NCBI RefSeq assembly: GCF_000304355.2
Contig: NC_018227.2
Coordinates: 434,001 to 498,000 of the forward strand
Length of the DNA: 64,000 nt
Source of the DNA: Methanoculleus bourgensis MS2
Lineage (GTDB): Archaea; Halobacteriota; Methanomicrobia; Methanomicrobiales; Methanoculleaceae
Direction: 5' to 3'
Shown: positions 1-64,000 of the stretch, piece by piece
How positions within the stretch are numbered: the first letter of the stretch is position 1
Layout of the letters: every line of letters starts with the position of its first letter
The notes under the pieces: generated by a model
What the model saw: only the letters and a program-made list of their open reading frames with translations
Told to the model about the DNA's origin: nothing
The model's database searches: none
Position numbers and translations under genes: made by a program

Positions 1-29
1 TTCGGGGGGAGGGTATTTAATCGTGCTGA

Positions 30-677
30 TCACGCGAGGATCGCATCCAGCAGTTCCTCGATCCCTTCCCCGGTCTTCATGTTCGTCCGGAAGATCTGCA
101 TCTCCGGGTTGTAGCGGCGCATATCCCGCTCCATCCGGTCGAGGTTGGCGCCGACGAACGGAGCGAGGTCAACCTTGTTGATGACGCCGATGGTGCTGCC
201 GCGAAACATCATCGGGTGTTTGTTCACCACGTCGTCCCCTTCGGTGGAACTGATGATGACAATCCTCTTCTCGGCGCCCAGCCTGAAGTCTGTCGGGCAG
301 ATCATGTTGCCGACGTTCTCGATGAAGAGGATGTCGATATCGTCAAGCGGGAGGTGCTCGATGGCGTGCTCCACGAGATGGGCGTCGAGGTGACACTCCT
401 TCCCGGTGTTCGCGTTGTAGGCTGGAACCCCGAGGGCGACGATCCGCTGGAAATCGTCGTCGCCGTAGACGTCCCCTGCGATGGCGCCGACGCGGAGCCC
501 CCGCTCCCGGATCAGGGGTACGAGCCGCTCGATCGTGGCGGTCTTCCCCGACCCGATAGCGCCGAGGAGGTCGAACGCCCGGATACCGTGCTTCTTGAGG
601 AGTCCCGCGTTGGCGTCTGCGATGCGGTTGTTGACGTCGTAGATGTCCTTCTCCACATGGACGTCGATATGGTGCAT
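30..677 (-). CDS. hypB: Hydrogenase nickel incorporation GTPase HypB
   Basis: The 215-aa protein is a SIMIBI-class GTPase that delivers nickel to [NiFe] hydrogenase in the cytoplasm. A P-loop GAIGSGKT lies near residue 40. The metal-site Cys-His pair (GKECHLDAH) and the second cysteine (VGNMICP) are both present, as is the NKVDL base-recognition motif. It has no N-terminal histidine-rich stretch, only MHHIDVH. Length is normal for archaeal HypB. It is divergent from the SRP19 gene across a 55-bp AT-richer gap. hypA is not adjacent in the visible sequence. In a hydrogenotrophic methanogen the clients would be F420-reducing, energy-converting and Mvh-type hydrogenases; that is inference. Confidence 0.95.
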   Translation of the reverse strand: MHHIDVHVEKDIYDVNNRIADANAGLLKKHGIRAFDLLGAIGSGKTATIERLVPLIRERGLRVGAIAGDVYGDDDFQRIVALGVPAYNANTGKECHLDAHLVEHAIEHLPLDDIDILFIENVGNMICPTDFRLGAEKRIVIISSTEGDDVVNKHPMMFRGSTIGVINKVDLAPFVGANLDRMERDMRRYNPEMQIFRTNMKTGEGIEELLDAILA

Positions 678-732
678 GGTTAGTACTATTGATCATGATA
701 TGTTTATAGGTTAACACCCAAACACTACGGCA

Positions 733-1005
733 ATGAGCGCGGAGCGCATCCTGTACCCCTGTTATTTCGATGCCACCCTGCAGCGGCGGGAGGGACGCCG
801 TGTCCCGAAGGAACTCGGCGTGAAGTCCCCCGACCTCCCTGCTATCGAGGCAGTACTTCGGAAGATGAAGGTCCCATACCGCCTGGAGGGGCACCACCAT
901 CCCGCCCGGTGGGCGGAGCGTGAAGGCCGGATCGTGGCTGAATGGGAAGGGAGCAAGGAGGACCTGATCCGGCGGGTCGCAAAACGCCTCGGGGACCGGA
1001 AGTGA
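733..1005 (+). CDS. srp19: Signal recognition particle 19 kDa protein SRP19
   Basis: This 90-aa basic protein matches archaeal SRP19, which binds helices 6 and 8 of 7S RNA and helps SRP54 assemble. The N-terminal LYPCYFD segment followed by RREGRRVPKEL is typical of the family, and the lysine/arginine-rich C-terminus fits RNA binding. ATG at 733 follows a short leader. The stop codon overlaps the GTG start of the next gene, so the two are probably translationally coupled. The 7S RNA itself is not in this window. Confidence 0.93.
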   Translation: MSAERILYPCYFDATLQRREGRRVPKELGVKSPDLPAIEAVLRKMKVPYRLEGHHHPARWAEREGRIVAEWEGSKEDLIRRVAKRLGDRK

Positions 1006-1655
1006 CCGGGATGTACGACCTGCACACCCATACCATCCTCTCAGACGGTGAACTGCTCCCGACGGAGCTTGTCCGACGCGCGGCCGTGCTCGGCTACGAC
1101 ACCATTGCCATCACCGATCATGCGGATGCATCAAACCTCGCGCACCTGGTGGAAGCGGTGGGCGAGGTCCGGGATTCGGCGCAGTGTTACGACGTGGACC
1201 TGCTTGTTGGGGTGGAACTCACCCATGTCCCGCCGTCCCTGATCCCGGGGCTTGCGCGCGACGCAAAACGGCGTGGTGCTGATATCGTCGTGGTCCACGG
1301 TGAGACGGTGATGGAACCGGTCGCTCCCGGGACCAACCGCGCCGCCTGCACATGCGATTATGTGGATGTGCTCGGCCACCCCGGGCTCCTCTCGATTGAG
1401 GATGCGCTTGAAGCAGCGAAGCGCGGGATAGCGCTTGAGATAACGTCCCGTGCGGGGCATAACCGGACGAACGGCCACGTTGTGCAGGTGGCGCGGGAGG
1501 CCGGCTGCCGGCTCGTTGTCGATTCGGATACACATGCGCCGTCTGATCTGATGTCAAAGGATGCACGGTGGGCGGTTGCGCTCGGCGCCGGGCTGACGGA
1601 GGCGGAATCGCGGGAGGTTCTCTCTCAGGATATAAAGCGGCTTCTCCATCTGTGA
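1002..1655 (+). CDS. PHP-domain phosphoesterase (histidinol-phosphatase-like)
   Basis: The protein is a PHP-superfamily metal-dependent phosphoesterase of about 217 aa. It opens with the metal-binding HTHTILSDG motif, followed by TDHAD, a VVHGE segment, GHPGLL and a late DSDTHAP motif, so the trinuclear metal site looks complete. Substrate cannot be read from sequence; family members include histidinol phosphatase and trehalose or nucleotide phosphoesterases. GTG at 1002 overlaps the SRP19 stop (GTGA); ATG at 1011 is the alternative and would start at MYDLHTH. Expression with SRP19 is likely, though no functional link is obvious. Confidence 0.85.
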   Translation: MTGMYDLHTHTILSDGELLPTELVRRAAVLGYDTIAITDHADASNLAHLVEAVGEVRDSAQCYDVDLLVGVELTHVPPSLIPGLARDAKRRGADIVVVHGETVMEPVAPGTNRAACTCDYVDVLGHPGLLSIEDALEAAKRGIALEITSRAGHNRTNGHVVQVAREAGCRLVVDSDTHAPSDLMSKDARWAVALGAGLTEAESREVLSQDIKRLLHL

Positions 1656-1659
1656 GATG

Positions 1660-1745
1660 GAGTATTTATAATTTAGCAAAACATTTTTATACTCATAGCG
1701 TCAATATATATACGTTACTAAATATATCTAGCTAAGAGTATACCT
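1660..1745 (+). promoter_or_regulatory. AT-rich promoter region of gar1-tfb
   Basis: About 85 bp is strikingly AT-rich in an otherwise GC-rich window. It holds several TATA-like runs, including ATATATATAC at 1704-1713 and TTTATACTC near 1685. Transcription from 1704-1713 would begin around 1735-1740, just upstream of the TTG start of gar1. Several TATA candidates leave the exact start open. Confidence 0.55.
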
Positions 1746-1758
1746 TCGAGGTTGCAGT

Positions 1759-1983
1759 TTGCGGTTAGTCGGTCGTTCTGTAAGTATCTGCAGTAATCGC
1801 TTGTTAATCTTGCGATGTGATGCTGCCCAGTTGCCCCGCCTCTATGGTGAGGTTGTAGATCGCCGGTTAAAACCCGTAGGGAAGGTAGTTGACATCTTTG
1901 GGAATATATCATCTCCCTATGCCGTAGTCCTCTGCTACAAAGGCTGCCCCGTGCAGGTTGGCGAAAAAATCTTTGCAAAATAG
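1759..1983 (+). CDS. gar1: H/ACA ribonucleoprotein subunit Gar1
   Basis: This 74-aa protein has the Gar1 fold signature: ILRC early, then LYGEVVDRRLKPVGKVVDIFG and the conserved SSPY. Gar1 works with Cbf5, Nop10 and L7Ae in guide-directed pseudouridylation of rRNA. The start appears to be TTG at 1759, because no in-frame ATG or GTG would keep the conserved N-terminus. A gap of only 11 nt separates it from tfb, and the gar1-tfb pair is conserved in many Euryarchaeota. The strong AT-rich region upstream is the likely promoter for both. Confidence 0.88.
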   Translation: MRLVGRSVSICSNRLLILRCDAAQLPRLYGEVVDRRLKPVGKVVDIFGNISSPYAVVLCYKGCPVQVGEKIFAK

Positions 1984-1994
1984 GTGAATAATCG

Positions 1995-3008
1995 ATGGCT
2001 GAAGTTGAAAAAATAAAACAGCTGCAGATGCAGCGTGAAGCCCTGAAGAAGAGAGGGGAGCAGAAGGTCAAAGAGACGGAGAAGAAACGTCACGAAGAGA
2101 GTGTCCAGTCTGTCTGTCCCGAGTGCGGCAGCCGCCAGCTCGTCCACGACTACGAGCGTGCTGAACTCGTATGTCAGAGCTGTGGTCTTGTCCTTGATGA
2201 GGAGTTCATCGACCGCGGTCCCGAGTGGCGTGCTTTCGACCACGATCAGCGCATGAAGCGCTCCCGTGTCGGCGCACCGATGACGTTCACGATCCACGAC
2301 AAGGGTCTCTCGACGATGATCGACTGGAGGAACCGCGACTCCTACGGTCGTGCTATCTCGAGCAAGAACCGCGCCCAGCTCTACCGTCTCCGGAAGTGGC
2401 AGCGGCGTATCAGGGTCTCGAACGCGACCGAGCGGAACCTGGCGTTTGCGCTCTCGGAACTGGACCGGATGGCGTCTGCGCTCGGGCTGCCCCGGAACGT
2501 GCGCGAGACTGCAGCGGTGGTCTACCGCGACGCGGTTGACAAGAACCTGATCCGCGGTCGGAGTATCGAGGGTGTCGCTGCAGCGGCGCTGTATGCGGCG
2601 TGCCGCCAGTGCAGCGTGCCCCGGACACTCGACGAGGTCGCAGAGGTCTCCCGGGTATCGAGAAAGGAGATCGGGCGTACCTACCGGTTCATCTCCCGTG
2701 AGCTTGGGCTCAAGCTCCTGCCGACGTCACCGATCGACTATGTACCGCGCTTCTGCTCGGGCCTGAACCTGAAGGGTGAGGTCCAGAGCCGGGCTGTCGA
2801 GATCCTCAGGCAGGCAGGCGAGCGCGAACTTACGAGCGGCAGAGGCCCAACGGGCGTCGCAGCGGCCGCCATTTATATCTCCTCGATCCTTGGCGGCGAG
2901 CGGCGCACCCAGCGTGAGGTCGCTGAGGTTGCGGGCGTGACCGAGGTCACGATCAGGAACAGATATAAGGAACTGGCAGAAAAGTTAGATAGTGAGATCA
3001 TACTCTGA
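1995..3008 (+). CDS. tfb: Transcription initiation factor IIB (TFB)
   Basis: The 337-aa protein recruits RNA polymerase to the TBP-TATA complex. An unusually charged, lysine/glutamate-rich N-terminal stretch (about residues 1-35) precedes the zinc ribbon CPECGS...CQSCG. The B-reader/linker (GPEWRAFD) follows, and two cyclin folds contain [17 protein letters not shown] and [15 protein letters not shown]. The C-terminal helix-turn-helix region that reads the BRE ([22 protein letters not shown]) is intact. It sits directly after gar1, probably in the same transcript, with a tRNA gene 12 nt after its stop. Confidence 0.97.
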
Positions 3009-3020
3009 TCTCATCTCTTT

Positions 3021-3092
3021 GGGCCTGTAGATCAGGGGTAGATCGTTGCGTTCGCAACGCAAAGGCCGCGGGTTCAAATCCCGCCGGGTCCA
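3021..3092 (+). tRNA. tRNA-Ala (anticodon CGC)
   Basis: A full cloverleaf can be drawn. The acceptor GGGCCTG pairs with CGGGTCC and is followed by discriminator A. The D stem is GATC/GATC, the anticodon stem TTGCG/CGCAA carries loop TTCGCAA, there is a 5-nt variable region, and the T stem GCGGG/CCCGC encloses TTCAAAT. The anticodon is CGC. The third acceptor pair is G-U, the alanine identity element, which supports the assignment. The CCA end is not encoded and no intron is present. Confidence 0.95.
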
Positions 3093-3123
3093 TTTCTTCT
3101 GTTCTTCAATCGTTTCTCAATCC

Positions 3124-3672
3124 TTATTCCCGTCGTTTCCTTGCGAGGATCATCATTACGCCGATGAATCCAGCGATCTCGATGAGCGCGCCCGCTCCTC
3201 CTGCGGTGGTGGGCGTGGGCACACGTGGGGGGCATCCTCAGTGGGCGTTGTCGTCACCGGCGGCAGAGGCCGCAGAGGGTGATGCGCTCAGCCGCCACCG
3301 CAAGGAGCCGGGCGTTGCCCGTGAAGGCGAGGTCGTTTACGTCCCCGCTCACGTTCGCCGTCCTGGAACGGTTGCCGTTTCCATCGAGGAGGAGCACCCT
3401 GCCCGCCCTGGTTCCGGCGGCGATGCATCCCCCGGCATCCGCGACGGCAACCGTGGTTACGGGGCTCCCCACACTCACGTTCTATGGGACCGTGCCGTCC
3501 TGCCTGAGGCAGACGATCTTCCCGCTCCCGGTCCCTGCGACCGCATACCACCGTCTGCAGTGATCGCGACATCGCTGACGATGCCTCCCGTTGAGGCGGC
3601 GTGGTAGGAGGCTTCAGCGGCCACCGCCGGGGCCAGGACGACGAGCAGGGCGATCAGTGCTATTCTTCTCAT
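3124..3672 (-). pseudogene. Decayed propeller-type surface protein gene
   Basis: Three reading-frame pieces join into one plausible secreted protein. The first, from ATG 3672, gives a signal peptide (MRRIALIALLVVLAPAVAA) and SDVAITADGG. The frame then shifts near 3545 into YAVAGTGSGKIVCLRQDGTV, passes a TAG at 3482-3484 (probably a former TGG tryptophan), and continues through NVSVGSPVTTVAVAD and GRVLLLDGNGN. Near 3250 it returns to the first frame for a Thr/Pro linker, a membrane anchor (ALIEIAGFIGVMMILARKR) and a TAA at 3124-3126. The content looks like PQQ/WD-type propeller repeats. Two frameshifts plus a nonsense codon make decay more likely than sequencing error. Confidence 0.7.
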
Positions 3673-3770
3673 GGGGACTCTTCTCCAGACGTCTATTTTC
3701 ATGATAGGGTTCTTAAACGCTTCCGGCCGGCTGCAGAAACCTTGAAGGGCCGCATTGCAGATTATCTCAT

Positions 3771-4241
3771 ATGATGAAGAGGCCCGAAGAAGCGGTCTCC
3801 CGCTTCATGGGAGGCTACAACTGTGCACAGGCGGTCAGTTCGGTCTTTGCAGCCGACCTCGGGGTTCCCGAAGAGGTCATCCTCAGGGCAGCCACGGGGT
3901 TTGGCGGCGGGATAGGGCACACCGGGGGTGCCTGTGGGGCCGTCTCCGGGGCTGTCCTTGTCCTCGGGCTCTCGTTCGGGAGCACCGGACCCGCTGAGAA
4001 GGAGGCGAAGGACGAGACCTACGCACTCGTCCGGGAGTTCGTCACCCGGTTCACCATCAGGAACGGCGCCGTATCCTGCACCGGACTTCTCGGGTGCGAC
4101 CTCTCGACCGACGAGGGGCTCGCGCGAGCCAGGGAGCAGAACCTCGCCCGGACCACCTGCCCCCGATATATCAGGGACGCGGTCGAGATCCTCGAGGAGA
4201 TCCTCGGACCCGTCACTTCCGGGCCGGCCCGGGGTCGGTGA
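3771..4241 (+). CDS. C_GCAxxG_C_C family redox protein
   Basis: The 156-aa protein belongs to the small C_GCAxxG_C_C family (TIGR01909-type), common in anaerobes and thought to be redox-active, though without an assigned reaction. The naming cysteines are visible: YNCAQAV near residue 23, then GACGAVSG near 58, then CTGLLGCDL and a final TTCPRYI. A glycine-rich GFGGGIGHTGG lies before the second cysteine. ATG at 3771 or 3774 may be used. The 3' end overlaps the convergent acyltransferase gene by 29 bp. Confidence 0.85.
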   Translation: MMKRPEEAVSRFMGGYNCAQAVSSVFAADLGVPEEVILRAATGFGGGIGHTGGACGAVSGAVLVLGLSFGSTGPAEKEAKDETYALVREFVTRFTIRNGAVSCTGLLGCDLSTDEGLARAREQNLARTTCPRYIRDAVEILEEILGPVTSGPARGR

Positions 4242-5304
4242 CGGCCTCCGGGAGCCCGAAGACCCGCCGCAGATCTCTAGGATCCAGGTTCTTTGCTGCC
4301 AGCGCCCATTTCTCGATCGTGTGCCAGGAGAGGAACGCCAGCGGGAGCACCAGCAGGAACGAAAGCCCGCAGAGCGCCGGGAGGGAGAGGGTGTTCCCCG
4401 AGGCCTGGATGAGCGCCTGCTGGATCGGATAGTGGTAGACGTACATGCCGTAGGAGAAGTCCCCTGCCCTTCCAAAGTTGTTCAGGAGCGGGACCCGGAT
4501 CTGTGCAGCGTAGAGGACGAGGTAGGGAATACAGATCACCCCGGCGACCGGGGGGTGGGGCGTCAGCACCGAGAGCCCGAGCACCACGAGCAGGATCCCG
4601 GCGACGAGCGGCCGATAGGTGATGTGCTGCCGGTGGAGGGAGAAGTAAGCGCCGATGAGGAAGTAGAGGGTGAACCTGACCTTTGCCATCCTGGGGTCGT
4701 CGAACCAGGCCATCCAGAGGAGGATGTTCACCGCGGCAAGACCGATGATGGCACCCCGCCGCCGCAGGAGCCCGGCGAGTCCCAGGACCGCGACGACCCC
4801 GTACATCACGACCTCGACCGGTATCACCCAGAGCGAACCGTTCACGTACGTCACCGGGTTTTCCTGAAAGAGCCCTATTACACCTCCGTTCTCGAAGAAC
4901 GGGGTCGAGAAAACCCCTTCCAGGGAGAAGAGGGCGCCGTAATACTCAGCCGGGGGAAGAGACGTCATCAGCGGCCCGATGACGAAGAGCGTGATGAAGA
5001 CCGCGGGGACGAGGGCCGGGACGATCCTGAGAAACCGTTTCCAGGCAAACCGGAGCGGGGATGCGGTCGACTCCCAGCTTATCGGTATCAGGTAGCCGCT
5101 GATGACGAAGAATGTCGCAAGCGCCGCCTGCCCCATGAGCAGGACGGGGTCGTAGAGCCGCATGTTCGGGTAGCCCACCGTGAGCGAGTAGGCGTGCGTG
5201 ACGATGACGGCCGCCGCCGCGACAAACCGCAGGAAGTCAAAGTTGTTTGAGAACCGGGCCGCACCCGCAGAACCGCTCCCACTCCCCGGGTACTGTGCGT
5301 TCAT
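4213..5304 (-). CDS. Acyltransferase 3 family membrane protein
   Basis: This 363-aa polytopic membrane protein resembles the acyltransferase-3 family (OafA/YrhL), which O-acylates sugars or surface glycans from the cytoplasmic side. The first helix follows FDFLRFVAAAAVIVTHAYSL, with the conserved arginine and histidine of the family. FFVISGYLI and a late YGMYVYHYPIQQ segment are also typical. About ten hydrophobic segments are visible. It is divergent from the YhfC-like gene. The substrate is unknown; decoration of surface glycans is inference. Confidence 0.85.
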   Translation of the reverse strand: MNAQYPGSGSGSAGAARFSNNFDFLRFVAAAAVIVTHAYSLTVGYPNMRLYDPVLLMGQAALATFFVISGYLIPISWESTASPLRFAWKRFLRIVPALVPAVFITLFVIGPLMTSLPPAEYYGALFSLEGVFSTPFFENGGVIGLFQENPVTYVNGSLWVIPVEVVMYGVVAVLGLAGLLRRRGAIIGLAAVNILLWMAWFDDPRMAKVRFTLYFLIGAYFSLHRQHITYRPLVAGILLVVLGLSVLTPHPPVAGVICIPYLVLYAAQIRVPLLNNFGRAGDFSYGMYVYHYPIQQALIQASGNTLSLPALCGLSFLLVLPLAFLSWHTIEKWALAAKNLDPRDLRRVFGLPEAVTDPGPARK

Positions 5305-5358
5305 GTCGATCAGGATATCCTGTTCACCTGTGGTCTGGCAACGATTAAGTAGTTAGTT

Positions 5359-6159
5359 ATGTATCTCCCTCGTATGGACCCGCTGGTCGTCGCCACGTTT
5401 GCCGTCGTCGCCCTGCTCGAGATCGCAATCCCGCTCGCGCTCGGTTACTGGATTGTTCGGAGGTTCGGTGTCCCGTGGCGGGTCTTCGGGCTCGGCGCCC
5501 TCTTCTTCATCGCCGTGCAGGTCGTCCACACCCCGCTCGTCCTCGTAACACAGGGCCCGCTCTACCGCTCTCTCCTGCCGCTCGGCACAACAACGACCCT
5601 CGCGGTCATCGCTCTTTACCTCGGCCTCCTCGCCGGGCTCTTCGAGGAGATCGGCCGCTACCTCGTCTATCGCTACTACTTCCGGCGCCGGGACATTCCC
5701 CTCACCCGGGAAACCGGTCTCCAGTTTGGGGCCGGGTGGGGCGGCGTCGAGAGCATCATCGTCGCGCTCCTCGTCCTCTCGAGCATGCTCTCCTACATCC
5801 TCCTCACCGGCGACGGCGGGATCATCCCCCTGCCCGACGACCCCGCCGTTATGGCACAGGTCGAGGCCCTTAGGGGTCTCACACCGCTCGATATCCTGCC
5901 AGGGCTTTTTGAGCGGATGATGACGATCACTCTGCACATTGCCTGGTCGCTCATGGTGCTTGCCGCCGTTGTCTATGATAGAAAGGCGCTCCTTGCCCTT
6001 GCCGTGCTCTGGCACGCCGCCGTGGATGCCGCAGCAGTCTTCCTCGCCCAGACGCAGGGAATCCTGGTGACCGAGGCGGTGATATTCGTCTTCGCGGTCG
6101 CCGGCCTTGGGTACATCCTCATGCAGTGGCGAAGGATGGGGGAGCAGGCTGCTTCTTAA
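5359..6159 (+). CDS. YhfC-type intramembrane protease homologue
   Basis: The 266-aa protein has about seven membrane segments and the signature of the YhfC family (PF10086-like), relatives of Rce1/CPBP-type intramembrane endopeptidases. LFEEIGRYLVYRY carries the paired glutamates and arginine, GAGWGGVESI carries a further glutamate, and LWHAAVDAAAV supplies a late histidine. A proteolytic role has not been shown for most members. ATG at 5359 (MYLPRMD) or 5374 may be the start. The end overlaps the convergent thiL by 4 bp. Confidence 0.75.
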   Translation: MYLPRMDPLVVATFAVVALLEIAIPLALGYWIVRRFGVPWRVFGLGALFFIAVQVVHTPLVLVTQGPLYRSLLPLGTTTTLAVIALYLGLLAGLFEEIGRYLVYRYYFRRRDIPLTRETGLQFGAGWGGVESIIVALLVLSSMLSYILLTGDGGIIPLPDDPAVMAQVEALRGLTPLDILPGLFERMMTITLHIAWSLMVLAAVVYDRKALLALAVLWHAAVDAAAVFLAQTQGILVTEAVIFVFAVAGLGYILMQWRRMGEQAAS

Positions 6160-7022
6160 CCGGTCCACTCGTGCAGGTATCCCCGGCGTTCGAGCGGCTC
6201 TCCGTCCGCGAGCACCACCCGCTCCGGGATGACCTCGCCGATGACGTGCGCCTCGACCCCGGGGACCGGGAGGACGTCGGGGGGTGCAGAGAAGAGGAGT
6301 TCAAAGTCCCCCCCGCCGTAGAGCGCAAGCTCCCGGGCTTCGTCCTCCGGGACACCGGCCGGGAGCGGGAGACGACCGGTATCAACCGAAAACCCGCAGT
6401 CGTTCACCGCTAACAGGTCGTAGAGCGAGAGGGCAAGGCCGTCTGAGATATCCATCATCGCCGAGACCCCGGCACGGCCGAGGATCTCTCCCTCCTTCGT
6501 GCGGGGCTGGGGCTCGAGGAGTTCCTTCCTGTGCCGGTCGTAGCCGACGAGAGCGGCCTGTGCCTCCCCGAGCGGCCCGGTGACCGCGATGACGTCTCCC
6601 GGCCGTGCCCCCCGCCGCCTGACCAGGTGCTCCGGGGCGACGGTCCCGAGCCCCGTGCTCACGAGTGTGAGTTCCCGGTGGGCGTCGAGGTCCCCGCCCA
6701 CGAGTTCCGCACCGGCCGCCGCACAGCAGTCCCGGGCGCCTACCATGATCCCGGCAAGGCGTTCCGGCCTATCGAGGCCGACCGCGAGGAGCACCTGCCC
6801 CGGCGCCGCGCCCATGCTCGCCACGTCTGAGAGCGTGACCGCTACCGCCATCCAACCCACCTGCCAGTCGGTCATCCCGGCTGGAAAGTCGGTGGTCTCA
6901 TGGAGCATATCGGTGCTTGCGACCATGAGGAGGTCCCCGCAGGGGATGATGGCACAGTCGTCTTCGAGCCGCTCGGGGGCGATGATCGTCCCGATCAGCC
7001 GGTGCAGGCCTCGCTCATCCAC
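6156..7022 (-). CDS. thiL: Thiamine-monophosphate kinase ThiL
   Basis: At 288 aa this is a standard-length ThiL, the AIR-synthase-fold kinase that makes thiamine diphosphate from thiamine monophosphate. The conserved acidic and glycine motifs are in order: EDDCAII, STDMLHETTDF, SDVASMGA, VGGDLDAH, MDISDGLALSL and GGGDFELLF. ATG at 7022 lies inside the end of the DUF460 gene (8-bp overlap), so the RIO2-DUF460-thiL genes may be one transcript. No other thiamine gene is nearby. Confidence 0.93.
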   Translation of the reverse strand: MDERGLHRLIGTIIAPERLEDDCAIIPCGDLLMVASTDMLHETTDFPAGMTDWQVGWMAVAVTLSDVASMGAAPGQVLLAVGLDRPERLAGIMVGARDCCAAAGAELVGGDLDAHRELTLVSTGLGTVAPEHLVRRRGARPGDVIAVTGPLGEAQAALVGYDRHRKELLEPQPRTKEGEILGRAGVSAMMDISDGLALSLYDLLAVNDCGFSVDTGRLPLPAGVPEDEARELALYGGGDFELLFSAPPDVLPVPGVEAHVIGEVIPERVVLADGEPLERRGYLHEWTG

Positions 7023-8964
7023 CGCGGCGCACCTCCTTCTCCCGCTCGCTCCGGTACTCCTTGAAGAGATACTCGAGCCGCTCGGTCTCCTTCTCGCGCC
7101 GGTACTCCTTCTGCCCCTCCTCCCACTCCAAAATGGCGTCCTCGAGGGCGTCGGTCTTTACCGCCCCGGTCCTGCCCCTGATATCCGGTCTGACCGCGTC
7201 GGCGGGGAGGAGGGGGAGACCCGCCTCCCGGGCGACCCTGATCAGGTGCGGGTCGGGAGGCTCCCCGCCGACGACCAGCGCCCGCACGCCTGTCCCGGCG
7301 AGGTCCTTCACCACGCCGCGCCCCCAGCCGTGGGCGCGGGGGACGTAGAGAACGTCGCCTTTGACGATCCCAACCTCCTCCTGGAGGCTCCGCACCCCCT
7401 CCCGGGTGAGGGAGTCGAGCACCTTGAGCGGGGTGTAATCCTCGGAGATCTCGATCTTTGCGACGGTCCGCATCCGCTCCAGGCGTTTCTTCAGCCGCCG
7501 GAACCGCCGCCGCTCGCCCTGGAGTTGCCGGCGCAGGTTCTCGATCATCGCGTCCTTTGTCGCCAGTTCCGCATCCCGCCGGATCTTCCGCCCGGCCGCG
7601 GAACGCTCCCGCCGTAGGGTCTGCTGCAGCCGCTCCACCTCCCGGTCGCGTTCCCGCAGGTCATCCTGCAGTTCCTGCACGTACCCCCGGAGTCGCTTCA
7701 CCATACCGTCGAGCGCCATCACCCGCTCGTCCTCCACCGGCCGTTCCGGGACGGCCTCCGCGGGTGCGGCGGGTTTTGGGGCCGCTGGAGCCCCCTGCAT
7801 CTCAGCGAGGACCGCGTCGAGCGACTGGCCCCGGAGCACCCGCGCCCGCACCTCGTCGAGGTCGAATCCGGGCTGCACCCGCTTTGCGATATTCCGGAAC
7901 TTGTTCTGGAGGCTCCGGTAGGCGTCCAGCGCCGCCGAGAGGGCGTCGCGCTCGTGGTCATTCGTGTACGAGAACGGGGCGGTCAGGTCGTACTTCGCCT
8001 CCACCGAGAGCGACTGCTTCGGGGTGTAGGGGATGGCGTTGAACGCCCGGCGAATCTTTTCGACCGAGTAGGGCATCTGCTGGACGTCGGAGGCGATGAT
8101 GAGCGGTTTTCCGGCGCGGTAGAGTTCCTCGACGATATCGGACATCGTCATCTGCCGGGAACTTGAGAGGAGGACTAGGTTGCCGTCGAGGTCCAGGGCG
8201 GCGATCCCGGTGGTCGTCCCGGGATCGAGCCCGACGATCAGGTAGCGGGGGCGGCTGGAGAGCGGTTCAAACCGTATCCGGTCGAGTTCCCTGCCCGCCA
8301 CCCTGACCTGGACGTCGGAGCCGCGGGAGGAGTGGATCGGAACCATATCCCGGGGGGCGACGACCCGGAACGCGACCCTTGAATAGCCACCGAAGGCCTT
8401 TGTCTCCTTCTTCTCGTAGTCGAGACCGGCGCCCCGGAGCCTGTCCTCGATCTCCCGGGCCTTCTGCATCACCCCGCCGTGAATCTTCCTCGTGTAGCGG
8501 TTCTGGCTCCACCCGCCCCGGCCCGGCGAGCGGCGCCTGCTCACCACGATATCGGTGGTGTTCTCAAACGCGATCACCTCGACGCCTGCCCCGAGGGAGG
8601 CCACCTGGGCGGTGGTTCGGGCCTCGGCGTAGGGGTCAAACTTGTTGAAACTGATGTTGTAGCGGGCGGCGACCTTCCCGAGGGTCTCCTTCCGCTCGCC
8701 GCCGGTCACCTGAACGAGTTTCGTCGACGGCGGGAGCGCCTGCAGGAAGGCATGGAGTTCGCGCTGGTCGGCGGCGATCTCCTGGAGGCTGTCCACGGCG
8801 AGGATATCGGGCTGCTCGGCGGCAAGGATGCGCTGGAGCCGGAACCCGGTGACCTCCTCCACCCCGAGGATCTCGCCGTCCTCCATCCTGCAGAGGGCGT
8901 AGACGGGCCGGCGGGTACGGGAGCGGACCGAGCCTTTGATGATATCGATCCCGAAGACTTTCAC
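7015..8964 (-). CDS. DUF460 / RNase H-like (RuvC/YqgF-type) protein
   Basis: The roughly 649-aa protein matches archaeal DUF460 proteins (COG2433), predicted to hold an RNase H-like fold. It starts with KVFGIDIIKGS, and a second acidic motif, IVGLDPGTTTGIAALD, opens the central domain. A long coiled coil (about residues 390-500, rich in RER, RLQ and KKRLER) joins it to a C-terminal domain with YVPRAHGWGRGVVKDL. GTG at 8964 is chosen because it overlaps the RIO2 stop as GTGA and begins at the conserved KVFGIDI. The role is unproven; pairing with RIO2 hints at ribosome or RNA metabolism. Confidence 0.85.
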   Translation of the reverse strand: MKVFGIDIIKGSVRSRTRRPVYALCRMEDGEILGVEEVTGFRLQRILAAEQPDILAVDSLQEIAADQRELHAFLQALPPSTKLVQVTGGERKETLGKVAARYNISFNKFDPYAEARTTAQVASLGAGVEVIAFENTTDIVVSRRRSPGRGGWSQNRYTRKIHGGVMQKAREIEDRLRGAGLDYEKKETKAFGGYSRVAFRVVAPRDMVPIHSSRGSDVQVRVAGRELDRIRFEPLSSRPRYLIVGLDPGTTTGIAALDLDGNLVLLSSSRQMTMSDIVEELYRAGKPLIIASDVQQMPYSVEKIRRAFNAIPYTPKQSLSVEAKYDLTAPFSYTNDHERDALSAALDAYRSLQNKFRNIAKRVQPGFDLDEVRARVLRGQSLDAVLAEMQGAPAAPKPAAPAEAVPERPVEDERVMALDGMVKRLRGYVQELQDDLRERDREVERLQQTLRRERSAAGRKIRRDAELATKDAMIENLRRQLQGERRRFRRLKKRLERMRTVAKIEISEDYTPLKVLDSLTREGVRSLQEEVGIVKGDVLYVPRAHGWGRGVVKDLAGTGVRALVVGGEPPDPHLIRVAREAGLPLLPADAVRPDIRGRTGAVKTDALEDAILEWEEGQKEYRREKETERLEYLFKEYRSEREKEVRRGG

Positions 8965-9818
8965 TCCACCACCCTTGCCAGTGCTTCGTCGAAGGCGTAT
9001 TCGATGCCGTATTTCCGCTTGAAGTACTGGAGGATGTTCTCGATGTCCCGTGCGAGGAGATCGCCGGCGTTCGGGTGGCTGGTCTCCACCCACTGGGGCC
9101 AGTCGATCAGCCAGCACTGCCCCTCGTCGACCATGACGTTGAACTCGCTCAAATCACCGTGAACGATACCGAGCCGGTAGGCTTCACGGATATTTTTGAG
9201 GATATCGTCGAGGGCCGCCTCCGGCTCCTCAAGGGTTGCCCGGACGAGGTCAACCCCAGGGATGAACGACATCACGAGGACGTGCCGGTTCAGGTCAATC
9301 GGGAGCGGCACCGAGACGGCGGGGTGGAGGGTCTTTAAGGCGTCGTACTCCATCTTCGCCGATATGCTGGAGGCGAATATCCAGGGGCAGTGCGTGGCCT
9401 CGGGCATGTAGCCGCGCTTCAGGCGGGCCGACTGGAACGATCGCTGCCCGACACGGTGGAACTTCAGGGCCACCGGCCCAAGCCCCATCGCCTCACAGAC
9501 CTCCGACTCTTTCCCGACGCCGATCAGGGTCCCGAGCGCCTGGATGGTGCCCCGGCGGGTGAGGGTATGGAGGGCCAGGGTGTCGTAGCCGTTGAAGACG
9601 AGGGCGTAGCCCTCGTAGGGGACTTTCTCGTACCTGACCATATCCATGGCCATCAGCCTGCCCAGTCGGTAGGAGAGTTCGGACTCGGAGAACCCTGTGG
9701 CCGGCCTGAGCACCTCGAGCGGCACCCACTGGTAGCGGCGCATGAGGCGTTCGAGGGCGAGCAGGATCCGGAGTTCGTAGGCGTGCAAGGATCGCACATA
9801 TTCTGCAGGAACAGGCAT
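8961..9818 (-). CDS. rio2: RIO2-family serine kinase
   Basis: The 285-aa protein is a Rio2 atypical kinase/ATPase, which acts in small-subunit ribosome maturation. An N-terminal winged helix (about residues 1-90) precedes the kinase domain. The flexible loop region IGVGKESEVCEAMG provides the P-loop equivalent, VALKFHR the catalytic lysine, HGDLSEFNVMV the catalytic loop, and LIDWPQWV the metal-binding aspartate. All active residues are kept. It is the first gene of a minus-strand run with DUF460 and thiL, and is divergent from ncsA. Confidence 0.95.
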   Translation of the reverse strand: MPVPAEYVRSLHAYELRILLALERLMRRYQWVPLEVLRPATGFSESELSYRLGRLMAMDMVRYEKVPYEGYALVFNGYDTLALHTLTRRGTIQALGTLIGVGKESEVCEAMGLGPVALKFHRVGQRSFQSARLKRGYMPEATHCPWIFASSISAKMEYDALKTLHPAVSVPLPIDLNRHVLVMSFIPGVDLVRATLEEPEAALDDILKNIREAYRLGIVHGDLSEFNVMVDEGQCWLIDWPQWVETSHPNAGDLLARDIENILQYFKRKYGIEYAFDEALARVVE

Positions 9819-9867
9819 CTTCTACACCATTTATGTGCCACGGTGATAAAAGAATGATCGGGATGCC

Positions 9868-10758
9868 ATGCAGTGCAGCAAGTGCCGCCGCGACGCGGTC
9901 ATCTTCCAGCGATACTCGGGGCTGCACCTCTGTGAGCAGCACTTTAACCGCGATTTTGAGGCGAAGGCGAAGCGGGCGATCAGGGAGCACCGCTGGATCC
10001 GGTCGGGGGACACCGTGGCGGTGGCGCTCTCGGGGGGCAAGGACTCCAGCGCCGTCCTCTTCTTCCTCCACCGGCTCCTCCACGAACGCCGGGACGTCAG
10101 GCTGATGGCGATAACCGTGGACGAGGGGATCGGCGGTTACCGCGACCCGGACCAGGCCCGGGCGATCGCCGACCGTATCGGTGTTCCCTGGGTGACGGCA
10201 TCGTTCCGGGAGGAGTATGGAGTCACGCTCGACGAGATCGTGGGCCGGAAGGGAACGGGGCTCTCCTGCTCCTACTGCGGGGTGCTCAGGCGGGCGCTGA
10301 TGAACCGGGTTGCCCGGGAGGAGGGGGTCACGAAGTTCGCCTACGGGTTCAACCTGGATGACGAGGCCCAGTCGGTGCTGATGAACGTCCTCCGGGGCGA
10401 CCCCTACCGGCTCACCCGCCCGGCGCGGGAGGTGGCGGGACTGGTCCCCCGGATCAAACCGTTTATGTACATACCGGAGCGTGAGGTTGCGCTCTACGCC
10501 TTCCTCCACGTCGAGGGGTTCGACCTTGCGGGCTGCCCCTACGCGGTCGGCGCCCTGCGGAGGGATGTCCGGGGGCTCCTCGACGACTACACCTACCACC
10601 ACCCGGCGACGAAGTACTCCCTGGTCAACCTGGGTGAGACCCTCCGGAACCCCGAGAGACCACAGGAGGAGGGGATCCGGGTCTGCGAGCGGTGCGGGGA
10701 GCCGTGCGGGAAGGTATGCCGGGTCTGCCAGGTCCTCGATGAGGTCCGGGGGCTCTGA
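9868..10758 (+). CDS. ncsA: tRNA 2-thiolation adenylase NcsA/TtuA family
   Basis: This 296-aa PP-loop ATPase belongs to the TtuA/NcsA/Ctu1 family, which adenylates and thiolates tRNA uridines. An N-terminal zinc finger (CSKCRR...CEQHF) is followed by the PP-loop SGGKDSS, then LSCSYCG and AGCPYA, which hold the cysteines that ligate the Fe-S cluster or activate sulfur. A C-terminal zinc finger is CERCG...CRVCQ. All elements are intact. The nearby nifS (36.4 kb) could be a sulfur donor, but that is inference. Confidence 0.93.
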   Translation: MQCSKCRRDAVIFQRYSGLHLCEQHFNRDFEAKAKRAIREHRWIRSGDTVAVALSGGKDSSAVLFFLHRLLHERRDVRLMAITVDEGIGGYRDPDQARAIADRIGVPWVTASFREEYGVTLDEIVGRKGTGLSCSYCGVLRRALMNRVAREEGVTKFAYGFNLDDEAQSVLMNVLRGDPYRLTRPAREVAGLVPRIKPFMYIPEREVALYAFLHVEGFDLAGCPYAVGALRRDVRGLLDDYTYHHPATKYSLVNLGETLRNPERPQEEGIRVCERCGEPCGKVCRVCQVLDEVRGL

Positions 10759-10872
10759 CCGGGAGCCCTGTTGTCGCGTGAATGGTGATACGGTCGCATG
10801 GTGAAGTGCGCGAAGGCCGCAAAGGAGAGCGTAGCAGTCCTACGGTCAACGCGAGAGGCAACCACTGTATGT

Positions 10873-10878
10873 AAAAAA
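10873..10878 (-). terminator. Oligo-T terminator after the PGI gene
   Basis: On the minus strand a run of six T lies about 18 nt beyond the PGI stop in a locally AT-rich stretch, the usual archaeal transcription stop. No strong hairpin precedes it. Confidence 0.4.
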
Positions 10879-10895
10879 GAGTAGATGCCCGGCTC

Positions 10896-11618
10896 CTACC
10901 GCATCAGCAGGCAGCCGCCGGTCACGTCGGCGAAGATCTCCATGAACTGTTCGGGGTGGTTGAGGAACGCGACCGCCCGGGGGCGCCCGATCAGGTCGTA
11001 GAGCCCGACCTCTTTCTCGATGCCGAGTTCCGGGACCTCCACCGGGTCGCAGTAGCGCACCGGCGGGGCGTCGGGGTATCTGGGGTTCTTCACCAGCGCC
11101 CCGCCTTCCATCTCGTAGTAGGCGGCGCCCCGCCTCTCTGCATAGGGGGCGTAGTTGCTGGAAAACTCTGTCGAGACGAGGTTTGCCATCACAAGGTCCA
11201 CCCCGGCCGGATTGATCGTCACATGGCCATACCCGGGCGGGATCAGGATCTTGTCGCCCACAGAGCCCACGATCATCACCACGTCGCCGGCGTCTTCGGT
11301 CTGGAGTAGGTAGTGCCCGGTCCCGGCGAGCACCTCGTAGATCTCGGGATAGAGCACCCCGGCCGGGTTGACGGTGTGGTAGTGCCCCTTCGTCTTGACG
11401 TACTCCCCGCAGAGGGTCAGGGAAGGAATAACGGTTATGTCGTACCTGACATGGTGCTCGTGAAGCCATCGTCGGTCGTCATCGCTCCTGGCCAGGTCCC
11501 GGTACATAAAATAGAGGGGCTGATCGGAGGTGCAGCCTGGATCCGCGAGGACATCCCGCATCTCCTCGATTGTCCTCGCCTGTGCCTCCGGTTTAGGCCC
11601 GTCCCAGTAACTGTCCAT
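10896..11618 (-). CDS. pgiA: Cupin-type glucose-6-phosphate isomerase
   Basis: The protein (240 aa) is the archaeal cupin phosphoglucose isomerase that interconverts glucose-6-P and fructose-6-P. The metal ligands are visible: TKGHYHT with its two histidines, PEIYEVL with the glutamate, and GYGHVTINP with the last histidine. ATG at 11618 overlaps the stop of the upstream surface-protein gene by one base (TGATG). Being second in an operon behind a COG1361 protein and opposite a TrmB regulator suggests sugar-linked control. Confidence 0.93.
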   Translation of the reverse strand: MDSYWDGPKPEAQARTIEEMRDVLADPGCTSDQPLYFMYRDLARSDDDRRWLHEHHVRYDITVIPSLTLCGEYVKTKGHYHTVNPAGVLYPEIYEVLAGTGHYLLQTEDAGDVVMIVGSVGDKILIPPGYGHVTINPAGVDLVMANLVSTEFSSNYAPYAERRGAAYYEMEGGALVKNPRYPDAPPVRYCDPVEVPELGIEKEVGLYDLIGRPRAVAFLNHPEQFMEIFADVTGGCLLMR

Positions 11619-12898
11619 CAACTCTTCTTGCGGTGCACGAATATATAATACCCGGCCCCGATGATGATGACTGCAACAATGGTGAGGAAGATCGGATTGG
11701 TGAACAGAGCGCCCGGTTTCTTCTCAAGGGCCACTCTCACCTTCATGGTATCTGAGATCTTGCTGTTATCAAGATCGTCGCGGTAGCGGATCTCGGAGTC
11801 GATCCCGTACTCCTTTAAGGTGCCGTCGGCATCGATGCTCACCTCAAACCTCGCAGTAGCGGTCTCGCCGGGGGCAAGGTCGCCGAGGTAGGCGGTATCA
11901 TCGTTGCTGGTGAAGGGGTCGACGGCGCTGATCCGGGCCTGGGCGTTGTAGACCTTCGCCGCTCCGGTATTTTTGTAGACAACCTCAAGGATGCTCTTCC
12001 CGCCCGGGTAGAGCGTTGCCGGCGAAGAAACGACATCGAAGTCGATCTTCCCGCCGACAGGGAGGCCGATGGTCACAATCTTGGAGGTCGCTGCCCTCTC
12101 CTCGTAATCCTCGTAGGTGACCACGACATCCAGCGGGTACGACTGAGGCTCGGCGTTGTCGGAGACGGAGACCTTGAACTTCACATCCACCGTCTCTCCG
12201 GGCTCAAACGTCCCGATGTAGGCGCTGCCGTCGGTGGGAATGAGCGGGCTTGCGCCGTTCCTGACAACCTTGACAATGGCCTTGTTTGCCGTGTCGTGCC
12301 CGATGTTCTTCAGGGTCATGTAGACGTAGCCTTCAGTGCCGACGTTCAGCGATTCGGACCGAACATCCAGGACTTCGACACGGAGGTCGGGCGTGACCCG
12401 CACGGTCAGCGGGAGGGTCTCGGTCTTCTTCTGGTAGTTGTAGCGGAGGGTGTCAGGCCCGTACTCTTCCGCCTCCCGCAGGTAGGTGTAGGTCACCTCA
12501 AGCGGCAGGGTGTAGATGCCGGGTTCTGCTGAATCGGCCACCTTCACGTTGAACGTAGCAGTCGTTGCGGCGCCTCCTGCGATGTCGCTCACGAACTGGG
12601 GGTCCGTCTTGACGGTGAACGGGGTGGCCTCGCTCTTGAGTGCTACGGTAGCCAGTTTCGCGGTGTTCGGCAGGTCGTCCCGGTTGACGATAGTAGAGCC
12701 GACGATCTTGTGAGTATTCAGGCCGCTGTTCGATATGATGACTGTCAGGCTGGTGTCGGCACCAGGTGCGAATTCGTTGGTGCCGGCGATCGTTGCTGAA
12801 AGTTCAGGGTTTCCATAGAGGTACTTGTCCCCTGCCGTTCCGGGCACAGCCAGGAGTGCCAGCAGGAGAACTAATATCGTTACGTGCTGCCAACGCAT
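11618..12898 (-). CDS. COG1361-type surface protein with C-terminal anchor
   Basis: The 426-aa protein has a signal peptide (MRWQHVTILVLLLALLAVPGTAG), three to four Ig-like CARDB/COG1361 modules, and a C-terminal membrane helix (IFLTIVAVIIIGAGYYIFV) ending in RKKS. Modules repeat the pattern of conserved 'N(S/T)G' turns and 'PGETxxxxF' strands, for example FEPGETVDVKFKV and LAPGETATARFEV. It is an extracellular, membrane-anchored protein; S-layer or envelope function is the family expectation. ATG 12898 is chosen because it gives the clean signal peptide. It is cotranscribed with PGI and divergent from trmB. Confidence 0.85.
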   Translation of the reverse strand: MRWQHVTILVLLLALLAVPGTAGDKYLYGNPELSATIAGTNEFAPGADTSLTVIISNSGLNTHKIVGSTIVNRDDLPNTAKLATVALKSEATPFTVKTDPQFVSDIAGGAATTATFNVKVADSAEPGIYTLPLEVTYTYLREAEEYGPDTLRYNYQKKTETLPLTVRVTPDLRVEVLDVRSESLNVGTEGYVYMTLKNIGHDTANKAIVKVVRNGASPLIPTDGSAYIGTFEPGETVDVKFKVSVSDNAEPQSYPLDVVVTYEDYEERAATSKIVTIGLPVGGKIDFDVVSSPATLYPGGKSILEVVYKNTGAAKVYNAQARISAVDPFTSNDDTAYLGDLAPGETATARFEVSIDADGTLKEYGIDSEIRYRDDLDNSKISDTMKVRVALEKKPGALFTNPIFLTIVAVIIIGAGYYIFVHRKKS

Positions 12899-12907
12899 CT
12901 GATCACC

Positions 12908-12928
12908 TTGTTGTTTTTTTAACAACAA
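12908..12928. promoter_or_regulatory. Palindrome between surface-PGI operon and trmB
   Basis: Perfect 8-bp arms TTGTTGTT and AACAACAA are separated by five T. The element lies 10 bp upstream of the surface-protein start and 33 bp upstream of the trmB ATG, next to TATA-like AGTATATATAC (12944-12954). The position suits an operator for the divergent TrmB regulator; binding is inferred. Confidence 0.5.
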
Positions 12929-12961
12929 CATTTATTGCTGAACAGTATATATACATGATGG

Positions 12962-13753
12962 ATGAAGGCCTCCCGGGATATACCAAACGATCTCCTCGAA
13001 TCTCTAAAATCGCTGGGACTTACGAAGTACGAAGCCCTTGTATATATCGGACTGCTCAGGGTGGCAGGCGCGACCGCGACCGAGATCCATGAGATATCGG
13101 GCGTGCCGCGCGCATCAGTCTATCCGGTCCTCGACCGCCTCGCCCAGAAAGAGCTGGTCAGCGTCTCCCACACGACGCCGAAACGATTTGATGCGATCCC
13201 TCCTGCCCGGGGCATCGAGAACCTGATGCGCCGGATTGAGATGGATGCGGAGAATGCCCTGGTGGCCCTTGATGCATTTTACCAGGAGAAGGATGCGGAA
13301 GGCCGGGGCAACCAGGAACTGATATGGACCATCTACGGCGAGGAGAACATCAAGACCCGCCTTGGCGATATGTTCCGGAGCGCGGAGCGGAGCGTGGAGA
13401 TGCTGGTGGCCTGGAACCTTCTTCAAGGGAGCGTGCTCTCGCTGCTCGAATCCGTCCCTGACTCAGTGCAGGTCGATATCGTCACCGACAACTGGAAGGG
13501 CGAGCGGCCTTCCCGGTTCAGGGTCCGCGTCCACCCCCTCGGCGCGCACTACGAGACGCACGCGCCGCCGGGAAAAGGTCTGCGGTATGAGAGTTCCGGT
13601 GTCTTCCTGGTGGACGACGCCAGGGCGCTGGTCTGGATGGGGTCGGCCGGCGAGCAGCCTTCAGCGCTCTACTCTGAGTCTGCCGGGCTTGTCCAGTTCG
13701 TCAGGCGTTACCTCACCAGCGTCACTGAGTGGGTGGGGCCTGCCGGTCAGTAA
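12962..13753 (+). CDS. TrmB family transcriptional regulator
   Basis: The 263-aa protein has the TrmB winged helix-turn-helix in the first 80 residues (LGLTKYEALVYIGLL, then GATATEIHEISGVPRASVYPVLDRL), a short coiled linker, and a PLD-like C-terminal effector domain of about 130 residues. TrmB proteins sense sugars or other metabolites and repress or activate transport and glycolytic genes. It is divergent from the surface-protein/PGI operon with a palindrome between them, so that operon is a likely target. The 3' end overlaps the convergent DUF128 gene by 7 bp. Confidence 0.88.
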   Translation: MKASRDIPNDLLESLKSLGLTKYEALVYIGLLRVAGATATEIHEISGVPRASVYPVLDRLAQKELVSVSHTTPKRFDAIPPARGIENLMRRIEMDAENALVALDAFYQEKDAEGRGNQELIWTIYGEENIKTRLGDMFRSAERSVEMLVAWNLLQGSVLSLLESVPDSVQVDIVTDNWKGERPSRFRVRVHPLGAHYETHAPPGKGLRYESSGVFLVDDARALVWMGSAGEQPSALYSESAGLVQFVRRYLTSVTEWVGPAGQ

Positions 13754-14493
13754 TCTTCAAGGTAGCCCATCTCCCTGATATCGATCAACCCCTTGAGCGC
13801 CCGGGTCACGACCGACCGTCCCGCTTCCCTGACGGCCGCCATTGCGTTTGTGCCCCCGACCATGGCCACGCCCACGTACTGCGGGCTCACCGGGACCCCG
13901 AGCAGGGGGAGGTTCGGGGGGCCGACGTCCAGGATGCCTGAGAACCCGATGACCGAGAGTTCGTCGAGGACCGCTCCTACGAGCGGTTCGGCCTCCATGT
14001 GGCACTCCCTGATATTTGCGAGGATGCTGCCGTTCCCGTGGTGCATGACATCGAGGATCGACGTGGCCTCCTGGGATATCAGGACCTCGAGCGGGTCGAG
14101 CGTGGTGTCGCGGTAGAGGATCATGCTTGTGAACCGCCGGGGAACCCGTTCCTCGATCTCGACAACCCCGCCGCCGATCGGGTTCACCGGGATACCGCGC
14201 CTGAGGAGGAGGGCGTCGAGGGTGATGCTGCATACGGAGCAGATGGCGTGCCGGCCGGCCGGCACGGTGTAGCCGTCGACCTGCTCACCCGGGTCGGCGA
14301 CCAGGATCCGGTCGCTGACGGTGATCCCGGCCCGGTGGGCCTCTTTCATGACTGAGAGCGCGAACTCGAGGTCGCGGCTCTCGATGAGCGAGAGGTTGTA
14401 GATGATTGTCCCGGCGTTCTCTTCCGGCCGGTAGGTCACCCTGAGTGCGTACTCCTCGATACGGTGGTTGGTAAATTTCAGGGGGACATTCAT
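13747..14493 (-). CDS. DUF128 protein (NrpR effector domain without HTH)
   Basis: The 248-aa protein corresponds to one DUF128 domain, the effector-binding part of the nitrogen regulator NrpR. Typical features are SVCSITLDALLLRRGIPV, GGGVVEI, and the late segment VGVAMVGGTNAMAAVREAG. No helix-turn-helix precedes it, so it is either the second half of a split NrpR (as in some methanogens where NrpRI and NrpRII are separate) or an independent sensor. ATG 14493 gives a complete domain. It would bind 2-oxoglutarate if it is a true NrpR partner; that is inference. Confidence 0.75.
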   Translation of the reverse strand: MNVPLKFTNHRIEEYALRVTYRPEENAGTIIYNLSLIESRDLEFALSVMKEAHRAGITVSDRILVADPGEQVDGYTVPAGRHAICSVCSITLDALLLRRGIPVNPIGGGVVEIEERVPRRFTSMILYRDTTLDPLEVLISQEATSILDVMHHGNGSILANIRECHMEAEPLVGAVLDELSVIGFSGILDVGPPNLPLLGVPVSPQYVGVAMVGGTNAMAAVREAGRSVVTRALKGLIDIREMGYLEDY

Positions 14494-14687
14494 TATCAGA
14501 TCTCTCGTGCGATAGGGGAAAAGGGTTGCTTTTGGGTGAGATCCCGGGGGAAGACAGGTTGGGTCTATCCTGCAACTACCTGCAGTCAGGAGGTCGTTTT
14601 CACCCGTGCAGCATGGGGCAGAGCGTCATGAGCGTCTCATGGAAACGCATGGTATGGCTTGAACCGGGAGAGCCTTGATGAGTCTTC
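14494..14687. other. Intergenic stretch with a dispersed repeat copy
   Basis: No gene was found. At 14591-14612 it carries a 22-nt sequence (AGGTCGTTTTCA then CCCGTGCAGC) that recurs with two mismatches at 18815-18836 and more loosely at 49644-49662. Confidence 0.4.
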
Positions 14688-15275
14688 TTAACGGGAGAGC
14701 AAGGCACTGTCCCTGACACTTACGGCCTGCCAGCAGAACGACCTTGCGTCCGGGAATATGTCCTGGATCTTCCGAAACTCGCCAATCGTCCAGACTTCAT
14801 CCTGCCGCTCGAGGAGCCCCCTGCATACCGACCCAAAACCCCACCCGGCAGTCTCCATAAGCCCTCGTTCGAAAAACACTGCAACTTGCTGGTCACGCTT
14901 GACGCCACACTCGATGAGCGTGTTGAGACGCTCCAGTTCCATCGAGACTGACTGGAGCAGCGTATCAGGCTCGTCTCTCCGCCTGCGCGGCATCACAAAT
15001 ATGTGGATGTCGCTTTCACGAATCAGCAGTTCGCTCGCCTCCCGGTCCCGGACCGGCGAGCGTTTCCCGGGCGGGGCAGTATCGAGATCCTCTGATATAC
15101 AGGCATTATATCCGAGGGGCGGGTCCCGGAGGTAGTCCCGCAACAGAAGAAGATCCTGCTTTCTCTCCTGGGAAAACGAGCCGTAGATCGCTATCGGGGT
15201 CTGCTCCTTAACTGCCGCAATCCGGGCAAGCCGGTACGCAACCTCGTGAGGGGACAGCGGCGGGGGAGGGTGCAT
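14688..15275 (-). CDS. Uncharacterised protein, possibly TIR/NDT-like fold
   Basis: The 195-aa protein is not recognised with certainty. The order IAIYGSFSQERK, LLRDYLRD, YNACISEDL, ESDIHIFVMP and SMELERLNTLI resembles the nucleoside deoxyribosyltransferase/TIR-like fold: a first strand, a long helix, then a 'SD..IFV' strand and a glutamate-bearing helix. Such proteins hydrolyse nucleotides or NAD, or act as sensors. The C-terminal third (FFERGLMETAGWGFGSVCRGLLE) would complete it. The gene stands alone between a DUF128 gene and a wHTH gene. Function is unknown. Confidence 0.55.
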   Translation of the reverse strand: MHPPPPLSPHEVAYRLARIAAVKEQTPIAIYGSFSQERKQDLLLLRDYLRDPPLGYNACISEDLDTAPPGKRSPVRDREASELLIRESDIHIFVMPRRRRDEPDTLLQSVSMELERLNTLIECGVKRDQQVAVFFERGLMETAGWGFGSVCRGLLERQDEVWTIGEFRKIQDIFPDARSFCWQAVSVRDSALLSR

Positions 15276-15374
15276 ATTTCTGGATCTTGTGGCCAGGGCG
15301 TTAAAGATACCTGGTTAGTTATTCTTAACTCGACTCACGATAATATTCATATGGGTTAGTAATACATAACTGAA

Positions 15375-15866
15375 ATGAGGTGGATGAGAGTGAGAGGCAT
15401 CAATCAGGGGGTTGCCGACCGTTACCTCGGCATGGTCCCCCTTGAGGTCCGCGAGGCGGTCAGCGCTCTCTCCGACGACCTGAGGTGGGCGGTGTACATT
15501 GCGCTGGCGACAGAGGGCGAGAAGTATTTCACCGAACTGAAGGAAGAGTTCGGCGCAAACCCAAACACCATGACCACCGCCCTGAAGGCCCTGGTAGGCG
15601 GGGGTCTGGTCGCACGGCAGGTCCGGACGGGCGATGTCGGCGACCGCCGGAAGATCTATTACGCGCTGACGCCTGCAGGGTCACGGCTCTTCGCAGCACT
15701 CTACGACGTCGCACTGCCTCCCCGTCGGCCTACCCGGGATCCGGAACCAAGCAGGGTCGATCTGGCCGGAACTGCACGCGGAGCGGTGGCAGAGCCCGCC
15801 GCCGGGACGAGGGGGCGCTACGATCACTACGACTCAGTGCCGCGCCCGGACATGAAGAGGTGCTGA
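15375..15866 (+). CDS. Winged-helix transcriptional regulator
   Basis: The 163-aa protein has one winged helix-turn-helix in residues 25-110: LSDDLRWAVYIALATEG, YFTELKEEFGANPNTMTTALKALV, then the wing DRRKIYYALTPAGSRLF. It looks like the ArsR/PadR/HxlR group. The last 50 residues are Pro/Arg/Ala-rich and probably disordered. ATG 15375 or 15384 may be used. Its stop abuts the ATG of the next small gene with no gap, so the pair is one operon. The ligand is unknown. Confidence 0.75.
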   Translation: MRWMRVRGINQGVADRYLGMVPLEVREAVSALSDDLRWAVYIALATEGEKYFTELKEEFGANPNTMTTALKALVGGGLVARQVRTGDVGDRRKIYYALTPAGSRLFAALYDVALPPRRPTRDPEPSRVDLAGTARGAVAEPAAGTRGRYDHYDSVPRPDMKRC

Positions 15867-16190
15867 ATGCCGCTGCATGGGGATGGTGAGCAGGTTCCCG
15901 GGCCGAAGTATCTTCTCGGGAAGGGGGAGAGGTTCCGGTCGGTCTATGCCACGGGCGCGTACGGCGGCATTGACAGCAGCGACGCGCACATCATCTTCTA
16001 CGCCGACCGGATCGACCCGGAGATAGACGAAAACTCCGGGGAGATGTGGGTAGGGAATATTGTAAGAGACCTTATTATCGATATCAGGATGACGCCCGCG
16101 GAGTTCATAGCCCTCGCCGCCTGGATGAACCGGCACGTCGAGCAGTTCAAGGAACGGATGGCAGGCCCGGAGGCCGGTTCCGACCCCTGA
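15867..16190 (+). CDS. Small DUF3467-like protein
   Basis: The 107-aa protein begins immediately after the wHTH stop codon. The core resembles DUF3467: YATGAYGGIDSSDAHIIFYADR, then an acidic turn (PEIDENSGEM) and a final helix region MTPAEFIALAAWMNRHVEQF. DUF3467 proteins are small, of unknown role, and often sit beside regulators. Tight coupling to the wHTH gene suggests a joint function, for example as a modulator. Assignment is by resemblance only. Confidence 0.5.
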   Translation: MPLHGDGEQVPGPKYLLGKGERFRSVYATGAYGGIDSSDAHIIFYADRIDPEIDENSGEMWVGNIVRDLIIDIRMTPAEFIALAAWMNRHVEQFKERMAGPEAGSDP

Positions 16191-16316
16191 TCCGCACCGG
16201 GACCCCGCCGGTGCGCGGCCCCATCCTACCCCCACCGGACTCCCGGGAAATAGTCCCTCAACCGCCCGCCCTCCGAGGGAAAAATTGTTCTACTCCCCTG
16301 TGATAATGTACGATGA

Positions 16317-17285
16317 ATGGAGAGTGGGAATCGGGAAAAAGCCCGGAACGTGCTGAAGCGGATACTCGAAGCGGCCTCCTATAACGTGGAGGAGGTCGAC
16401 GACCCGCAGGTTTTCTCCGCAATCAGAGATGGAACCGCCCTGCTAGTGCTCTGCTCTGACGACCCGGAGACAATCCGGAAATTTGATTCGATGAACTACC
16501 GCCTGCACGCCGGCGGCGACGAGATGGTCTGCAGGAAACTGCTCTTCACGCTCGATCCGGCGGTGCAGACAGAGGACTGTATCCAGTGGGGCGCGGATGA
16601 GTTCGTCCTCTACGCGGGCAGGGCCGCGCTTGCGGAGGTGCTCGGGCAGACCCTGGTCCTGAACCTGGGCCAGCCGGTGCACCTCCTCCGGGATGAACCG
16701 GTTGAGGCCGCCCCCGCGGCGGCGGAGGAGGAAGAACAGGAGATGGGGCCGGAGTTGCCCCACCTCCCCCTCCAGATCAGCGAAAAACGCGCCTGCGGCA
16801 TCGCCGGGCTGCACGGGTCGGCAAAGTGCCGGTTCATCCCGTACTGGAGTTACCGCTACACGAGCACCGGCGAGCGTGAGGTGAAGGACCGGTTGGTCTC
16901 CTTCGATGCCGAAGGGGCCGGAGCCATCAATGCCATTAACGGCATCAAGATGGAACTTGACCCGGGCACCATCGAGCGGGGGGCGGTCCCGTTCGGCTCC
17001 GAGATCGTGCCGGCCCGGCTCGTACGGGACGACGTCGAGGAGCAGATCGTGCGGGAGGTCGTCGACCGGCTCACCCAGCGGGTGCGGTTCCGCTACGAGA
17101 AGGGGGATGCCATCTTCTATGAGGAAAAGACTCTCAAACCCGACCGGAACAACATCCAGGTCGACCTTGAGATCATCTACGTGCCGGTCTGGCAGGTGCG
17201 CGGCGGGAGCAGGATCGTCGAGGTCAATGGGTTCACCGGCGAGATCCTCTCAGTGCCGATGGACGAGGGTGTCGAACTGCTGTAG
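16317..17285 (+). CDS. Uncharacterised protein coupled to a flavoprotein
   Basis: The family of this 322-aa protein is not recognised. Residues 1-130 look like an alpha/beta domain of alternating strands and helices (LLVLCSDD, FVLYAGRAALAEVLGQTLVL). An acidic linker (AAAEEEEQEM) follows, then a C-terminal half starting at ACGIAGLHGSAKCRFIPYWSYRY, with two cysteines and aromatic residues, and ending in a beta-rich part (IIYVPVWQVRGG). The N-terminal half could be a degenerate nuclease-like fold, but no catalytic motif is convincing. It ends 8 nt before a disulfide-reductase-like gene, so they are probably cotranscribed. Confidence 0.7.
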   Translation: MESGNREKARNVLKRILEAASYNVEEVDDPQVFSAIRDGTALLVLCSDDPETIRKFDSMNYRLHAGGDEMVCRKLLFTLDPAVQTEDCIQWGADEFVLYAGRAALAEVLGQTLVLNLGQPVHLLRDEPVEAAPAAAEEEEQEMGPELPHLPLQISEKRACGIAGLHGSAKCRFIPYWSYRYTSTGEREVKDRLVSFDAEGAGAINAINGIKMELDPGTIERGAVPFGSEIVPARLVRDDVEEQIVREVVDRLTQRVRFRYEKGDAIFYEEKTLKPDRNNIQVDLEIIYVPVWQVRGGSRIVEVNGFTGEILSVPMDEGVELL

Positions 17286-17293
17286 GTGAGACC

Positions 17294-18619
17294 ATGATCA
17301 TCGTCATCGGCGGCGGACCCGCGGGAAGGATCGGGGCGATGCGCCTTGCAGGGGCCGGAGCGGAGGTCCGGCTCATCGAGAAGCGCAAGATCGGCGGGCA
17401 GTGTCTGCACGACCGGTGCATGACGGTCTGCGCCCTAAATGACGTCGCTCGGCTCCTCGAGTACGCCCGGACCCAGAAGGACCTCGGGATCCTCGACTCG
17501 GTCCCGGCTGTCTCTTACCCGGCGGTCAGGCGGAGGATGCGCGAGATCCAGGAGAAGCTCTCCACGGTCCTCGATGCCGAGACCCGCCGGGCTGGGGTCG
17601 AGGTCGTCTATGGCGCCGAAGGCAGGCTGGAGGGAGATCGGGTCTATATCGACGATGAAGAGGTCAGGGCCGACGCGGTCCTCGCTGCCACCGGGTCGCG
17701 GGCGGCGATCCCTGATATCCCGGGCGCCGATCTTCGCGGCGTCTACACCTACCAGACACTTCCCGCGCTGGAAGACCTCCCGCGGCGCATGGTCATCGTC
17801 GGCGGCGGGGTGGTGGCGGCTGAGTTCGCCCATATATTCAGGGCTTTCGGGTCAGAAGTCGAGATCGTCGCCCGGCACGGGCTGCTCCGCGACCTCGATC
17901 CGAAGGTGCGCTCCGCCGCGATGCGCGACCTCGCCGGGGTCGGCATCCGCGAAGAGACCGCTGTTCTGGGCATCGAGGGCGGCGCCCGTGTCCGCTCGGT
18001 CCTGCTCGCCGGCGGCGAAGAGATCGAGGCCGATGCCGTTCTCCTCGCCACCGGACTCATCCCTCATTCTGAGCCGTTGCAGGGGCTCCGCAAGAGGCCT
18101 GACGGCGCGGTCGTCGTGGACGAGCATATGCGCACGAGCGTTGAGGGTGTCTACGCAGCAGGCGACGTCATCGGCCCGCCCTACCTCACGCCCGCGGCCC
18201 GCCGGGAGGGCGTGGTCGCCGCCGAGAACATCCTCGGCCGCGGCACCGTCATGGACTATACGGGCATCCCACAGGCGATGAGCCTCCGCTACGACTACGC
18301 CGTCGCCACGACCGGGGCCGACGACGGCGCCGTCACCCTCTCGGCTCCCGCCCCTGCGGGCCCGGGCTCGTTCTGGGACGTCGCGGGAGGCTGGGCGGGA
18401 CTTGCCCAGGTCAGGGTCGACCCCGAGACCGGCCGGCTCGTCGGAGCCGCCGCCGGGGTTCCGGGTGCATCGACCCTCCTCTCCTACCTCGGCTACCTGA
18501 TGAAACGGGGCATCACGGTCAGCGACTTTGACGATATCGTTGAGGTCCACCCCTCGACCGACGGCGTCTACGGGCTCGCCCGCTACGCTGCCGATATGCT
18601 CAGGAAGAAAAACGAGTGA
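17294..18619 (+). CDS. FAD-dependent pyridine nucleotide-disulfide oxidoreductase
   Basis: The 441-aa protein has the lipoamide dehydrogenase/mercuric reductase layout. FAD binding is at IIVIGGGPAGRIGAMR, a redox pair C-x4-C at GGQCLHDRC, the NAD(P) dinucleotide fold at MVIVGGGVVAAEFAHIF, the second FAD motif at VYAAGDVIGPP, and a dimer domain ending with EVHPSTDGVYGLARY. The sequence around the active cysteines (GGQCLHDRCMTVCAL) departs from the usual GGTCLNxGCxPSK, so the substrate is probably not lipoamide. A third cysteine lies six residues after the pair. The upstream unknown protein may be its partner. Confidence 0.85.
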   Translation: MIIVIGGGPAGRIGAMRLAGAGAEVRLIEKRKIGGQCLHDRCMTVCALNDVARLLEYARTQKDLGILDSVPAVSYPAVRRRMREIQEKLSTVLDAETRRAGVEVVYGAEGRLEGDRVYIDDEEVRADAVLAATGSRAAIPDIPGADLRGVYTYQTLPALEDLPRRMVIVGGGVVAAEFAHIFRAFGSEVEIVARHGLLRDLDPKVRSAAMRDLAGVGIREETAVLGIEGGARVRSVLLAGGEEIEADAVLLATGLIPHSEPLQGLRKRPDGAVVVDEHMRTSVEGVYAAGDVIGPPYLTPAARREGVVAAENILGRGTVMDYTGIPQAMSLRYDYAVATTGADDGAVTLSAPAPAGPGSFWDVAGGWAGLAQVRVDPETGRLVGAAAGVPGASTLLSYLGYLMKRGITVSDFDDIVEVHPSTDGVYGLARYAADMLRKKNE

Positions 18620-19042
18620 GTTCTCACACAGAAGTTCGCGAAGAAAAGCCCGGTAAACCGGACCATGGCGGGTATCGTTCCGGGAGAGGGGCAGGGGATA
18701 CCCGTAAGCCCCCACCCCTCCCGCGCCTGCGGCGCTCCTCCCCCGCCCCCCGGGGGGCGGGGGCAGTGCGTGGCGATGTCCACACGGTCCACTGCATGGG
18801 GCGATCCCGAAGAAAGGTCGTTTTCATCCATGCAGCCGTGGCATAGCCTCACGGCCATTTCACGCGGAACTCTACTGCTCCGTGGCGGTGATGAAAATCC
18901 CACATCCCGGGTTGTCCTTTCGCGAACTTCGCAGCTTCGCGTGAGGCCCCCGTCGCCATCTGCACACCCTTACTTTTCGCGGAAGACCGTGTGACTGGCG
19001 ATCCGCCTCACGCACCAAAACCCCAAAGATGCCCCGGCGGCG
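18620..19042. other. Intergenic region with inverted CGCGAAG-type repeats
   Basis: About 420 bp with no credible gene. A repeat copy lies at 18623-18643 (GAAGTTCGCGAAG core) and an inverted one at 18921-18945. A 17-nt word, TGGCGATCCGCCTCACG, at 18996-19012 recurs at 30355-30371. A GC-only block (near 18740-18765, CCCCCCGGGGGG) forms a strong hairpin. The 22-nt repeat of the 14.6-kb gap recurs at 18815-18836. Confidence 0.5.
18921..18945 (-). repeat. CGCGAAG-type dispersed repeat, copy at 18.9 kb
   Basis: Read on the minus strand it is CTCACGCGAAGCTGCGAAG followed by TTCGCG. It matches the 42.9-kb and 43.1-kb copies over the first 19 bases with one mismatch. Confidence 0.6.
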
Positions 19043-20665
19043 TTAGAGCTGCCGGAACATCTGCCCGAACTTCGGGATAAAATCTTTTTTCCGGGACATG
19101 ACCCCCTCGAGCCGGACGGGCTGGTCCCGGAGGTCCAGTTTGGTAATGCAGCCTTCGTCCCCGGCAGCGAAGAGGTCGCTTGCGTTTGCAAAGACGTTCG
19201 TGAAGAGGGCAAAGAAACAGTCGACCCCCATCGTCGCCCGCAGGTGTTCGAGTTCGGCGCGGATCTCGTCGGCATGGGTCTCTGCAAACTCAAACGATGA
19301 TGTCATCACCTGCGAGACCATGATGCTCCGCCCAAAGAGGTTGTAGCGCTTCATGTCCCGGGTGAGGAGTTCCTCCTTCGGGAGCGCATCAAGGTCCATC
19401 CCCTTCTGGATCAGTTCCGGCCCGAACTCGGCCGGGTCGACCCCCGTGATCTCAGCAAGGTAGTCGGCCGCCCTGATATCCACGGGCGTGGTCGTCGAGA
19501 GTTTCATCACCATCGTGTCAGAGAGGATCCCCGCGAGGAGGAGCCCGGCGGTCGACGGCGAGGGCTCCACACCCGCCTCGATGAACTTGTTCGTGACGAG
19601 CGTCGAGGTTGACCCCACGGGGTCGTTGAGGAACTTCACCGGCTTTAAGGTGGATATCGCGCCGAGACGGTGGTGGTCGATGATCTCGAGGATATCGGCC
19701 CGCTCGATCCCGTCAACGGCCTGGGAGTACTCGTTGTGGTCGAGCAGGATCACCGCTTTCTGGACGTCCTGCATCAGCGTCGTCCGGGATATGAGCCCGA
19801 TATGCTGCCCCCCTTCGCCGACAACGCAGGCTGTCCTGAACTTGGAGTTCGAGACAACCCCTTTCGCGTACTCGAGCGAGTCCTCGAGCCGCACCGTGGG
19901 GACGTCGGTCTCCATGATCATCCTTGCCGGCAGGGAGAGGCTGATCATCTTGCCGACGCTGAACGCATCAAGCGTCGTCGCGAGAACCGAGGCCCCTCTC
20001 GTCCGGGCGGCGGCGATCACCCGCTCGCCCACCGGCGCCCCTTCGGCGATGATGAGCGCGGCGACTCCCGCCGATATCAGGGCGAGCTGGGCCGGTTCGT
20101 TGTCCCCGACGATCGCGATATCGTCGGGAGTCATCCGGGAGAGGGTGACGTGCAGGGCGTCGATGACGGTGTAGACCCGGCCTTCGCCGAGCGTCTCGTG
20201 CGCCGGGACGACCGTTCGGGCATCGAGGATGCGGGCGAGGGTCTCAAGCCGCATCGGGATGAGCGAGAGCTGTTCCCGGGGGTTTTTCCTGACATAGGCC
20301 CGCGCAAGGCCATACTCGCTGACGAGCCCGACCAGGGTCTCATCCTCGTCGGTGATGGGCATGTTGCGCATGTCGTAGGTATCCATCAGGTCGGCGACAT
20401 CGACCGTCGGGACGTCCTGCCGGATGCTCCGGGTATCGAGTGGTATATCTGATACGGTGGGCTCGACGCTCGCTATGTAGACCGGCGCTTCGGCGTTGAA
20501 CTTCCTGAGCGCAAACTCCGTCTCCGCGTTCACTTCCCCGCACCGGGCCGGGATGTACCGACCCGGTTCGGTGCGGTTGCGGAGCTCAGCGTAACCGATG
20601 ACGCTGCAGATGCTGTCTGTATCGGGCTGTCTGTGGCCGATGATATAGATATTATTCAGTTCCAT
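19043..20665 (-). CDS. ppaC: Manganese-dependent inorganic pyrophosphatase with CBS-DRTGG insert
   Basis: The 540-aa protein is a family II (DHH) pyrophosphatase enlarged by a regulatory insert. Catalytic motifs are GHRQPDTDSI at the start, LLDHNEYSQ, and the DHH signature IIDHHRLGA. CBS motifs (about residues 75-125 and 250-300) flank a DRTGG domain near 185-240, a layout known in nucleotide-regulated enzymes where AMP/ADP inhibit and diadenosine polyphosphates activate. The C-terminal DHHA2 domain is complete. A GGAGGA ribosome site precedes ATG 20665. It drives biosynthesis by removing pyrophosphate in the cytoplasm. Confidence 0.93.
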   Translation of the reverse strand: MELNNIYIIGHRQPDTDSICSVIGYAELRNRTEPGRYIPARCGEVNAETEFALRKFNAEAPVYIASVEPTVSDIPLDTRSIRQDVPTVDVADLMDTYDMRNMPITDEDETLVGLVSEYGLARAYVRKNPREQLSLIPMRLETLARILDARTVVPAHETLGEGRVYTVIDALHVTLSRMTPDDIAIVGDNEPAQLALISAGVAALIIAEGAPVGERVIAAARTRGASVLATTLDAFSVGKMISLSLPARMIMETDVPTVRLEDSLEYAKGVVSNSKFRTACVVGEGGQHIGLISRTTLMQDVQKAVILLDHNEYSQAVDGIERADILEIIDHHRLGAISTLKPVKFLNDPVGSTSTLVTNKFIEAGVEPSPSTAGLLLAGILSDTMVMKLSTTTPVDIRAADYLAEITGVDPAEFGPELIQKGMDLDALPKEELLTRDMKRYNLFGRSIMVSQVMTSSFEFAETHADEIRAELEHLRATMGVDCFFALFTNVFANASDLFAAGDEGCITKLDLRDQPVRLEGVMSRKKDFIPKFGQMFRQL

Positions 20666-20793
20666 TTCCTCCTCGGTTCACCGTGGGCGGCGGTTGTCTC
20701 CAGAGGTATCGCTCTCTGCCATCAAAGGTCTTATGCCGACCAGAGTTCGGGCGAGGGCAACGTTGATGTAGGGGTTCTATCCATTCCCTGGGT

Positions 20794-21930
20794 GTGGGAA
20801 CCGGTCATCACGGGCTCCTGCCCGTCCTGCTCATCGTGGTATGCCTGCTCGCCTCCCCCGCAGCTGCCGGCCCGGAGGATGTGACGGTGACCTCTGTCGT
20901 GGTCGATCCGTTAGTCCTGATGCAGGACGACTCGGGCACCATCACGGTCGTCGTCCAGAACAACGGGCCCACGCCCGTCCAGGTCGGCCGTGCCAGGCTC
21001 TACGGCGACGGCGTCGTCCCGGTGAGCGAGCCCTACCCCTCGGTCGGGGTCATCGGCGCGGGCACCGGGAGGACGTTTTCCTTCGCTGTCCGGGCGGACG
21101 CCCCCGACGGGACCTACTACCCTGTGTTCCACCTGGACTTCCGGGAGAACGGAACCCTCCGCTACCCGGTCCCGGTCAGGGTCGATGGTACCCCGCTCAG
21201 TGTGACGGTGGCCGGGAGGCCGGAGACCTTCTCCTCCGGGAGGGAGGCCGCAATCACCGTCAATGTGGGAAACCCCCGCCCAAACGCCGCATCCGGCGTC
21301 CAGGTGACCCCACAGGGGACGGGGTTTACCGTCACCCCAGCCGGCGCGTTCATCGGCAACCTTGCGCCTGACGGGTCTCGCGCCGTCGTCTTCAACCTGA
21401 CCCCGGCAGGCGAGACGAACGTCACGTTCCATGTGGCGTGGCGAAACGGCCTCAACACCCACACCACCGATCTCGCGCTCCCGGTCTCTTTTGGGGAGGA
21501 TAAGCGGCGGGCAGACCTGGTCGCAAGCAACATCGAGGTCGTCCCTGAAGGGGATCTCTACCGGGCGACCGGTGATGTCGCAAACGCCGGCCTTGAGTCT
21601 GCACGCTCGGTCCTCGTCACCCCGGGTGCGCCCGCAATGCCTGCCGACCCCTACCGGGTCTACGTCGTCGGCACCCTCGACCCCGATGACGTCGCCCCGT
21701 TTGAGGTGACGTTCCGGGCCGGGGCGGACGTGACAGAGATCCCGCTCATCATCGACTACCGCGACAGCGACGGGAACCCCTTCTCGGTGACCGTGCCCGT
21801 TTCGCTCGAGAACCGGACGGCCGAGGGCACAGCGGCGCCCGCGGTCCTGGTCCCGGCCGCTGTCGCCGGCGCGCTGGCCCTCGCCGCAGCGCTTGCGGTC
21901 CTCTGGTACCTCCGGAGACGGCGACGATGA
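20794..21930 (+). CDS. COG1361-type membrane-anchored protein of an ABC exporter operon
   Basis: The 378-aa protein starts at GTG 20794 with a signal peptide (LLPVLLIVVCLLASPAAAG) and ends with a membrane helix (VLVPAAVAGALALAAALAVLWYL) and RRRRR. Between them are about three Ig-like modules with 'N(N/R)GPTPVQVG' and 'DVAPFEVTF' features. It faces the outside. Its stop overlaps the ATG of an ATPase gene (ATGA), and two permeases follow, so it is probably the extracytoplasmic partner of that transporter. Confidence 0.82.
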   Translation: MGTGHHGLLPVLLIVVCLLASPAAAGPEDVTVTSVVVDPLVLMQDDSGTITVVVQNNGPTPVQVGRARLYGDGVVPVSEPYPSVGVIGAGTGRTFSFAVRADAPDGTYYPVFHLDFRENGTLRYPVPVRVDGTPLSVTVAGRPETFSSGREAAITVNVGNPRPNAASGVQVTPQGTGFTVTPAGAFIGNLAPDGSRAVVFNLTPAGETNVTFHVAWRNGLNTHTTDLALPVSFGEDKRRADLVASNIEVVPEGDLYRATGDVANAGLESARSVLVTPGAPAMPADPYRVYVVGTLDPDDVAPFEVTFRAGADVTEIPLIIDYRDSDGNPFSVTVPVSLENRTAEGTAAPAVLVPAAVAGALALAAALAVLWYLRRRRR

Positions 21931-22601
21931 GCGGCGAGCCCATCGTCAGGTTCGAGGACGTCACCAGGGTTTACCCCCTCCCGGCAGGGGCGGTCGTGGC
22001 GCTCGACCACGTCTCCCTCATGGTCGAACCGGGCGAGTTCATCGCCGTGATGGGGCCCTCGGGTTCAGGGAAATCGACGCTCCTGAACCTGATGGGCTGC
22101 CTCGACGTCCCGACCACGGGGAAGATCTACTTTGCCGGGCAGGATATCTCCAGACTCGGCGATGACGACCTCACCCGGCTCCGGCGTGACCATATCGGGT
22201 TTGTCTTCCAGCAGTTCAACCTCATCCCGCTGCTCTCGGCGCTCGAGAACGTCGAGTTCCCGGTCCTCCTCACCGCCGGCCGGGAGGAGAGCCGGCAGCG
22301 GGCGACCGAGGTTCTGCGGGCGATGAACCTCGACGACGCCCTCTTCTCCCACCGACCGGGCGAACTCTCAGGGGGTGAGCAGCAGCGGGTGGCGATCGCC
22401 CGGGCGCTCGCGAACGATCCCGACCTCCTCCTCTGTGACGAACCGACCGGGAACCTGGATACGAAGACCGGGACTGCGATCATGGACCTCCTCGCGGCCG
22501 AGAACCGCCGGGGAAAGACGATCGTCATGGTCACCCACGACCCCCGGATCGCCGACTACGCCCGCCGCCGGATCCAGATCGTGGACGGGAGGCTGGTATG
22601 A
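21927..22601 (+). CDS. ABC transporter ATP-binding protein, MacB/LolD type
   Basis: At 224 aa this ATPase has Walker A GPSGSGKST, Q-loop FVFQQFNLIPLLSALENVEFP, the signature LSGGEQQRVAIARAL, Walker B LLLCDEPTGNLD and the H-loop VTHDP. The segment VFQQFNLIP and length are those of the MacB/LolD/FtsE group, which powers mechanotransmission-type permeases rather than importers. It overlaps both neighbours by 4 bp in a four-gene operon. Confidence 0.93.
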   Translation: MSGEPIVRFEDVTRVYPLPAGAVVALDHVSLMVEPGEFIAVMGPSGSGKSTLLNLMGCLDVPTTGKIYFAGQDISRLGDDDLTRLRRDHIGFVFQQFNLIPLLSALENVEFPVLLTAGREESRQRATEVLRAMNLDDALFSHRPGELSGGEQQRVAIARALANDPDLLLCDEPTGNLDTKTGTAIMDLLAAENRRGKTIVMVTHDPRIADYARRRIQIVDGRLV

Positions 22602-23803
22602 TCTTCCTCTCTTTTGCGGCGAGGAACCTCCGGCGTCACTGGTTCCGGTCGCTCCTCTCGGTCATCGGGATCGTCGTCGGCGTCGCGGCCATAGCGTCGC
22701 TCGGGATCCTCGGGGGGAGCATCAACCTCCTCGTCGCAAACCTCATCAGCGATGTCGGGGACACCATCGTGATAACCCCGCACACCGCCATCGGCGGGAC
22801 GTTCGCCGGGGACCCCCGGACTGCCGTGGACGTGACACTCTCCTCCCGGGAGGTGGACGAGATCAGGCGGGCAGCAAGCCCCTACCGGGTGATCCCGGTC
22901 CTGCAGGGGGTGGACGAGGTGGAGTTTGGCCGCGGTGAGAGCGGGTATACCCGGGTCATCGGGCTCGATCCGGAGGATATCCCCATTCTGCTCAGGATAG
23001 AGGAGGGGCGCTACCCCCGGCAGAACCAGCCCGGGGCGCTTGTCGGGACCTACCTTGCCCGGGAGTACGACCTCCGCCCCGGCTCAAGGATCGCCGTCGG
23101 CGGGGAGGACCTGCGGGTGGCGGGCGTGCTCGCGGAGCGGGGGTTTGCCGTCGACATCAACCCTGACTACGCCATCGTCGTCACGGAGGGCTGGTACACC
23201 GGTCATTTCGGGACCCAGGACGGCGGCTACGCGATGGCCATCGTCAGGGTCGGGGATATCGCCGCGATCGACGAGGTGAAGGACGCGGTGGAGACCCGGC
23301 TCAACCGGCGCGAGGATGTGGTCGACATCATCGATTCGCGGGAAATGCTCGGGCAGTATCAGGCTATCTACGGGCAGATCACGGTCTTCCTCCTCGGGAT
23401 CGGGGGGATCTCCCTCCTCGTTGCGGCTGTCAACATCCTCAACGTCATGTACATAGCGGTAACCGAGCGGGTCTCAGAGATCGGGGTGATGCGGAGCATC
23501 GGGGTCCGCCGGCGTGAGGTCCTGCGGATCTTCCTCTACGAGGCCCTGATCCTCGGGGTCGCCGGGAGCGCCGTCGGCGGGGTCTTGAGCGCGGTCGTCG
23601 GCTACGTCGTCAGCGTCGCCGCCATCGGGCTCTTCACGGCGGGGACCACGTTCGGCGAGGAGTTCGTGGTCTTCAACCTGACCGCTGTCGGGTACATCGT
23701 CTTTGGTATGGCGTTTGGTATCGGAACAAGCGCCCTTGCTGGGTTCTACCCAGCCTGGAAGGCGGCCCGTCTCCTCCCGGTGGAGGCGATGCGGCATGCG
23801 TGA
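22598..23803 (+). CDS. MacB/FtsX-type ABC permease, first copy
   Basis: The 401-aa protein has one N-terminal membrane helix (FRSLLSVIGIVVGVAAIASLGIL), a large extracytoplasmic domain of about 220 residues, and three C-terminal helices with the family motif ISVTERxxEIG-like ITERVSEIGVMRSIGVRRREV. The last segment (GFYPAWKAARLLPVEAMRH) is standard. It is closely related to the next gene, which suggests a duplicated permease forming a heterodimer. The cargo is unknown. Confidence 0.9.
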   Translation: MIFLSFAARNLRRHWFRSLLSVIGIVVGVAAIASLGILGGSINLLVANLISDVGDTIVITPHTAIGGTFAGDPRTAVDVTLSSREVDEIRRAASPYRVIPVLQGVDEVEFGRGESGYTRVIGLDPEDIPILLRIEEGRYPRQNQPGALVGTYLAREYDLRPGSRIAVGGEDLRVAGVLAERGFAVDINPDYAIVVTEGWYTGHFGTQDGGYAMAIVRVGDIAAIDEVKDAVETRLNRREDVVDIIDSREMLGQYQAIYGQITVFLLGIGGISLLVAAVNILNVMYIAVTERVSEIGVMRSIGVRRREVLRIFLYEALILGVAGSAVGGVLSAVVGYVVSVAAIGLFTAGTTFGEEFVVFNLTAVGYIVFGMAFGIGTSALAGFYPAWKAARLLPVEAMRHA

Positions 23804-23820
23804 CCCGGAGGAGGGGCTGC

Positions 23821-25002
23821 GTGATCCTGGTTGACCTAGCGGTCCGCAACCTCAGGCGGCACGCGGTCAGGTCGGCCCTTGCCATGGTCGGGATCGTCAT
23901 CGGGGTCCTCGCCATAGCGTCGCTCGGGATCCTCGGCGCCAGTCTCTCGGCGCTCGTCGGGGGCCTTGTCTCGGACGTGAGCGATACCATCCTCGTCACC
24001 CCCCACGTGGCGGTATCAAGCGGTGACCCCTTCGACCCGAGGAACATCCTCGCTTCACGGATATCTGACCGGGACGTGGCGCTCATCGAGAAGGCGGCCG
24101 GGCAGAACCGCGTCATCCCGATGATCCGGACGGCCGAGCGGCTCACCGCGGGGGAGACCTCCGGTTACGTGACGGTCTACGCGCTCCGCCCCGACGATAT
24201 ACCGTTTCTGCTCGATGCGGAGGCAGGCCGCTACCCGGAGTCCACGTCGCCCGGGGTGATGGTGGGCTCGCTCCTCGCCGAGGATCTCGATCTCGGCGTC
24301 GGGAGCAGGATCGAGTTTGCGAACGAGAGCGTCCGGGTCATCGGGATCGCTGCTGAGCGGGGCATGGGGATCGATATCAACCCTGATTACGCCGTCATCG
24401 TCACCGACGCCCGCTACCCGGACGAGGACCCGGGCATGGTGGTCGTGAAGGTGAGAGACCCTGCCGATATCGGGGAGGTGAAAGGTGCCATCGAGAGCCA
24501 GGTCAACCGCAGGAAGGAGAAGGTGGACGTCCTTGACTCGCGCGAGGTGCTCCAGCTCTACTACGAGACGATGGACGCCATCTCCCTCTTCCTGCTCGGC
24601 ATCGGCGCGGTATCGCTCTTTGTCGCGAGCGTCTCGATCCTCAACGTCATGATCATCTCTGTTACGGAACGGAGACGTGAGATCGGGTTGATGCGGAGTA
24701 TCGGCGTCTCCCGGCGCGAGGTCTTGCGGATCTTCCTCTACGAGGCCCTGGCCCTCGGTGTCGCCGGGAGCATCGCCGGGGGGATCCTGAGCGCTCTCGT
24801 GGGCTACTACGCGAGCGCAGCCGCTTCCGGGCTCCTCGGGGGGTTCGTCGTCCCGGCCGGGGAGGCTGCCGTGAGCCCGGCGGTTGCCGGCTACATCGCC
24901 TTCGGGATGGCGTTCGGGGTTGCCGCAAGCGTCATCGCCGGGCTTTACCCGGCGTGGAAGGCGGCGGGCCTGAACCCGATCGAGGCGCTCCGCTACGAGT
25001 AA
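23821..25002 (+). CDS. MacB/FtsX-type ABC permease, second copy
   Basis: This permease of about 393 aa parallels the preceding one along its length: ALAMVGIVIGVLAIASLGILG, a periplasmic-like domain, ISVTERRREIGLMRSIGVSRREV and GLYPAWKAAGLNPIEALRYE. GTG 23821 is preferred. It follows a GGAGGAGG ribosome site at 23807-23814, and its VILVDLAVRNLRRH aligns with the MIFLSFAARNLRRH start of the sister gene. A GTG at 23800 that overlaps the previous stop is the alternative. Confidence 0.9.
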   Translation: MILVDLAVRNLRRHAVRSALAMVGIVIGVLAIASLGILGASLSALVGGLVSDVSDTILVTPHVAVSSGDPFDPRNILASRISDRDVALIEKAAGQNRVIPMIRTAERLTAGETSGYVTVYALRPDDIPFLLDAEAGRYPESTSPGVMVGSLLAEDLDLGVGSRIEFANESVRVIGIAAERGMGIDINPDYAVIVTDARYPDEDPGMVVVKVRDPADIGEVKGAIESQVNRRKEKVDVLDSREVLQLYYETMDAISLFLLGIGAVSLFVASVSILNVMIISVTERRREIGLMRSIGVSRREVLRIFLYEALALGVAGSIAGGILSALVGYYASAAASGLLGGFVVPAGEAAVSPAVAGYIAFGMAFGVAASVIAGLYPAWKAAGLNPIEALRYE

Positions 25003-25050
25003 GGGGCCCCGGACGCGTTCTCCGTGCGGTCCGGGATCTCGGGGTGCAGG

Positions 25051-25060
25051 GTTTATATAT
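25051..25060 (+). promoter_or_regulatory. TATA box of the DUF3303 gene
   Basis: GTTTATATAT lies 33 bp before the ATG at 25094. A ribosome site AGGTGAAG follows at 25081-25088. The spacing implies a short leader. Confidence 0.55.
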
Positions 25061-25093
25061 CCGGGGTGGTATGGGGAGTCAGGTGAAGAACGA

Positions 25094-25351
25094 ATGCTCT
25101 TTGTCCTGTGGTATAAGTTCGAGCCTGAGCACACCCACCAGGTTCTGGAACTCTGGAAGCACTTCCAGTTCCCCTCTGACGTGAAGGTCCACAACCGCTA
25201 CCTCCTCATCGGGCGGCACATGTCGGTCGCCGTCTTTGAGGCGCCGGATGAGCGGTCCATCCTGAAGATCACCGCGCCGTTCAGTTCCTACGGGGTTGCA
25301 CACGTCGCGCCGGCGATGTCGCTCGAAGAGGCGATCAAGACGACGTGGTGA
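25094..25351 (+). CDS. DUF3303 domain protein
   Basis: The 85-aa protein fits the small DUF3303 family, ferredoxin-like alpha/beta domains with no assigned activity. It opens with MLFVLWYKFEPEHTHQVLELW and continues with HNRYLLIGRHMSVAVFEA, a pattern of strand, helix, strand. It has its own TATA box and a good ribosome site, and ends before a T6 terminator, so it is monocistronic. Confidence 0.75.
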   Translation: MLFVLWYKFEPEHTHQVLELWKHFQFPSDVKVHNRYLLIGRHMSVAVFEAPDERSILKITAPFSSYGVAHVAPAMSLEEAIKTTW

Positions 25352-25361
25352 TCCGGGGCGC

Positions 25362-25391
25362 TCCGGAAGACCGGAAAAATTCCCCTTTTTT
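25362..25391 (+). terminator. Terminator after DUF3303 gene
   Basis: A short CCGG-AAGA-CCGG hairpin is followed by an AT-rich stretch and six T (25386-25391). Confidence 0.5.
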
Positions 25392-25748
25392 GTCTGAACA
25401 TCGATCCCGGTCTGCGGTACCGGACGCCTCTGGCACTCAAGGTCTCACCACGCCAGGGGCGCGACACCTCCCGCCGGGACCGGCGCGCGCATACCCTGTG
25501 GTGCGGCCTCCCGGTTGCCCCCGAATACCATCCCTAATACGGTCGATTCCCGGGATCAGGCTCCTCATGCCCGCCATGGAGCATGATCCCCGGCCGGTCC
25601 GGCCCCTTCCCGCCGGCGAACGTTTGCGTAATTTCATGGTCCCTGAGATCGGAAACTCTTATGAGCACTAATAGGATGATAGACTCCCACATCAGGAAGT
25701 GCTCCGACCCTCATCCGGTCCTCAATACGATAACAATACCCAAGTTGT
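25392..25748. other. Intergenic region before the 397-aa unknown gene
   Basis: About 350 bp with no supported gene; open frames here lack ribosome sites or family features. The final 130 bp are more AT-rich and contain CTCTTATGA near 25655, a possible TATA element for the next gene. Confidence 0.35.
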
Positions 25749-26942
25749 GTGAAACGAATGTTACAGATGATTACGTGGCTCGACAAGAACTTCAGCTCGC
25801 TCCAGCCTACGCGGGCGATCATCATGAGGGCGCTGCGCCACCTGCGCCCCGCGGATCGAAAAAAGCTCTTCTCCGAAGATATTCCCGAGATGCGAACCGC
25901 CGAAGGGCGGTGGTTTGAGGCGATCGTCTATGAGATGATCCTCGACCTCAGTCTCCAGACCAACCTCATCCTCTCCGTCGTGGCGCGGGGGGCCGATGGT
26001 CCTGCAAGGGTCAGGCGTGCGCAACTGGGGCAGAACGGCCTCTTCTACTCAAACATCGGGGATATCAAGGTCCGGGGAAACGGCCAGGACCTGGCCGAGG
26101 TCGACCTGATGCTCGTCGACCATACGGGCGCGCTGACGTTTGGCGAGATCATCACATCCCCTGCCGACTTAAAAGAGTTCGAGGAGGAGATCCACTACAA
26201 GAAACAGCTCCTCGGCTACCTCTACGGGCAACCGACCGTGCCGTTCCTTCTCATCTCCTCGGTCGATATCTCCCGGACTGCCGTCGTCCGCCGCCTCCTC
26301 AAGGAGCCCGACAACATCCTTCTCACCACCGCCTCCTGTGAGGACTTAAAGACCCTGATCCGTCCCCGCGACCTGAAACGAAGCCCACCCCGGAAGATTA
26401 GGCACGAGAAACTGATATCGATATCAGATATCGCTCCCCGGCGACCGTTCGACTACAAGCAACTCCACGACGAGCGGATGCAGAGCATCATCAACTCAGT
26501 CACCTCAGACCGGGGTATCGAAGAACTGAGGGCGCCTGACGAGATCCCGCCGATCGTAAAAAAGGTCCTCTTCGGGGGGCTCTACCCCTCCGCCGTCCGG
26601 ATGCTTGACTCCCGCTATCCTATCCGCATCAAGGGGAAGACCTATGACCCGGATGCAATCCAGAAGCAGTTCTCAAAGGTCGTTCTGGCCGTGAACCTCC
26701 CTGAATACAAACCGATCATCTACCTCCGGCGGCGGAACAAGAAGGAGTACCTCAAGATGGTGCCCAATAACCGATCCGGCGGGTTCAAGTTCGAGAGCCG
26801 GCGGACACCCCATATGGCCGGGTTTTTCCTCTGGCTGGAGTCGGTCAGGCCGTCGATCGGGGCCGAGTTGACACGGGAACTCCTGGATGCGTTTCCCGCG
26901 GTCCATGCTCCGGGAGCGACGACTGCGACGCAAAAACCGTAA
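25749..26942 (+). CDS. Uncharacterised 397-aa protein, possible degenerate nuclease fold
   Basis: The family is not recognised. After a helical N-terminus (LDKNFSSLQPTRAIIMRALRHL), residues 55-150 contain GRWFEAIVYEMIL, AEVDLMLVDHTGALTFGEIITS and EEEIHYKKQLLGYLYG. The order resembles a PD-(D/E)xK nuclease (glutamate helix, aspartate strand, ExK strand), but the last motif reads GEIIT rather than ExK. The C-terminal half is basic (KRSPPRKIRHEK, YLRRRNKKEYLK). GTG 25749 or ATG 25758 may start it. It stands alone between DUF3303 and marC with average composition, so a recent transfer is not evident. Confidence 0.6.
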   Translation: MKRMLQMITWLDKNFSSLQPTRAIIMRALRHLRPADRKKLFSEDIPEMRTAEGRWFEAIVYEMILDLSLQTNLILSVVARGADGPARVRRAQLGQNGLFYSNIGDIKVRGNGQDLAEVDLMLVDHTGALTFGEIITSPADLKEFEEEIHYKKQLLGYLYGQPTVPFLLISSVDISRTAVVRRLLKEPDNILLTTASCEDLKTLIRPRDLKRSPPRKIRHEKLISISDIAPRRPFDYKQLHDERMQSIINSVTSDRGIEELRAPDEIPPIVKKVLFGGLYPSAVRMLDSRYPIRIKGKTYDPDAIQKQFSKVVLAVNLPEYKPIIYLRRRNKKEYLKMVPNNRSGGFKFESRRTPHMAGFFLWLESVRPSIGAELTRELLDAFPAVHAPGATTATQKP

Positions 26943-26999
26943 GATACCTATGGGGCCGGAACGCATATGTCTCCATGATTTCGGGGAGGTGTGGCCGGG

Positions 27000-27656
27000 G
27001 TGGACCTGGTAGCCAGTCTTGCTGAATTCACGGCCTTTAGCCTGGTCGCGGTCGCCTCGATCATCGCGGTGATGAACCCGGCCTCTACGATCGTGGTCTA
27101 CACGGCGCTCACCGAGGGCATGAGCGGGAGCGAGCGCCAGAAAGTCATCAACACCTCGATGAAGATCGCCTTCATCGTGCTCGCTTTTTTTGCTCTCACG
27201 GGGCAGCTGATCTTCTCGATCTTCAATATCACCGTTCCGGCGTTCCAGATCGCGGGCGGTATCCTGCTGGTCAGCGTGGCGACCGGGATGCTCAACACGA
27301 AGGGCGAGTCGTACTCGCCCGAAGAACTGGAGAATATCGCCGTCGTCCCGCTGGCCTTCCCGCTCTCGTGCGGCCCGGGGACGATCACGACGGTGATCCT
27401 GCTCGCATCGGGCCCTGAGGGGGTGGCGGGGATTATCGCCGTCTTTGCAGGGATCATCGTGGCTCTTGCCATCTCCTACATCGGGATGCTCTACGGGCCG
27501 ACGGTCTTTGCCTACATCGGGGAGGAAGGGTTACGGGTCGTCCCGAAACTCCTGGCGGTTATCGTCCTTGCCATCGCCATCCAGTTCATCATCAACGGGA
27601 TTTCGGCGGCGATGCCCCAGCTCCTCGGCAGCATCGATCTTGGCGGACTGGTATGA
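27000..27656 (+). CDS. MarC family membrane protein
   Basis: The roughly 218-aa protein has six membrane helices and the MarC (UPF0056) pattern: IIAVMNPASTIVVYTAL, a central AGGILLVSVATGML, PLAFPLSCGPGTITTVILL, and a final LLAVIVLAIAIQFIINGI. MarC transport function is not established. GTG 27000 is chosen because GGGGAGGT ends nine bases before it; GTG 26991 abuts that site. It overlaps the PAP2 gene by 4 bp (ATGA). Confidence 0.88.
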   Translation: MDLVASLAEFTAFSLVAVASIIAVMNPASTIVVYTALTEGMSGSERQKVINTSMKIAFIVLAFFALTGQLIFSIFNITVPAFQIAGGILLVSVATGMLNTKGESYSPEELENIAVVPLAFPLSCGPGTITTVILLASGPEGVAGIIAVFAGIIVALAISYIGMLYGPTVFAYIGEEGLRVVPKLLAVIVLAIAIQFIINGISAAMPQLLGSIDLGGLV

Positions 27657-28627
27657 CCGATGTTCAGATCACGCTCATCCGGGTGCTCCAGGATCAGGCG
27701 GCGTGGCTTGCCGCCCCCATGCTTTTCTTCTCTTTTCTCGGGCAGCCGGAGTTCTTCCTGCTCGTCGTCGCACTCCTCTACTGGTGCTCAAACCCCCGTC
27801 TTGGGCTCCGTCTGGGTCTGCTCATGGCGATATCAGCCGGGCTCTCCACGGCCCTGAAGATTGCGTTTCACCTTCCCCGCCCCTACTGGGTCAGCCCTGA
27901 GGTCAGGGCGCTTGCGAGTCATCCGTCGTTCGGTCTCCCCTCAGGCCACGCCCAGGGTGCGGTGACGTTCTGGGGTCTGCTCGCCGCCGATGCCCGGCGC
28001 GGATGGTTCTCTCTCTTCGTGGTCGCCCTGGTCTTCCTCATCGGTGCGTCACGCATCTTTCTTGGTGTCCACTTCCCGGTCGACGTCATCGCGGGGTTTG
28101 CGTTCGGTCTTGCCATCCTCATTGGGTTCCTCGCCCTCGAGGAGCCGGTGGGCCGCCGCATCGCCGCCCTCCCGGTTTCCCGGCAGATCCTGCTCGCGTT
28201 TGCCGGTTCCATTGCCCTGGTACTGACCTCGTTAGCTGCTCTTGCAGCTCTCGGGGACTGGCAGGTTCCTGCGTCCTGGGCTGCGGGGGCGATTCAGCAG
28301 TCGGGCCAGCCTATCCACCCGCTCGACCCCGGGGGCGCCGTGACGGCGGCGGGGTTCTTCTTTGGGTTTGCGGCCGGGGCGGCGGCTGCCTGGCCTCGCC
28401 GGGGGAGCATCTGCATCACCGGGAAGTGGTCAGACCGCCTGCTCCGCTACGTCTTCGGCATCATCGTGGCCGGGATGATCTGGTTCGGGCTCGGGCTCCT
28501 CGTCCCGCCGGAGCCCATTATCGCGGCGTATATCCTCCAGTACCTCCGGACCGCCGCCGCTGCCGCCTGGGTCTCGTACGGCGCCCCGGTGGTCTTTGCC
28601 CGCGTATACCCGGCGGGCCGTGCCTGA
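27653..28627 (+). CDS. PAP2-superfamily phosphatase
   Basis: The 324-aa membrane protein carries the three PAP2 motifs: KIAFHLPRP, PSGHAQGAV and SRIFLGVHFPVDVIAGF. This enzyme type dephosphorylates phosphatidate, polyprenyl diphosphate or similar lipids at the membrane. The family domain occupies the first 190 residues. The remainder adds about four helices and an arginine-rich loop (WPRRGSICITGKW). Overlap with marC implies cotranscription. A role in polyprenyl-phosphate carrier recycling is plausible but unproven. Confidence 0.88.
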   Translation: MTDVQITLIRVLQDQAAWLAAPMLFFSFLGQPEFFLLVVALLYWCSNPRLGLRLGLLMAISAGLSTALKIAFHLPRPYWVSPEVRALASHPSFGLPSGHAQGAVTFWGLLAADARRGWFSLFVVALVFLIGASRIFLGVHFPVDVIAGFAFGLAILIGFLALEEPVGRRIAALPVSRQILLAFAGSIALVLTSLAALAALGDWQVPASWAAGAIQQSGQPIHPLDPGGAVTAAGFFFGFAAGAAAAWPRRGSICITGKWSDRLLRYVFGIIVAGMIWFGLGLLVPPEPIIAAYILQYLRTAAAAAWVSYGAPVVFARVYPAGRA

Positions 28628-28676
28628 AGGAGCGCTCACTCCATACCCTTTTATTCCGCCGGCCCCATTTCTCTCT

Positions 28677-29135
28677 ATGCTTGTAGAGGGGATAGCTCTA
28701 GGCTGGGTGCTGATCGTACTTGGGGCAGTGCTGCTCCTGATTGAGGTCTACCAGCCCGGGTTCTTCATCGCCGTTCCTGCCACGGTCCTGATCATCCTCG
28801 GGGTTCTCCTCCTCCTCGGCGTCGATATCCTTAGTTCTCCCACCGGCCTCATCGTTGGGGTTGTGGTGGCAATGGTAGCTGCTTCGGTCACAGTCTGGGT
28901 CTACAGCCGTCTCACGCCCGGGAAGAAACCCCCCACGACCCTCTCCCGGGACTCGCTCGTCGGCCTTGAGGGGCTGGTGGTCAGGGAGGTCGAGGCCGGG
29001 ACGATCTCAGGGAAGGTGCGGATCGGGAGCATGGAGTGGAGCGCGCGAACCGAGTCAGGCAGCATTCCCGCCGGGAGAAGGGTTACTGTTGTTCACTCCG
29101 AAGGAGTACATATTGTTGTGAAGGAGATTGAGTAA
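28677..29135 (+). CDS. NfeD-family membrane protein
   Basis: The 152-aa protein is the short NfeD form: membrane helices at IALGWVLIVLGAVLLLIEV, FIAVPATVLIILGVLLLL and TGLIVGVVVAMVAASVTVWV, then a C-terminal OB-fold (SLVGLEGLVVREVEAGTISGKVRIGSMEWSA, cited in part). NfeD proteins partner with stomatin-like proteins, and here the SPFH gene begins one base after the stop. ATG 28677 is chosen because the upstream codons read into proline-rich noise. Confidence 0.9.
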   Translation: MLVEGIALGWVLIVLGAVLLLIEVYQPGFFIAVPATVLIILGVLLLLGVDILSSPTGLIVGVVVAMVAASVTVWVYSRLTPGKKPPTTLSRDSLVGLEGLVVREVEAGTISGKVRIGSMEWSARTESGSIPAGRRVTVVHSEGVHIVVKEIE

Positions 29136-29136
29136 G

Positions 29137-30228
29137 ATGCTTTTAGGGTCTATTCCGTGGACCGGACTGATTACGGTCTTTCTTATTATTGTTATCGTCG
29201 TCATCTTCGCCAGCGGCGTAGTGATTGTGCAGCCATACGAACAGGGTCTCCAGATCCGTCTGGGCCAGTACATCGGGAGGATGAATCCCGGGTTCCGGTG
29301 GGTGATCCCGCTGGTCACGAGGGTCGTGAAACTCGATCTCAGGACTGAGGTGATGGATGTCCCGCGGCAGGAGGTGATCACGAAGGACAACTCCCCGACG
29401 AACGTCGACGCGATCGTCTACGTCCGGGTGATCGACCCCGAGAAGGCCTACTTTGAGGTGATGAACTACCGGGCGGCGACGGTGGCGCTCGCCCAGACAA
29501 GCTTGCGCGGGATCATCGGCGACATGGAACTCGACGAGGTTCTCTACAACCGGGACATCATCAACGCCCGTCTCCGTGACATCCTGGACCGGGAGACCGA
29601 TGCCTGGGGCGTGAAGGTCGAGCGGGTGGAGATCAAGGAGGTCGACCCGGTCGGCCCGGTCAAGCAGGCGATGACTGAACAGACTGCTGCCGAGCGGGAG
29701 CGGCGTGCCGCGATTCTCAGGGCGGACGGTGAGAAGCGCTCCGCGATCCTCAAGGCCGAAGGGAAGCGGCAGAGCATCATCCTGGAGGCTGAGGGCGAGC
29801 GGCAGAGCAAGATCCTCCGGGCCGAGGGGGACCGGACGTCCCGGATCCTGCAGGCACAGGGCGAGGCGCAGGGGCTGCGCATCATATCGGTCGGCTCCCG
29901 GCCGCTGGACCGGCGGGCGATCACGGTCCTCTCGCTCGATGCCCTGAAGCAGATGGCAGACGGCCAGGCGACGAAGATCATATTCCCGTTCGAGGTCTCG
30001 ACCATCGTCAAACAGGCAGCCGAGTACCTCGGGGCCACGGTCGAGGCTCCGGAGGTTCCTGAAGGGACGGAAGTGCCGCCAGAGGATATTCTCGGGGAGA
30101 TCCCGAGCCGGGAGGAACTCCGGGCCACGGAGGAGGCGGCAAAGGTCCCTGACATCGATATCGAGAAGGAGATGCAGAAGAAGCCAAAGAACCTGGTGGA
30201 GGAAGAGGAGGAGAAGGAGGGGCTGTAG
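29137..30228 (+). CDS. SPFH/band-7 stomatin-like protein
   Basis: The 363-aa protein has one N-terminal membrane helix (ITVFLIIVIVVIFASGVVIV) and a band-7 domain from about residue 27 (VQPYEQGLQIRLGQYIGRMNPGF) to 210. A striking 11-residue heptad-like tract of repeating '(A/K)EGxRQSxIL' units, four to five copies long, then builds a coiled coil. The C-terminus is acidic (VEEEEEKEGL). Such proteins oligomerise on membranes and scaffold proteases or ion channels. It forms an operon with the NfeD gene. ATG 29137 follows AAGGAG at 29121. Confidence 0.92.
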   Translation: MLLGSIPWTGLITVFLIIVIVVIFASGVVIVQPYEQGLQIRLGQYIGRMNPGFRWVIPLVTRVVKLDLRTEVMDVPRQEVITKDNSPTNVDAIVYVRVIDPEKAYFEVMNYRAATVALAQTSLRGIIGDMELDEVLYNRDIINARLRDILDRETDAWGVKVERVEIKEVDPVGPVKQAMTEQTAAERERRAAILRADGEKRSAILKAEGKRQSIILEAEGERQSKILRAEGDRTSRILQAQGEAQGLRIISVGSRPLDRRAITVLSLDALKQMADGQATKIIFPFEVSTIVKQAAEYLGATVEAPEVPEGTEVPPEDILGEIPSREELRATEEAAKVPDIDIEKEMQKKPKNLVEEEEEKEGL

Positions 30229-30529
30229 AGCCCTCCTCCCTGTGGCGGTTGTCCATCACGGTCCACCGCTACGTCGGTGAGTCCGGGAACCCTGGTGGCG
30301 GCATCCTTACGACCGTCGCTCCATGCGGAAGTTCGCGAAGTCCGGAGGTGGTATTGGCGATCCGCCTCACGGACCGCAAAAGAGGATGGCTCGGTGCGCC
30401 ACCCATCGCCCCCCCGACCACAGGCAACGGCGGCGGCAACCCCCTCCCCGGAAGGATTCCAGAAAACCGTTTTTACGAGATTTTGAGAAATTTATAAAGT
30501 ATAAATAGTATAAACGCCCCACGCTCTCT
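30229..30529. other. Intergenic region with repeat copies and a promoter
   Basis: No gene is evident. It holds a CGCGAAG-type copy at 30325-30340, the 17-nt TGGCGATCCGCCTCACG word at 30355-30371 (also at 18996), and the TATA box TTTATAAA at 30491-30498 for the PRC-barrel gene. Confidence 0.5.
30491..30498 (+). promoter_or_regulatory. TATA box of the PRC-barrel gene
   Basis: TTTATAAA lies 31 bp before ATG 30530, in a sharply AT-rich 40-bp stretch, consistent with an almost leaderless transcript. Confidence 0.55.
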
Positions 30530-30787
30530 ATGAGCAAAACTTTCTCTCGTAGCCTTGCCAGGAAGAAAGTGATGAGTAATGACGGTATGCTCATCGGGAC
30601 CATCAGGAATGTCATGGTCGACCTCAACACAGGGCAGGTTGTCGACCTCATCGTCAAGCCTGACGACACGTTCAGGACGGATGGCTACAGGATGGATGGG
30701 GACAGGATGTTTGTGCCGTTTGAGGCGGTAAAGGACATAAAAGATTATATCGTCGTCGACCGCTACCTGCTGAAGAGATCGGGATAA
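30530..30787 (+). CDS. PRC-barrel domain protein
   Basis: The 85-aa protein is a single PRC barrel: FSRSLARKKVMSNDGMLIGTI, then MVDLNTGQVVDLIVKPD and FVPFEAVKDIKDYIVVD. In archaea such short PRC proteins are abundant; several associate with cell division (CdpB-like) or with RNA processing. The subgroup cannot be set here. The 3' end overlaps the convergent phosphatase gene by 25 bp. Confidence 0.85.
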   Translation: MSKTFSRSLARKKVMSNDGMLIGTIRNVMVDLNTGQVVDLIVKPDDTFRTDGYRMDGDRMFVPFEAVKDIKDYIVVDRYLLKRSG

Positions 30788-31467
30788 TACTTTTTCACCG
30801 TTTCTATAAACCCGTCTCCATACGACTCCCGGGGTACCCAGTCCGCCGCTGACCGGGTCGGTTCCGGGGCGTTTGCAACCGCAACACCGACGCCTGCGGC
30901 CTTGAGCATCTCGATATCGTTCTCCGAGTCCCCGATAGCCAGGATCTCGTCGGGGAGAAGCCCCATCTCTCTTGCGAGATCCCGCATCGCCGTTCCCTTG
31001 CTCACCCCCGGGTCCTGGAGGTGGATCGCAAACCCGGTATCCAGCACCCGGACGGGGAGGTGGTGGTCACGGACGACTGTTCTCACATCATCGGGGTCGA
31101 TATTCCGGGCGAAGGCCACATCGGCGAACCGGTACTGCGCGCTGAAGAGTTCGAGTCTGACCCCCTCCCCGGCGAAGTGGTCCCTGAGGACCTCAAACGC
31201 CTCCAGACAGACCTTCTGGTCGCCGGGAATGTGGAGGGTGCCTCCAAACCCCCTCCGGTAGACGCCGCCGTTCTCGCTGATGATCGTCCCGTCCGTCCCA
31301 ACCATCTTGCAGAGCCCGTCCATGAAGCAGACGGTGTTGCCGCTTGCAAGCACCACCTCGATGCCGGCGTCGACGAGCGTCCGGAGAGCCTCGATGGCGT
31401 CTGTGTTGATGCGCCGACGCCGGTCGGTGATGGTGCCGTCGACGTCGCTTACGAGCGCCTTCAGCAC
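30763..31467 (-). CDS. Archaeal phosphoglycolate phosphatase
   Basis: The 234-aa HAD hydrolase matches the archaeal type-2 phosphoglycolate phosphatase family. Motif I is [10 protein letters not shown] with both catalytic aspartates, motif II is VLASGNT, the Cof-type cap follows, then KGTAMRDLA and motif IV at [10 protein letters not shown]. The GTG start at 31467 overlaps the end of radA by 7 bp, so the two genes are coupled. It would clear 2-phosphoglycolate, for example after DNA repair; the link to RadA is inference. Confidence 0.88.
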
Positions 31468-32435
31468 TGCTTGAGCCCTGCCTGTTCGACCATGAACGCC
31501 GCCTCACCCTCGGGGAGGTTCGGGCTGTCCACCAGGCGCGCGACCCTCTTCCCGCCCTTGCTCTTGCGGAGGTAGAGCCGGAAGGTTGCGGTGTGGCCGA
31601 CGATGTTGCCGCCGATCGGCTTTGTGGGGTCACCGAAGAGGACGGCCGGGTTCGACATGACCTGGTTGGTCACGAGACCGACGGCGTTGTGGTCATCGAT
31701 CAGTTTCAGGAGGTCGTGCATGTGGCGGTTCAGTTTCTGCTGCCTGGCAGCAAGGGTGCCGCGCCCCGCGTACTCCGAACGGAAGAGGGACGTCAACGAG
31801 TCGATGACGAAGAGCCTGACCGGGTATTCGGAGTTGCGCAGGTCGTTTGCAAGTTCCCGTGCGGTATCGAGGAGCAGCATCTGGTGGTCGGAACTGTGTG
31901 CCCGGGCGACGTGGATCCGTTCGAGGATCTCCTCGAGTTCTCCGAGGTCCACATCCTCCGGGAGCCCGTTGACCATCTGCTCGATACGCTCCGGACGGAA
32001 CGTGTTCTCGGTATCGACGTAGATGACACTCCCGTGCAAGCCCCCGCTCTCCTCAGGGAGCTGGACGTTGACGGCCATCTGGTGGACAAGCTGGCTCTTC
32101 CCTGACCCGAACTCCCCGTAAACCTCGGTTATTGCCTGGGTCTCAAGACCCCCGCCGACCAGTTCGTCGAACTCGGGGACCAGCGTCTTCAGTTTCTTGA
32201 CATCTTTTCTCTTATCCAGGATATCCCGGCCCGTCTTGAAGCCGCCGATATCCGCCATCTTCCGGGCGGCGAGGATCACCTTCTTGGCGGTCCCCTCACC
32301 GATCTCCGCCGCCTCGGCGAGATCTGATGTGGTGGCCGTTGCAATGCTCTCGACGGTTCCGTAACCGGCCTCGCGGAGTTTCTCAGCGGTGGTTGGCCCG
32401 ACGCCTGGTAAATCTTCAAGATCAATCTCTGACAT
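31461..32435 (-). CDS. radA: DNA repair and recombination protein RadA
   Basis: The 324-aa protein is the archaeal Rad51/RecA recombinase. The N-terminal helix-hairpin-helix region ([25 protein letters not shown], in part) is intact. Walker A is GEFGSGKSQ, Walker B is [10 protein letters not shown], and loop L2 carries NQVMSNPAV. The C-terminal [14 protein letters not shown] is standard. ATG 32435 gives the usual [11 protein letters not shown] start; GTG 32447 is a four-residue-longer alternative. It lies downstream of a replication protein A gene in the same orientation. Confidence 0.97.
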
Positions 32436-32542
32436 CTCATTCCTCACTTGATCTCTTGTGTGTTCTACCGCGTTACACTAAGAGTGTATGACAGGAGACA
32501 TAAAGGTCGCTCGCCGTGCGGTGTGAAAGTGAAGACCCGGGG

Positions 32543-33829
32543 TCAGGGTCTCCCGGAGAAGTGGTCCAGGCGGCTCTGCAGGTCTTCCGGATCAGGGAGC
32601 GCAGCCTCCATATGGCTGATGGTGATCACGCCCCGGTGCACCGTGCCCCTGGCGCGCACCTCGTACCCGACGGGCAGCGGTTCGGTGAGGAGGTAGCAGG
32701 CATCGCCGGTATCGATGCAGACTCCCTGTGCGGTGGCGATGATCGTCCCAACGACTTCCACCTCTTTCTCCTCTTCGGCGAGGACGACAAGAGCGCTCCC
32801 CCAGGAGAGGTGGAGTTCGAGGTCGCCGTAGCGCCCTCGCCGGGCGCCTGCGTTGTAGACCTCGATCCGGTCCCCGGGAACCAGGTGCTCCTCCGCCTTC
32901 TCGCCCCAGATGACGACCGGCGTCTCCCCGGTCTCATCGGCGACGATCAGGTTGCGGACCGATGACTGTCTCCCGCTCCGCGTGATGAACGAGTGGGGCG
33001 GCTGGATGCTCTGGATCGTCCCGGCAAGCGAGTACGACCTTCCCTCCTCTACATCCGCGACGGTATCCATCGGGACGGTGATCTCCCGGTCAGAGGGCGA
33101 GACAGACCCCGCCTCGCCGAGGCTGAACTCGATGCCCTGGTCGTTTTCGCGGGGAACGGCACCGCGGATGACGACGCTCGTCCCCGCCTCAATCCCGAGA
33201 AGGGCAGCCGGGGCCCAGGCGACGAGCCGGAAGACGCCGGTCTCGTTCCCGATCACCGCTTCGACCATCTCGCCGGTGCTCCCGTCGCGCCGGGTAAACG
33301 TCCGCGGGCTCTCGACGGCGATGATCCTGACCTCGAGGTCTCCTCCCGGTTCGGGGAGCGCGGAGGCATCCGTCTCTTCTGGGCAGGAGATCTCGCACGC
33401 CGCTTCCTGGACGGCGACGGCGGTGACGTCGGGGTGTCTCCCGCCGCCTTTCGGCCGGCCGAGGATCTCGAGCACATCCCCGGCCTCAAGTTCGTGGACA
33501 GCACCGGCCTTCTCGTCCCAGAGGGTCATCCTGGCCTTTCCGGTCTCGTCGCCTACCATCACGTTCGCGACAAGCCCGGTCGTGCCGTCGGGGCGCTCAA
33601 ACTCCCTCGGCTCCTCGACGGAGAGCACCTTTGCAAAGAAGCATACCAGGCTTGAGGCCGCCGGGAGGTCGCGTATCCTGATATGCGCCCGCCCGAGGTC
33701 TTTGACGACCAGCATCGCCGCTGTCCGTTCGTCCAGCAGGTCGCCCGACTCCGCCACCTTCTCCTCGACCCGGCGCTCGAACTCCTCCTTTCCCACCAGG
33801 TCGTCGACCAGGAGGTAGTGAAACTTCAC
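32543..33829 (-). CDS. rpa: Replication protein A, multi-OB-fold
   Basis: The 428-aa single-strand DNA-binding protein has at least three OB folds: about 70-155 (LVANVMVGDETGKARMTLWDEKA, in part), 170-245 (VEAVIGNETGVFRLVAWAP) and 270-360 (VRNLIVADETGETPVVIWGEKA, in part). The recurring 'V(G/A)DETGxxxxxxW' motif is characteristic. An N-terminal helical domain (residues 1-55) precedes the first fold. The last 60 residues lack a zinc finger. GTG 33829 is the start. Adjacency to radA fits shared work in replication and recombination. Confidence 0.92.
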   Translation of the reverse strand: MKFHYLLVDDLVGKEEFERRVEEKVAESGDLLDERTAAMLVVKDLGRAHIRIRDLPAASSLVCFFAKVLSVEEPREFERPDGTTGLVANVMVGDETGKARMTLWDEKAGAVHELEAGDVLEILGRPKGGGRHPDVTAVAVQEAACEISCPEETDASALPEPGGDLEVRIIAVESPRTFTRRDGSTGEMVEAVIGNETGVFRLVAWAPAALLGIEAGTSVVIRGAVPRENDQGIEFSLGEAGSVSPSDREITVPMDTVADVEEGRSYSLAGTIQSIQPPHSFITRSGRQSSVRNLIVADETGETPVVIWGEKAEEHLVPGDRIEVYNAGARRGRYGDLELHLSWGSALVVLAEEEKEVEVVGTIIATAQGVCIDTGDACYLLTEPLPVGYEVRARGTVHRGVITISHMEAALPDPEDLQSRLDHFSGRP

Positions 33830-33845
33830 GCTGCCTCTCTCGCTC

Positions 33846-35138
33846 CTACGCCTGCCAGGGCGGGACTGCCATGGGGGCGGTCAGGTCGTCGATCGTCTCG
33901 GCCCGGCGCATCAGTGCCGCCTTCTCGCCTGAGAGGATCACTTCGGGGCACCGGGGGCGGCTGTTGTACTGGGACGACATTGCAAACCCGTAGGCCCCGG
34001 CATCCAGCACCGCGATGATGTCGCCGGCCGATAGATCGGGGAGCATCCGGTCCTTTGCGAGGATATCCCCGGTCTCGCATATCGGCCCCGCGATGGAGTA
34101 CTCCCGCACCGCGGGCGCGTCAGCCTTGTTCGCCGCGACGACCTCGTGGTAGGAGTCGTACATCGTCGGGCGGACCAGCAGATTGAACCCGGCGTCGACG
34201 TTGGCAAACGTCGTATGAGCGGTCTTGACCGAGTTGACCCGGGAAAGCAGGATCGTGGAGTCGGCGACGAGCCACCTGCCTGGCTCGACCCAGAGTTCGG
34301 GCTCGATCCCGAGTTCGTGGATGCCTTTGAGGAAGACCGGCATGACCGCTCCCGCGTAGTCTTCCGGCGCCGGGGCGCGGTCGGTCTCCCGACGGTAGGG
34401 GATGCCGAGGCCGCCGCCGATATCGATGAACGAGAGATCGACCCCGATCTCGATGAGGTCGCGGGCGACCCCGATCAGAACCTCGACCTCACGGGCGAAG
34501 GGCTCGACGTCAAGGATCTGCGAGCCGATGTGGCAGTGGATGCCGACCGGGTTGATGTGTTCGGCGGCGAGCGCGTGGCGGTAGGCGTCCAGGATCTCTC
34601 CCGCCGGGATGCCGAACTTGCTTGTGGCCAGGCCAGTCGCGATCTTTGGATGGGTGGGGACGTCGATGGCCGGGTTGACGCGGAAGGCGATATCGACGGT
34701 CTTCCCCGCCTCTCCGGCTGCCGCGTTGAGCTGCCGGAGTTCGTCGAGCGAGTCCACCGAGACCCGGACGCCCTTCTCGACCGCGAGGGCGAGGTCTGAG
34801 GGGCTCTTCGAACTCCCGTTGAAGAGGAGTGACTCGGGCCGCATCCCGGCCGCGAGAGCGAGGGTGAGTTCCCCGGCAGAGAAGACATCGACCCCGGCGC
34901 CCATCGACGCGAGCGTCCGGAATATCGCCAGGTTGCCGTTCGCCTTTGCAGCGTAGAGCACCCTGACCTTCGGGTAATGGGCGGTGAGCGCCGCTGAGAG
35001 GCGCCGGAAGTTCTCGCGGATACGTCTTTCTTCGGTGACGTAGAGCGGGGTGCCGAACCGCTCCGCGAGGTCCACCGTGTCGTGCTCACCGATGTGGAGA
35101 TGCCCGCCCCTGACCGTGAGGTGAGGGGGGAGGATCAC
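33846..35138 (-). CDS. lysA: Diaminopimelate decarboxylase
   Basis: The 430-aa PLP enzyme makes lysine from meso-diaminopimelate. The PLP lysine lies in VLYAAKANGNLAIFR, the glycine loop in IDIGGGLGIPYRRE, and the EPGRW motif in LWVEPGRWLVADS. The catalytic cysteine is in GPICETGDILAKD. The GTG start overlaps the dapL stop (GTGA), placing both lysine steps in one transcript. Confidence 0.95.
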   Translation of the reverse strand: MILPPHLTVRGGHLHIGEHDTVDLAERFGTPLYVTEERRIRENFRRLSAALTAHYPKVRVLYAAKANGNLAIFRTLASMGAGVDVFSAGELTLALAAGMRPESLLFNGSSKSPSDLALAVEKGVRVSVDSLDELRQLNAAAGEAGKTVDIAFRVNPAIDVPTHPKIATGLATSKFGIPAGEILDAYRHALAAEHINPVGIHCHIGSQILDVEPFAREVEVLIGVARDLIEIGVDLSFIDIGGGLGIPYRRETDRAPAPEDYAGAVMPVFLKGIHELGIEPELWVEPGRWLVADSTILLSRVNSVKTAHTTFANVDAGFNLLVRPTMYDSYHEVVAANKADAPAVREYSIAGPICETGDILAKDRMLPDLSAGDIIAVLDAGAYGFAMSSQYNSRPRCPEVILSGEKAALMRRAETIDDLTAPMAVPPWQA

Positions 35139-36283
35139 AGGTCGAGCCCCCGCATCCGGTCCACCGCCTCGGTGATCCGCTCGATCGAGCGGGTGATGGC
35201 GAACCTGATGAACCCCTCGCCGTTCCTGCCGAAACCCACCCCCGGGGTCGCGACGATCCCTGCCTGGTCGAGGAGTTTTGCGGCAAACGCCATGCAGTCG
35301 TCGACCGGCACCCAGACGTAGAAGGTGGCCTTCGGTGCCCGGACGTCAAACCCGATCTCGGAGAGGCCCGCGACAAGCACGTCCCGGCGCTCCTGGTAGA
35401 CCGAGCAGGCCTGCCCGACACAGTCCTGGGGGCCGGTGAGCGCCGCGATAGCGGCGTGCTGGACGGCGTTGAACGCGCCCGAGTCGACGTTCGTCTTGAC
35501 CCGGCCGAGCCCGGCGATGATCTCGGGGTTCCCGCAGGCCATCCCGATCCGCCACCCGGTCATGTTGTAGGTCTTTGAGAGCGAGTGCATCTCGACGCCC
35601 ACCTCCATGGCGCCGTCAGCCTCGAGGAACGAGGGCGCCCGGTAGCCGTCGAAGGTGATCTCGGAGTAGGCGTTGTCGTGGACGACGACGATGTTGTGCT
35701 CCCGCGCAAACTCGACGACCTCCTCGAAGAACGAGAGCGGGGCTATGGCCGCAGTGGGGTTGTTTGGGTAGTTAATGAAGAGCAGTTTTGCCTGCTTCAC
35801 CACATCGGCGGGGATGTCATCGAGCACCGGGAGGAAGTCGTTCTCGGCGCGGATGGGCATCTCGTAGACCTTACCCTCGGCAAAGAGCGTGGAGGTCTTG
35901 TAGACGGGGTAGCCGGGATCGGCGGCCAGGACGACCTCGCCCGGGTTGACGAAGGCCTCGGCGATATGGGCGATGCCCTCCTTTGACCCGATGAGGGCGA
36001 GCACTTCCTTCTTCGGGTTCAGGTCGACCCCGAACCGGCCCTGGTACCACTCAGCCACTGCCTCGCGGTAGGCGAGCATACCGGTGTAGGAGGGGTAATG
36101 GTGGTTCGCCGGGTCGCGGGCTGCGGTGCAGAGCGCCTCCACGATATGCGGCGGGGTGGGGAGGTCGGGGTCGCCGACGCCGAGATCGATGACATCGACA
36201 CCCTGGCGCAGTTTCTCCTCTTTCATCTCGTCAATACGTGCGAAAAGGTATGGTGGAAGGTGATCCATGCGTCTTGCGTACAT
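35135..36283 (-). CDS. dapL: LL-diaminopimelate aminotransferase
   Basis: The 382-aa class I/II aminotransferase matches the methanogen DapL type, which converts tetrahydrodipicolinate directly to LL-diaminopimelate. PLP motifs are present: YPNNPTAA, VVHDNAYSEITFDG, and the Schiff-base lysine in SLSKTYNMTGWRIGM. The C-terminal arginine region is GFIRFAITRS. ATG 36283 or 36268 may start it. Direct coupling to lysA supports the lysine assignment over a general aspartate aminotransferase. Confidence 0.92.
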   Translation of the reverse strand: MYARRMDHLPPYLFARIDEMKEEKLRQGVDVIDLGVGDPDLPTPPHIVEALCTAARDPANHHYPSYTGMLAYREAVAEWYQGRFGVDLNPKKEVLALIGSKEGIAHIAEAFVNPGEVVLAADPGYPVYKTSTLFAEGKVYEMPIRAENDFLPVLDDIPADVVKQAKLLFINYPNNPTAAIAPLSFFEEVVEFAREHNIVVVHDNAYSEITFDGYRAPSFLEADGAMEVGVEMHSLSKTYNMTGWRIGMACGNPEIIAGLGRVKTNVDSGAFNAVQHAAIAALTGPQDCVGQACSVYQERRDVLVAGLSEIGFDVRAPKATFYVWVPVDDCMAFAAKLLDQAGIVATPGVGFGRNGEGFIRFAITRSIERITEAVDRMRGLDL

Positions 36284-36399
36284 TACCAGAATATTGCGCC
36301 CGGGAGCCTATTTATTTTCTTACTTGAGGCCGGCGGGTTCCTCTCCGCCCCCCCGGACCGGTAACGCTGATAGAGTTCCGGGTCAAACGCTGTACCGAT

Positions 36400-37599
36400 A
36401 TGAGCGATCAGGATCAACGCACCGTGTACATGGACCACGCTGCGACGACATTCATAAAACCCGAGGTCCTCGCGGCGATGACCCCGTATTTCTCCCGGTA
36501 TTTCGGCAACCCCTCGTCTCTCTACCGGTTTGCCCATACGTCCCGGGAGGGCGTGGAAGAGGCCCGGGCCCGGGTTGCGACGGCCCTTGGGGCGGAGCCG
36601 GAGGAGATCTACTTTACCGCCGGCGGCAGTGAGGCTGACAACTGGGCGATCAAGGGGGTTGCGGCAGCCCACCGGAAGCGCGGGGACCATATCATCACCT
36701 CCGCGATCGAGCACCACGCCGTCCTCCACCCCTGCCGGGCGCTGGAGAAGCAGGGCTACCAGGTCACCTATCTCCCGGTCGACGAGTTCGGCCGCGTTGA
36801 CCCGGCCGACGTCGAGGACGCGATCACCGATCGGACCATCCTCGTCTCGGTGATGACCGCAAACAACGAGATCGGGACCATCCAGCCGGTCGCGGAGATC
36901 GGCCGGGTCGCGCATGATCACGACGTCCTCTTCCACACCGACGCCGTGCAGGCAGTTGGCGCGGTGCCGATCGATGTTGACGCGATGGGGATTGACCTCC
37001 TCTCGCTCTCGGCCCACAAGTTCTACGGCCCCAAGGGGATCGGAGCGCTCTACATCAGGCGGGGGACGCGGATCGAGAGCCTGGTCCACGGCGGCGGACA
37101 GGAACGGGGACGGCGGGCCGGGACCGAGAACGTCCCCGGCATCGTCGGACTCGGGCGCGCGATCGAACTTGCGACCGCCGATATCGAGGGGCACAACCGC
37201 CGGATAGCCGCGATGCGGGACCGCCTGGTCCGTGGAGTCCTTGGCTCGATCCCGGACACCCGGTTGAACGGTCACCCAAAAGAGCGGCTCCCGAACAACG
37301 CGAACTTCAGTTTCAGGTATGTCGAGGGCGAGTCGATCCTTCTGCTGCTCGATGCGCATGGTATCTGTGCATCCACGGGGAGCGCCTGCTCCTCGGCGTC
37401 GCTTGAGCCCTCACATGTGCTGCTCGCTATCGGACTCCCCCACGAGGAGGCGCACGGCTCGCTCCGGCTGACGCTCGGTGATGCCAACACGGGAGAAGAT
37501 GTTGACTATGTCCTATCCGTGCTGCCGGAGGTGATCGGGCGGCTGCGGCAGATATCGCCGCTGACGCCTGCCTGCGCCCGGATGCCGGAGATCGAGTGA
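36400..37599 (+). CDS. nifS: Cysteine desulfurase NifS/IscS family
   Basis: The 399-aa PLP enzyme releases sulfur from cysteine for Fe-S clusters, tRNA thiolation or cofactor synthesis. It opens with VYMDHAATTFIKPEVL, carries the PLP lysine at LLSLSAHKFYGPKGIGALY, and a persulfide cysteine in ASTGSACSSASLEPSHVL. All active residues are present. No iscU-like scaffold is adjacent. The downstream fdhD gene needs cysteine-derived persulfide, a functional link that fits the order nifS-cutA-fdhD. Confidence 0.93.
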   Translation: MSDQDQRTVYMDHAATTFIKPEVLAAMTPYFSRYFGNPSSLYRFAHTSREGVEEARARVATALGAEPEEIYFTAGGSEADNWAIKGVAAAHRKRGDHIITSAIEHHAVLHPCRALEKQGYQVTYLPVDEFGRVDPADVEDAITDRTILVSVMTANNEIGTIQPVAEIGRVAHDHDVLFHTDAVQAVGAVPIDVDAMGIDLLSLSAHKFYGPKGIGALYIRRGTRIESLVHGGGQERGRRAGTENVPGIVGLGRAIELATADIEGHNRRIAAMRDRLVRGVLGSIPDTRLNGHPKERLPNNANFSFRYVEGESILLLLDAHGICASTGSACSSASLEPSHVLLAIGLPHEEAHGSLRLTLGDANTGEDVDYVLSVLPEVIGRLRQISPLTPACARMPEIE

Positions 37600-37696
37600 C
37601 GTGTGGCTGATGTCGGCGGTCAATCGCCCGCGGCGCCATTTGGACCGCGGTCGATGACTGCCACAAGTTAAATACAGGCAATACGAAGGTAAAACC

Positions 37697-38014
37697 ATGG
37701 TTCTCCCGGAATACATTGTGGTCTTCTGCACGGCCCCGGCCGGGGAGGCAGAGATGATCGCAAAAGCGCTCGTCGATGCCCGGCTGGCCGCCTGCGTGAA
37801 CGTTACCGGCGTGCAGTCCTGCTTCCGGTGGGAGGGGACGGTCTCGAGCGAGCCCGAAGAACTCCTGATCGTCAAGACGCAGCAGCGCCTGCTTGACCAG
37901 CTCATCGCCCGGATACGGGGACTCCACAGTTACGAAACCCCTGAGATCATCGCCATACCCATCGTCGGCGGCTACGCCCCTTTCCTCGACTGGATCGGGG
38001 AGGAGACAGCCTGA
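37697..38014 (+). CDS. cutA: Divalent-cation tolerance protein CutA
   Basis: At 105 aa it is a typical CutA1 trimeric ferredoxin-like protein: ARLAACVNVTGVQSCFRWEG, then EELLIVKTQQRL and a final HSYETPEIIAIPIVGG. CutA binds copper and other divalent ions in vitro; its role is unclear. A TATA-like TTAAATAC at 37669 lies 28 bp upstream. The stop and the fdhD ATG share one base. Confidence 0.92.
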   Translation: MVLPEYIVVFCTAPAGEAEMIAKALVDARLAACVNVTGVQSCFRWEGTVSSEPEELLIVKTQQRLLDQLIARIRGLHSYETPEIIAIPIVGGYAPFLDWIGEETA

Positions 38015-38757
38015 TGGAGATCGTCTGCCGCGCCGGGATCCAGGTCACGGGTGACGGCGCGCGTGAGGTCCACGACGACATCATCGTTGAGGACTGTATC
38101 AGGCTCTTCCTGAACGGCGAGTATCTCACGACCCTGGTGGCATGTCTCGACCGTCTTGCCGACCTGGGGGCCGGGTTTGTCATCTGCGAGGGGCTGGCTG
38201 ACGAGGTCGACTCGGTGGAGGTCTCGGGAAAGGATATCTACGTCACCGCCCCGGTCAAGAGAGACGTCCACCTTGAGGTGGAGTCGTCCGGGGGGTACCG
38301 GGTGCTCGGCGAGCCTAAAGCGGTCTCCTCGTCGATCACCGTCACTGCGGACGGCATCCGGGCGGTCACGGCCGCGATCGAGTCTGATACCTGGCGGAGG
38401 ACCGGCGGTGTCCACTGTTCGGTCCTCTTCTGTGACGGGAAACTTATCACCCGTGCCTGTGACGTCGGCAGGCACAACACCGTCGATAAGGTCGTGGGCT
38501 ACGCGGCCCTCCACGGGATTGACCGGTCGACGTGTGTTCTCGGGTGCACCGGCAGGCAGCCGGCGGGGATGGTGGCGAAGGCGGCAAACGCCGGGATACC
38601 TATCGTCGCATCACGTGCCGCCTCGACCGACCGGGGCATCCTTACGGCACAGCAGGCAGGGCTCACCCTGATCTGCTTCTCGCGGGGGGAGCGGTTCACG
38701 ATCTACACGCACCCAGAGCGGGTGCCTGATGTCTATTCACAGGTGAAGAAGGCCTGA
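38014..38757 (+). CDS. fdhD: Formate dehydrogenase sulfurtransferase FdhD
   Basis: The 247-aa protein belongs to FdhD, which passes sulfur from a cysteine desulfurase to the molybdo/tungsto-pterin cofactor of formate dehydrogenase. The conserved block ITRACDVGRHNTVDKVVGYA, GCTGRQPAGMVAKAANAG and GIPIVASRAAST is intact. The N-terminal CxxC found in bacterial FdhD is not evident; single cysteines occur in GFVICEGLADE and SVLFCDG. It starts on the last base of cutA. Hydrogenotrophic Methanoculleus species generally use formate, which fits. Confidence 0.88.
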   Translation: MEIVCRAGIQVTGDGAREVHDDIIVEDCIRLFLNGEYLTTLVACLDRLADLGAGFVICEGLADEVDSVEVSGKDIYVTAPVKRDVHLEVESSGGYRVLGEPKAVSSSITVTADGIRAVTAAIESDTWRRTGGVHCSVLFCDGKLITRACDVGRHNTVDKVVGYAALHGIDRSTCVLGCTGRQPAGMVAKAANAGIPIVASRAASTDRGILTAQQAGLTLICFSRGERFTIYTHPERVPDVYSQVKKA

Positions 38758-38759
38758 TC

Positions 38760-39239
38760 ATGAGCGAGAAGAATACCAGCGAGAAGACTGCGCTGATCCT
38801 GCTCGGGTGCCCGCAGGTGCCTGTCCAGACGAGTATGGCGCTCTACCTGGCATACGGCCTCTCGCAGCGGGGCATACGGCCGGTGGTTGCCGGGACAACG
38901 GCGGCACGAAGACTGATGGAGGTGGCCGACCCGGACCGGCACTACCTGGGTGAGATGGCTGACCTTGATGCCACAATCGACGAGATCACGGGGAAGGTGC
39001 GGGACTTCGACCTCTGCTTCGTCTTCATCCACAACGACTCAGGTGTTGCCTACGCGGGGACGATGGCCTACATATCCCGTGCACGGCTGTATGCGCTCCT
39101 CTTCGGAGAGCATGCAGAAGACCTTGCCGGTGAGATTGAGTTCCCCTGTGAGGTCATCGCGGCGAAGGCTGTTCACAACCCCATGCCGCTGAAACGGAGA
39201 CTTGACGAGGTGATGCAATGGGCTGTCTCGAAGCGCTGA
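38760..39239 (+). CDS. DUF1890 methanogen protein
   Basis: The 159-aa protein matches the methanogen-restricted DUF1890 family. It has an alpha/beta N-terminus (TALILLGCPQVPVQTSMALYL, in part), a VVAGTTAARRLMEVADPDRHYL segment, and VFIHNDSGVAYAGT in the middle. The function is unknown; a Rossmann-like fold is likely. It overlaps the DUF1894 gene by 22 bp, so the two are coupled and likely act together. Confidence 0.85.
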   Translation: MSEKNTSEKTALILLGCPQVPVQTSMALYLAYGLSQRGIRPVVAGTTAARRLMEVADPDRHYLGEMADLDATIDEITGKVRDFDLCFVFIHNDSGVAYAGTMAYISRARLYALLFGEHAEDLAGEIEFPCEVIAAKAVHNPMPLKRRLDEVMQWAVSKR

Positions 39240-39493
39240 AACCAGAGATCATACTCTCAGGATCCTCTTTCCGGGAGGCACGGGAGTATATTAAGAAGAA
39301 TGTCCGGGAGTACCACGAGGTCGAACCCGGCTACAAGATATTCGATGTCCATATCATCGGTGTTGCGCCGCTCTACGTCGGCGTTGAGGGCGAGGATCTC
39401 ATCTTCCCGTATACCAAGCCCTGTCACGGGACATTCGTGGTGAAGGTCCCGGGCGGCGAGGAGATTGCGCGGCTGCGGGAGAGGAAGAAATAA
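39218..39493 (+). CDS. DUF1894 methanogen protein
   Basis: The 91-aa protein matches DUF1894, another methanogen-restricted family. Notable features are REYIKKNVREYHEVEPGYKIF, HIIGVAPLYVGVEG and YTKPCHGTFVVKVPG, with one conserved cysteine. The ATG lies within the end of the DUF1890 gene. Placement after fdhD suggests, without proof, a link to formate or methanofuran metabolism. Confidence 0.85.
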   Translation: MGCLEALKPEIILSGSSFREAREYIKKNVREYHEVEPGYKIFDVHIIGVAPLYVGVEGEDLIFPYTKPCHGTFVVKVPGGEEIARLRERKK

Positions 39494-39507
39494 CCCCTCA
39501 ATATCTC

Positions 39508-39520
39508 TTTTTAAAAAAGG
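39508..39520. terminator. Bidirectional T/A terminator after DUF1894
   Basis: A self-complementary TTTTTAAAAAA run lies 15 bp after the DUF1894 stop and at the end of the minus-strand fragment below. It gives oligo-T on both strands. Confidence 0.45.
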
Positions 39521-39529
39521 TGGGCGTTT

Positions 39530-39795
39530 TATCGCGCTGCATCAATCGTATTTCTGGAACAGCGCCTGACCAGGAACCCGCCGGCTGCGAGCACCAGGAT
39601 GACCCCGGCGACGATCGCGACTGTCCCGAGCGGGAATTCAGGCGCCGGCTCGCCGGCCGGAGCGGCCGTGGTCTGCTCGGCGGTGGGCTTTGCTGTCGCC
39701 TGTGCAGTGGTCTGTGCTGTATCCTCTCCCGGTAGGCGAGGGGCGGCCCCCGACCCGGTGCGACGGGCACGCCCAAAGAATGAGGTATAAATTCC
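39530..39795 (-). pseudogene. C-terminal fragment of an anchored surface protein
   Basis: Read on the minus strand, an open frame without a start codon gives a Thr/Ala/Pro stalk (TAQTTAQATAKPTAEQTTAA), then PEFPLGTVAIVAGVILVLAA, GGFLVRR and a TAA at 39530-39532. The layout is the usual archaeal PEF/PGF-CTERM-like anchor. Upstream the frame is closed by a TAG near 39815 and no signal peptide is found. It is best read as the tail of a deleted surface-protein gene. Confidence 0.5.
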
Positions 39796-39916
39796 CCGAG
39801 GGCAGTACTACAAATAGTGAGAGCCCTGCCGTGTGCGGCCATGCCCGCGCCGAGCCGGGTCAGCAGAGTTTACAACCGATACGGGCGGGTACCGGGCCCC
39901 GGATGCGAGTGAGACC
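39796..39916 (+). other. Leader region of the sensor kinase gene
   Basis: About 120 bp without a gene. An upstream in-frame extension of the kinase frame is open to 39833 but codes for low-complexity residues and is not used here. Confidence 0.3.
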
Positions 39917-42280
39917 ATGAGCGGATCATTGAGAGTTTTGTTGATAGGGGCAAGTCCCGGCGACGTTTTGGGCATCCAGGAGATGCTCAGGGGTTGCGGA
40001 CGCGAGATTGAGTTGATCCACTGCGAGCGCCTCGAGGACGGGCTTGCCCTTGCATCGGGCGGCGCGGTCGAGGTGGTGCTCCTCGACCTGGATCTCCCGG
40101 AAAACCAGGCGACAACCTGCCTCGACCGCCTGCGCCGGACGGCCCCCGACGTCCCGATCATCGTGCTCACCGCGGAGGGGGATGACCGGGCCGCGCTCCG
40201 TGCGATGCAACACGGCGCGCAGGATTACCTGGCCCGGGAGAGGATTGATGCGGAACTGCTCTGCCGGTCCATCAAGTATGCGCTCGAGCGGACGCGCGCG
40301 GAACTTGCGCTCCGGCACTCGGAGGCGATGTACCGGAGGCTGGTCGAAAACCTCAACGAAGGTGTCCTCGCTGTGGACGAGGCCGGCCTCATCACCTTCG
40401 CAAACCCGCGCATGGGAGAGATCCTTGGCTACCCTGCCGGGCGCCTGATAGGGTTGCCGATCTCCGTGTTCTTTGATACTGCGGACGGCGCTGTTTCTGG
40501 CACCAGGAACCCTTTTTGCCGGCAGACGGATCGGAGGCAAGAGTTTGAACTGGACCTCCTCGCGAGCGACGGGAGACGCGTCCACGTGCTCGTGGTCACA
40601 TCGCCGGTCACCGATGCCGCCGGCGCCTTCGGAGGATGCCTTGCCGGGGTGCTGGATATCACCGACCGGAAGGAGGCTGAACTCGCGCTCAGGCAGAGCG
40701 AACAGAAGTACCGGCTCGTCGTGGAGAGTCTCAGCGAAGGGATATGGGTGATCGACCAGGATGCCCGCACGTTGTTTGTCAACCCACGGATGGCTGAGAT
40801 GCTCGGTTATGCCCCGGAAGGGATGATCGGGAGACAGTTCTACTCGTTTATCCCTCCCTCCTGCAGCGCCACAATACAGGACCGCCTGACCCGCCGGAGA
40901 GACGGCATCAGGGAGCAGTATGAGTGCGAGTTCATCAGGAAGGAGGGTGACCGTATCACCGCTCTGCTGATCGCGTCCCCGTTCATGGACGATTCCGGTG
41001 AGTTCCGGGGCTCGATCGCCGGCGTGATGGATATCACCGAGCGAAAACGGGCGGAGGAAGAGATCCGGATCCGGAGCGAACAGCTCATGGTCCTCAACCG
41101 GATCATCAGCGTCTCCGCCACATCCCTCTCTCTTGCCGAGCACCTGGAAGAGTCGCTTGAGAAGACGCTCGAACTGATGGGGTTTCACGTCGGCATCGTC
41201 TACATGCTCGATGCTGACCGGAAACGGGCCCTGCTGCAGTACCAGAGGGGCGTGCCGCCGTCATGCATGCCCCGGAACCGCGTGGTCAAGATCCACCACT
41301 GGCCGTTCAACTTCATATTTGTCGCCGGCCAGCCCCGCTACATAGAGCGGCACCCGGACCTCAACTCCATCGAGGCGGGCATACTCAGGGAACTCGACGT
41401 CTCGGCGCTCGCCTGTATCCCGCTCATCGCGGAAGCGGTTGTTGTCGGGGCGGTCTACGCCGGAAGCCGGACAAAGGAGTCCTTCTCCCGCGAGGAACGG
41501 ACGCTGCTTGAGACGATAGGCAAGGAGATCGGATCAGGTATCCTGAAGGGCATGCTCCACAAGAGGCTGGAGGCGGCGAACCGGGAGGCGAACCTCTACC
41601 TGGACATCATGACGCACGATATCAGGAACACCGAGAACGTCTCGGGTCTCTACGCCGGTCTCCTCATCGAGATGCTGGAGGGGGAGGCTGCCCTGTATGC
41701 GCGAAAGATCGAGAGCGGCGTCCGCAGGAGCAAGGAGATCCTCGGGAACGTCTCCACGATCCGTCGCATCCATCATGAGTCGCCCGATCTCAGTCCGGTC
41801 GACCTTGATGTCGTCGTCAAGGAGGAGGTCGCAGCATTCCCTGATGTTGCAATCGAGGTCGAGGGTATGTCCCGGCAGGTCTGGGCGGACGACCTCCTCC
41901 CAGAGGTCTTCACAAACCTGATCCGCAACGCCGTCAGACTTGGCGGTCCCGGGATCGAGATCGCCATCAGGGTTGAGGATTATGACGGCGAGAGCGTGCT
42001 GGTCTCTGTTGAGGATACCGGGCCGGGCATACCTGACCCCCTGAAGGGGTCGATCCTCCACCTGTTCGAGCGGGGATGGATCGAGGGGTGCGGCGACGGG
42101 CTCGGGCTCTTTATCGTCCGGACGCTCGTCGAGCGCTACGGCGGCACTCTCCGGGTGGAGGACCGGGTGGAAGGGCGGCCGGATCTCGGCGCGGCGTTCA
42201 GGTTTACCCTTCGTGAGGTGCTCTCCTCCGGGAGCGACGAAGACAGTGACAGGTGTCCGGTCGGGGAAGAGTGCGAGTGA
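39917..42280 (+). CDS. Hybrid sensor kinase REC-PAS-PAS-GAF-HATPase
   Basis: The roughly 787-aa cytosolic kinase has a receiver domain (residues 1-120; LLDLDLPENQ holds the phospho-aspartate), a PAS domain near 140-255, a second near 265-380, a GAF domain near 400-550, and a kinase core. The dimerisation helix contains MTHDIRNTENVSG with the phospho-accepting histidine. The ATPase has NLIRNAV (N box), VEDTGPGIPD (G1) and GDGLGLFIV (G2). No membrane segment was found, so it senses an intracellular signal. ATG 39917 is chosen over a longer frame because it opens the receiver domain. Confidence 0.9.
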   Translation: MSGSLRVLLIGASPGDVLGIQEMLRGCGREIELIHCERLEDGLALASGGAVEVVLLDLDLPENQATTCLDRLRRTAPDVPIIVLTAEGDDRAALRAMQHGAQDYLARERIDAELLCRSIKYALERTRAELALRHSEAMYRRLVENLNEGVLAVDEAGLITFANPRMGEILGYPAGRLIGLPISVFFDTADGAVSGTRNPFCRQTDRRQEFELDLLASDGRRVHVLVVTSPVTDAAGAFGGCLAGVLDITDRKEAELALRQSEQKYRLVVESLSEGIWVIDQDARTLFVNPRMAEMLGYAPEGMIGRQFYSFIPPSCSATIQDRLTRRRDGIREQYECEFIRKEGDRITALLIASPFMDDSGEFRGSIAGVMDITERKRAEEEIRIRSEQLMVLNRIISVSATSLSLAEHLEESLEKTLELMGFHVGIVYMLDADRKRALLQYQRGVPPSCMPRNRVVKIHHWPFNFIFVAGQPRYIERHPDLNSIEAGILRELDVSALACIPLIAEAVVVGAVYAGSRTKESFSREERTLLETIGKEIGSGILKGMLHKRLEAANREANLYLDIMTHDIRNTENVSGLYAGLLIEMLEGEAALYARKIESGVRRSKEILGNVSTIRRIHHESPDLSPVDLDVVVKEEVAAFPDVAIEVEGMSRQVWADDLLPEVFTNLIRNAVRLGGPGIEIAIRVEDYDGESVLVSVEDTGPGIPDPLKGSILHLFERGWIEGCGDGLGLFIVRTLVERYGGTLRVEDRVEGRPDLGAAFRFTLREVLSSGSDEDSDRCPVGEECE

Positions 42281-42391
42281 GCGTCGCCCGGGGGAAAGCG
42301 GCACCGTCCTGTCAGTTCCTCGTCGTGGCAGGGGCTGACACCCCGCCCGGGTACCAGAAGGTTTAAGGGTTCTGATTCAGTATATACCGTC

Positions 42392-42877
42392 GTGGCATCT
42401 GCGTTCATCAGGGTTGCTCAGTTCTTCGCGGCGATCGCGGTCTGCCTGCTTGCCGGGCTGGTCGGGTCGGTCTTCACGACGCCGGCCATTCCCACCTGGT
42501 ATGCCGCACTCGCAAAACCCGCCCTGACCCCTCCGGCGTGGCTCTTCGGCCCCGTCTGGACGGTGCTCTTCATCCTCATGGGTATCGCGCTCTATCTCGT
42601 CTGGAGCAAGGGGTGGGGCCAGAAGAACGTGCAGGTCGCGATGGCGATATTCGCCGTCCAGCTGGTCCTCAACGTCCTCTGGTCGTACCTCTTCTTCGGA
42701 CTGCAGGCCCCGTTCTTCGCTCTCATCGAGATCGTCCTCCTCTGGGTTGCAATCCTCATGACGATCGGCGCCTTCTACCGGGTATCGATACCGGCGGCGG
42801 CGTTGCTCGTGCCCTACCTTCTCTGGGTGACCTTTGCGGCCTACCTCACCTACGGCATCTACGCCCTGAACCCTTAG
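42392..42877 (+). CDS. tspO: TspO/MBR family protein
   Basis: The 161-aa protein has five membrane helices and the TspO signature: WYAALAKPALTPPAWLFGPVWTVLF (quoted in part: LAKPALTPPAWLFGPVW), NVLWSYLFFGLQAPFFAL and VPYLLWVTFAAYLTYGIYALN. TspO binds tetrapyrroles and sterol-like ligands and may degrade porphyrin. The start is GTG 42392. A TATA-like AGTATATACC lies 12-21 bp before it, so the transcript would be essentially leaderless, or an upstream element is used. Confidence 0.92.
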   Translation: MASAFIRVAQFFAAIAVCLLAGLVGSVFTTPAIPTWYAALAKPALTPPAWLFGPVWTVLFILMGIALYLVWSKGWGQKNVQVAMAIFAVQLVLNVLWSYLFFGLQAPFFALIEIVLLWVAILMTIGAFYRVSIPAAALLVPYLLWVTFAAYLTYGIYALNP

Positions 42878-42922
42878 TGAAGCATTTCACCTTATCATAT
42901 GTGTCCTGGTGCAGATCACCAC

Positions 42923-42950
42923 CTCACGCGAAGCCGCGAAGAGCGCGAAG
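42923..42950 (+). repeat. CGCGAAG-type repeat, left inverted copy
   Basis: It begins CTCACGCGAAGCCGCGAAG and ends AGCGCGAAG. The right copy at 43088-43115 is its reverse complement over 26 of 28 bases, with 137 bp between them. Confidence 0.75.
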
Positions 42951-43087
42951 ACGACGTTGGGTTTGTTGAGTTTAAGATGGCAAAGAGCGCTATTGGAGCA
43001 TTGTACCTTACCTTGAGGGGGCGTGAGAGTGATCACCAGCCGCACGCGGGAGAGCGCGAAGTTTGGCGATGGGTGTAGGCAATCTCC

Positions 43088-43115
43088 CTTCGCGTCCTTC
43101 GCGGCTTCGCGTGAG
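43088..43115 (-). repeat. CGCGAAG-type repeat, right inverted copy
   Basis: On the minus strand it reads CTCACGCGAAGCCGCGAAG then GACGCGAAG, identical to the left copy except for two transposed bases. Confidence 0.75.
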
Positions 43116-43217
43116 ACCATCGTGCCCGCCCCAACATGCGACAAAAGTTTCTAAAATAAGGTGACATGGTGCAATAGCATACACTGACCAGCCCGGTTTG
43201 TCTCACGCAAACGATTT

Positions 43218-43820
43218 TTACAGGTCCCCGATGTTCCGCCAGACGTGGGCAAACCGCTGGAAAGCGGTGTAGTGCCCGAAGATGCCGAATATGACGAGGA
43301 GCCACCCGAGGTAGTTTAAGCCGTAGATCTCCCCCGGGATCAGGACCGTGAGCACGCCTGCGATCATGATCAGCACCAGCCGGTCCGCCCGGCCGAGGAT
43401 GCCCCCGTAGTACCTGCCGACCCCGACAGCCTGTGCCTGGGTGCCGAGGTACGATGACATCAGGACCCCGGTCAGGGCGAAGACGCCGATCGGCCAGGAC
43501 GCGGCCCCGCCTGCAAAGATGCCGGTGATGATGAAGATGTCGGCGTAGCGGTCGATGACATGGTCCAGGAAATCCCCGCGGGGGCTTGCTACCCCCATGT
43601 CCCGGGCGAGCGCTCCGTCAAGCGCGTCGAAGACGGCGTTGAGGGCGACCATGACGACACCAAGCACGACGCCGCCGGCATAGAACGCGATACCCGCAAG
43701 TATCGATACAAAAAAGGATGCAACCGTCAGCCCGTTCGGGGTGATCCCGAGTTTCCGGGTCAGGTTCACCACGGGCTGGACGATGCCCTGCACGTGCGGT
43801 CTGAACTGGTCCAGTGTCAT
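43218..43820 (-). CDS. Archaetidylinositol phosphate synthase (CDP-alcohol phosphatidyltransferase)
   Basis: The 200-aa membrane protein has the CDP-alcohol phosphotransferase motif D-x2-D-G-x2-A-R-x8-G-x3-D-x3-D, visible from FDALDGALARD through GDFLDHVIDRYAD. The PNGLTVASF start of the first helix and the length match archaetidylinositol phosphate synthase, which joins CDP-archaeol with inositol phosphate. Six helices are predicted. It overlaps the adenylate-kinase-like gene by 4 bp at the end of the pyrG-to-here run. Confidence 0.88.
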   Translation of the reverse strand: MTLDQFRPHVQGIVQPVVNLTRKLGITPNGLTVASFFVSILAGIAFYAGGVVLGVVMVALNAVFDALDGALARDMGVASPRGDFLDHVIDRYADIFIITGIFAGGAASWPIGVFALTGVLMSSYLGTQAQAVGVGRYYGGILGRADRLVLIMIAGVLTVLIPGEIYGLNYLGWLLVIFGIFGHYTAFQRFAHVWRNIGDL

Positions 43821-44329
43821 ACGTTAAGGTCCAGGTAATCGGTCCAGTCGATGGACCCGTAGGATGATGGCAGTTCTCCCCGGATAAACTGCTCGATCAG
43901 GTCTGCGCACTCGCCGACGGAGAGAGCGGTCGTATCCACCTCAAAGATGTGTTCGCCCGGGTGTTCTTCAAGCGCCTCGACCAGGATGACATCGAGCGCC
44001 TCCGCCTCGACGTTCTCCCTGATCTTTTCGGAGGGGTAGCTCCTGGGGGCCAGGCGCTGCCGCAGGACGTCCGGGCGGCATCTGAGCACCACCACCCGGT
44101 CGCAGGGGAGGTAATGCGCGAGATGCCCCTCGACGATCCCGTCGAGAGGCTCGAACTCAGCCGCCCACCGGTCGATGTCCACCACCAGCGTCTGGCGGCA
44201 ACGGTCCTCCTCGATGATGTAGGGCCGCACCGTATCGGTCAGGTGGACGACCCGGTGGCCCCGCCGCTCAAGTTCGGCCGCGACCGATGTCTTGCCGGTG
44301 CCGGGAGTGCCGGTGATGCCCACCATCAT
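43817..44329 (-). CDS. Adenylate kinase family protein (Fap7/hCINAP type)
   Basis: The roughly 170-aa protein opens with MVGITGTPGTGKTSVA, the P-loop of the Fap7/hCINAP atypical adenylate kinases, which also act in ribosomal small-subunit maturation. IVEGHLAHYLPCDRVVVLRC and a short lid (RSYPSEKIRENVEAEALDV, Arg-rich) follow. ATG 44329 overlaps the hisC stop; ATG 44326 is next to it and equally possible. Confidence 0.88.
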   Translation of the reverse strand: MMVGITGTPGTGKTSVAAELERRGHRVVHLTDTVRPYIIEEDRCRQTLVVDIDRWAAEFEPLDGIVEGHLAHYLPCDRVVVLRCRPDVLRQRLAPRSYPSEKIRENVEAEALDVILVEALEEHPGEHIFEVDTTALSVGECADLIEQFIRGELPSSYGSIDWTDYLDLNV

Positions 44330-45384
44330 AGGTTCTTCGCCGCCTCGAGGAACCGCTCGTTCTCCCAATCCTCACCGATGCAGACCCTGATGTAGTGGTC
44401 GCCGAGCCCGGGGAAGGAGGTGCAGGACCGGACAAGGACACCCTTTGCCGCAAGCCGTTCAACCGCCTCGTCGCCGGTCAGGGGAGAAACATCGATCATG
44501 ACGAAGTTTGCATCCGAGGGAAACGTACGGAACGGCACCTCTTCGAGGAACCGGCTTCTCCACCGCCGGACGTGATCGCATGTCTCGCGCACCCGGTCGA
44601 CGTCGGCGAGAGCCGCGGCCGCTGCCGCGAGGGAGACCGAGTTTAAGGCAAACGGTGTCGCCGCCCGGTGGTAGAAGGGCTCCAGCCACCCGGGGACGAA
44701 GGCGTAGCCGACCCGCAGCCCGGCGAGGGCGAAGATCTTCGACATCGTCCGCCCGAGGACCAGGTTCTCGTGCCGCCGCATAAGAGGGCGGTAGTCGATG
44801 CCTGAAAACTCGACGTAGGCGTTATCGAGGAAGAGCACTCCCTCCATCCCTTCGAGGATCTCTTCGACCGCCTCCGGCGTGACCGAGTTTCCCGTGGGGT
44901 TGTTCGGGGAGCAGAGGAAGGCAAGTTTTGCTCCCCGGCAGGCCTCGATGAAGGCCGCTGCATCAACCGAGAAGTCCTCACAGCGGGGGACGCTCACGAC
45001 CCGGGCGCCATGCGCCGCGGCCGCAAGCCCGTAGAAGGAGAAGGTCGGGGTCGAGACGACCACCGTCTCCCCGGGCTCGACGATCGTCCGGATCACCGTC
45101 TCGATGACGCCGTCCATGCCCACACCGGTGACGAACCGGTAGTCGCCGTGGTAGCGCCGGAGCGCTTCGACGAGGGGCGCCGCCCGCGTGTCCGGGTAGC
45201 GGTTCGCTGCCTGGAGCGCTCTGCTCGCCGCTTCAATCACGGCAGGCGAGGGCGGGCGGGGGTTCTCGTTACTTGCGAGGCGGGCCACCCGGTCGATGCC
45301 GTGCTCCCGCGCAACATCCTCTGCAGACTTGGCGTAGGAGTACCCCGCCGCGCCCGCATAGCACGCTCTAATCAAGCGCCGCAT
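44326..45384 (-). CDS. hisC: Histidinol-phosphate aminotransferase
   Basis: The roughly 352-aa PLP aminotransferase matches HisC: RLASNENPRPPSPAV at the start, LCSPNNPTGNSV, VLFLDNAYVEFSG, the PLP lysine in LGRTMSKIFALAGLRVGYA, and the C-terminal RSCTSFPGLGDHYIRVCIG. It makes histidinol phosphate in histidine synthesis. The start is uncertain: ATG 45393, ATG 45384 or TTG 45375, all overlapping the end of argD. No other histidine gene is nearby. Confidence 0.9.
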   Translation of the reverse strand: MRRLIRACYAGAAGYSYAKSAEDVAREHGIDRVARLASNENPRPPSPAVIEAASRALQAANRYPDTRAAPLVEALRRYHGDYRFVTGVGMDGVIETVIRTIVEPGETVVVSTPTFSFYGLAAAAHGARVVSVPRCEDFSVDAAAFIEACRGAKLAFLCSPNNPTGNSVTPEAVEEILEGMEGVLFLDNAYVEFSGIDYRPLMRRHENLVLGRTMSKIFALAGLRVGYAFVPGWLEPFYHRAATPFALNSVSLAAAAAALADVDRVRETCDHVRRWRSRFLEEVPFRTFPSDANFVMIDVSPLTGDEAVERLAAKGVLVRSCTSFPGLGDHYIRVCIGEDWENERFLEAAKNL

Positions 45385-46507
45385 TGATGACACCGACGGC
45401 TGTATCGATCTCCTCGTCCGTGATCACCAGCGGCGGGATCAGCCGGAGGTTCCCGTCGGCGGCACAGTTGACGAGCACCCCGTTCTCGGCGCAGATACGC
45501 TGCACCTCAGGGCACCGGTCGCCGACCGATATGCCGATCATCAGGCCGCGGCCCCGTGGGTTGTGGGAACTGAGCCCCTTCATGAACCGTTCGCCCTTCG
45601 CCGGAACGTCGGGGAGGACCTCCTCGATGACGCCGATGGTGGCGAGCGCCGCAGCGCAGGCGAGCGGCCCTCCGGCAAAGGTGCTCCCGTGCTCACTCTT
45701 CCCGAACTCAAGCCCCTCGCGGGCGACGAGCGCGCCGATGGGGAACCCGCTTGCAAGCCCTTTTGCGAGCGTGACGATGTCGGGGGCAACACCGGTGTGC
45801 TGGATGGCAAGCCACTTCCCGGTCCGGCCCATCCCGGTCTGCACCTCATCGACGATCATCAGCGCGCCGGCATCGTCGCAGATATCCCTGATGCCCCGGA
45901 AGAAGTCGTCCGGCGGGATCAGGACGCCCGCTTCGCCCTGGATAGGCTCGACGAAGACCCCGGCGGTATCCTTATCGACGACCTCTGCGAGGGCGTCCAG
46001 GTCCCCGTAGTCCACGAAGGTACAGGCGGGCGAGAGCGGCTCGAACGGCTCCCGGATCGCGGGTTTGTGGGTGACGGCGAGCGACCCGCAGGTCCTGCCG
46101 TGGAACCCGTGAACGAACGCGACGAACTTCTCCCGTCCTGTCCTGACGCGGGCGAGTTTTATCGCGCCTTCGTTTGCCTCAGCGCCGGAGTTTGAGAAGA
46201 ACGCCTTTGAAAGTCCTGTGATCCCCACAAGTTTCTCTGCAAGTTCCGCCTGGTTTGGGACGTAATAGAGGTTCGAGCAGTGGATCAGACGGCGGGCCTG
46301 GTCGCAGATCGCCTCTACCACCGCGGGGTGGCAGTGGCCGGTGCTGCAGACCGCAATCCCTGCCACACAGTCGATGTATTCCCGTCCCTGGTCGTCCCAG
46401 ACGCGCGACCCCGCACCGCGGACGACCTTCATCGTCCGGCCGAACGCGGGCATGTAATAACGTGCATCAAGCACCCGTGAATCTTCTGTCATATCTCTCT
46501 CACTCAT
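45368..46507 (-). CDS. argD: Acetylornithine aminotransferase ArgD family
   Basis: The class III aminotransferase of about 379 aa carries [54 protein letters not shown] and the PLP lysine in [17 protein letters not shown]. The motifs and length fit ArgD, which makes N-acetylornithine in arginine synthesis. Other class III substrates cannot be excluded. ATG 46507 overlaps the guaA stop by 8 bp; ATG 46492 is an alternative. Confidence 0.9.
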
Positions 46508-47417
46508 ACTCAATCGTCGCCGGGGGTTTTGGGGTGACGTCGTAGACCACCCGGGCGACGCCCGGGATCTCGGAGGTGATCCGGGAGACCATCCGGGTGA
46601 GGGTGTCATAGGGCAGGAGCAGGGGTTCGGCGGTCATGCCGTCCCTGGACTCGATGGCCCGGACCGCAACGATCCAGCCGTGGAGCCTGACGTCGCCCTT
46701 CACCCCGGTCCCGAGACCGAGGAGCGCCGCAAAGCACTGCCAGGGGCGGAACTCTTCCACCAGGCACTCCTCGACGATGGCGTTTGCCTCCCGGACGATC
46801 GCGACCTTCTCCCTCGTCACTTCCCCGAGCATCCTGACGGCGAGCCCCGGCCCCGGGAAGGGCATCCGGTGCTGGATCTCCGCCGGGAGCCCAAGCCCGC
46901 CTGCCACCTCACGAACCTCGTCCTTGTAGAGGTCGGCAAGCGGTTCGATGACGTCCTTGAACTTGATATCAAGGGGCATGCCTCCCACGTTGTGGTGGCT
47001 TTTTATGCCCCCCTCGCTCTCGATGCGGTCCGGGTAGATGGTCCCCTGCAGGAGCATCGTCGCTCCCGTCCGCTTCGCCTCCCGCTCGAAGATCCTGATG
47101 AACTTCTCGCCGATGACCTTACGCTTCTCTTCGGGATCGGTGACGCCTTTGAGCGCCTCAAAGAACTCGTCGCCTGCATCCACGACGCGGAGGTTCATAT
47201 CCGAGAAGAGGGACCGTATCCGCTCGGTCTCCCCCTTCCGCATGAGGCCGGTATCGACGTATATCGGGATGAGCGCATCACCGATGGCACGGGCGGCGAT
47301 GCCTGCACAGACAGACGAGTCCACGCCGCCGGAGAGTGCCATCACGACCTTCTCTTCACCGGCAGCATCCCGTATCCGCTGGATCGCTTCATCGATAAAT
47401 TTCTCAACGTTTACCAT
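46500..47417 (-). CDS. guaAB: GMP synthase, ATP-pyrophosphatase subunit
   Basis: The 305-aa protein is the synthetase subunit of archaeal two-subunit GMP synthetase, which aminates XMP. The PP-loop is [15 protein letters not shown], followed by [22 protein letters not shown] and the dimer domain with [13 protein letters not shown]. It ends KPPATIEYE, as usual. The glutaminase subunit is not in the window. The gene lies 4 nt downstream of pyrG. Confidence 0.95.
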
Positions 47418-47421
47418 TCTG

Positions 47422-49017
47422 TTATTTCACCTGGCCCTGAGTCGTTGTCTTATTCTTCTTGCACGCGGCCACAAAGCCGATATAGGGTGGAGAGGGGTTT
47501 GTCGGGCTCGATTTGAACTCCGGATGGAACTGTGTGGCGAGGTAGAAGGGGTGGTCGGGGAGTTCGCAGACCTCCATCCGGTCACCACAGGTCCCTGTGA
47601 AGACGAGACCGGCGTCTTCGAGGCCGCTGATGAACTCCGGGTTCACCTCGTAGCGGTGGCGGTGCCGCTCCACGATCGAGGTCGTATCGTAGAGATCGGC
47701 AACCATCGTGCCCTCCTTGAGAGTGACGCTACAGTTCCCAAGACGCATCGTCCCGCCGAGGTCTGAGACCTCCTCCTGTTCGGGGAGGATGGCGATGACG
47801 TGTGTCCCGGCCCCCATCTCCTCACTGGTGGCGTCACTGATACCGAGGACATGCCGCGCATACTCGACCACCGAGAGCTGGAAGCCGAGGCAGAGGCCGA
47901 GGTAGGGTCTCTTGTTCTCACGCGCATACCGGATCGCCTGGATCTTGCCCTCAACGCCGCGCTTGCCGAATCCTCCCGGGACCAGGATGCCGTCGACGTC
48001 GGCGAGGTCCTTAGGGCTGAACGTCTCTGCATCCAGCCACCGTATGTCCACCTCGGTGGAGAGCGCTCTTCCGGCATGCTTGAGCGACTCTTTGATGGAC
48101 ATATAGACGTCCTCGATCCCGTACTTGCTGACGATGGCGACCGTCACCCGGTTCGTGTACTCCTGCGAGACGACCCGGTACCATGCGGTGTCCGGCTCCC
48201 TGTTCTCGATGGACAGGTAGTTGCAGACGACCTCCGCAATCCCCTCCTTCTCCAGTTCCACCGGGATCTGGTAGATGTCGGGGACGTCTTTTGCGGAGAT
48301 CACGGCCTTTGCCGGGACATCGGTGAAGGCGGATATCTTCTTCTTCGTCTGCTGGCCGATCACCTCGCTGCTCCTGCAGACGATGATGTCGGGCTGCAGC
48401 CCGAGTTCCCGGAGCGCCTTGACCGAGTGCTGCGTGGGTTTGGTCTTGAGGTCTCCCATGGCGTCCACCGGGACCAGGGTGACGTGGACCAGGACCATAT
48501 CCTCCGGCGCAAGTTCGCCGTGCATCTGGCGGACTGCTTCCAGAAAAGGCATGCTCTCGATGTCGCCGACTGTGCCGCCGACCTCCACCAGGCAGACCTC
48601 AGCCACCCTGCCGCCGTTGATCTCTTCCCGTGCCGCACAGCTGATGCGGTGCCTGATCTCGTCGGTGATGTGGGGGATGATCTGGACGGTCGCACCAAGG
48701 AAGTCTCCGCGCCGCTCTTTCTCGATGACGCTCCGGTAGACCTTCCCTGTCGTGATGTTATGGATCGACTTGAGGTTGATGTCCAGGAACCGTTCGTAGT
48801 TGCCGAGATCGAGGTCGACTTCTCCGCCGTCGGAGAGGACGAAGACCTCCCCGTGCTGGGCGGGGTTCATGGTGCCGGCATCGATGTTCAGGTAGGGGTC
48901 GATCTTGACTGCCGTTACCTCGTAGCCGCGATTTTTCAGGAGGCGGCCGATGGACGCGGTGGTGATGCCTTTCCCGAGTCCGCTCATGACGCCGCCGGTT
49001 ACAACGATATACTTCAA
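47422..49017 (-). CDS. pyrG: CTP synthase
   Basis: The roughly 531-aa protein makes CTP from UTP. The synthetase domain has [26 protein letters not shown] and [18 protein letters not shown]; the glutaminase domain has [19 protein letters not shown] with the nucleophile cysteine, and FHPEFKS. TTG at 49017 is preferred because it starts at the family-normal KYIVVTGG and follows GGAGGGG at 49027-49033 on the same strand. ATG 49098 would add 27 atypical residues. Confidence 0.94.
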
Positions 49018-49155
49018 ACTCTCGTTCCCCTCCGGTTGTTCCAGAGTCTCTATCTCATGTATGTGATCTTTGGTATTGAGAATGTATTGTTCCGGCATTC
49101 CCGGCAGAATCGCCGCCGGCGGGATGCCGGATTCTGTCGGGTCTCCGCCGCGGTG

Positions 49156-49575
49156 TTACCTTGCGATGACGGCAAACGATGCCGACGTCCGGGAGAGAAG
49201 CGTACCGTCTGCTGCGCTCCTGACTTCTCCGTCCGCAAACGCCACCCGGCGCCCTTTCCTGATGACCCTGCCGGTGGCGGTGACCGTCCCGGTATTGACG
49301 CCTTTTATGAAACTGGTGTGCTCGTCGATCGTGGCGATCTCTTCGTTATCGGCAAGAAGCGTGTAGAGCGCAAGCGCGATCGCCTCGTCCGCAAGCGCCA
49401 CGTAGACCCCGCCCTGGAGCCAGCCGGCGCCGTTGAGCATATCTGGCCTGACATCCATGGAGAGGCGCGCCTGCCCGTCCCCGAATTCATCTACAACAAT
49501 CCCCATCATCGTGAAGAAGGGATTGGCATCCCTTCCGACCCGTTTTATATCGTCGATGTAGCCCACGCGCTTCAC
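49156..49575 (-). CDS. PaaI-family hotdog thioesterase
   Basis: The 139-aa protein has the PaaI/YbgC hotdog pattern: FFTMMGIVVDEFGDGQARLSM, then MLNGAGWLQGGVYVALADEAIALA with the usual catalytic region, and VTATGRVIRKGRRVAFADGEV. The canonical N-HGG motif appears as NGAGWLQGG, so the histidine is replaced by leucine. Activity on acyl-CoA is the family expectation. GTG 49575 is chosen; a much longer upstream open frame does not look coding. Confidence 0.82.
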   Translation of the reverse strand: MKRVGYIDDIKRVGRDANPFFTMMGIVVDEFGDGQARLSMDVRPDMLNGAGWLQGGVYVALADEAIALALYTLLADNEEIATIDEHTSFIKGVNTGTVTATGRVIRKGRRVAFADGEVRSAADGTLLSRTSASFAVIAR

Positions 49576-49782
49576 ACCTGATTGCGAGAGATTTCGGGAG
49601 CCGCCGGGATAAGCGTTACGAATGGGGCTGCCCTTCTGGGGAGAGGTCTGCTTCACCCGTGCGACCTCTCGCTGCGTCTCATGGGTCTTGGAACGGTTGA
49701 GCACTGCACCAGAATGACACAAACCACCCGGCAGGCATCGTATCACCACAGTTGATGTGGAGGCGCCTCCTATCTCACATTC

Positions 49783-50016
49783 ATGCAACAGGACGAAGAA
49801 CTCAAAGAGATGCTCCGGGATCTCGTCTGGCTCAACGCCGTGATAGCCACCGAACTGATCCAGATCACCGAGAACACCTCCATGATCCTCCGAAAGACCG
49901 CGCCGCCGGAGGCTTGCATAACCGAGCACGCGGCCCTGCGCGCAACAGCGCTCGATATCGCCGACCGCTACAGGCCAGGCACGACGCTCAGGCAGCACGT
50001 CGAGAAACACCAGTGA
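49783..50016 (+). CDS. Small uncharacterised helical protein
   Basis: The 77-aa protein is acidic and helical: EELKEMLRDLVWLNAVIATELIQITENTSMIL, cited in part, followed by ADRYRPGTTLRQHVEKH. The family is unknown. A 4-3 hydrophobic pattern suggests a short coiled-coil or dimer. It stands alone between two minus-strand genes. Confidence 0.55.
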   Translation: MQQDEELKEMLRDLVWLNAVIATELIQITENTSMILRKTAPPEACITEHAALRATALDIADRYRPGTTLRQHVEKHQ

Positions 50017-50183
50017 CGTGCTCTCCGGGGACTCCCGTGAGGTGCGGCCTTCAAGTGGGACCGGTGAGGGCCGGATCGCCGCGTGCTCGGCTATGCATGA
50101 ACAGACTGACCCTCCGGCCTGCCCCCCGAGAGCGATACCGGGGCCGAACTCCACCAAAAATAGTAGTGCAGGGATGGGGGTGC

Positions 50184-53051
50184 TCAAACCACCTCTCCGG
50201 TCTCCGCTTCCCCCGGCGTTACATTCAGGTCTGCCGGAGGCGGTTGTTCACCGGTTTCTGTCTCTTCTGGAGTAATTGGCGTCTCCTCCGGCGTCATGGT
50301 CTCTTCCACCGGCGGGGTGCCCTCCTCTTCTGGGACCACTTCGACCAGCCCTGCGTTCCGCGTCACCGTCCCGGACAGCGCAACGTCAAACGTATCGGTC
50401 GTGCCGGTCGCGGGGTCGACGTCACTCCCTGATCCGGGTGCGGTGAATCCAAACCCCTCCGGCAGCGTAAACCGGAGGAGGTAGGTTCCCGGCTCGTCGA
50501 CGTTGAAGGTATACCCGCCGTCGTCTCCCGTGGTTGTCGTGCCGGCCGGTGCACCGTCAGCACCCACGAGTTCCACGCCGAGACCCGGGATACCGGGCTC
50601 ACCTGCGTCCCGTGCGCCGTTGGCGTTGGTGTCGTCCCAGGCGGTGCCGGTGACGATACCGGGCTCCAGCGGGGGCGGGGCCTCTACGACCACCCCGGCA
50701 TCCCGGGTGAGGTCGTCACCGGTGAGTTCAAACGGTCCGGTTCTCCCTGTCTCCGGGTCTGCGTCGCTATCGAGAGGATCGTCGCCCGCGTTCGGCGTCG
50801 TGAATGCGACCCCCTCAGGCAGGACGAACTCGAGGATGTAGGTCTGCCCGACCCTTCCCTGCAGGGCATACCTGCCGTCGTCCCCGGTGGTCGCCTCAAG
50901 TGCAGTTCCGGCATCGTCTGTGACCGGGCTCCCCTCTGCGTCCAGGAGCCTCATGGTGACGCCTCCAAACCCGGGTTCTCCGTCGTCCTGGATGCCGTTT
51001 GCATCTGTGTCGTTCCAGACAAAGTCGCCGATGGTTGCACGCTCAGGGACGGCCCCCGCATCACGGGTGACCTCTGTCTCGTCCCGGGTGAGTGTGAAGT
51101 TCTCTGTCCTGCCGGTCGCGGGGTCGGCGTCGCTGTCGAGGGTGTCATCGCTGCCCTGGTCTGCGGCCGTGAAGGTGTAGCCCTCCGGCAGGCCAAAGAC
51201 CAGGTAGTAGTCGCCCTGTGGCAGGCCGGTGAAGAGGTAGGTCCCCGCCTCACCGGTCGTCGTGGCGTTGGCGGGCGTGTCGTTTGTGTGGTAGAGGGTT
51301 ACTGAGGCGCCGGGGAGCCCCGGTTCGTCCCCATCCTGGATACCGTCTTCGTTCGCGTCTATCCAGGTGCGGCCATCAACCTGGCCGGTTATCTCTGGTT
51401 GCGGCACGATGAGCCCCGCATCCCACCAGACCTGCTTCTCCCCGGCCTTGAGGGTGATCTTTTCAGTCATACCGGTCGTGCGGTTCGCGTCGCTGTCGCG
51501 CGTATCATCGTCACCTGCATCCAGTGTTGTGAAGACCATCCCTTCGGGGGGCACGAACTCCACGATGTAGTCGCCGGGCATGAGGTTGGCGAAGAGGTAC
51601 CTGCCGTCCGCGCCGGTCTCTGTTGTGGCAATCTTGCGATGCTCTGTGTCGAGGAGAGTAACATTAACGCCTTCAAGCCCCGGTTCTCCGGGGTTCTGGA
51701 TGCCGTCTGTGTTGGTATCGTTCCAGACAAAGTCACCGATCGAGGCTGGTGCGACAGTGGGCGTAGGCCGGGGTTTCGGCGGCCAGACCTTCGGTGGTTT
51801 CGGCGGTTTTTCGGGTGGTTTCGGCACAGCCTGCGGCTGTACGGAGAGTTTCACGACCCAGGCATCGGTCTCCACCGCCCCGTCCTTCTCGGTCGCATTG
51901 AACGTCCCGGCGAACGCATACTCGACGTTCGATACCTGGACAACCGAAGCCGCCCGGTCTCCGGGGTTGGCCCCGCCGACCGTTATGCTCCCTTCAACTC
52001 CTCCCGTGCTGTCGAGCTTGACGACCCAGGCGTCGCCCCCGGCCGGGTCCTTCCCGCTCTCTCCGACAAAGAGGTATCCTCCGTCGGCCGTGGCGATGAT
52101 CGCTTCAGCAGACTCGTTCGTCTCCGCATCCCCGTAGGTCCAGTTCCAGACGACCCCTCCGTCAGGGCCCATCTTGACGACCAGCGCATCGTCCTCAGTC
52201 CGGTTGGCCGCATCCCTGCTCATGTAACTCCCGGCAAAGACGAGACCTCCGTCCGGTGTCGCCACGAGCGCCCGGCCGGTATCGTTCTCGGGGCCGCCGA
52301 ACGTCCTGTTCCAGACCTCGTTCCCCGCCGGATCAAGTTTCGTGACCCAGACGTCGGTGGCAAACGCTCCAAACGACTCGGTGCTCCCTGCGACGGCGAT
52401 GTTACCGTCTGAGGTTTCAGCGACCGAGTATGCAGCATCAGAGACTCCTGGCTCACCGAAGATCCGTCTCCACTCCTCACCCCCGCTGGCGTTGAGTTTG
52501 AACACCAAGATATTGGTAGCAGGGGACCCCCAGGGCGCAACCGTCCCGGCGACGACGTAGCCGCCGTCACGGGTCTCGGCGGCCGCGTATGCCGATGCAT
52601 TGACCTCGGCCCCGCCGAACGTCCTGTTCCAGACGATCTCTCCCCGGGGGTCGAACTTCACGACCCACACATCGGTGTCCTTCCGTGTGCCACGGGTCAC
52701 GTAGGTGAGCGACCCCGCAAAGAGGTAGTTCCCGTCGGTTGTGCTGATCAGCGCACGCGCGGTATCCGCCTCGCCGCCGCCGAACGTCCTGTTCCAGCGC
52801 TCATCACCTGTTCCGGTCAGGTTGACCACCCAGGCGTCACGCTCCCCGGCCCCGAACGAACCGGTATCCCCGGCGAAGAGGTAGCCTCTCCCGCCCGGTT
52901 GCTGGAGAAGCGCGTATGCCGAGTCGTTTGCGTCCGGGCCGCCGTAGGTCTTATTCCAGACGACCGAGAAGTCCACTGCGGCCGCGCTCGACGTCGCGAT
53001 GAGCGTGCATGCCAGCAGCACCATCGCCATCAAACAGAGGTTTTGCTTCAT
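50184..53051 (-). CDS. Secreted seven-bladed propeller protein with four SdrD_B domains
   Basis: The 955-aa protein has a signal peptide (LMAMVLLACTLIATSSAAA), then seven propeller blades each ending in 'DxWVVKL..G..xWNRTFGG' (about residues 30-405). A Pro/Lys linker (PKPPEKPPKPPKVWPPKPRP) follows, then four Cna-B/SdrD_B-like modules starting SIGDFVWNDTNTDGIQ, DGRTWIDANEDGIQ, TIGDFVWNDTDANGIQ and TGTAWDDTNANGARD. The tail is acidic and Thr/Pro-rich (EETMTPEETPITPEETETG) with no membrane anchor, so it is secreted or held non-covalently. The calcium-binding DxNxDG loops recur. It shares architecture and promoter with the 56-kb gene. Confidence 0.88.
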   Translation of the reverse strand: MKQNLCLMAMVLLACTLIATSSAAAVDFSVVWNKTYGGPDANDSAYALLQQPGGRGYLFAGDTGSFGAGERDAWVVNLTGTGDERWNRTFGGGEADTARALISTTDGNYLFAGSLTYVTRGTRKDTDVWVVKFDPRGEIVWNRTFGGAEVNASAYAAAETRDGGYVVAGTVAPWGSPATNILVFKLNASGGEEWRRIFGEPGVSDAAYSVAETSDGNIAVAGSTESFGAFATDVWVTKLDPAGNEVWNRTFGGPENDTGRALVATPDGGLVFAGSYMSRDAANRTEDDALVVKMGPDGGVVWNWTYGDAETNESAEAIIATADGGYLFVGESGKDPAGGDAWVVKLDSTGGVEGSITVGGANPGDRAASVVQVSNVEYAFAGTFNATEKDGAVETDAWVVKLSVQPQAVPKPPEKPPKPPKVWPPKPRPTPTVAPASIGDFVWNDTNTDGIQNPGEPGLEGVNVTLLDTEHRKIATTETGADGRYLFANLMPGDYIVEFVPPEGMVFTTLDAGDDDTRDSDANRTTGMTEKITLKAGEKQVWWDAGLIVPQPEITGQVDGRTWIDANEDGIQDGDEPGLPGASVTLYHTNDTPANATTTGEAGTYLFTGLPQGDYYLVFGLPEGYTFTAADQGSDDTLDSDADPATGRTENFTLTRDETEVTRDAGAVPERATIGDFVWNDTDANGIQDDGEPGFGGVTMRLLDAEGSPVTDDAGTALEATTGDDGRYALQGRVGQTYILEFVLPEGVAFTTPNAGDDPLDSDADPETGRTGPFELTGDDLTRDAGVVVEAPPPLEPGIVTGTAWDDTNANGARDAGEPGIPGLGVELVGADGAPAGTTTTGDDGGYTFNVDEPGTYLLRFTLPEGFGFTAPGSGSDVDPATGTTDTFDVALSGTVTRNAGLVEVVPEEEGTPPVEETMTPEETPITPEETETGEQPPPADLNVTPGEAETGEVV

Positions 53052-53428
53052 ATCACATCTCCTGGCTTGTTACCGTCCCCTCACGCGTCCTCCTGCCTGC
53101 CCGTGCTCCTGGAGGCGAGTGAAATGGCGTGCCTGATTAGGGCTGCTGGTTGGTATCTGTGGTTGTGATGGTCTGTGTTCGACTCTGGAGCAGTGCTTGC
53201 AACACCGTCCGCTGAGAGGGCCAGTTACAATAATCCAATTATTATAATAATGTTGTTATGGTTACGCGGTCGACGCCCCCGGATCATCGGGCGAGTCCCG
53301 TGAGTCTGACCGGCAGGAACCCTCCGGGACAGAGACCGCCGTGCTGTCGCATCCCTATACGGATCAAGCCCACCGATAGCCTCCGGCGGCATCGTAGCGG
53401 TGCAAAAAGAGGTTAGCGGGAGTGGCCG
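53052..53428. other. Long leader and promoter of the 955-aa protein gene
   Basis: About 375 bp without a gene. The promoter block at 53225-53254 lies 174 bp upstream of the start codon, so the transcript would carry a leader of about 150 nt. Confidence 0.45.
53225..53254 (-). promoter_or_regulatory. Palindromic AT-rich promoter block, surface gene 1
   Basis: It contains the perfect palindrome ATTATTATAATAAT at 53238-53251. The 30-bp block matches 24 of 30 positions of the one at 56842-56871, upstream of the paralogous gene and in the same orientation. Confidence 0.55.
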
Positions 53429-53914
53429 TCAGCCCCTGGCCGGCACCAGCCCCGCATCCCTGACAGCGAGGTCGGTCTCCCTGATGATCTCCCGGGTCAG
53501 GTTGATGCTTGAGGTTGTTCTGCTGACCGGGTCAACGCTGCTGGCCGTATCGCCGGGTTCGCCCCGGCCGGGGACGGTGAAGGCGTAGCCCTCCGGCGGG
53601 ACGACCTCGACGGTGTAGTTCCCCGGGAGGACGCCGCTGAAGATGTAGAGCCCCTCACAGGCATGGGAGAATGTCTCTGCCGTCGCAATCCTCTCCCCGG
53701 TGGCGCTCAGGAGGTGGACGGCGATGCCGCTCATGCCCCACTCGCCGGGGTCCTGCACGCCGTTGGCGTCGGCATCCAGAAAGACTGTTCCCCCGATGGT
53801 GCCGATGGACTTCTCTGCTCCCGGTCCCGGCGGGGCTTGGACTGCCGCGCTTGCGACCGAACCGAACACGAACGCTGATACGATGATGGCTGCAAGAATG
53901 CTGATCTCTCTCAA
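53429..53914 (-). CDS. Small secreted SdrD_B-domain protein
   Basis: The 161-aa protein has a signal peptide (ISILAAIIVSAFVFGSVASA) and one Cna-B/SdrD_B-like module: GGTVFLDADANGVQDPGEWG, then YIFSGVLPGNYTVEVVPPEGY and a final DLAVRDAGLVPARG. There is no propeller, stalk or membrane anchor. It lies between two large paralogues carrying the same module and looks like a minimal family member. A palindrome ATATTAATAT lies about 165 bp upstream (54078-54087), where the paralogues carry theirs. Confidence 0.82.
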   Translation of the reverse strand: MREISILAAIIVSAFVFGSVASAAVQAPPGPGAEKSIGTIGGTVFLDADANGVQDPGEWGMSGIAVHLLSATGERIATAETFSHACEGLYIFSGVLPGNYTVEVVPPEGYAFTVPGRGEPGDTASSVDPVSRTTSSINLTREIIRETDLAVRDAGLVPARG

Positions 53915-54077
53915 TCAGTTCACCTCACCTCCCGGATGCCTCATTGGGCCGTCCGGGTGCGTGAACCCCGCGGAGGGTGCAGTATCCGTCTGCGTTCCCC
54001 TCCGGCTGCCGAGCGGTCCGGGTTTTTCCTGTTCCGGCGCCGACTTTGGAGTTCCGACTCGGAATAGTCTTTATCAT

Positions 54078-54087
54078 ATATTAATAT
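54078..54087. promoter_or_regulatory. AT palindrome upstream of the small SdrD_B gene
   Basis: ATATTAATAT sits in an AT-rich stretch (54068-54098) 164 bp upstream of ATG 53914, at nearly the same distance as the blocks of the two paralogous genes. Confidence 0.4.
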
Positions 54088-54180
54088 CTCCATATTTCGT
54101 GCGGAGGTTTTTATCGGCATTGAACTCCAAGCCGGCCGAATCTCGTATTATGCTCCCTGCTCTCATCAGTGCCGTTGCGT

Positions 54181-56688
54181 TCAATCATCTCCCTGCTTCG
54201 GCCGGTCTTCTCCGGGCTTGTGACGGTCGTCCTGGTCCTTGCTCTTCTCCCTGTCAGGTCCGTCGTCGTCATCCTCCCGTGGGCCGCCGGAGGCTTCACC
54301 GTCCGGCTCCTGCGGCTCACTGGTTATGACCTGCTCTTCCCGCTCCTCCTCTGCCGCATCGTCGACGTCATCCCGCTTCTTGCTATCGCCGATTTCCTCA
54401 TCAGGCTCGTTGGTCTCCCCCGGAGGCAGGGATTGGGCCGGGGCCAGCGAGAGGATCAGCCCTGCATCCCTGACGATCGTCTCCCCCCCGCCTACTCTGA
54501 AAGGATCGGTCATGCCGGTCAGCGGGTCGGCATGGCTGTCCCTGCCCGGGTCTGTGAAGATGTAGTTCTCAGGCGCGGTGAACGCAAGGGAGTATTCCCC
54601 GGGCAGGAGGGGACCAAAGAGGTACATGGAGGTGTAGTAGTCATGGTATCTCGTGCGGGCCGATGCCACCACAGCGCCGCCTGCGTCCAAGAGGCGGACC
54701 TCGATGTCGGTCAAGCCGTACATATCGTCATTGACACCGTCCCGGTTACCATCGCTCCAGACTGTGCCGCGCACCCACCCATAGGCCGCAACCGGGGTTC
54801 CGGCCTGGTACCCCCCGACGAACCCTGCGTTCAGGGTGTGCCGGGAATCATCGCCTTCCGCAAATGCTACGGTCCCGCCGATCGGGCGGGCGTCGCTGCC
54901 AGAACCGGGGGTGGTGCAGGAGTAGCCGTCCGGCATGAGGAACTCTACGCCGGCGTAGCCGCCGGTGGGGAGGGATGAGAACCGGTATGACCCGTCGGAA
55001 CCGGTGACAGTATAATCAGACATGGTCCGGTGGCCGATCAGCCGCACGCTGATGCCTGGGATGCCCGGCTCGCCGGGATTGCGGCTGCCATCCGCGTTCA
55101 GGTCGTACCAGACCATCCCTGACAGCGGTCCGCTGCTCCCGTCATCATTGTGATCGTCTCCGTCATTCTCGTCCCCATCATGGGTATTCGGCTTCTCAGT
55201 CGGAGTTGGCGTCGGCGTCGGGGTCCAAGTCGCCGTTACCGTCGCCGTCGGCTCCTTCGTCGGTTTTGCGGTCTTGGTGGGCCTGGGCGTCGGGGTCTCT
55301 GTCGGGGCTTTGGTTATCGTCGGCTTTGGGGTTGCGGTCGCGACCGGCGTCGTTATCACCGCTGTTGGGGTGGCCGTCACCGCTGGTTTCTGGTGTACCG
55401 CCGGCGCTTTCGGGGGCTTTAAGGGTGCCGCCGTGGGTGTCGGTCCCGGTGTTGGCGTCGGCTCCGGAACAGGTCCCTGTCTTACGACCCACGCATCCGT
55501 GTTCACGGCCCCTCCCCTTGCCGTGGCATTGAACGTCCCCGCGAAGAGGAGCCAGTCCTCTGCAGGCTGCAGGACCGACACCGCCCGGTCGCCGGGGTTC
55601 ATGCCGCCGAAGGTCCTGCTCCATGCCACCGCTCCTTCGGCGTCGGTCCCGACAAGCCAGGCATCGGTGTCATCCATCCCGGGAAACCCGGTCTCCCCAG
55701 CGAATATGTAGCCTCCATCGGAGGTCTCGATGACTGCACTGGCCGACTCGTTCACGCCCACGTCCCCGTAGATCCAGTTCCAGATGATATCCCCGTCGGG
55801 CGTGAGTTTCATGAGGAGGGCATCGGTATCGACGGTTTCGTTGTCGGGCCTCTCAGTGAACGTGCCGGCGATGAGGATGTTGCCGTCTGTTGTGTTGATC
55901 ACCGCCCGGGCGTCATCATCGTCGGGGCTCCCGAACGTCCTGTTCCAGACCTCGTCGCCTGATGCATTCAGCCTGACCACCCAGGCGTCCGCCTTCCCCG
56001 CCCCCGAAGAGTCGGTGCTGCCGGCAAAGATGAAATCCCCGCCGGGAAGCCGTGTGACGGCGTTTGCTGTGCTGTTTCCGGCCCCGCCGAACGTCCTGTT
56101 CCAGACCTCGTCGCCTGATTCGTTCAGCCTGACCACCCAGGCCCCGGACCTGTTCTCTCCCCAGGGCGCGATGGAGCCGACGAATACGTAGCCGCCGTCA
56201 TCGGTCCCGATCACCGCGTTTGCCGACGCGTTGACGTCCGGCCCGCCGTAGGTCCGGTTCCAGATCTCGCTGCCTGAGGGGTCTATCTTTACAACCCAGG
56301 CATCGGTATCCAGCCTTGTTCTGTTGGTAACGAGGGTGAGGGTGCCAGCAACAAGGAGGTTGCCGTCGCCGGTCTGGATGATGGACCGGGCGGTGTCGGC
56401 CTCCTCCCCTCCGTAGGTACTGTTCCACGCTTCGTTGCCCTCCGGCGTCAGCCTGACCACCCAGGCGTCCGCCTTCCCCGCCCCGAACGTTTCAGTCTCC
56501 CCGGCGAGAAAGAATCCTGTCCCTCCGGGGTCAGCGATGATTGCGTATGCGGTCTCCCCGGCAGCAGGCCCACCATACGTCCGGTTCCAGGTAACGGTAT
56601 AATCATCCGGCTCCGCTCCCGCGAGCGCAATGAACACAAGTGCCGACAGGAACAGGATAATGATCCAATAATACATGCCACGTTGCAT
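54181..56688 (-). CDS. Secreted seven-bladed propeller protein with two SdrD_B domains
   Basis: The 835-aa protein has a signal peptide (WIIILFLSALVFIALAGA), seven propeller blades with the 'WNRTFGG' and 'DAWVVRL' pattern, and a long Pro/Thr linker (TPTPGPTPTAAPLKPPKAP and repeats of TPTPR/TKTAKPT). An acidic-histidine stretch (DGDENDGDDHNDDG) follows, then two SdrD_B-like modules (SGMVWYDLNADGSRNPGEPG, RGTVWSDGNRDGVND). The C-terminus is a charged tail of about 70 residues (REDDDDGPDREKSKDQDD) without an anchor. The tail is not found in its 50-kb paralogue. ATG 56688 or 56676 could be the start. Confidence 0.87.
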   Translation of the reverse strand: MQRGMYYWIIILFLSALVFIALAGAEPDDYTVTWNRTYGGPAAGETAYAIIADPGGTGFFLAGETETFGAGKADAWVVRLTPEGNEAWNSTYGGEEADTARSIIQTGDGNLLVAGTLTLVTNRTRLDTDAWVVKIDPSGSEIWNRTYGGPDVNASANAVIGTDDGGYVFVGSIAPWGENRSGAWVVRLNESGDEVWNRTFGGAGNSTANAVTRLPGGDFIFAGSTDSSGAGKADAWVVRLNASGDEVWNRTFGSPDDDDARAVINTTDGNILIAGTFTERPDNETVDTDALLMKLTPDGDIIWNWIYGDVGVNESASAVIETSDGGYIFAGETGFPGMDDTDAWLVGTDAEGAVAWSRTFGGMNPGDRAVSVLQPAEDWLLFAGTFNATARGGAVNTDAWVVRQGPVPEPTPTPGPTPTAAPLKPPKAPAVHQKPAVTATPTAVITTPVATATPKPTITKAPTETPTPRPTKTAKPTKEPTATVTATWTPTPTPTPTEKPNTHDGDENDGDDHNDDGSSGPLSGMVWYDLNADGSRNPGEPGIPGISVRLIGHRTMSDYTVTGSDGSYRFSSLPTGGYAGVEFLMPDGYSCTTPGSGSDARPIGGTVAFAEGDDSRHTLNAGFVGGYQAGTPVAAYGWVRGTVWSDGNRDGVNDDMYGLTDIEVRLLDAGGAVVASARTRYHDYYTSMYLFGPLLPGEYSLAFTAPENYIFTDPGRDSHADPLTGMTDPFRVGGGETIVRDAGLILSLAPAQSLPPGETNEPDEEIGDSKKRDDVDDAAEEEREEQVITSEPQEPDGEASGGPREDDDDGPDREKSKDQDDRHKPGEDRPKQGDD

Positions 56689-56998
56689 AGGTCTACCTCT
56701 GAATCATCTCCACCCCGGCGTTCCCTGGTATCATCCCCGTCTTTCCGGGGATTATGGCGGTCGCCATGCAATACGGGTTTACTGGTTGATGGTCGGGTCT
56801 CCTGCAGAGCCCGGGGTATCAGGAGCACCGCGGGGTTTGCACTTCAATAGTACAACTATTATAATAATCTTATTTCCAAACGGGGGTATGAGGGTGGCCC
56901 GAACGTAGTCGATACCCGAGGGACCGGGTGCGCCAGGTGGCCACCCTCTCCCACAACTATCAATACGCTTATGAACAAACCCTGGATAGGAGACCTGC
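56689..56998. other. Divergent intergenic region, surface gene 3 and PfpI
   Basis: About 310 bp without a gene. It holds the promoter block at 56842-56871 and, nearer the surface gene, a CATCCCC...GGGGATTATGG hairpin (about 56730-56760) within the presumed leader. Confidence 0.45.
56842..56871 (-). promoter_or_regulatory. Palindromic AT-rich promoter block, surface gene 3
   Basis: It has a one-base-imperfect ATTATTATAATAGT palindrome in a 30-bp block that matches the block upstream of the 955-aa protein gene at 24 positions. It lies 154 bp upstream of ATG 56688. Confidence 0.55.
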
Positions 56999-57514
56999 AT
57001 GAACCTCTTGTTTGCGATCGCACCGGAACGGTTCAGGGACGAAGAACTGGATACACCAAAACGGATCTTTGAGGAGGCAGGCATCGGCGTCGATATCGCT
57101 TCGACGATTACCGGCATATGCACGGGGATGCTCGGCGCTGCTGTGGAAGCGAACATGACGTTTGATGACGTGGAGCCCGACGACTACGCCGGGATCGTGG
57201 TTGTGGGCGGCACCGGTTCACAGGAATTCCTCTGGACGAACAAGAAACTTCGATCACTCGTCAGGGTGTTCTTCGAGCAGGGCAAGGTCGTCGCCGCCAT
57301 CTGCCTCGGCCCGGTCGTCCTCGCGCGGGCAGGCATCCTCGCCGGGCGGCAGGCGACCGTATACCCAAGCCCGGAGGCAGTGCGGGAGATGGAGAAAGGC
57401 GGAGCGAACCTGGTGAAGATTCCCGTCGTCGCCGACCTGCAGGTCGTGACCGCGAACGGCCCAGGGGCTGCCGCCCAATTTGCAGATACCATCATAACGA
57501 AACTCGAATGCTGA
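56999..57514 (+). CDS. DJ-1/PfpI family protein
   Basis: The 171-aa protein has the DJ-1/PfpI fold. ELDTPKRIFEEAGIGVDIAS opens it, DYAGIVVVGGTGSQEFL is the strand-turn before the active site, and VVAAICLGPVVLARAG holds the nucleophile cysteine at the elbow. Functions in the family include deglycase, chaperone and protease-like roles. The last codon overlaps the start of the glycosyltransferase gene by 7 bp. Confidence 0.9.
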   Translation: MNLLFAIAPERFRDEELDTPKRIFEEAGIGVDIASTITGICTGMLGAAVEANMTFDDVEPDDYAGIVVVGGTGSQEFLWTNKKLRSLVRVFFEQGKVVAAICLGPVVLARAGILAGRQATVYPSPEAVREMEKGGANLVKIPVVADLQVVTANGPGAAAQFADTIITKLEC

Positions 57515-58221
57515 ACGATACCAGAGACGGCGAAGTGAACCGGGCTGACTGCACCCTGGTGATCCCCGCATACAACGAGGAGGCGCGGATAGGGTCGCTT
57601 CTCGAGGGGATCTCAGGATTTCCCGGCGACCTGATCTTTGTCTGTGACGGGACCGATGCCACCCCCGCCGTCATCGGCGCGTTTGCAGACGATCGCCCGT
57701 CGCTCTCCATCAGGTGCCTGACGTTCCCGTCCCGGCTCGGCAAGGGAGGGGGTATCGTGGCCGGGGTCAGGGAAGCGTCGACCCCCTACATCGGGTACAT
57801 GGATGCCGACGGCTCGACATCGTTATCTGAGATGGAGCGCCTCTTCGACCGCCTGGCAACCGTGGACGGCGCCATCGGTTCGCGCTGGGTCCCCGGGTCC
57901 GTGCTGACGGTGAGACAGGGCCTCAGGCGCCGGGTTGAGAGCCGTCTCTTCAACCTCCTGGTCAGGATGCTCTTCGGGCTTGATTACCGGGACACCCAGT
58001 GCGGCGCCAAGGTCTTCCGGAAGGAGGCGCTCGATGCGGTTCTCCCCTCCATCCGGTCGACCGGGTTTGAGTTCGACGTCGAACTCCTCTGGCGGCTGCG
58101 GCAAAACGGTTACCGGGTGGAAGAGGTTCCGACCACCTGGGAGAACCGGGACGAGTCAAAGGTGACGACCTCGGATGCGAGGGCGATGCTCCTAGGCATG
58201 CTCCGCCTTCGGTTTGGGTAG
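57508..58221 (+). CDS. Glycosyltransferase family 2 (dolichol-phosphate mannosyltransferase-like)
   Basis: The 237-aa GT2 enzyme begins CTLVIPAYNEEARIGSLLEGI, has SRLGKGGGIVAGVREA, the metal-binding YMDADGSTSLSEM (DxD equivalent), and a late GFEFDVELLWRLRQNGYRVEEVP. It resembles dolichol-phosphate glucose/mannose transferases, without a membrane domain. It would add sugar to a lipid carrier for N-glycosylation or surface glycans. It is coupled to the PfpI gene by overlap. Confidence 0.9.
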   Translation: MLNDTRDGEVNRADCTLVIPAYNEEARIGSLLEGISGFPGDLIFVCDGTDATPAVIGAFADDRPSLSIRCLTFPSRLGKGGGIVAGVREASTPYIGYMDADGSTSLSEMERLFDRLATVDGAIGSRWVPGSVLTVRQGLRRRVESRLFNLLVRMLFGLDYRDTQCGAKVFRKEALDAVLPSIRSTGFEFDVELLWRLRQNGYRVEEVPTTWENRDESKVTTSDARAMLLGMLRLRFG

Positions 58222-58301
58222 GGCGTCCCCACCCGCTCTCCCGGGAACAAACCGCCTGGTTTTAAGGGTGTGTGCGTGGATGACTTTTTAACGGTGGTCC
58301 G

Positions 58302-59258
58302 GTGCTTGAGAAGACGGTCTTCGTGGAGGAAATTTGCGGGGGGATGCAGGTCGACGCACCTTTTGTGGTGGATGCTGCGGAGCTGCGGGAGAAGCGGGGC
58401 GGGAAGTACATCCAGCTTGCCATCTCCGACAGGACAGGGCAGGGTGTCTGTAAGGTCTGGGGGACGCCCGACCAGAACGCGGAGCAGATCGAGACGCTCT
58501 GCCGTGAAATCCGGGTCGGTGAAGCTTACCGAATCCAGGGCTACGCGAAGGTCTTCAACGGCACCTGTGAGGTCAACGTGAACGACGGGATCGCCAGCCT
58601 CGCAACCCCGGTGGCGGGGGATTCGATCGATCCTTCCCTGTTTGTCCATGCTCCCGCCGATGACGAGAGCGTCCGCCGGGGGCTTGGCCGCATGGCCGCG
58701 AAGATCGAAGACCCGGGGATCTATACCCTCGTATCCCGGGTTATGAACACCACGGAGGGGTTCTTTGAGGTGCCCGCTGCAAAACGCCGGCACCATGCAT
58801 ATATCGGCGGCCTTGCGGAGCATACCCTCGAGACCGCGGAGATTGCGCTCGGTCTTGCCGGCAGCGTCAACCGGGTGGAGATGGATACCGATGTGCTCCT
58901 CGCCGGAGCGCTCCTCCACGATATCGGCAAGGCGTCATGTTTCCGCCGCCAGGGTTTCTCATTTGTCGCGCTCCCGGAGTACACCCTCGTCGGGCATACG
59001 GCGCTCGGTGCGGCCGCACTCCTCCGGCACTCAGCCGGGGTCGATCCGTCGCGGTTCGCACACCTTCTCCATATTGTGATGGCGCACCACGGCCCCCACG
59101 GCGAGGTCAAGCCCCGGACCCCGGAAGCCTGGACGGTCCACTTCGCCGATAACGCCGGCGCATCCCTACGGAGCGTATGTGACGATGTCGCCGATCTCGC
59201 GCCGGGAGAGGAGCGCTACCAGGGGACACGGTGCAGGGAGCCGGTGTACCGGTTCTGA
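58302..59258 (+). CDS. OB-fold plus HD-domain phosphohydrolase (YhaM-like)
   Basis: The 318-aa protein joins an N-terminal OB-fold (residues 15-95: YIQLAISDRTGQGVCKVWG) to an HD domain (about 130-300). HD motifs are HHAYIGGLAEHTLE, LLAGALLHDIGKA and HIVMAHHGPHGE. This is the YhaM/CBF1 layout, a 3'-5' exoribonuclease acting on RNA or ssDNA. The start is GTG 58302. YhaM-type enzymes are best known from Firmicutes, so this archaeal version is notable. It precedes the structured element at 59261. Confidence 0.87.
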   Translation: MLEKTVFVEEICGGMQVDAPFVVDAAELREKRGGKYIQLAISDRTGQGVCKVWGTPDQNAEQIETLCREIRVGEAYRIQGYAKVFNGTCEVNVNDGIASLATPVAGDSIDPSLFVHAPADDESVRRGLGRMAAKIEDPGIYTLVSRVMNTTEGFFEVPAAKRRHHAYIGGLAEHTLETAEIALGLAGSVNRVEMDTDVLLAGALLHDIGKASCFRRQGFSFVALPEYTLVGHTALGAAALLRHSAGVDPSRFAHLLHIVMAHHGPHGEVKPRTPEAWTVHFADNAGASLRSVCDDVADLAPGEERYQGTRCREPVYRF

Positions 59259-59260
59259 AG

Positions 59261-59375
59261 GGTAGCGACGCGATTTCACGCGAATATCGCTTTGGGATAA
59301 CCTCCATCCCGTGAGGCGATTCCGCTGTTTCGGGGTTACGTTCTGACTGCACACTTTCCCGGAACGTCGCTACCC
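59261..59375. other. Structured intergenic element with four stems
   Basis: Outer arms GGGTAGCGACG (59261-59271) and CGTCGCTACCC (59365-59375) pair perfectly over 11 bp. Inside are CGATTTC/GAATATCG (59272-59278 with 59283-59290), GGGAT/ATCCC (59295-59299 with 59307-59311) and TTCGGG/CCCGGAA (59330-59335 with 59358-59364). The set forms a multibranch junction covering almost all of the element. It may be a small RNA, a leader of the toxin-antitoxin transcript or a small palindromic mobile repeat. Confidence 0.45.
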
Positions 59376-59411
59376 GATTGCCATATATCTATATGCAACG
59401 ATACTGAAATC

Positions 59412-59684
59412 ATGTCTGCGAACGTCAGATCCGATCATTCTCCCACACTCGATACGATCAGAATGGTCGAAGATTTCATCAAGGAGCACAGCGGCGAATA
59501 CCGCCGTCGTGCGCTGTGGGAGTGCTTGCCGCGGAAGGTCATGTATCAGACGTTCAAGAAGATCATCGAGTACCTCCTGGAGTCAAGCAAGATTGCTATT
59601 GATGCACGCGGTAGAGTCTGCTGGATCTACGATCCGGAGTTCACCCGGTGGTACCTGGCCCGCGAGGATCTGCGGATCAGATGA
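59412..59684 (+). CDS. Putative antitoxin, winged-helix-like
   Basis: The 90-aa protein is mostly helical and basic: IRMVEDFIKEHSGEYRRRALWECLP, cited in part, then MYQTFKKIIEYLLESSKIAID and RVCWIYDPEFTRWYL. The order of helix, helix, beta-hairpin is that of a small winged helix. It overlaps the next gene by four bases (ATGA). The pairing with a toxin-like protein suggests an antitoxin or transcriptional partner. TATA-like CCATATATCTATATG at 59381-59395 lies just upstream. Confidence 0.6.
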   Translation: MSANVRSDHSPTLDTIRMVEDFIKEHSGEYRRRALWECLPRKVMYQTFKKIIEYLLESSKIAIDARGRVCWIYDPEFTRWYLAREDLRIR

Positions 59685-60014
59685 AAGCAACAATCTTCTT
59701 TGCAGACACGCAGGTGAAAGAAGCCTTTGAGGCTTTGCGGGCCTCAACCCGCAGCGAAGATCGAGAACTGGTCGCCCTCCTGGAAAGAGCCTTCGTGGCG
59801 ATATCGGCCAACGCTTTTTGTGGCACTCAGGTTCCGAAGAGGCAGATCCCAAAGAACTATCTGCAACGACATCCCCCCGATAAAGAACCTCTGGAAGTAC
59901 AACCTCTCTCGCTCCTGGAGACTGATGTATACCGTGACCAGCGACGGCGGCACGATCGCGGTCGTCATCGAGTGGCTGGACCATACCGGCTATGATCGCC
60001 GGTTCGGGTACTGA
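59681..60014 (+). pseudogene. RelE-like toxin gene interrupted by a frameshift
   Basis: The first frame from ATG 59681 gives MKATIFFADTQVKEAFEAL, LVALLERAFVAISANAFCGT and KRQIPKNY. The second frame, ending at 60014, gives IKNLWKYNLSRSWRLMYTV, AVVIEWLDHTGYDRRFGY. Removing one C from CCCCCC at 59873-59878 joins them into one protein of about 110 aa. The joined product fits a RelE/ParE-like mRNA-interferase fold (NLWKYNL..WRLMYTV, then IEWLDHTGYDRRF). Unless it frameshifts during translation, the product is truncated at TGA 59993-59995 with a wrong C-terminal third. Sequencing error is possible. Confidence 0.65.
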
Positions 60015-60080
60015 GTGCTGTTTGAGTGTTTAGCCTTTCGCGGGGCAGGGATGACCTGCCTCCTGTTGTAAAAAAGGGGG

Positions 60081-60230
60081 TCACGACCCCTTCAGGTACG
60101 CCTCCGGGTTCCGCTCGAAGAGTTTCTTGCACCCCGGGGCGCAGAAGTAGTAGGTCTTCCCCTGGTACTCTGCCGTGTACTTCGCGGTCGCCTCATCGAC
60201 ATCCATCTTGCATACCGGATCGATCGCCAT
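60081..60230 (-). CDS. YHS-domain metal-binding protein (49 aa)
   Basis: A small gene 13 bp downstream of copA. The product begins MAIDPVCKMDVDE and continues TYYFCAPGCKKLFERNPEAYL, the YHS (TRASH-like) metal-binding pattern with CxxD and CxxxC cysteines. Such proteins bind copper or other soft metals and are often fused to or beside copper ATPases. The start is ATG 60230. Cotranscription with copA suggests a copper chaperone or sensor. Confidence 0.8.
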   Translation of the reverse strand: MAIDPVCKMDVDEATAKYTAEYQGKTYYFCAPGCKKLFERNPEAYLKGS

Positions 60231-60243
60231 CCAGACTCCTCCG

Positions 60244-62685
60244 TTATACGCCCCCTCTCTTCGTCGGCGGTATATAAGTCTTGAGGAGCAGGGAGAGCGA
60301 GACGACCGTCACCGACGAGAGCGCCATGGCAAGCGCCGCAAGTTCCGGCTGGAACGTTATGCCATAGATCGGGTAGAGGATGCCTGCGGCGAGGGGGATG
60401 AGGGCTGCGTTGTAGGCGAACGCCCAGAAGAGGTTCTGCTTGATCCGGGACATCACCTTCCGGGAGAGTTCGATGGCCGCGACGGCGTCGATCAGGTCGT
60501 CGCGGATGAGGACGATATCCCCGCTCTCAATGGCGACGTCGGTCCCGCTCCCGATGGCGATCCCGACGTCAGCCTGCGCGAGCGCCGGAGCATCGTTGAT
60601 CCCGTCACCCACAAACGCCACGACCTCGCCCCGTTCCTGGAGGGCGCGTACCTCCCGGGCCTTATCCTGCGGAAGCACCCCCGCATGGACATCCTCGATC
60701 CCGACCTCCTGCGCGATGGCGTGTGCCGTCCGCTCGTTGTCGCCCGTGATCATCGTCACCGCAAGGCCCATCCGCTTCAGGTCCGCGATGGCGGCCTTCG
60801 TCGTCGCCTTGAGGGTGTCGGCGATGGCGAGGATACCCCTGAGTGTGCCGCCGGCGGCGACCAGGACGGCGGTCTTCCCTTCGTCCTGGAGGGCGGCTAT
60901 CCGGTCTTTTGCCTCCTCCGGGATGGTGACCAGGTGCTCCTCAAGGAACGGCTGGTTCCCGATCAGCACCTCCTCACCCTCCACCACGGCGCTGACCCCC
61001 CTCCCCCCGAACGACGTAAACCGCTCCGATGCCGGGACCATCACCCCGGAGTTCTCAGCCCGCCGCACGACCGCTGCCGCGAGGGGGTGCTCCGAGTTCT
61101 TCTCGACCGCTGCCGCGACCGCGAGGATGCGGTCCTCCGGCACCCCGAACGCGACGATATTGGTGACGTCCGGTCTTCCCCGGGTGAGTGTCCCGGTCTT
61201 GTCGAAGACGACCGCGGTCAGGCTCTCTGAGATCTCAAGCGCCTCACCGTTCCTGATCAGCACACCGAGTTCGGCGCCCCGGCCGATCCCGACGGTCACG
61301 GCGGTCGGGGTGGCGAGCCCGAGCGCACAGGGGCAGGCGACGACCAGGACCGAGATCAGCACCGTGAGCGCAAACAGGAGCGGGGCGCCGAGGACCACGT
61401 ACCAGATGAGGAAGGCGGCGGTCGCTATCACGAGCACGACCGGAATGAAGTAGGAGACCGCAACGTCGGCGATCCGCTCCACCGGCGGCTTTGAACCCTG
61501 GGCGTCCCGGACAAGCCTGATGATCTGTGAGAGCACCATGTCCTTCCCGATCCTCCCGGCCCTGACCCGGAGGACACCGTTCACGTTCAGGGTGCCACCG
61601 ACGACCTCGTCACCCTCCCGCTTATCGGCCGGGATGGCTTCGCCGGTGATCATCGACTCATCGACCGAACTCTCGCCGCCCACGACCGTGCCATCCACCG
61701 GCACCTTCTCCCCCGGCCTGATCAGGAGGATGTCGCCGACCACAACGTCCTCGACCGGGACCTCGATCTCCCGCCCCTCCCGGAGCACCGTCGCGGTCTT
61801 CGGGCGGAGGCCGATGAGTTTCCTGATCGCCTCCGACGTCCTCCCTTTTGCCCGGGCCTCCAGGTACCGGCCCAGCGTCAGGAATGAAGCGAGCATCACC
61901 GCGGTGTCGTAGAAGTTGAACGCCGGGGTGAGGACGATCTCAAACGTCCCGAGGATGCTTGCGCCGTACGCGACGCCGATACCCATCGCGTACATGACAT
62001 CCATGGTCAGCGCCCGATTGCGGAGCGCGGCGGTGGCCGCCCTGAAGATGGGGGCGCTGACGTAGAGAAAGACCGGGGCGGTGATGATGAGCATGATGAG
62101 GTTGATCGAGACCGGGAGGGCGACCATCTCCGGCACCCGGAAGAGCATGATGAGGAAGAGCGGGATGCTCACCGCAAACCCGACGGTGAATCGCAGGAAC
62201 TTGTCCCGGAGGTCTTCTTCCCGCATCCGGGCTTCCGCGTCTTCGGAGACCTCCTCCAGGAGCCCCAGGTACTGGTAGCCGGCGTCCTCGATTGCAGCCC
62301 TGATATCTGATGCGGTGACGAGCGCAGGGTTGTAGACGATCTGCGCAGTCTCGGCGGCAAGGTTGACCCTGGCTTCGTAGACCCCGTCGAGGTCGGCAAG
62401 CGAGATCTCGATCACCTGGGCGCAACTTGCGCAGACCATCCCGCCGATTCTGACGGTGACCTCGCTCCGGACGACCTCGTAGCCGGCTTCGCTGACCGTC
62501 CGCTCAAGGTCAGCGAGGCTGGCCTTCGCCGGGTCGTACTCGACGACCGCGGTCCCGGCAGCGAGGTTCACCCGGGCATCGTAGACGTCGTCCCGGCCCC
62601 GGAGGGCGCGTTCTATGTTGAGTGCGCAGGATGCGCAGTGCATCCCTGAGATCTTCAGTTCCGCCTTCCTCTTCTCCTCCGGCAT
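60244..62685 (-). CDS. copA: Copper-translocating P1B-type ATPase CopA
   Basis: The 813-aa ATPase has two N-terminal HMA domains with CxxC sites (GMHCASC at residue 14, GMVCASC at 82), eight membrane helices and the CPC motif in the sixth ([16 protein letters not shown]). Soluble motifs are GEAIPADK (actuator), DKTGTLTRG (phosphorylation), SEHPLAAA (SEHPL), TGDNERT and [10 protein letters not shown]. All catalytic elements are intact. It exports Cu(I) across the membrane and confers copper resistance. The promoter region carries the palindrome listed at 62698. Confidence 0.96.
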
Positions 62686-62697
62686 GATACTACTCTC

Positions 62698-62720
62698 CTC
62701 GATGTTCGAGGTTAAAATAC
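62698..62720 (-). promoter_or_regulatory. copA promoter with operator-like palindrome
   Basis: CTCGA-TGT-TCGAG (62698-62710) adjoins a TATA-like GTATTTTAAC (62711-62720) on the minus strand, between 13 and 36 bp upstream of ATG 62685. The site overlaps the expected transcription start, which suits a repressor. Confidence 0.45.
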
Positions 62721-62855
62721 CTGCAGTTTCCCGGCCCGTCTTCGTTAAGAAACCCCTGGTGTGGTCGGGATCCAGGTTATAATGCTCCAGGATTTTTATG
62801 CATATTATTATATATCGTTGGCCATGTTATAGCGCCCTATCCTGAGGTGATTGTG

Positions 62856-63719
62856 ATGCAGAGAAGGGATGTTCCAGTGGGGGAGATGCAATATGACGTT
62901 GACCTTATGGCGTCGAAGCGGGACATTGACGGCCTGATCGAAGCGCTACAGAGCAGCGATCCCGAAATCCGCCGGAGTGCCGCCCTGGATCTTGGCAGGC
63001 TCGGCGAATGGAGGGCGACAGAACCGCTCATTGTTGCGCTTGCCGATCCCATTCAGGCTGTCCGGGAGGCCGCGGCGAACGCGCTTGTCATGGTCGGGAC
63101 GCCGGCGGTCGAGCCGCTGATCGACCTGCTCGAGCGCCCGGAGGCATCAGCGGGGTACGAGCGGCCCCGGGAAGTGTCCCGGGAGGGGCTTACCCAGCAC
63201 GACCTCCTCGCCGGTCCTGAGGGTATACCGCCTGAAAAGAGGCCTCTCCGGCACAGGGGAGGCATTACGCAGCACGATGTACTCGCCGGCCCCGAGGGTA
63301 TCAGGCGGGCCGGCGGGCGGCGGGCGCTCGAGGAGGAAGAGGAGGGGCTTACCCAGCACGACCTCCTCGCCGGTCCTGAGGGGATTCCGCCCGAAAAGAG
63401 AACCCTCCAGCACAGAGTCCTGGCACAGCATGACCTCCTTGCCGGTCCGGAGGGTGTGAAGGAACACGAGGCCCTCTTCCCCGGGGTCGGGAGGGCAGGT
63501 GTTGTGGAGGAGGGCCCACCACCTGAGATGGGGCGGGGGCTACGGCGTGCGTATGCGGCAGCCATCCTCGGCGAGATCGCTGATCCCCGGGCGGAGGGGC
63601 CCCTCACCCGATCGCTCTCAGACGACGACCCTGTTGTCCGAAAAGCGGCCGGGGATGCGATCGTGAGGTTCCGTGAGAAGCGGGGTGAGGCAACGCCCGT
63701 GCCGCCGGCGTCCCGGTGA
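62856..63719 (+). CDS. HEAT-repeat protein with four TQHDLLAGPEG inserts
   Basis: The 287-aa protein begins with HEAT-type helices (about residues 20-95: LIEALQSSDPEIRRSAALDL, LIVALADPIQAVREAAANAL) and ends with another HEAT unit (AAILGEIADPRAEGPLTRSL, DDPVVRKAAGDAIVRF). Between them, four copies of (T/A)QHDLLAGPEG(I/V) occur at 24-28 residue spacing, each followed by a basic or acidic linker. The DNA of the first and third copies is nearly identical over about 50 bp. ATG 62856 follows a GAGGTGA ribosome site at 62844-62850. The repeat family is not recognised, and HEAT units normally bind protein partners. Confidence 0.78.
   Translation: MQRRDVPVGEMQYDVDLMASKRDIDGLIEALQSSDPEIRRSAALDLGRLGEWRATEPLIVALADPIQAVREAAANALVMVGTPAVEPLIDLLERPEASAGYERPREVSREGLTQHDLLAGPEGIPPEKRPLRHRGGITQHDVLAGPEGIRRAGGRRALEEEEEGLTQHDLLAGPEGIPPEKRTLQHRVLAQHDLLAGPEGVKEHEALFPGVGRAGVVEEGPPPEMGRGLRRAYAAAILGEIADPRAEGPLTRSLSDDDPVVRKAAGDAIVRFREKRGEATPVPPASR
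63192..63458 (+). repeat. In-gene DNA repeat encoding TQHDLLAGPEG units
   Basis: Four units start at 63192, 63267, 63351 and 63423 and are separated by variable linkers. Units one and three share about 50 bp of nearly identical DNA, which suggests recent duplication. Confidence 0.7.
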
Positions 63720-63889
63720 TGCCGGGGCAGACTCCTGTTTTTTCGGGTGTGGGTGTGCTACGATACTGCGCGAGGGGAGTATTTCCAGACCCGATTGGCT
63801 CTGACGAATCCTCGTGGAGAGAGTAGAGATAGCTGGTATAATAAGGGAGCCCCTCATAAGTTAGACACCTTAGGCACCGGGGTGCAGCC
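63720..63889. other. Intergenic region after the HEAT-repeat gene
   Basis: No gene was identified in these 170 bp. It contains a T6 run at 63738-63743, probably terminating the HEAT gene. Confidence 0.35.
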
Positions 63890-64000
63890 ATGACCCTGGA
63901 CTCCTGTAGACCCATCGGCGGCGTGCCTGTGATATCTCCGATGGGAGATTCTCGATTTCTTCAACGCACAAGAAAGCAGCCGCCGGGCGTAAGGCCAATT
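63890..64000 (+). CDS. Possible partial gene cut by the window edge
   Basis: An ATG at 63890, after GGGGTG, opens a 37-codon frame running off the window (MTLDSCRPIGGVPVISPMGD...). The frame has no recognised family, and a short ATCTCC-GATG-GGAGAT hairpin lies inside it. It may be the start of a real gene or chance. Confidence 0.25.
   Translation, partial: MTLDSCRPIGGVPVISPMGDSRFLQRTRKQPPGVRPI

Follow-up and report, generated by a model that had tools for sequence, protein, structure and literature searches.

Gene B of Methanoculleus bourgensis MS2, which encodes a small secreted protein with one SdrD_B domain, is preceded by a leader with a conserved predicted RNA fold that pairs its SD sequence, and our fold modelling suggests that translation of B is probably regulated through two alternative folds of this leader. 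An earlier note on this DNA had described palindromic promoter elements shared by B and its two larger neighbours, A and C. That observation is right, but the palindromic shared operator it suggested is mostly an effect of the TATA box and of paralogy, and the leader of B is the part worth following. We give about even chances to the joint reading that the three genes form a Methanoculleus surface/secreted-protein locus, composed of a conserved pair C-B plus A, a paralogue of C, with their own BRE/TATA promoters, long leaders, and two-fold translational control of B.

Gene content and distribution of the locus

The window analysed is a stretch of 64,000 nucleotides from a genome of 2,789,774 bp that consists of a single contig. 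The ORF listing gives the gene order C-B-A, with all three genes on the minus strand. Gene C (54181..56688) encodes a signal peptide, a seven-bladed propeller, two SdrD_B domains, and an acidic tail; gene B (53429..53914) encodes a secreted protein of 161 aa with one SdrD_B domain; and gene A (50184..53051) encodes a signal peptide, a seven-repeat propeller, four SdrD_B domains, and a P/T/E-rich tail. The ORFs, strands, and gene order given in the earlier note agree with our ORF check, except that the start codon of B has to be corrected to TTG; in all relatives, B starts with an NTG codon (ATG, GTG, or TTG).

Orthologues of C are present in nearly all Methanoculleus genomes. Gene B occurs as a single copy in 23 of 35 Methanoculleus genomes, was found in no other genus of the family, and lies directly downstream of C wherever both genes share one contig. 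Gene A has a patchy distribution, occurring in only some Methanoculleus, and the complete C-B-A arrangement was found only in this genome and in a near relative (G030).

Domain architecture of the encoded proteins

A profile search for SdrD_B (PF17210) identified four stretches in A, one in B, and two in C. The three proteins score 374, 80.4, and 105.9 bits, above the gathering cut-off of 29.7 and as had been claimed for all three, and the domain was found in no other gene of this genome. The layout of a seven-bladed propeller plus SdrD_B domains attributed to two of the genes also holds: for C, the propeller is supported by the predicted fold (28 strands, 7 x 4, pLDDT 84; structure prediction was made for C only), and for A by the alignment of its propeller with that of C (51%).

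The nearest solved relative of the C propeller is the propeller domain of CylK (PDB), its best match in both sequence and fold; the identity is about 21%, the propeller is here fused to SdrD_B domains, and no enzyme role is implied. The likeness to SBBP and delta-60-repeat beta-propellers consists of the seven predicted blades. With staphylococcal SdrC/SdrD, the namesakes of the domain, the three proteins share SdrD_B domains above the Pfam cut-off. They are nevertheless far from reaching the curated NCBIfam SdrC/SdrD cut-offs (best 208.7 of 2500 bits), the threshold for MSCRAMM SdrC/SdrD adhesins; an N-terminal propeller takes the place of the ligand-binding N domains, and no sortase-type C-terminal anchor is visible. 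Inspection by eye revealed no obvious C-terminal membrane anchor in A, B, or C, so that these are putative surface proteins, and an adhesive role would likewise be presumed.

Core promoters and predicted leaders

The AT blocks upstream of the three genes can be assigned as promoter elements, as the earlier note had proposed, since they are conserved across the genus at a fixed architecture and the leaders of B and C close with conserved SD sequences. On the minus strand, the block of A (53228..53262) is formed by a BRE-like AACAAC, the TATA sequence ATTATTATA, and then AATAAT-TGG-ATTATTG. The block of C (56829..56880, minus strand) has the genus consensus ttTtgaAAtAA.aTTATTATAaTAaT.g.gctATtgaaGTGCagaCCCCgcgg, includes CTATTgaaGTGCAG in this DNA, and was found upstream of 29 of the 29 C orthologues examined in a footprint alignment of Methanoculleus; its conservation sets in sharply at the BRE-like AAATAA, with background identity just upstream. 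The block of B (54063..54099, minus strand; genus consensus aTAAAAATATTAATATAnTATAAtgcCTATt) contains the AT block ATATTAATAT at 54078-54087, whose sequence is unlike the A/C block. The smallest gene thus does have its own AT element at nearly the same distance, about 173 nt from the start of the TATA block to the start codon compared with 180 nt for C and 200 nt for A.

The promoter of an unrelated HEAT-repeat gene, compared in 23 genomes as a control, carries gatTTTTATAcacAAtATTATTATA, then TTAT. Since ATTATTATA also occurs in this promoter, it is best read as the TATA box of the genus, and its palindromic symmetry follows from the TATA sequence. The three promoters have the features of archaeal BRE/TATA core promoters, namely a conserved TATA-like box with an A-rich BRE-like stretch just upstream, an AT-rich TATT about 10 nt downstream of the box, and a long leader with an SD, as in the control promoters of the genus. 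The promoter of C differs in being conserved for about 25 nt beyond the TATA box (TATTgaaGTGCAGaCCCC), farther than the HEAT control; either an operator or an element at the 5' end of the mRNA could account for this extra conservation. In the mechanism we propose, A, B, and C would each have a core promoter of their own, from which transcripts with a long 5' leader are made.

Applying the spacing of 19-22 nt between TATA box and transcription start described for Methanolobus (PMC5378194), leaders of about 170 nt for A (53052..53222), about 150 nt for C (56689..56840), and about 145 nt for B (53915..54060) are predicted, all on the minus strand. With transcription starts deduced from this spacing, leader lengths of about 140-170 nt are likely. 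The leader of C ends in the conserved SD GAGAGGTA, and the conserved SD of B, GAGGTGA, is located five bases before the NTG codon. Long leaders had been predicted in the earlier note and are retained here, but their description as unusual in archaea is not, as methanogen 5' UTRs are often long: in Methanolobus psychrophilus, 51% of them are longer than 50 nt and 24% longer than 150 nt (PMC5378194), so that leader length alone is unremarkable, and a review states that methanogens generally have 5' UTRs (PMC3600222). In the genus studied here, a TATA-like CTTATAT precedes the mcrB start codon by about 150 nt, and the mcrB leader is therefore probably longer than 100 nt.

Directly downstream of the C promoter, at 56829-56844, the sequence GTGCAGaCCCCgcgg is nearly invariant in the genus. 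Base pairing between its ACCCC and a GGGGU located ahead of the SD of C is possible in most of the 29 orthologues, in a leader that is not structured beyond chance.

A conserved predicted RNA fold in the leader of gene B

The earlier note had suggested that the three leaders be folded in search of a common structure, and only the leader of B gave a significant result. Its consensus fold in 23 genomes has an energy of -61.3, compared with -38.9 +/- 4.1 in column shuffles (alifold z -5.5, reached in 0 of 100 shuffles); this z value was obtained from an improved alignment, a poorer one having given a weak signal. Controls were near chance, with z -1.1 for the first 150 coding bases of B and z +1.3 for mcrB leaders, and the leaders of C (about -0.5) and A (+1.1) were not significant. 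A closing helix between the first 20 and the last 60 nt of all three leaders (8.9, 9.6, and 10.6 pairs versus about 5 in shuffled sequences) was discarded as a common element, as C and A fail the alignment-based test.

The 3' hairpin of the predicted fold consists of GGUU(a)CAC:GUGAACC atop CCCGGA:UCCGGG. In this genome, its 5' arm GGTTCAC (53961..53967, minus strand) would pair with the SD region at 53917..53926 on the same strand, which comprises the SD GAGGTGA (53920-53926) and the 3' arm GTGAACT (53917-53923). The hairpin has a mean z of -2.3, and about 4 of the 7 SD bases are paired in this conserved, predicted structure. An extra C in this genome makes the otherwise bulged helix perfect. 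Over 22 distinct sequences, 96.8% of the cells of the SD helix are paired and its variation is limited to wobbles; in one of the 23 relatives (L071), parts of this helix are broken. Double changes occur in four pairs, which belong to the other two helices and not to the SD helix, and since 28-49 of 500 shuffles reach these counts, covariation is only weakly above shuffles.

A second strand can compete for this hairpin. The 5' sequence GAACCCC, which is near-invariant in relatives and reads GAACTCC here (54048..54054, minus strand), can pair with the same GGGGUU as the SD hairpin, and when the entire B leader of this genome is folded, the minimum-energy structure favours the GAACTCC pairing. 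A covariance model of the leader (R1) matches at 53912-54053; among 120 genomes of the order, it was found in 19, once per genome, before B only and in Methanoculleus only. Searches with the Rfam covariance models gave no match at the locus at E values up to 1.

It is possible, although in our view somewhat unlikely, that the three genes have nothing more than ordinary strong promoters with neutral leaders, and that the hairpins of B reflect chance in a GC-rich sequence or serve mRNA stability only. Leaders of C and A no more structured than shuffles, the weak covariation in B, and the frequency of long 5' UTRs in methanogens (PMC5378194, PMC3600222) are consistent with such a reading, which does not readily account for a score in the B leader that no shuffle reached while matched controls stayed near zero, nor for an SD pairing kept in nearly all species.

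Two further observations concern other sites. Two mcrB-type loci (methyl-coenzyme M reductase beta-subunit; L096 and L110) share a short leader hairpin of the form GTCCC-loop-GGGAC, or closely similar to it, with GTGCAGTAG after it. It lies about 110 nt ahead of the start codons and is conserved in 21 and 6 genomes, respectively; Rfam gave no match at these loci. In propeller homologues from another genus of the family (L067 and L068), ATTATTATAATAA lies between the inverted arms (G)CAACAT / ATGTTG(C), which may be chance in a comparison of two sequences only.

The A/C promoter block as a possible operator

The blocks of A and C match at 25 of 30 positions in the best 30-mer, close to the 24 claimed previously, and at most 20 matches were obtained in 30 local shuffles preserving the AT block. 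Genome-wide counts were obtained by pattern searches. The 14-mer ATTATTATAATAAT occurs exactly once in the genome, before A, and with one mismatch at four other places, one of which is C. The extended block TTATTATAATARTTGKAYTATTG, with up to 3 mismatches, is present at two places, upstream of A (53228-53250) and upstream of C (56845-56867). The block is thus gene-specific and not scattered, random scatter being the outcome that the earlier note had named as evidence against its proposal. In each of 17 relatives, the extended pattern was found a single time, in every case at a distance of 100-200 bp upstream of the C orthologue.

The simplest reading is that the promoters of A and C would resemble each other because the genes are paralogues. 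It is unlikely that the block instead serves as the operator through which a dedicated regulator controls A and C together, and perhaps B as well. Its presence at only two genomic places, the conservation past the TATA box of C beyond that of the HEAT control, and a dyad kept between A (AATAAT-TGG-ATTATT) and C (AATAGT-TGT-ACTATT) would fit an operator, as would a 2025 study of syntrophic cultures in which stirring and shaking upregulated a Methanoculleus gene whose product has an SdrD B-like domain (PMC12008871); since that gene is not identified as A, B, or C, the study lends general support to regulated expression of such proteins. However, most C orthologues have AATAATnnnGCTATT in place of the dyad, which is therefore not kept, and the compensatory change between A and C was ruled out as operator evidence because relatives carry that sequence. 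The symmetry of the palindrome is broken in the C orthologues of G030, G005, G029, and G034. The full block is found before A and C only; B has a different block, the A orthologues of other species carry ATATTAATATATATTT, and no conserved motif was seen upstream of the BRE. With neither the palindrome nor the second dyad strictly kept and with a different block before B, one operator for three genes is unsupported. Gene-specific control, where present, would most likely act at or downstream of the TATA box and not at a shared upstream operator.

A site elsewhere in the genome with TATA, CTATTG, and GACCCC (L160, genome position 1355866) was considered as a fourth member and rejected, as GACCCC is not conserved in 12 relatives and the AT block is consistent with a promoter for a divergent secreted-protein gene; a second match of the pattern (L164, 2564554) is without such a setting. 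In the same region (L160:1443-1559, genome 1355808-1355924), about 115 bp upstream of the gene for a secreted 420-aa protein are conserved in about 29 of 35 genomes of the genus, including AATATaAATATTATTATATT, at a short distance from the start codon.

A candidate translational switch

In the proposed mechanism for B, the GGUU(a)CAC arm of the leader hairpin would pair with the SD GAGGUGA plus AACC and limit translation, and the 5' GAACCCC would take GGGGUU away and free the SD. We propose a two-state switch because GAACCCC is able to pair with the same GGGGUU; that the two folds alternate in the cell in response to a trigger is what we infer from this competition. The arrangement resembles SD-sequestering cis-regulatory leaders, such as thermosensors and translational riboswitches, in having a conserved hairpin that pairs the SD immediately ahead of the start codon and a competing upstream strand; it differs in its lack of an Rfam match and in its restriction to one gene in one archaeal genus. 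The full proposal, which we consider tentative and rather unlikely as it stands, is that of a new archaeal RNA switch in which GGGGUUAC would alternate between the 5' GAACCCC (SD free) and the SD/AACC segment (SD covered), with synthesis of the small SdrD_B protein following a signal, for example temperature or the presence of an ion, small RNA, or protein.

That the hairpins of B instead function at the DNA level, as inverted repeats bound by a protein, or attenuate transcription is very unlikely: the antisense strand has the same fold score, so that the fold does not decide the strand, and the repeats are also inverted repeats in DNA, but the tolerated changes are mostly of the G-U wobble type (U-A to U-G, A-U to G-U, C-G to U-G), a better fit to RNA, the hairpin arm pairs the SD itself, and no U-tract follows the hairpin.

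Methanoculleus are the principal hydrogen consumers among the methanogens in many biogas plants, and the control of their surface proteins appears to be uncharted. The footprints presented here provide a first consensus for Methanoculleus core promoters. To our knowledge, few cis-acting RNA elements controlling translation are known in archaea, and the B hairpin is a genus-wide and apparently undescribed switch candidate. A leader found across the genus that is able to cover the SD of a secreted protein with an adhesin domain is directly testable by reporter.

Follow-up and report, generated by a model that had tools for sequence, protein, structure and literature searches.

Palindromic mobile repeats of the REP/MITE type, integron attC sites and the stem-loops of 3' untranslated regions (UTRs) that protect mRNAs are the described systems closest to the locus reported here. 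The first carry a terminal inverted repeat round an intergenic palindrome, attC sites are imperfect palindromes with the core motifs GTTRRRY and RYYYAAC, and the third place a stable stem in the way of 3'-5' exonucleases. In the window (the whole stretch of 64,000 nucleotides of Methanoculleus bourgensis MS2 that was analysed), a folded intergenic element separates a YhaM-like gene from a small two-gene unit of toxin-antitoxin layout (Table 1). An initial annotation had offered three candidates for it: a new small RNA, a cis-regulatory leader of the downstream operon, or a palindromic mobile repeat. Our own reading, which we consider probable, takes the element for an unconserved intergenic spacer, particular to the species, that lies at the left end of a toxin-antitoxin insertion.

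Table 1. Coordinates of the element, of its neighbours and of a conserved block found in other genomes of the genus.
Feature	Position	Strand	Basis or remark
Structured spacer, outer 11-bp stem and three inner stems	59260..59375	+	Folding, repeat check
Left arm of outer stem	59260..59270	+	Leading GGG also follows the stop codon of relatives L037 and L064
Right arm of outer stem	59365..59375	+	2-base overlap with the left limit (59374) of toxin-antitoxin DNA similarity
YhaM-like 3'-5' exoribonuclease (OB fold and HD domain)	58302..59258	+	Pfam, NCBIfam and PDB matches
Conserved TATA box / operator-like palindrome of the toxin-antitoxin pair	59378..59411	+	Present in 26 of the 30 upstream rows (own row counted)
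Antitoxin-like 90-aa protein	59412..59684	+	Related proteins in 23 of 40 family-level genomes (own genome counted)
Toxin-like second gene, frame broken	59681..60014	+	Two ORFs in different frames, against an uninterrupted L103 relative
Segment missing from the closest congener examined (L036)	59265..60070		Similarity up to 59264 and again from 60071
97-bp block	L040:1380-1476; loci L126-L142	- (L040)	Two TATA-like ends

Folding of the element against its background

The outer stem joins GGGTAGCGACG with CGTCGCTACCC in 11 of 11 pairs (100% complementary), and it begins one base ahead of position 59261, where the 11-bp perfect stem had been annotated as starting. Its pairing probability is at least 0.97 for 10 of the 11 pairs and 0.03 for the innermost one. 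The three further stems described within it were recovered in the minimum free energy (MFE) structure of the + strand; this structure accounts for just 3.7% of the ensemble, and the centroid pairs the middle inner stem differently, so that the interior of the element is uncertain. Nested pairing above chance, previously judged by eye, was borne out by RNA folding against dinucleotide-shuffled controls, with -46.8 kcal/mol on the + strand compared with -32.3 +/- 3.5 for the shuffles (z of -4.14, 0 of 200 as good). The - strand folded at -43.3 kcal/mol (z of -2.98, again 0 of 200 shuffles as good).

In the window, nine perfect inverted repeats reach 11 bp or more at a spacing of 60-150 nt, against a mean of 2.7 in 20 shuffles, and therefore the outer stem by itself is not special. 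When fold energies were regressed on composition across 12,778 scanned windows, coding DNA counted, 10 separate loci on the + strand and 7 on the - strand had z below -3.3, the element standing at -3.24. The 15 comparison loci then examined all overlap an ORF of at least 120 aa, those at 1641, 18671 and 19021 at the edge only. Among the 5,791 bases that a simple ORF rule left as noncoding (273 positions on both strands, 546 windows, element included), the element came narrowly first at -4.2, followed by the locus at 53896 (-3.75), with a tRNA window at -3.2; this ranking tilts toward the element because its boundaries had been optimised and the other windows lay on a 15-nt grid. The next strongest noncoding folds are those of 53896-54010 and 56716-56950. 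The fold of the element is thus real and above chance, though not extreme.

Neighbouring genes and the promoter-like palindrome

The stop codon of the YhaM-like gene, TGA at 59256-59258, ends one base short of the element. Besides its HD domain (Pfam HD, 3.2e-12), the product matched the NCBIfam YhaM model at 3.5e-20, under the family's curated cut-off, and YhaM in the PDB (9h3f, E of 3.8e-17); the gene is present in 31 of 35 genomes (own and 34 congeners). A reading that we hold to be unlikely takes the element for a young, species-specific structured 3' UTR of this gene, or for a small RNA derived from it, the stem of which would block 3'-5' exonucleases, possibly YhaM, and so stabilise the 3' end or set up a feedback loop. 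The position of the stem directly behind the stop codon, the resemblance of the upstream gene to a 3'-5' exoribonuclease and a fold with z of -4.1 on the coding strand and a weaker one on the other all speak for it. However, the same gene goes without the element in the 29 congener loci examined around it, where blastn gave no match at E <= 1, and the T runs of the element never exceed three (by eye), so that it has no T-rich tract of an archaeal intrinsic terminator. We regard as very unlikely the more specific proposal of a new species-specific multibranch RNA that would be released from the YhaM-like 3' UTR, would shield the mRNA from its own product and would have been formed as the toxin-antitoxin segment landed behind the gene.

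As initially annotated, the element stands ahead of a toxin-antitoxin-like pair. The toxin-like gene overlaps the antitoxin-like gene by ATGA, and its reading frame breaks close to six consecutive C (59873-59878), the L103 relative being uninterrupted; decay or a sequencing error would account for the out-of-frame gene. The antitoxin-like protein had no match in Pfam or NCBIfam. For the second, toxin-like part of the pair, Pfam gave ParE_like at E 0.13 with the sequence of the window and nothing significant with the L103 protein, NCBIfam a sub-cut-off match at E 0.0041 and the PDB no match, so that neither protein of the pair received a confident family name. The label "toxin-antitoxin-like" comes from the layout, that is, from the overlapping small genes, the scattered distribution and the operator-like palindrome.

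In that palindrome, which has the pattern TTGT-TATATAT-CATA-CAAC, the TATA box sits at roughly -24 to -35 relative to the ATG, and the four upstream rows in which the motif is missing (L116, L117, L123 and L124) are partial or distant matches. An archaeal TATA box at such a distance sets the transcription start at about the ATG. The embedded TATA palindrome suggests a leaderless, autoregulated toxin-antitoxin operon, the mRNA of which, from the position of the promoter, should start around 36 nt past the element. As this promoter-like motif comes between the element and the ATG, the element would be outside the toxin-antitoxin mRNA. In addition, the element was missing from the 29 loci retrieved with the antitoxin-like gene, where a single 13-nt match (E of 0.32) was found. 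A cis-regulatory leader of the downstream operon, proposed initially for an element that adjoins the pair on its upstream side and on the same strand, is contradicted by the conserved motif at leaderless distance and by the relatives of the pair that do without the element; we rejected it and find it scarcely credible.

Distribution of the element and limits of the lineage-specific segment

Conservation was judged across species, with one strain of the source species covered. Matches at E <= 1 were obtained in 28 of 35 genomes, all of them short fragments except the element's own copy, and the best in the 34 congeners reached E 0.0055. Seven loci with weak matches were inspected (five from the DNA search and two from the arm motif), and none carried the remainder of the element. 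At the level of the order, 1 of 199 genomes matched at E <= 0.001, which was its own, and 0 of the other 198. The small RNA candidate would, if conserved, have homologues with compensatory changes, and the 34 congeners and 198 order-level genomes yielded no homologue. The covariance-model search of Rfam returned no family at the gathering threshold, and the only match of a low-threshold run (E of 0.91) fell outside the element. Titles and opening lines of abstracts on the species, on toxin-antitoxin systems of the genus, on archaeal YhaM and on the type-strain genome included none about the element, and the terms "small RNA" and "toxin" do not occur in the main text of PMC5062929.

Comparison with the closest congener examined placed the borders of the missing segment as listed in Table 1, which indicates that the element and the two-gene unit share one lineage-specific segment. 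The bases right after the stop codon, AGGG, recur in two other relatives, and part of the left arm thus probably predates the insertion. On the other side, DNA similarity to toxin-antitoxin loci begins at 59374 or rightward and ends by 60018 in 26 of 26 aligned loci (27 given; L100 and L117 are cut by the contig start). The element occupies the space from the segment border to the point where the two-gene unit has its left limit. In the corresponding place of the toxin-antitoxin loci, 4 of 27 pre-promoter regions of 115 nt, unrelated in sequence to the element, fold at -46.8 or better.

In 17 of 35 genomes of the genus (E <= 1e-4, once in each), a 97-bp block is conserved in the same gap, between the YhaM-like and YHS genes; it is missing from the genome of the window, and in G009 (L051/L131) it has the opposite orientation with respect to the upstream gene. 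Almost no common structure was found by RNAalifold in 14 oriented sequences of the block (-0.7 kcal/mol on one strand and -5.9 on the other), which makes a role at the level of DNA, for example as promoters or as a protein-binding site, the likelier one. The block is a candidate divergent promoter or regulatory site that has escaped recognition, and it merits more attention than the folded spacer.

A search for further copies found one full element in the single-contig genome of 2,789,774 bases. The arm motif, with one mismatch at most, occurs at 79 places, compared with 83 for its reversed control, and is therefore not enriched; no exact direct duplication of 2-11 bp flanks the element. The palindromic mobile repeat suggested at the outset finds no support in these results, and a family of such repeats was rejected on copy number and arm motif. 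Exact patterns of 20-22 bases from the element had zero matches in viral and GTDB collections, where records of its own or close genomes may be missing, and an origin from phage or plasmid was rejected because searches of both gave chance fragments only. An attC site was also rejected, neither core motif being found on either strand of the element. Given these results, we consider it improbable that the element is what remains of a palindromic, non-autonomous mobile element bounded by 11-bp terminal inverted repeats, one that had perhaps arrived with the toxin-antitoxin segment, even if the terminal repeat is perfect and the element sits within a lineage-specific insertion.

Proposed origin of the element and comparison with known systems

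Under the favoured spacer reading, the toxin-antitoxin unit would have been inserted behind the YhaM-like gene and ahead of a YHS/copper-ATPase gene pair, with the element as the spacer at its left edge. The strong fold would then belong to a single sequence rather than to a maintained RNA family, and the element would probably have no dedicated function. If transcribed, it would be the read-through 3' UTR of the YhaM-like mRNA, where a long stem would at most slow decay in the 3'-to-5' direction, and it would exert no leader control over the toxin-antitoxin pair. Two points weigh against this reading, namely that the fold beats its shuffles and tops the noncoding windows, and that a young functional RNA would be compatible with the absence of relatives. 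The arrangement matches a spacer left by insertion; a function is possible, the fold being all that speaks for one. No functional element is demonstrated, while the fold itself is real.

The locus is a calibration case, in that a fold beating every shuffle can still be a private spacer, and the folding energy decided less than did the comparison of neighbours together with the flanking promoter. Detection of a transcript would make it an example of a structured RNA that emerged in a single species where an insertion has its border.

In comparison with known systems, the element differs from REP/MITE-type repeats in being single copy and showing no exact target-site duplication of 2-11 bp, and resembles them in its terminal inverted repeat round an intergenic palindrome. 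Although it lacks the attC cores, it has in common with attC sites the form of an imperfect palindrome of about 115 nt beside a small toxin-antitoxin-like unit. Finally, unlike the 3'-UTR stem-loops that guard mRNAs, the element is multibranch and unconserved, and it shares with them a stable stem directly past the stop codon.
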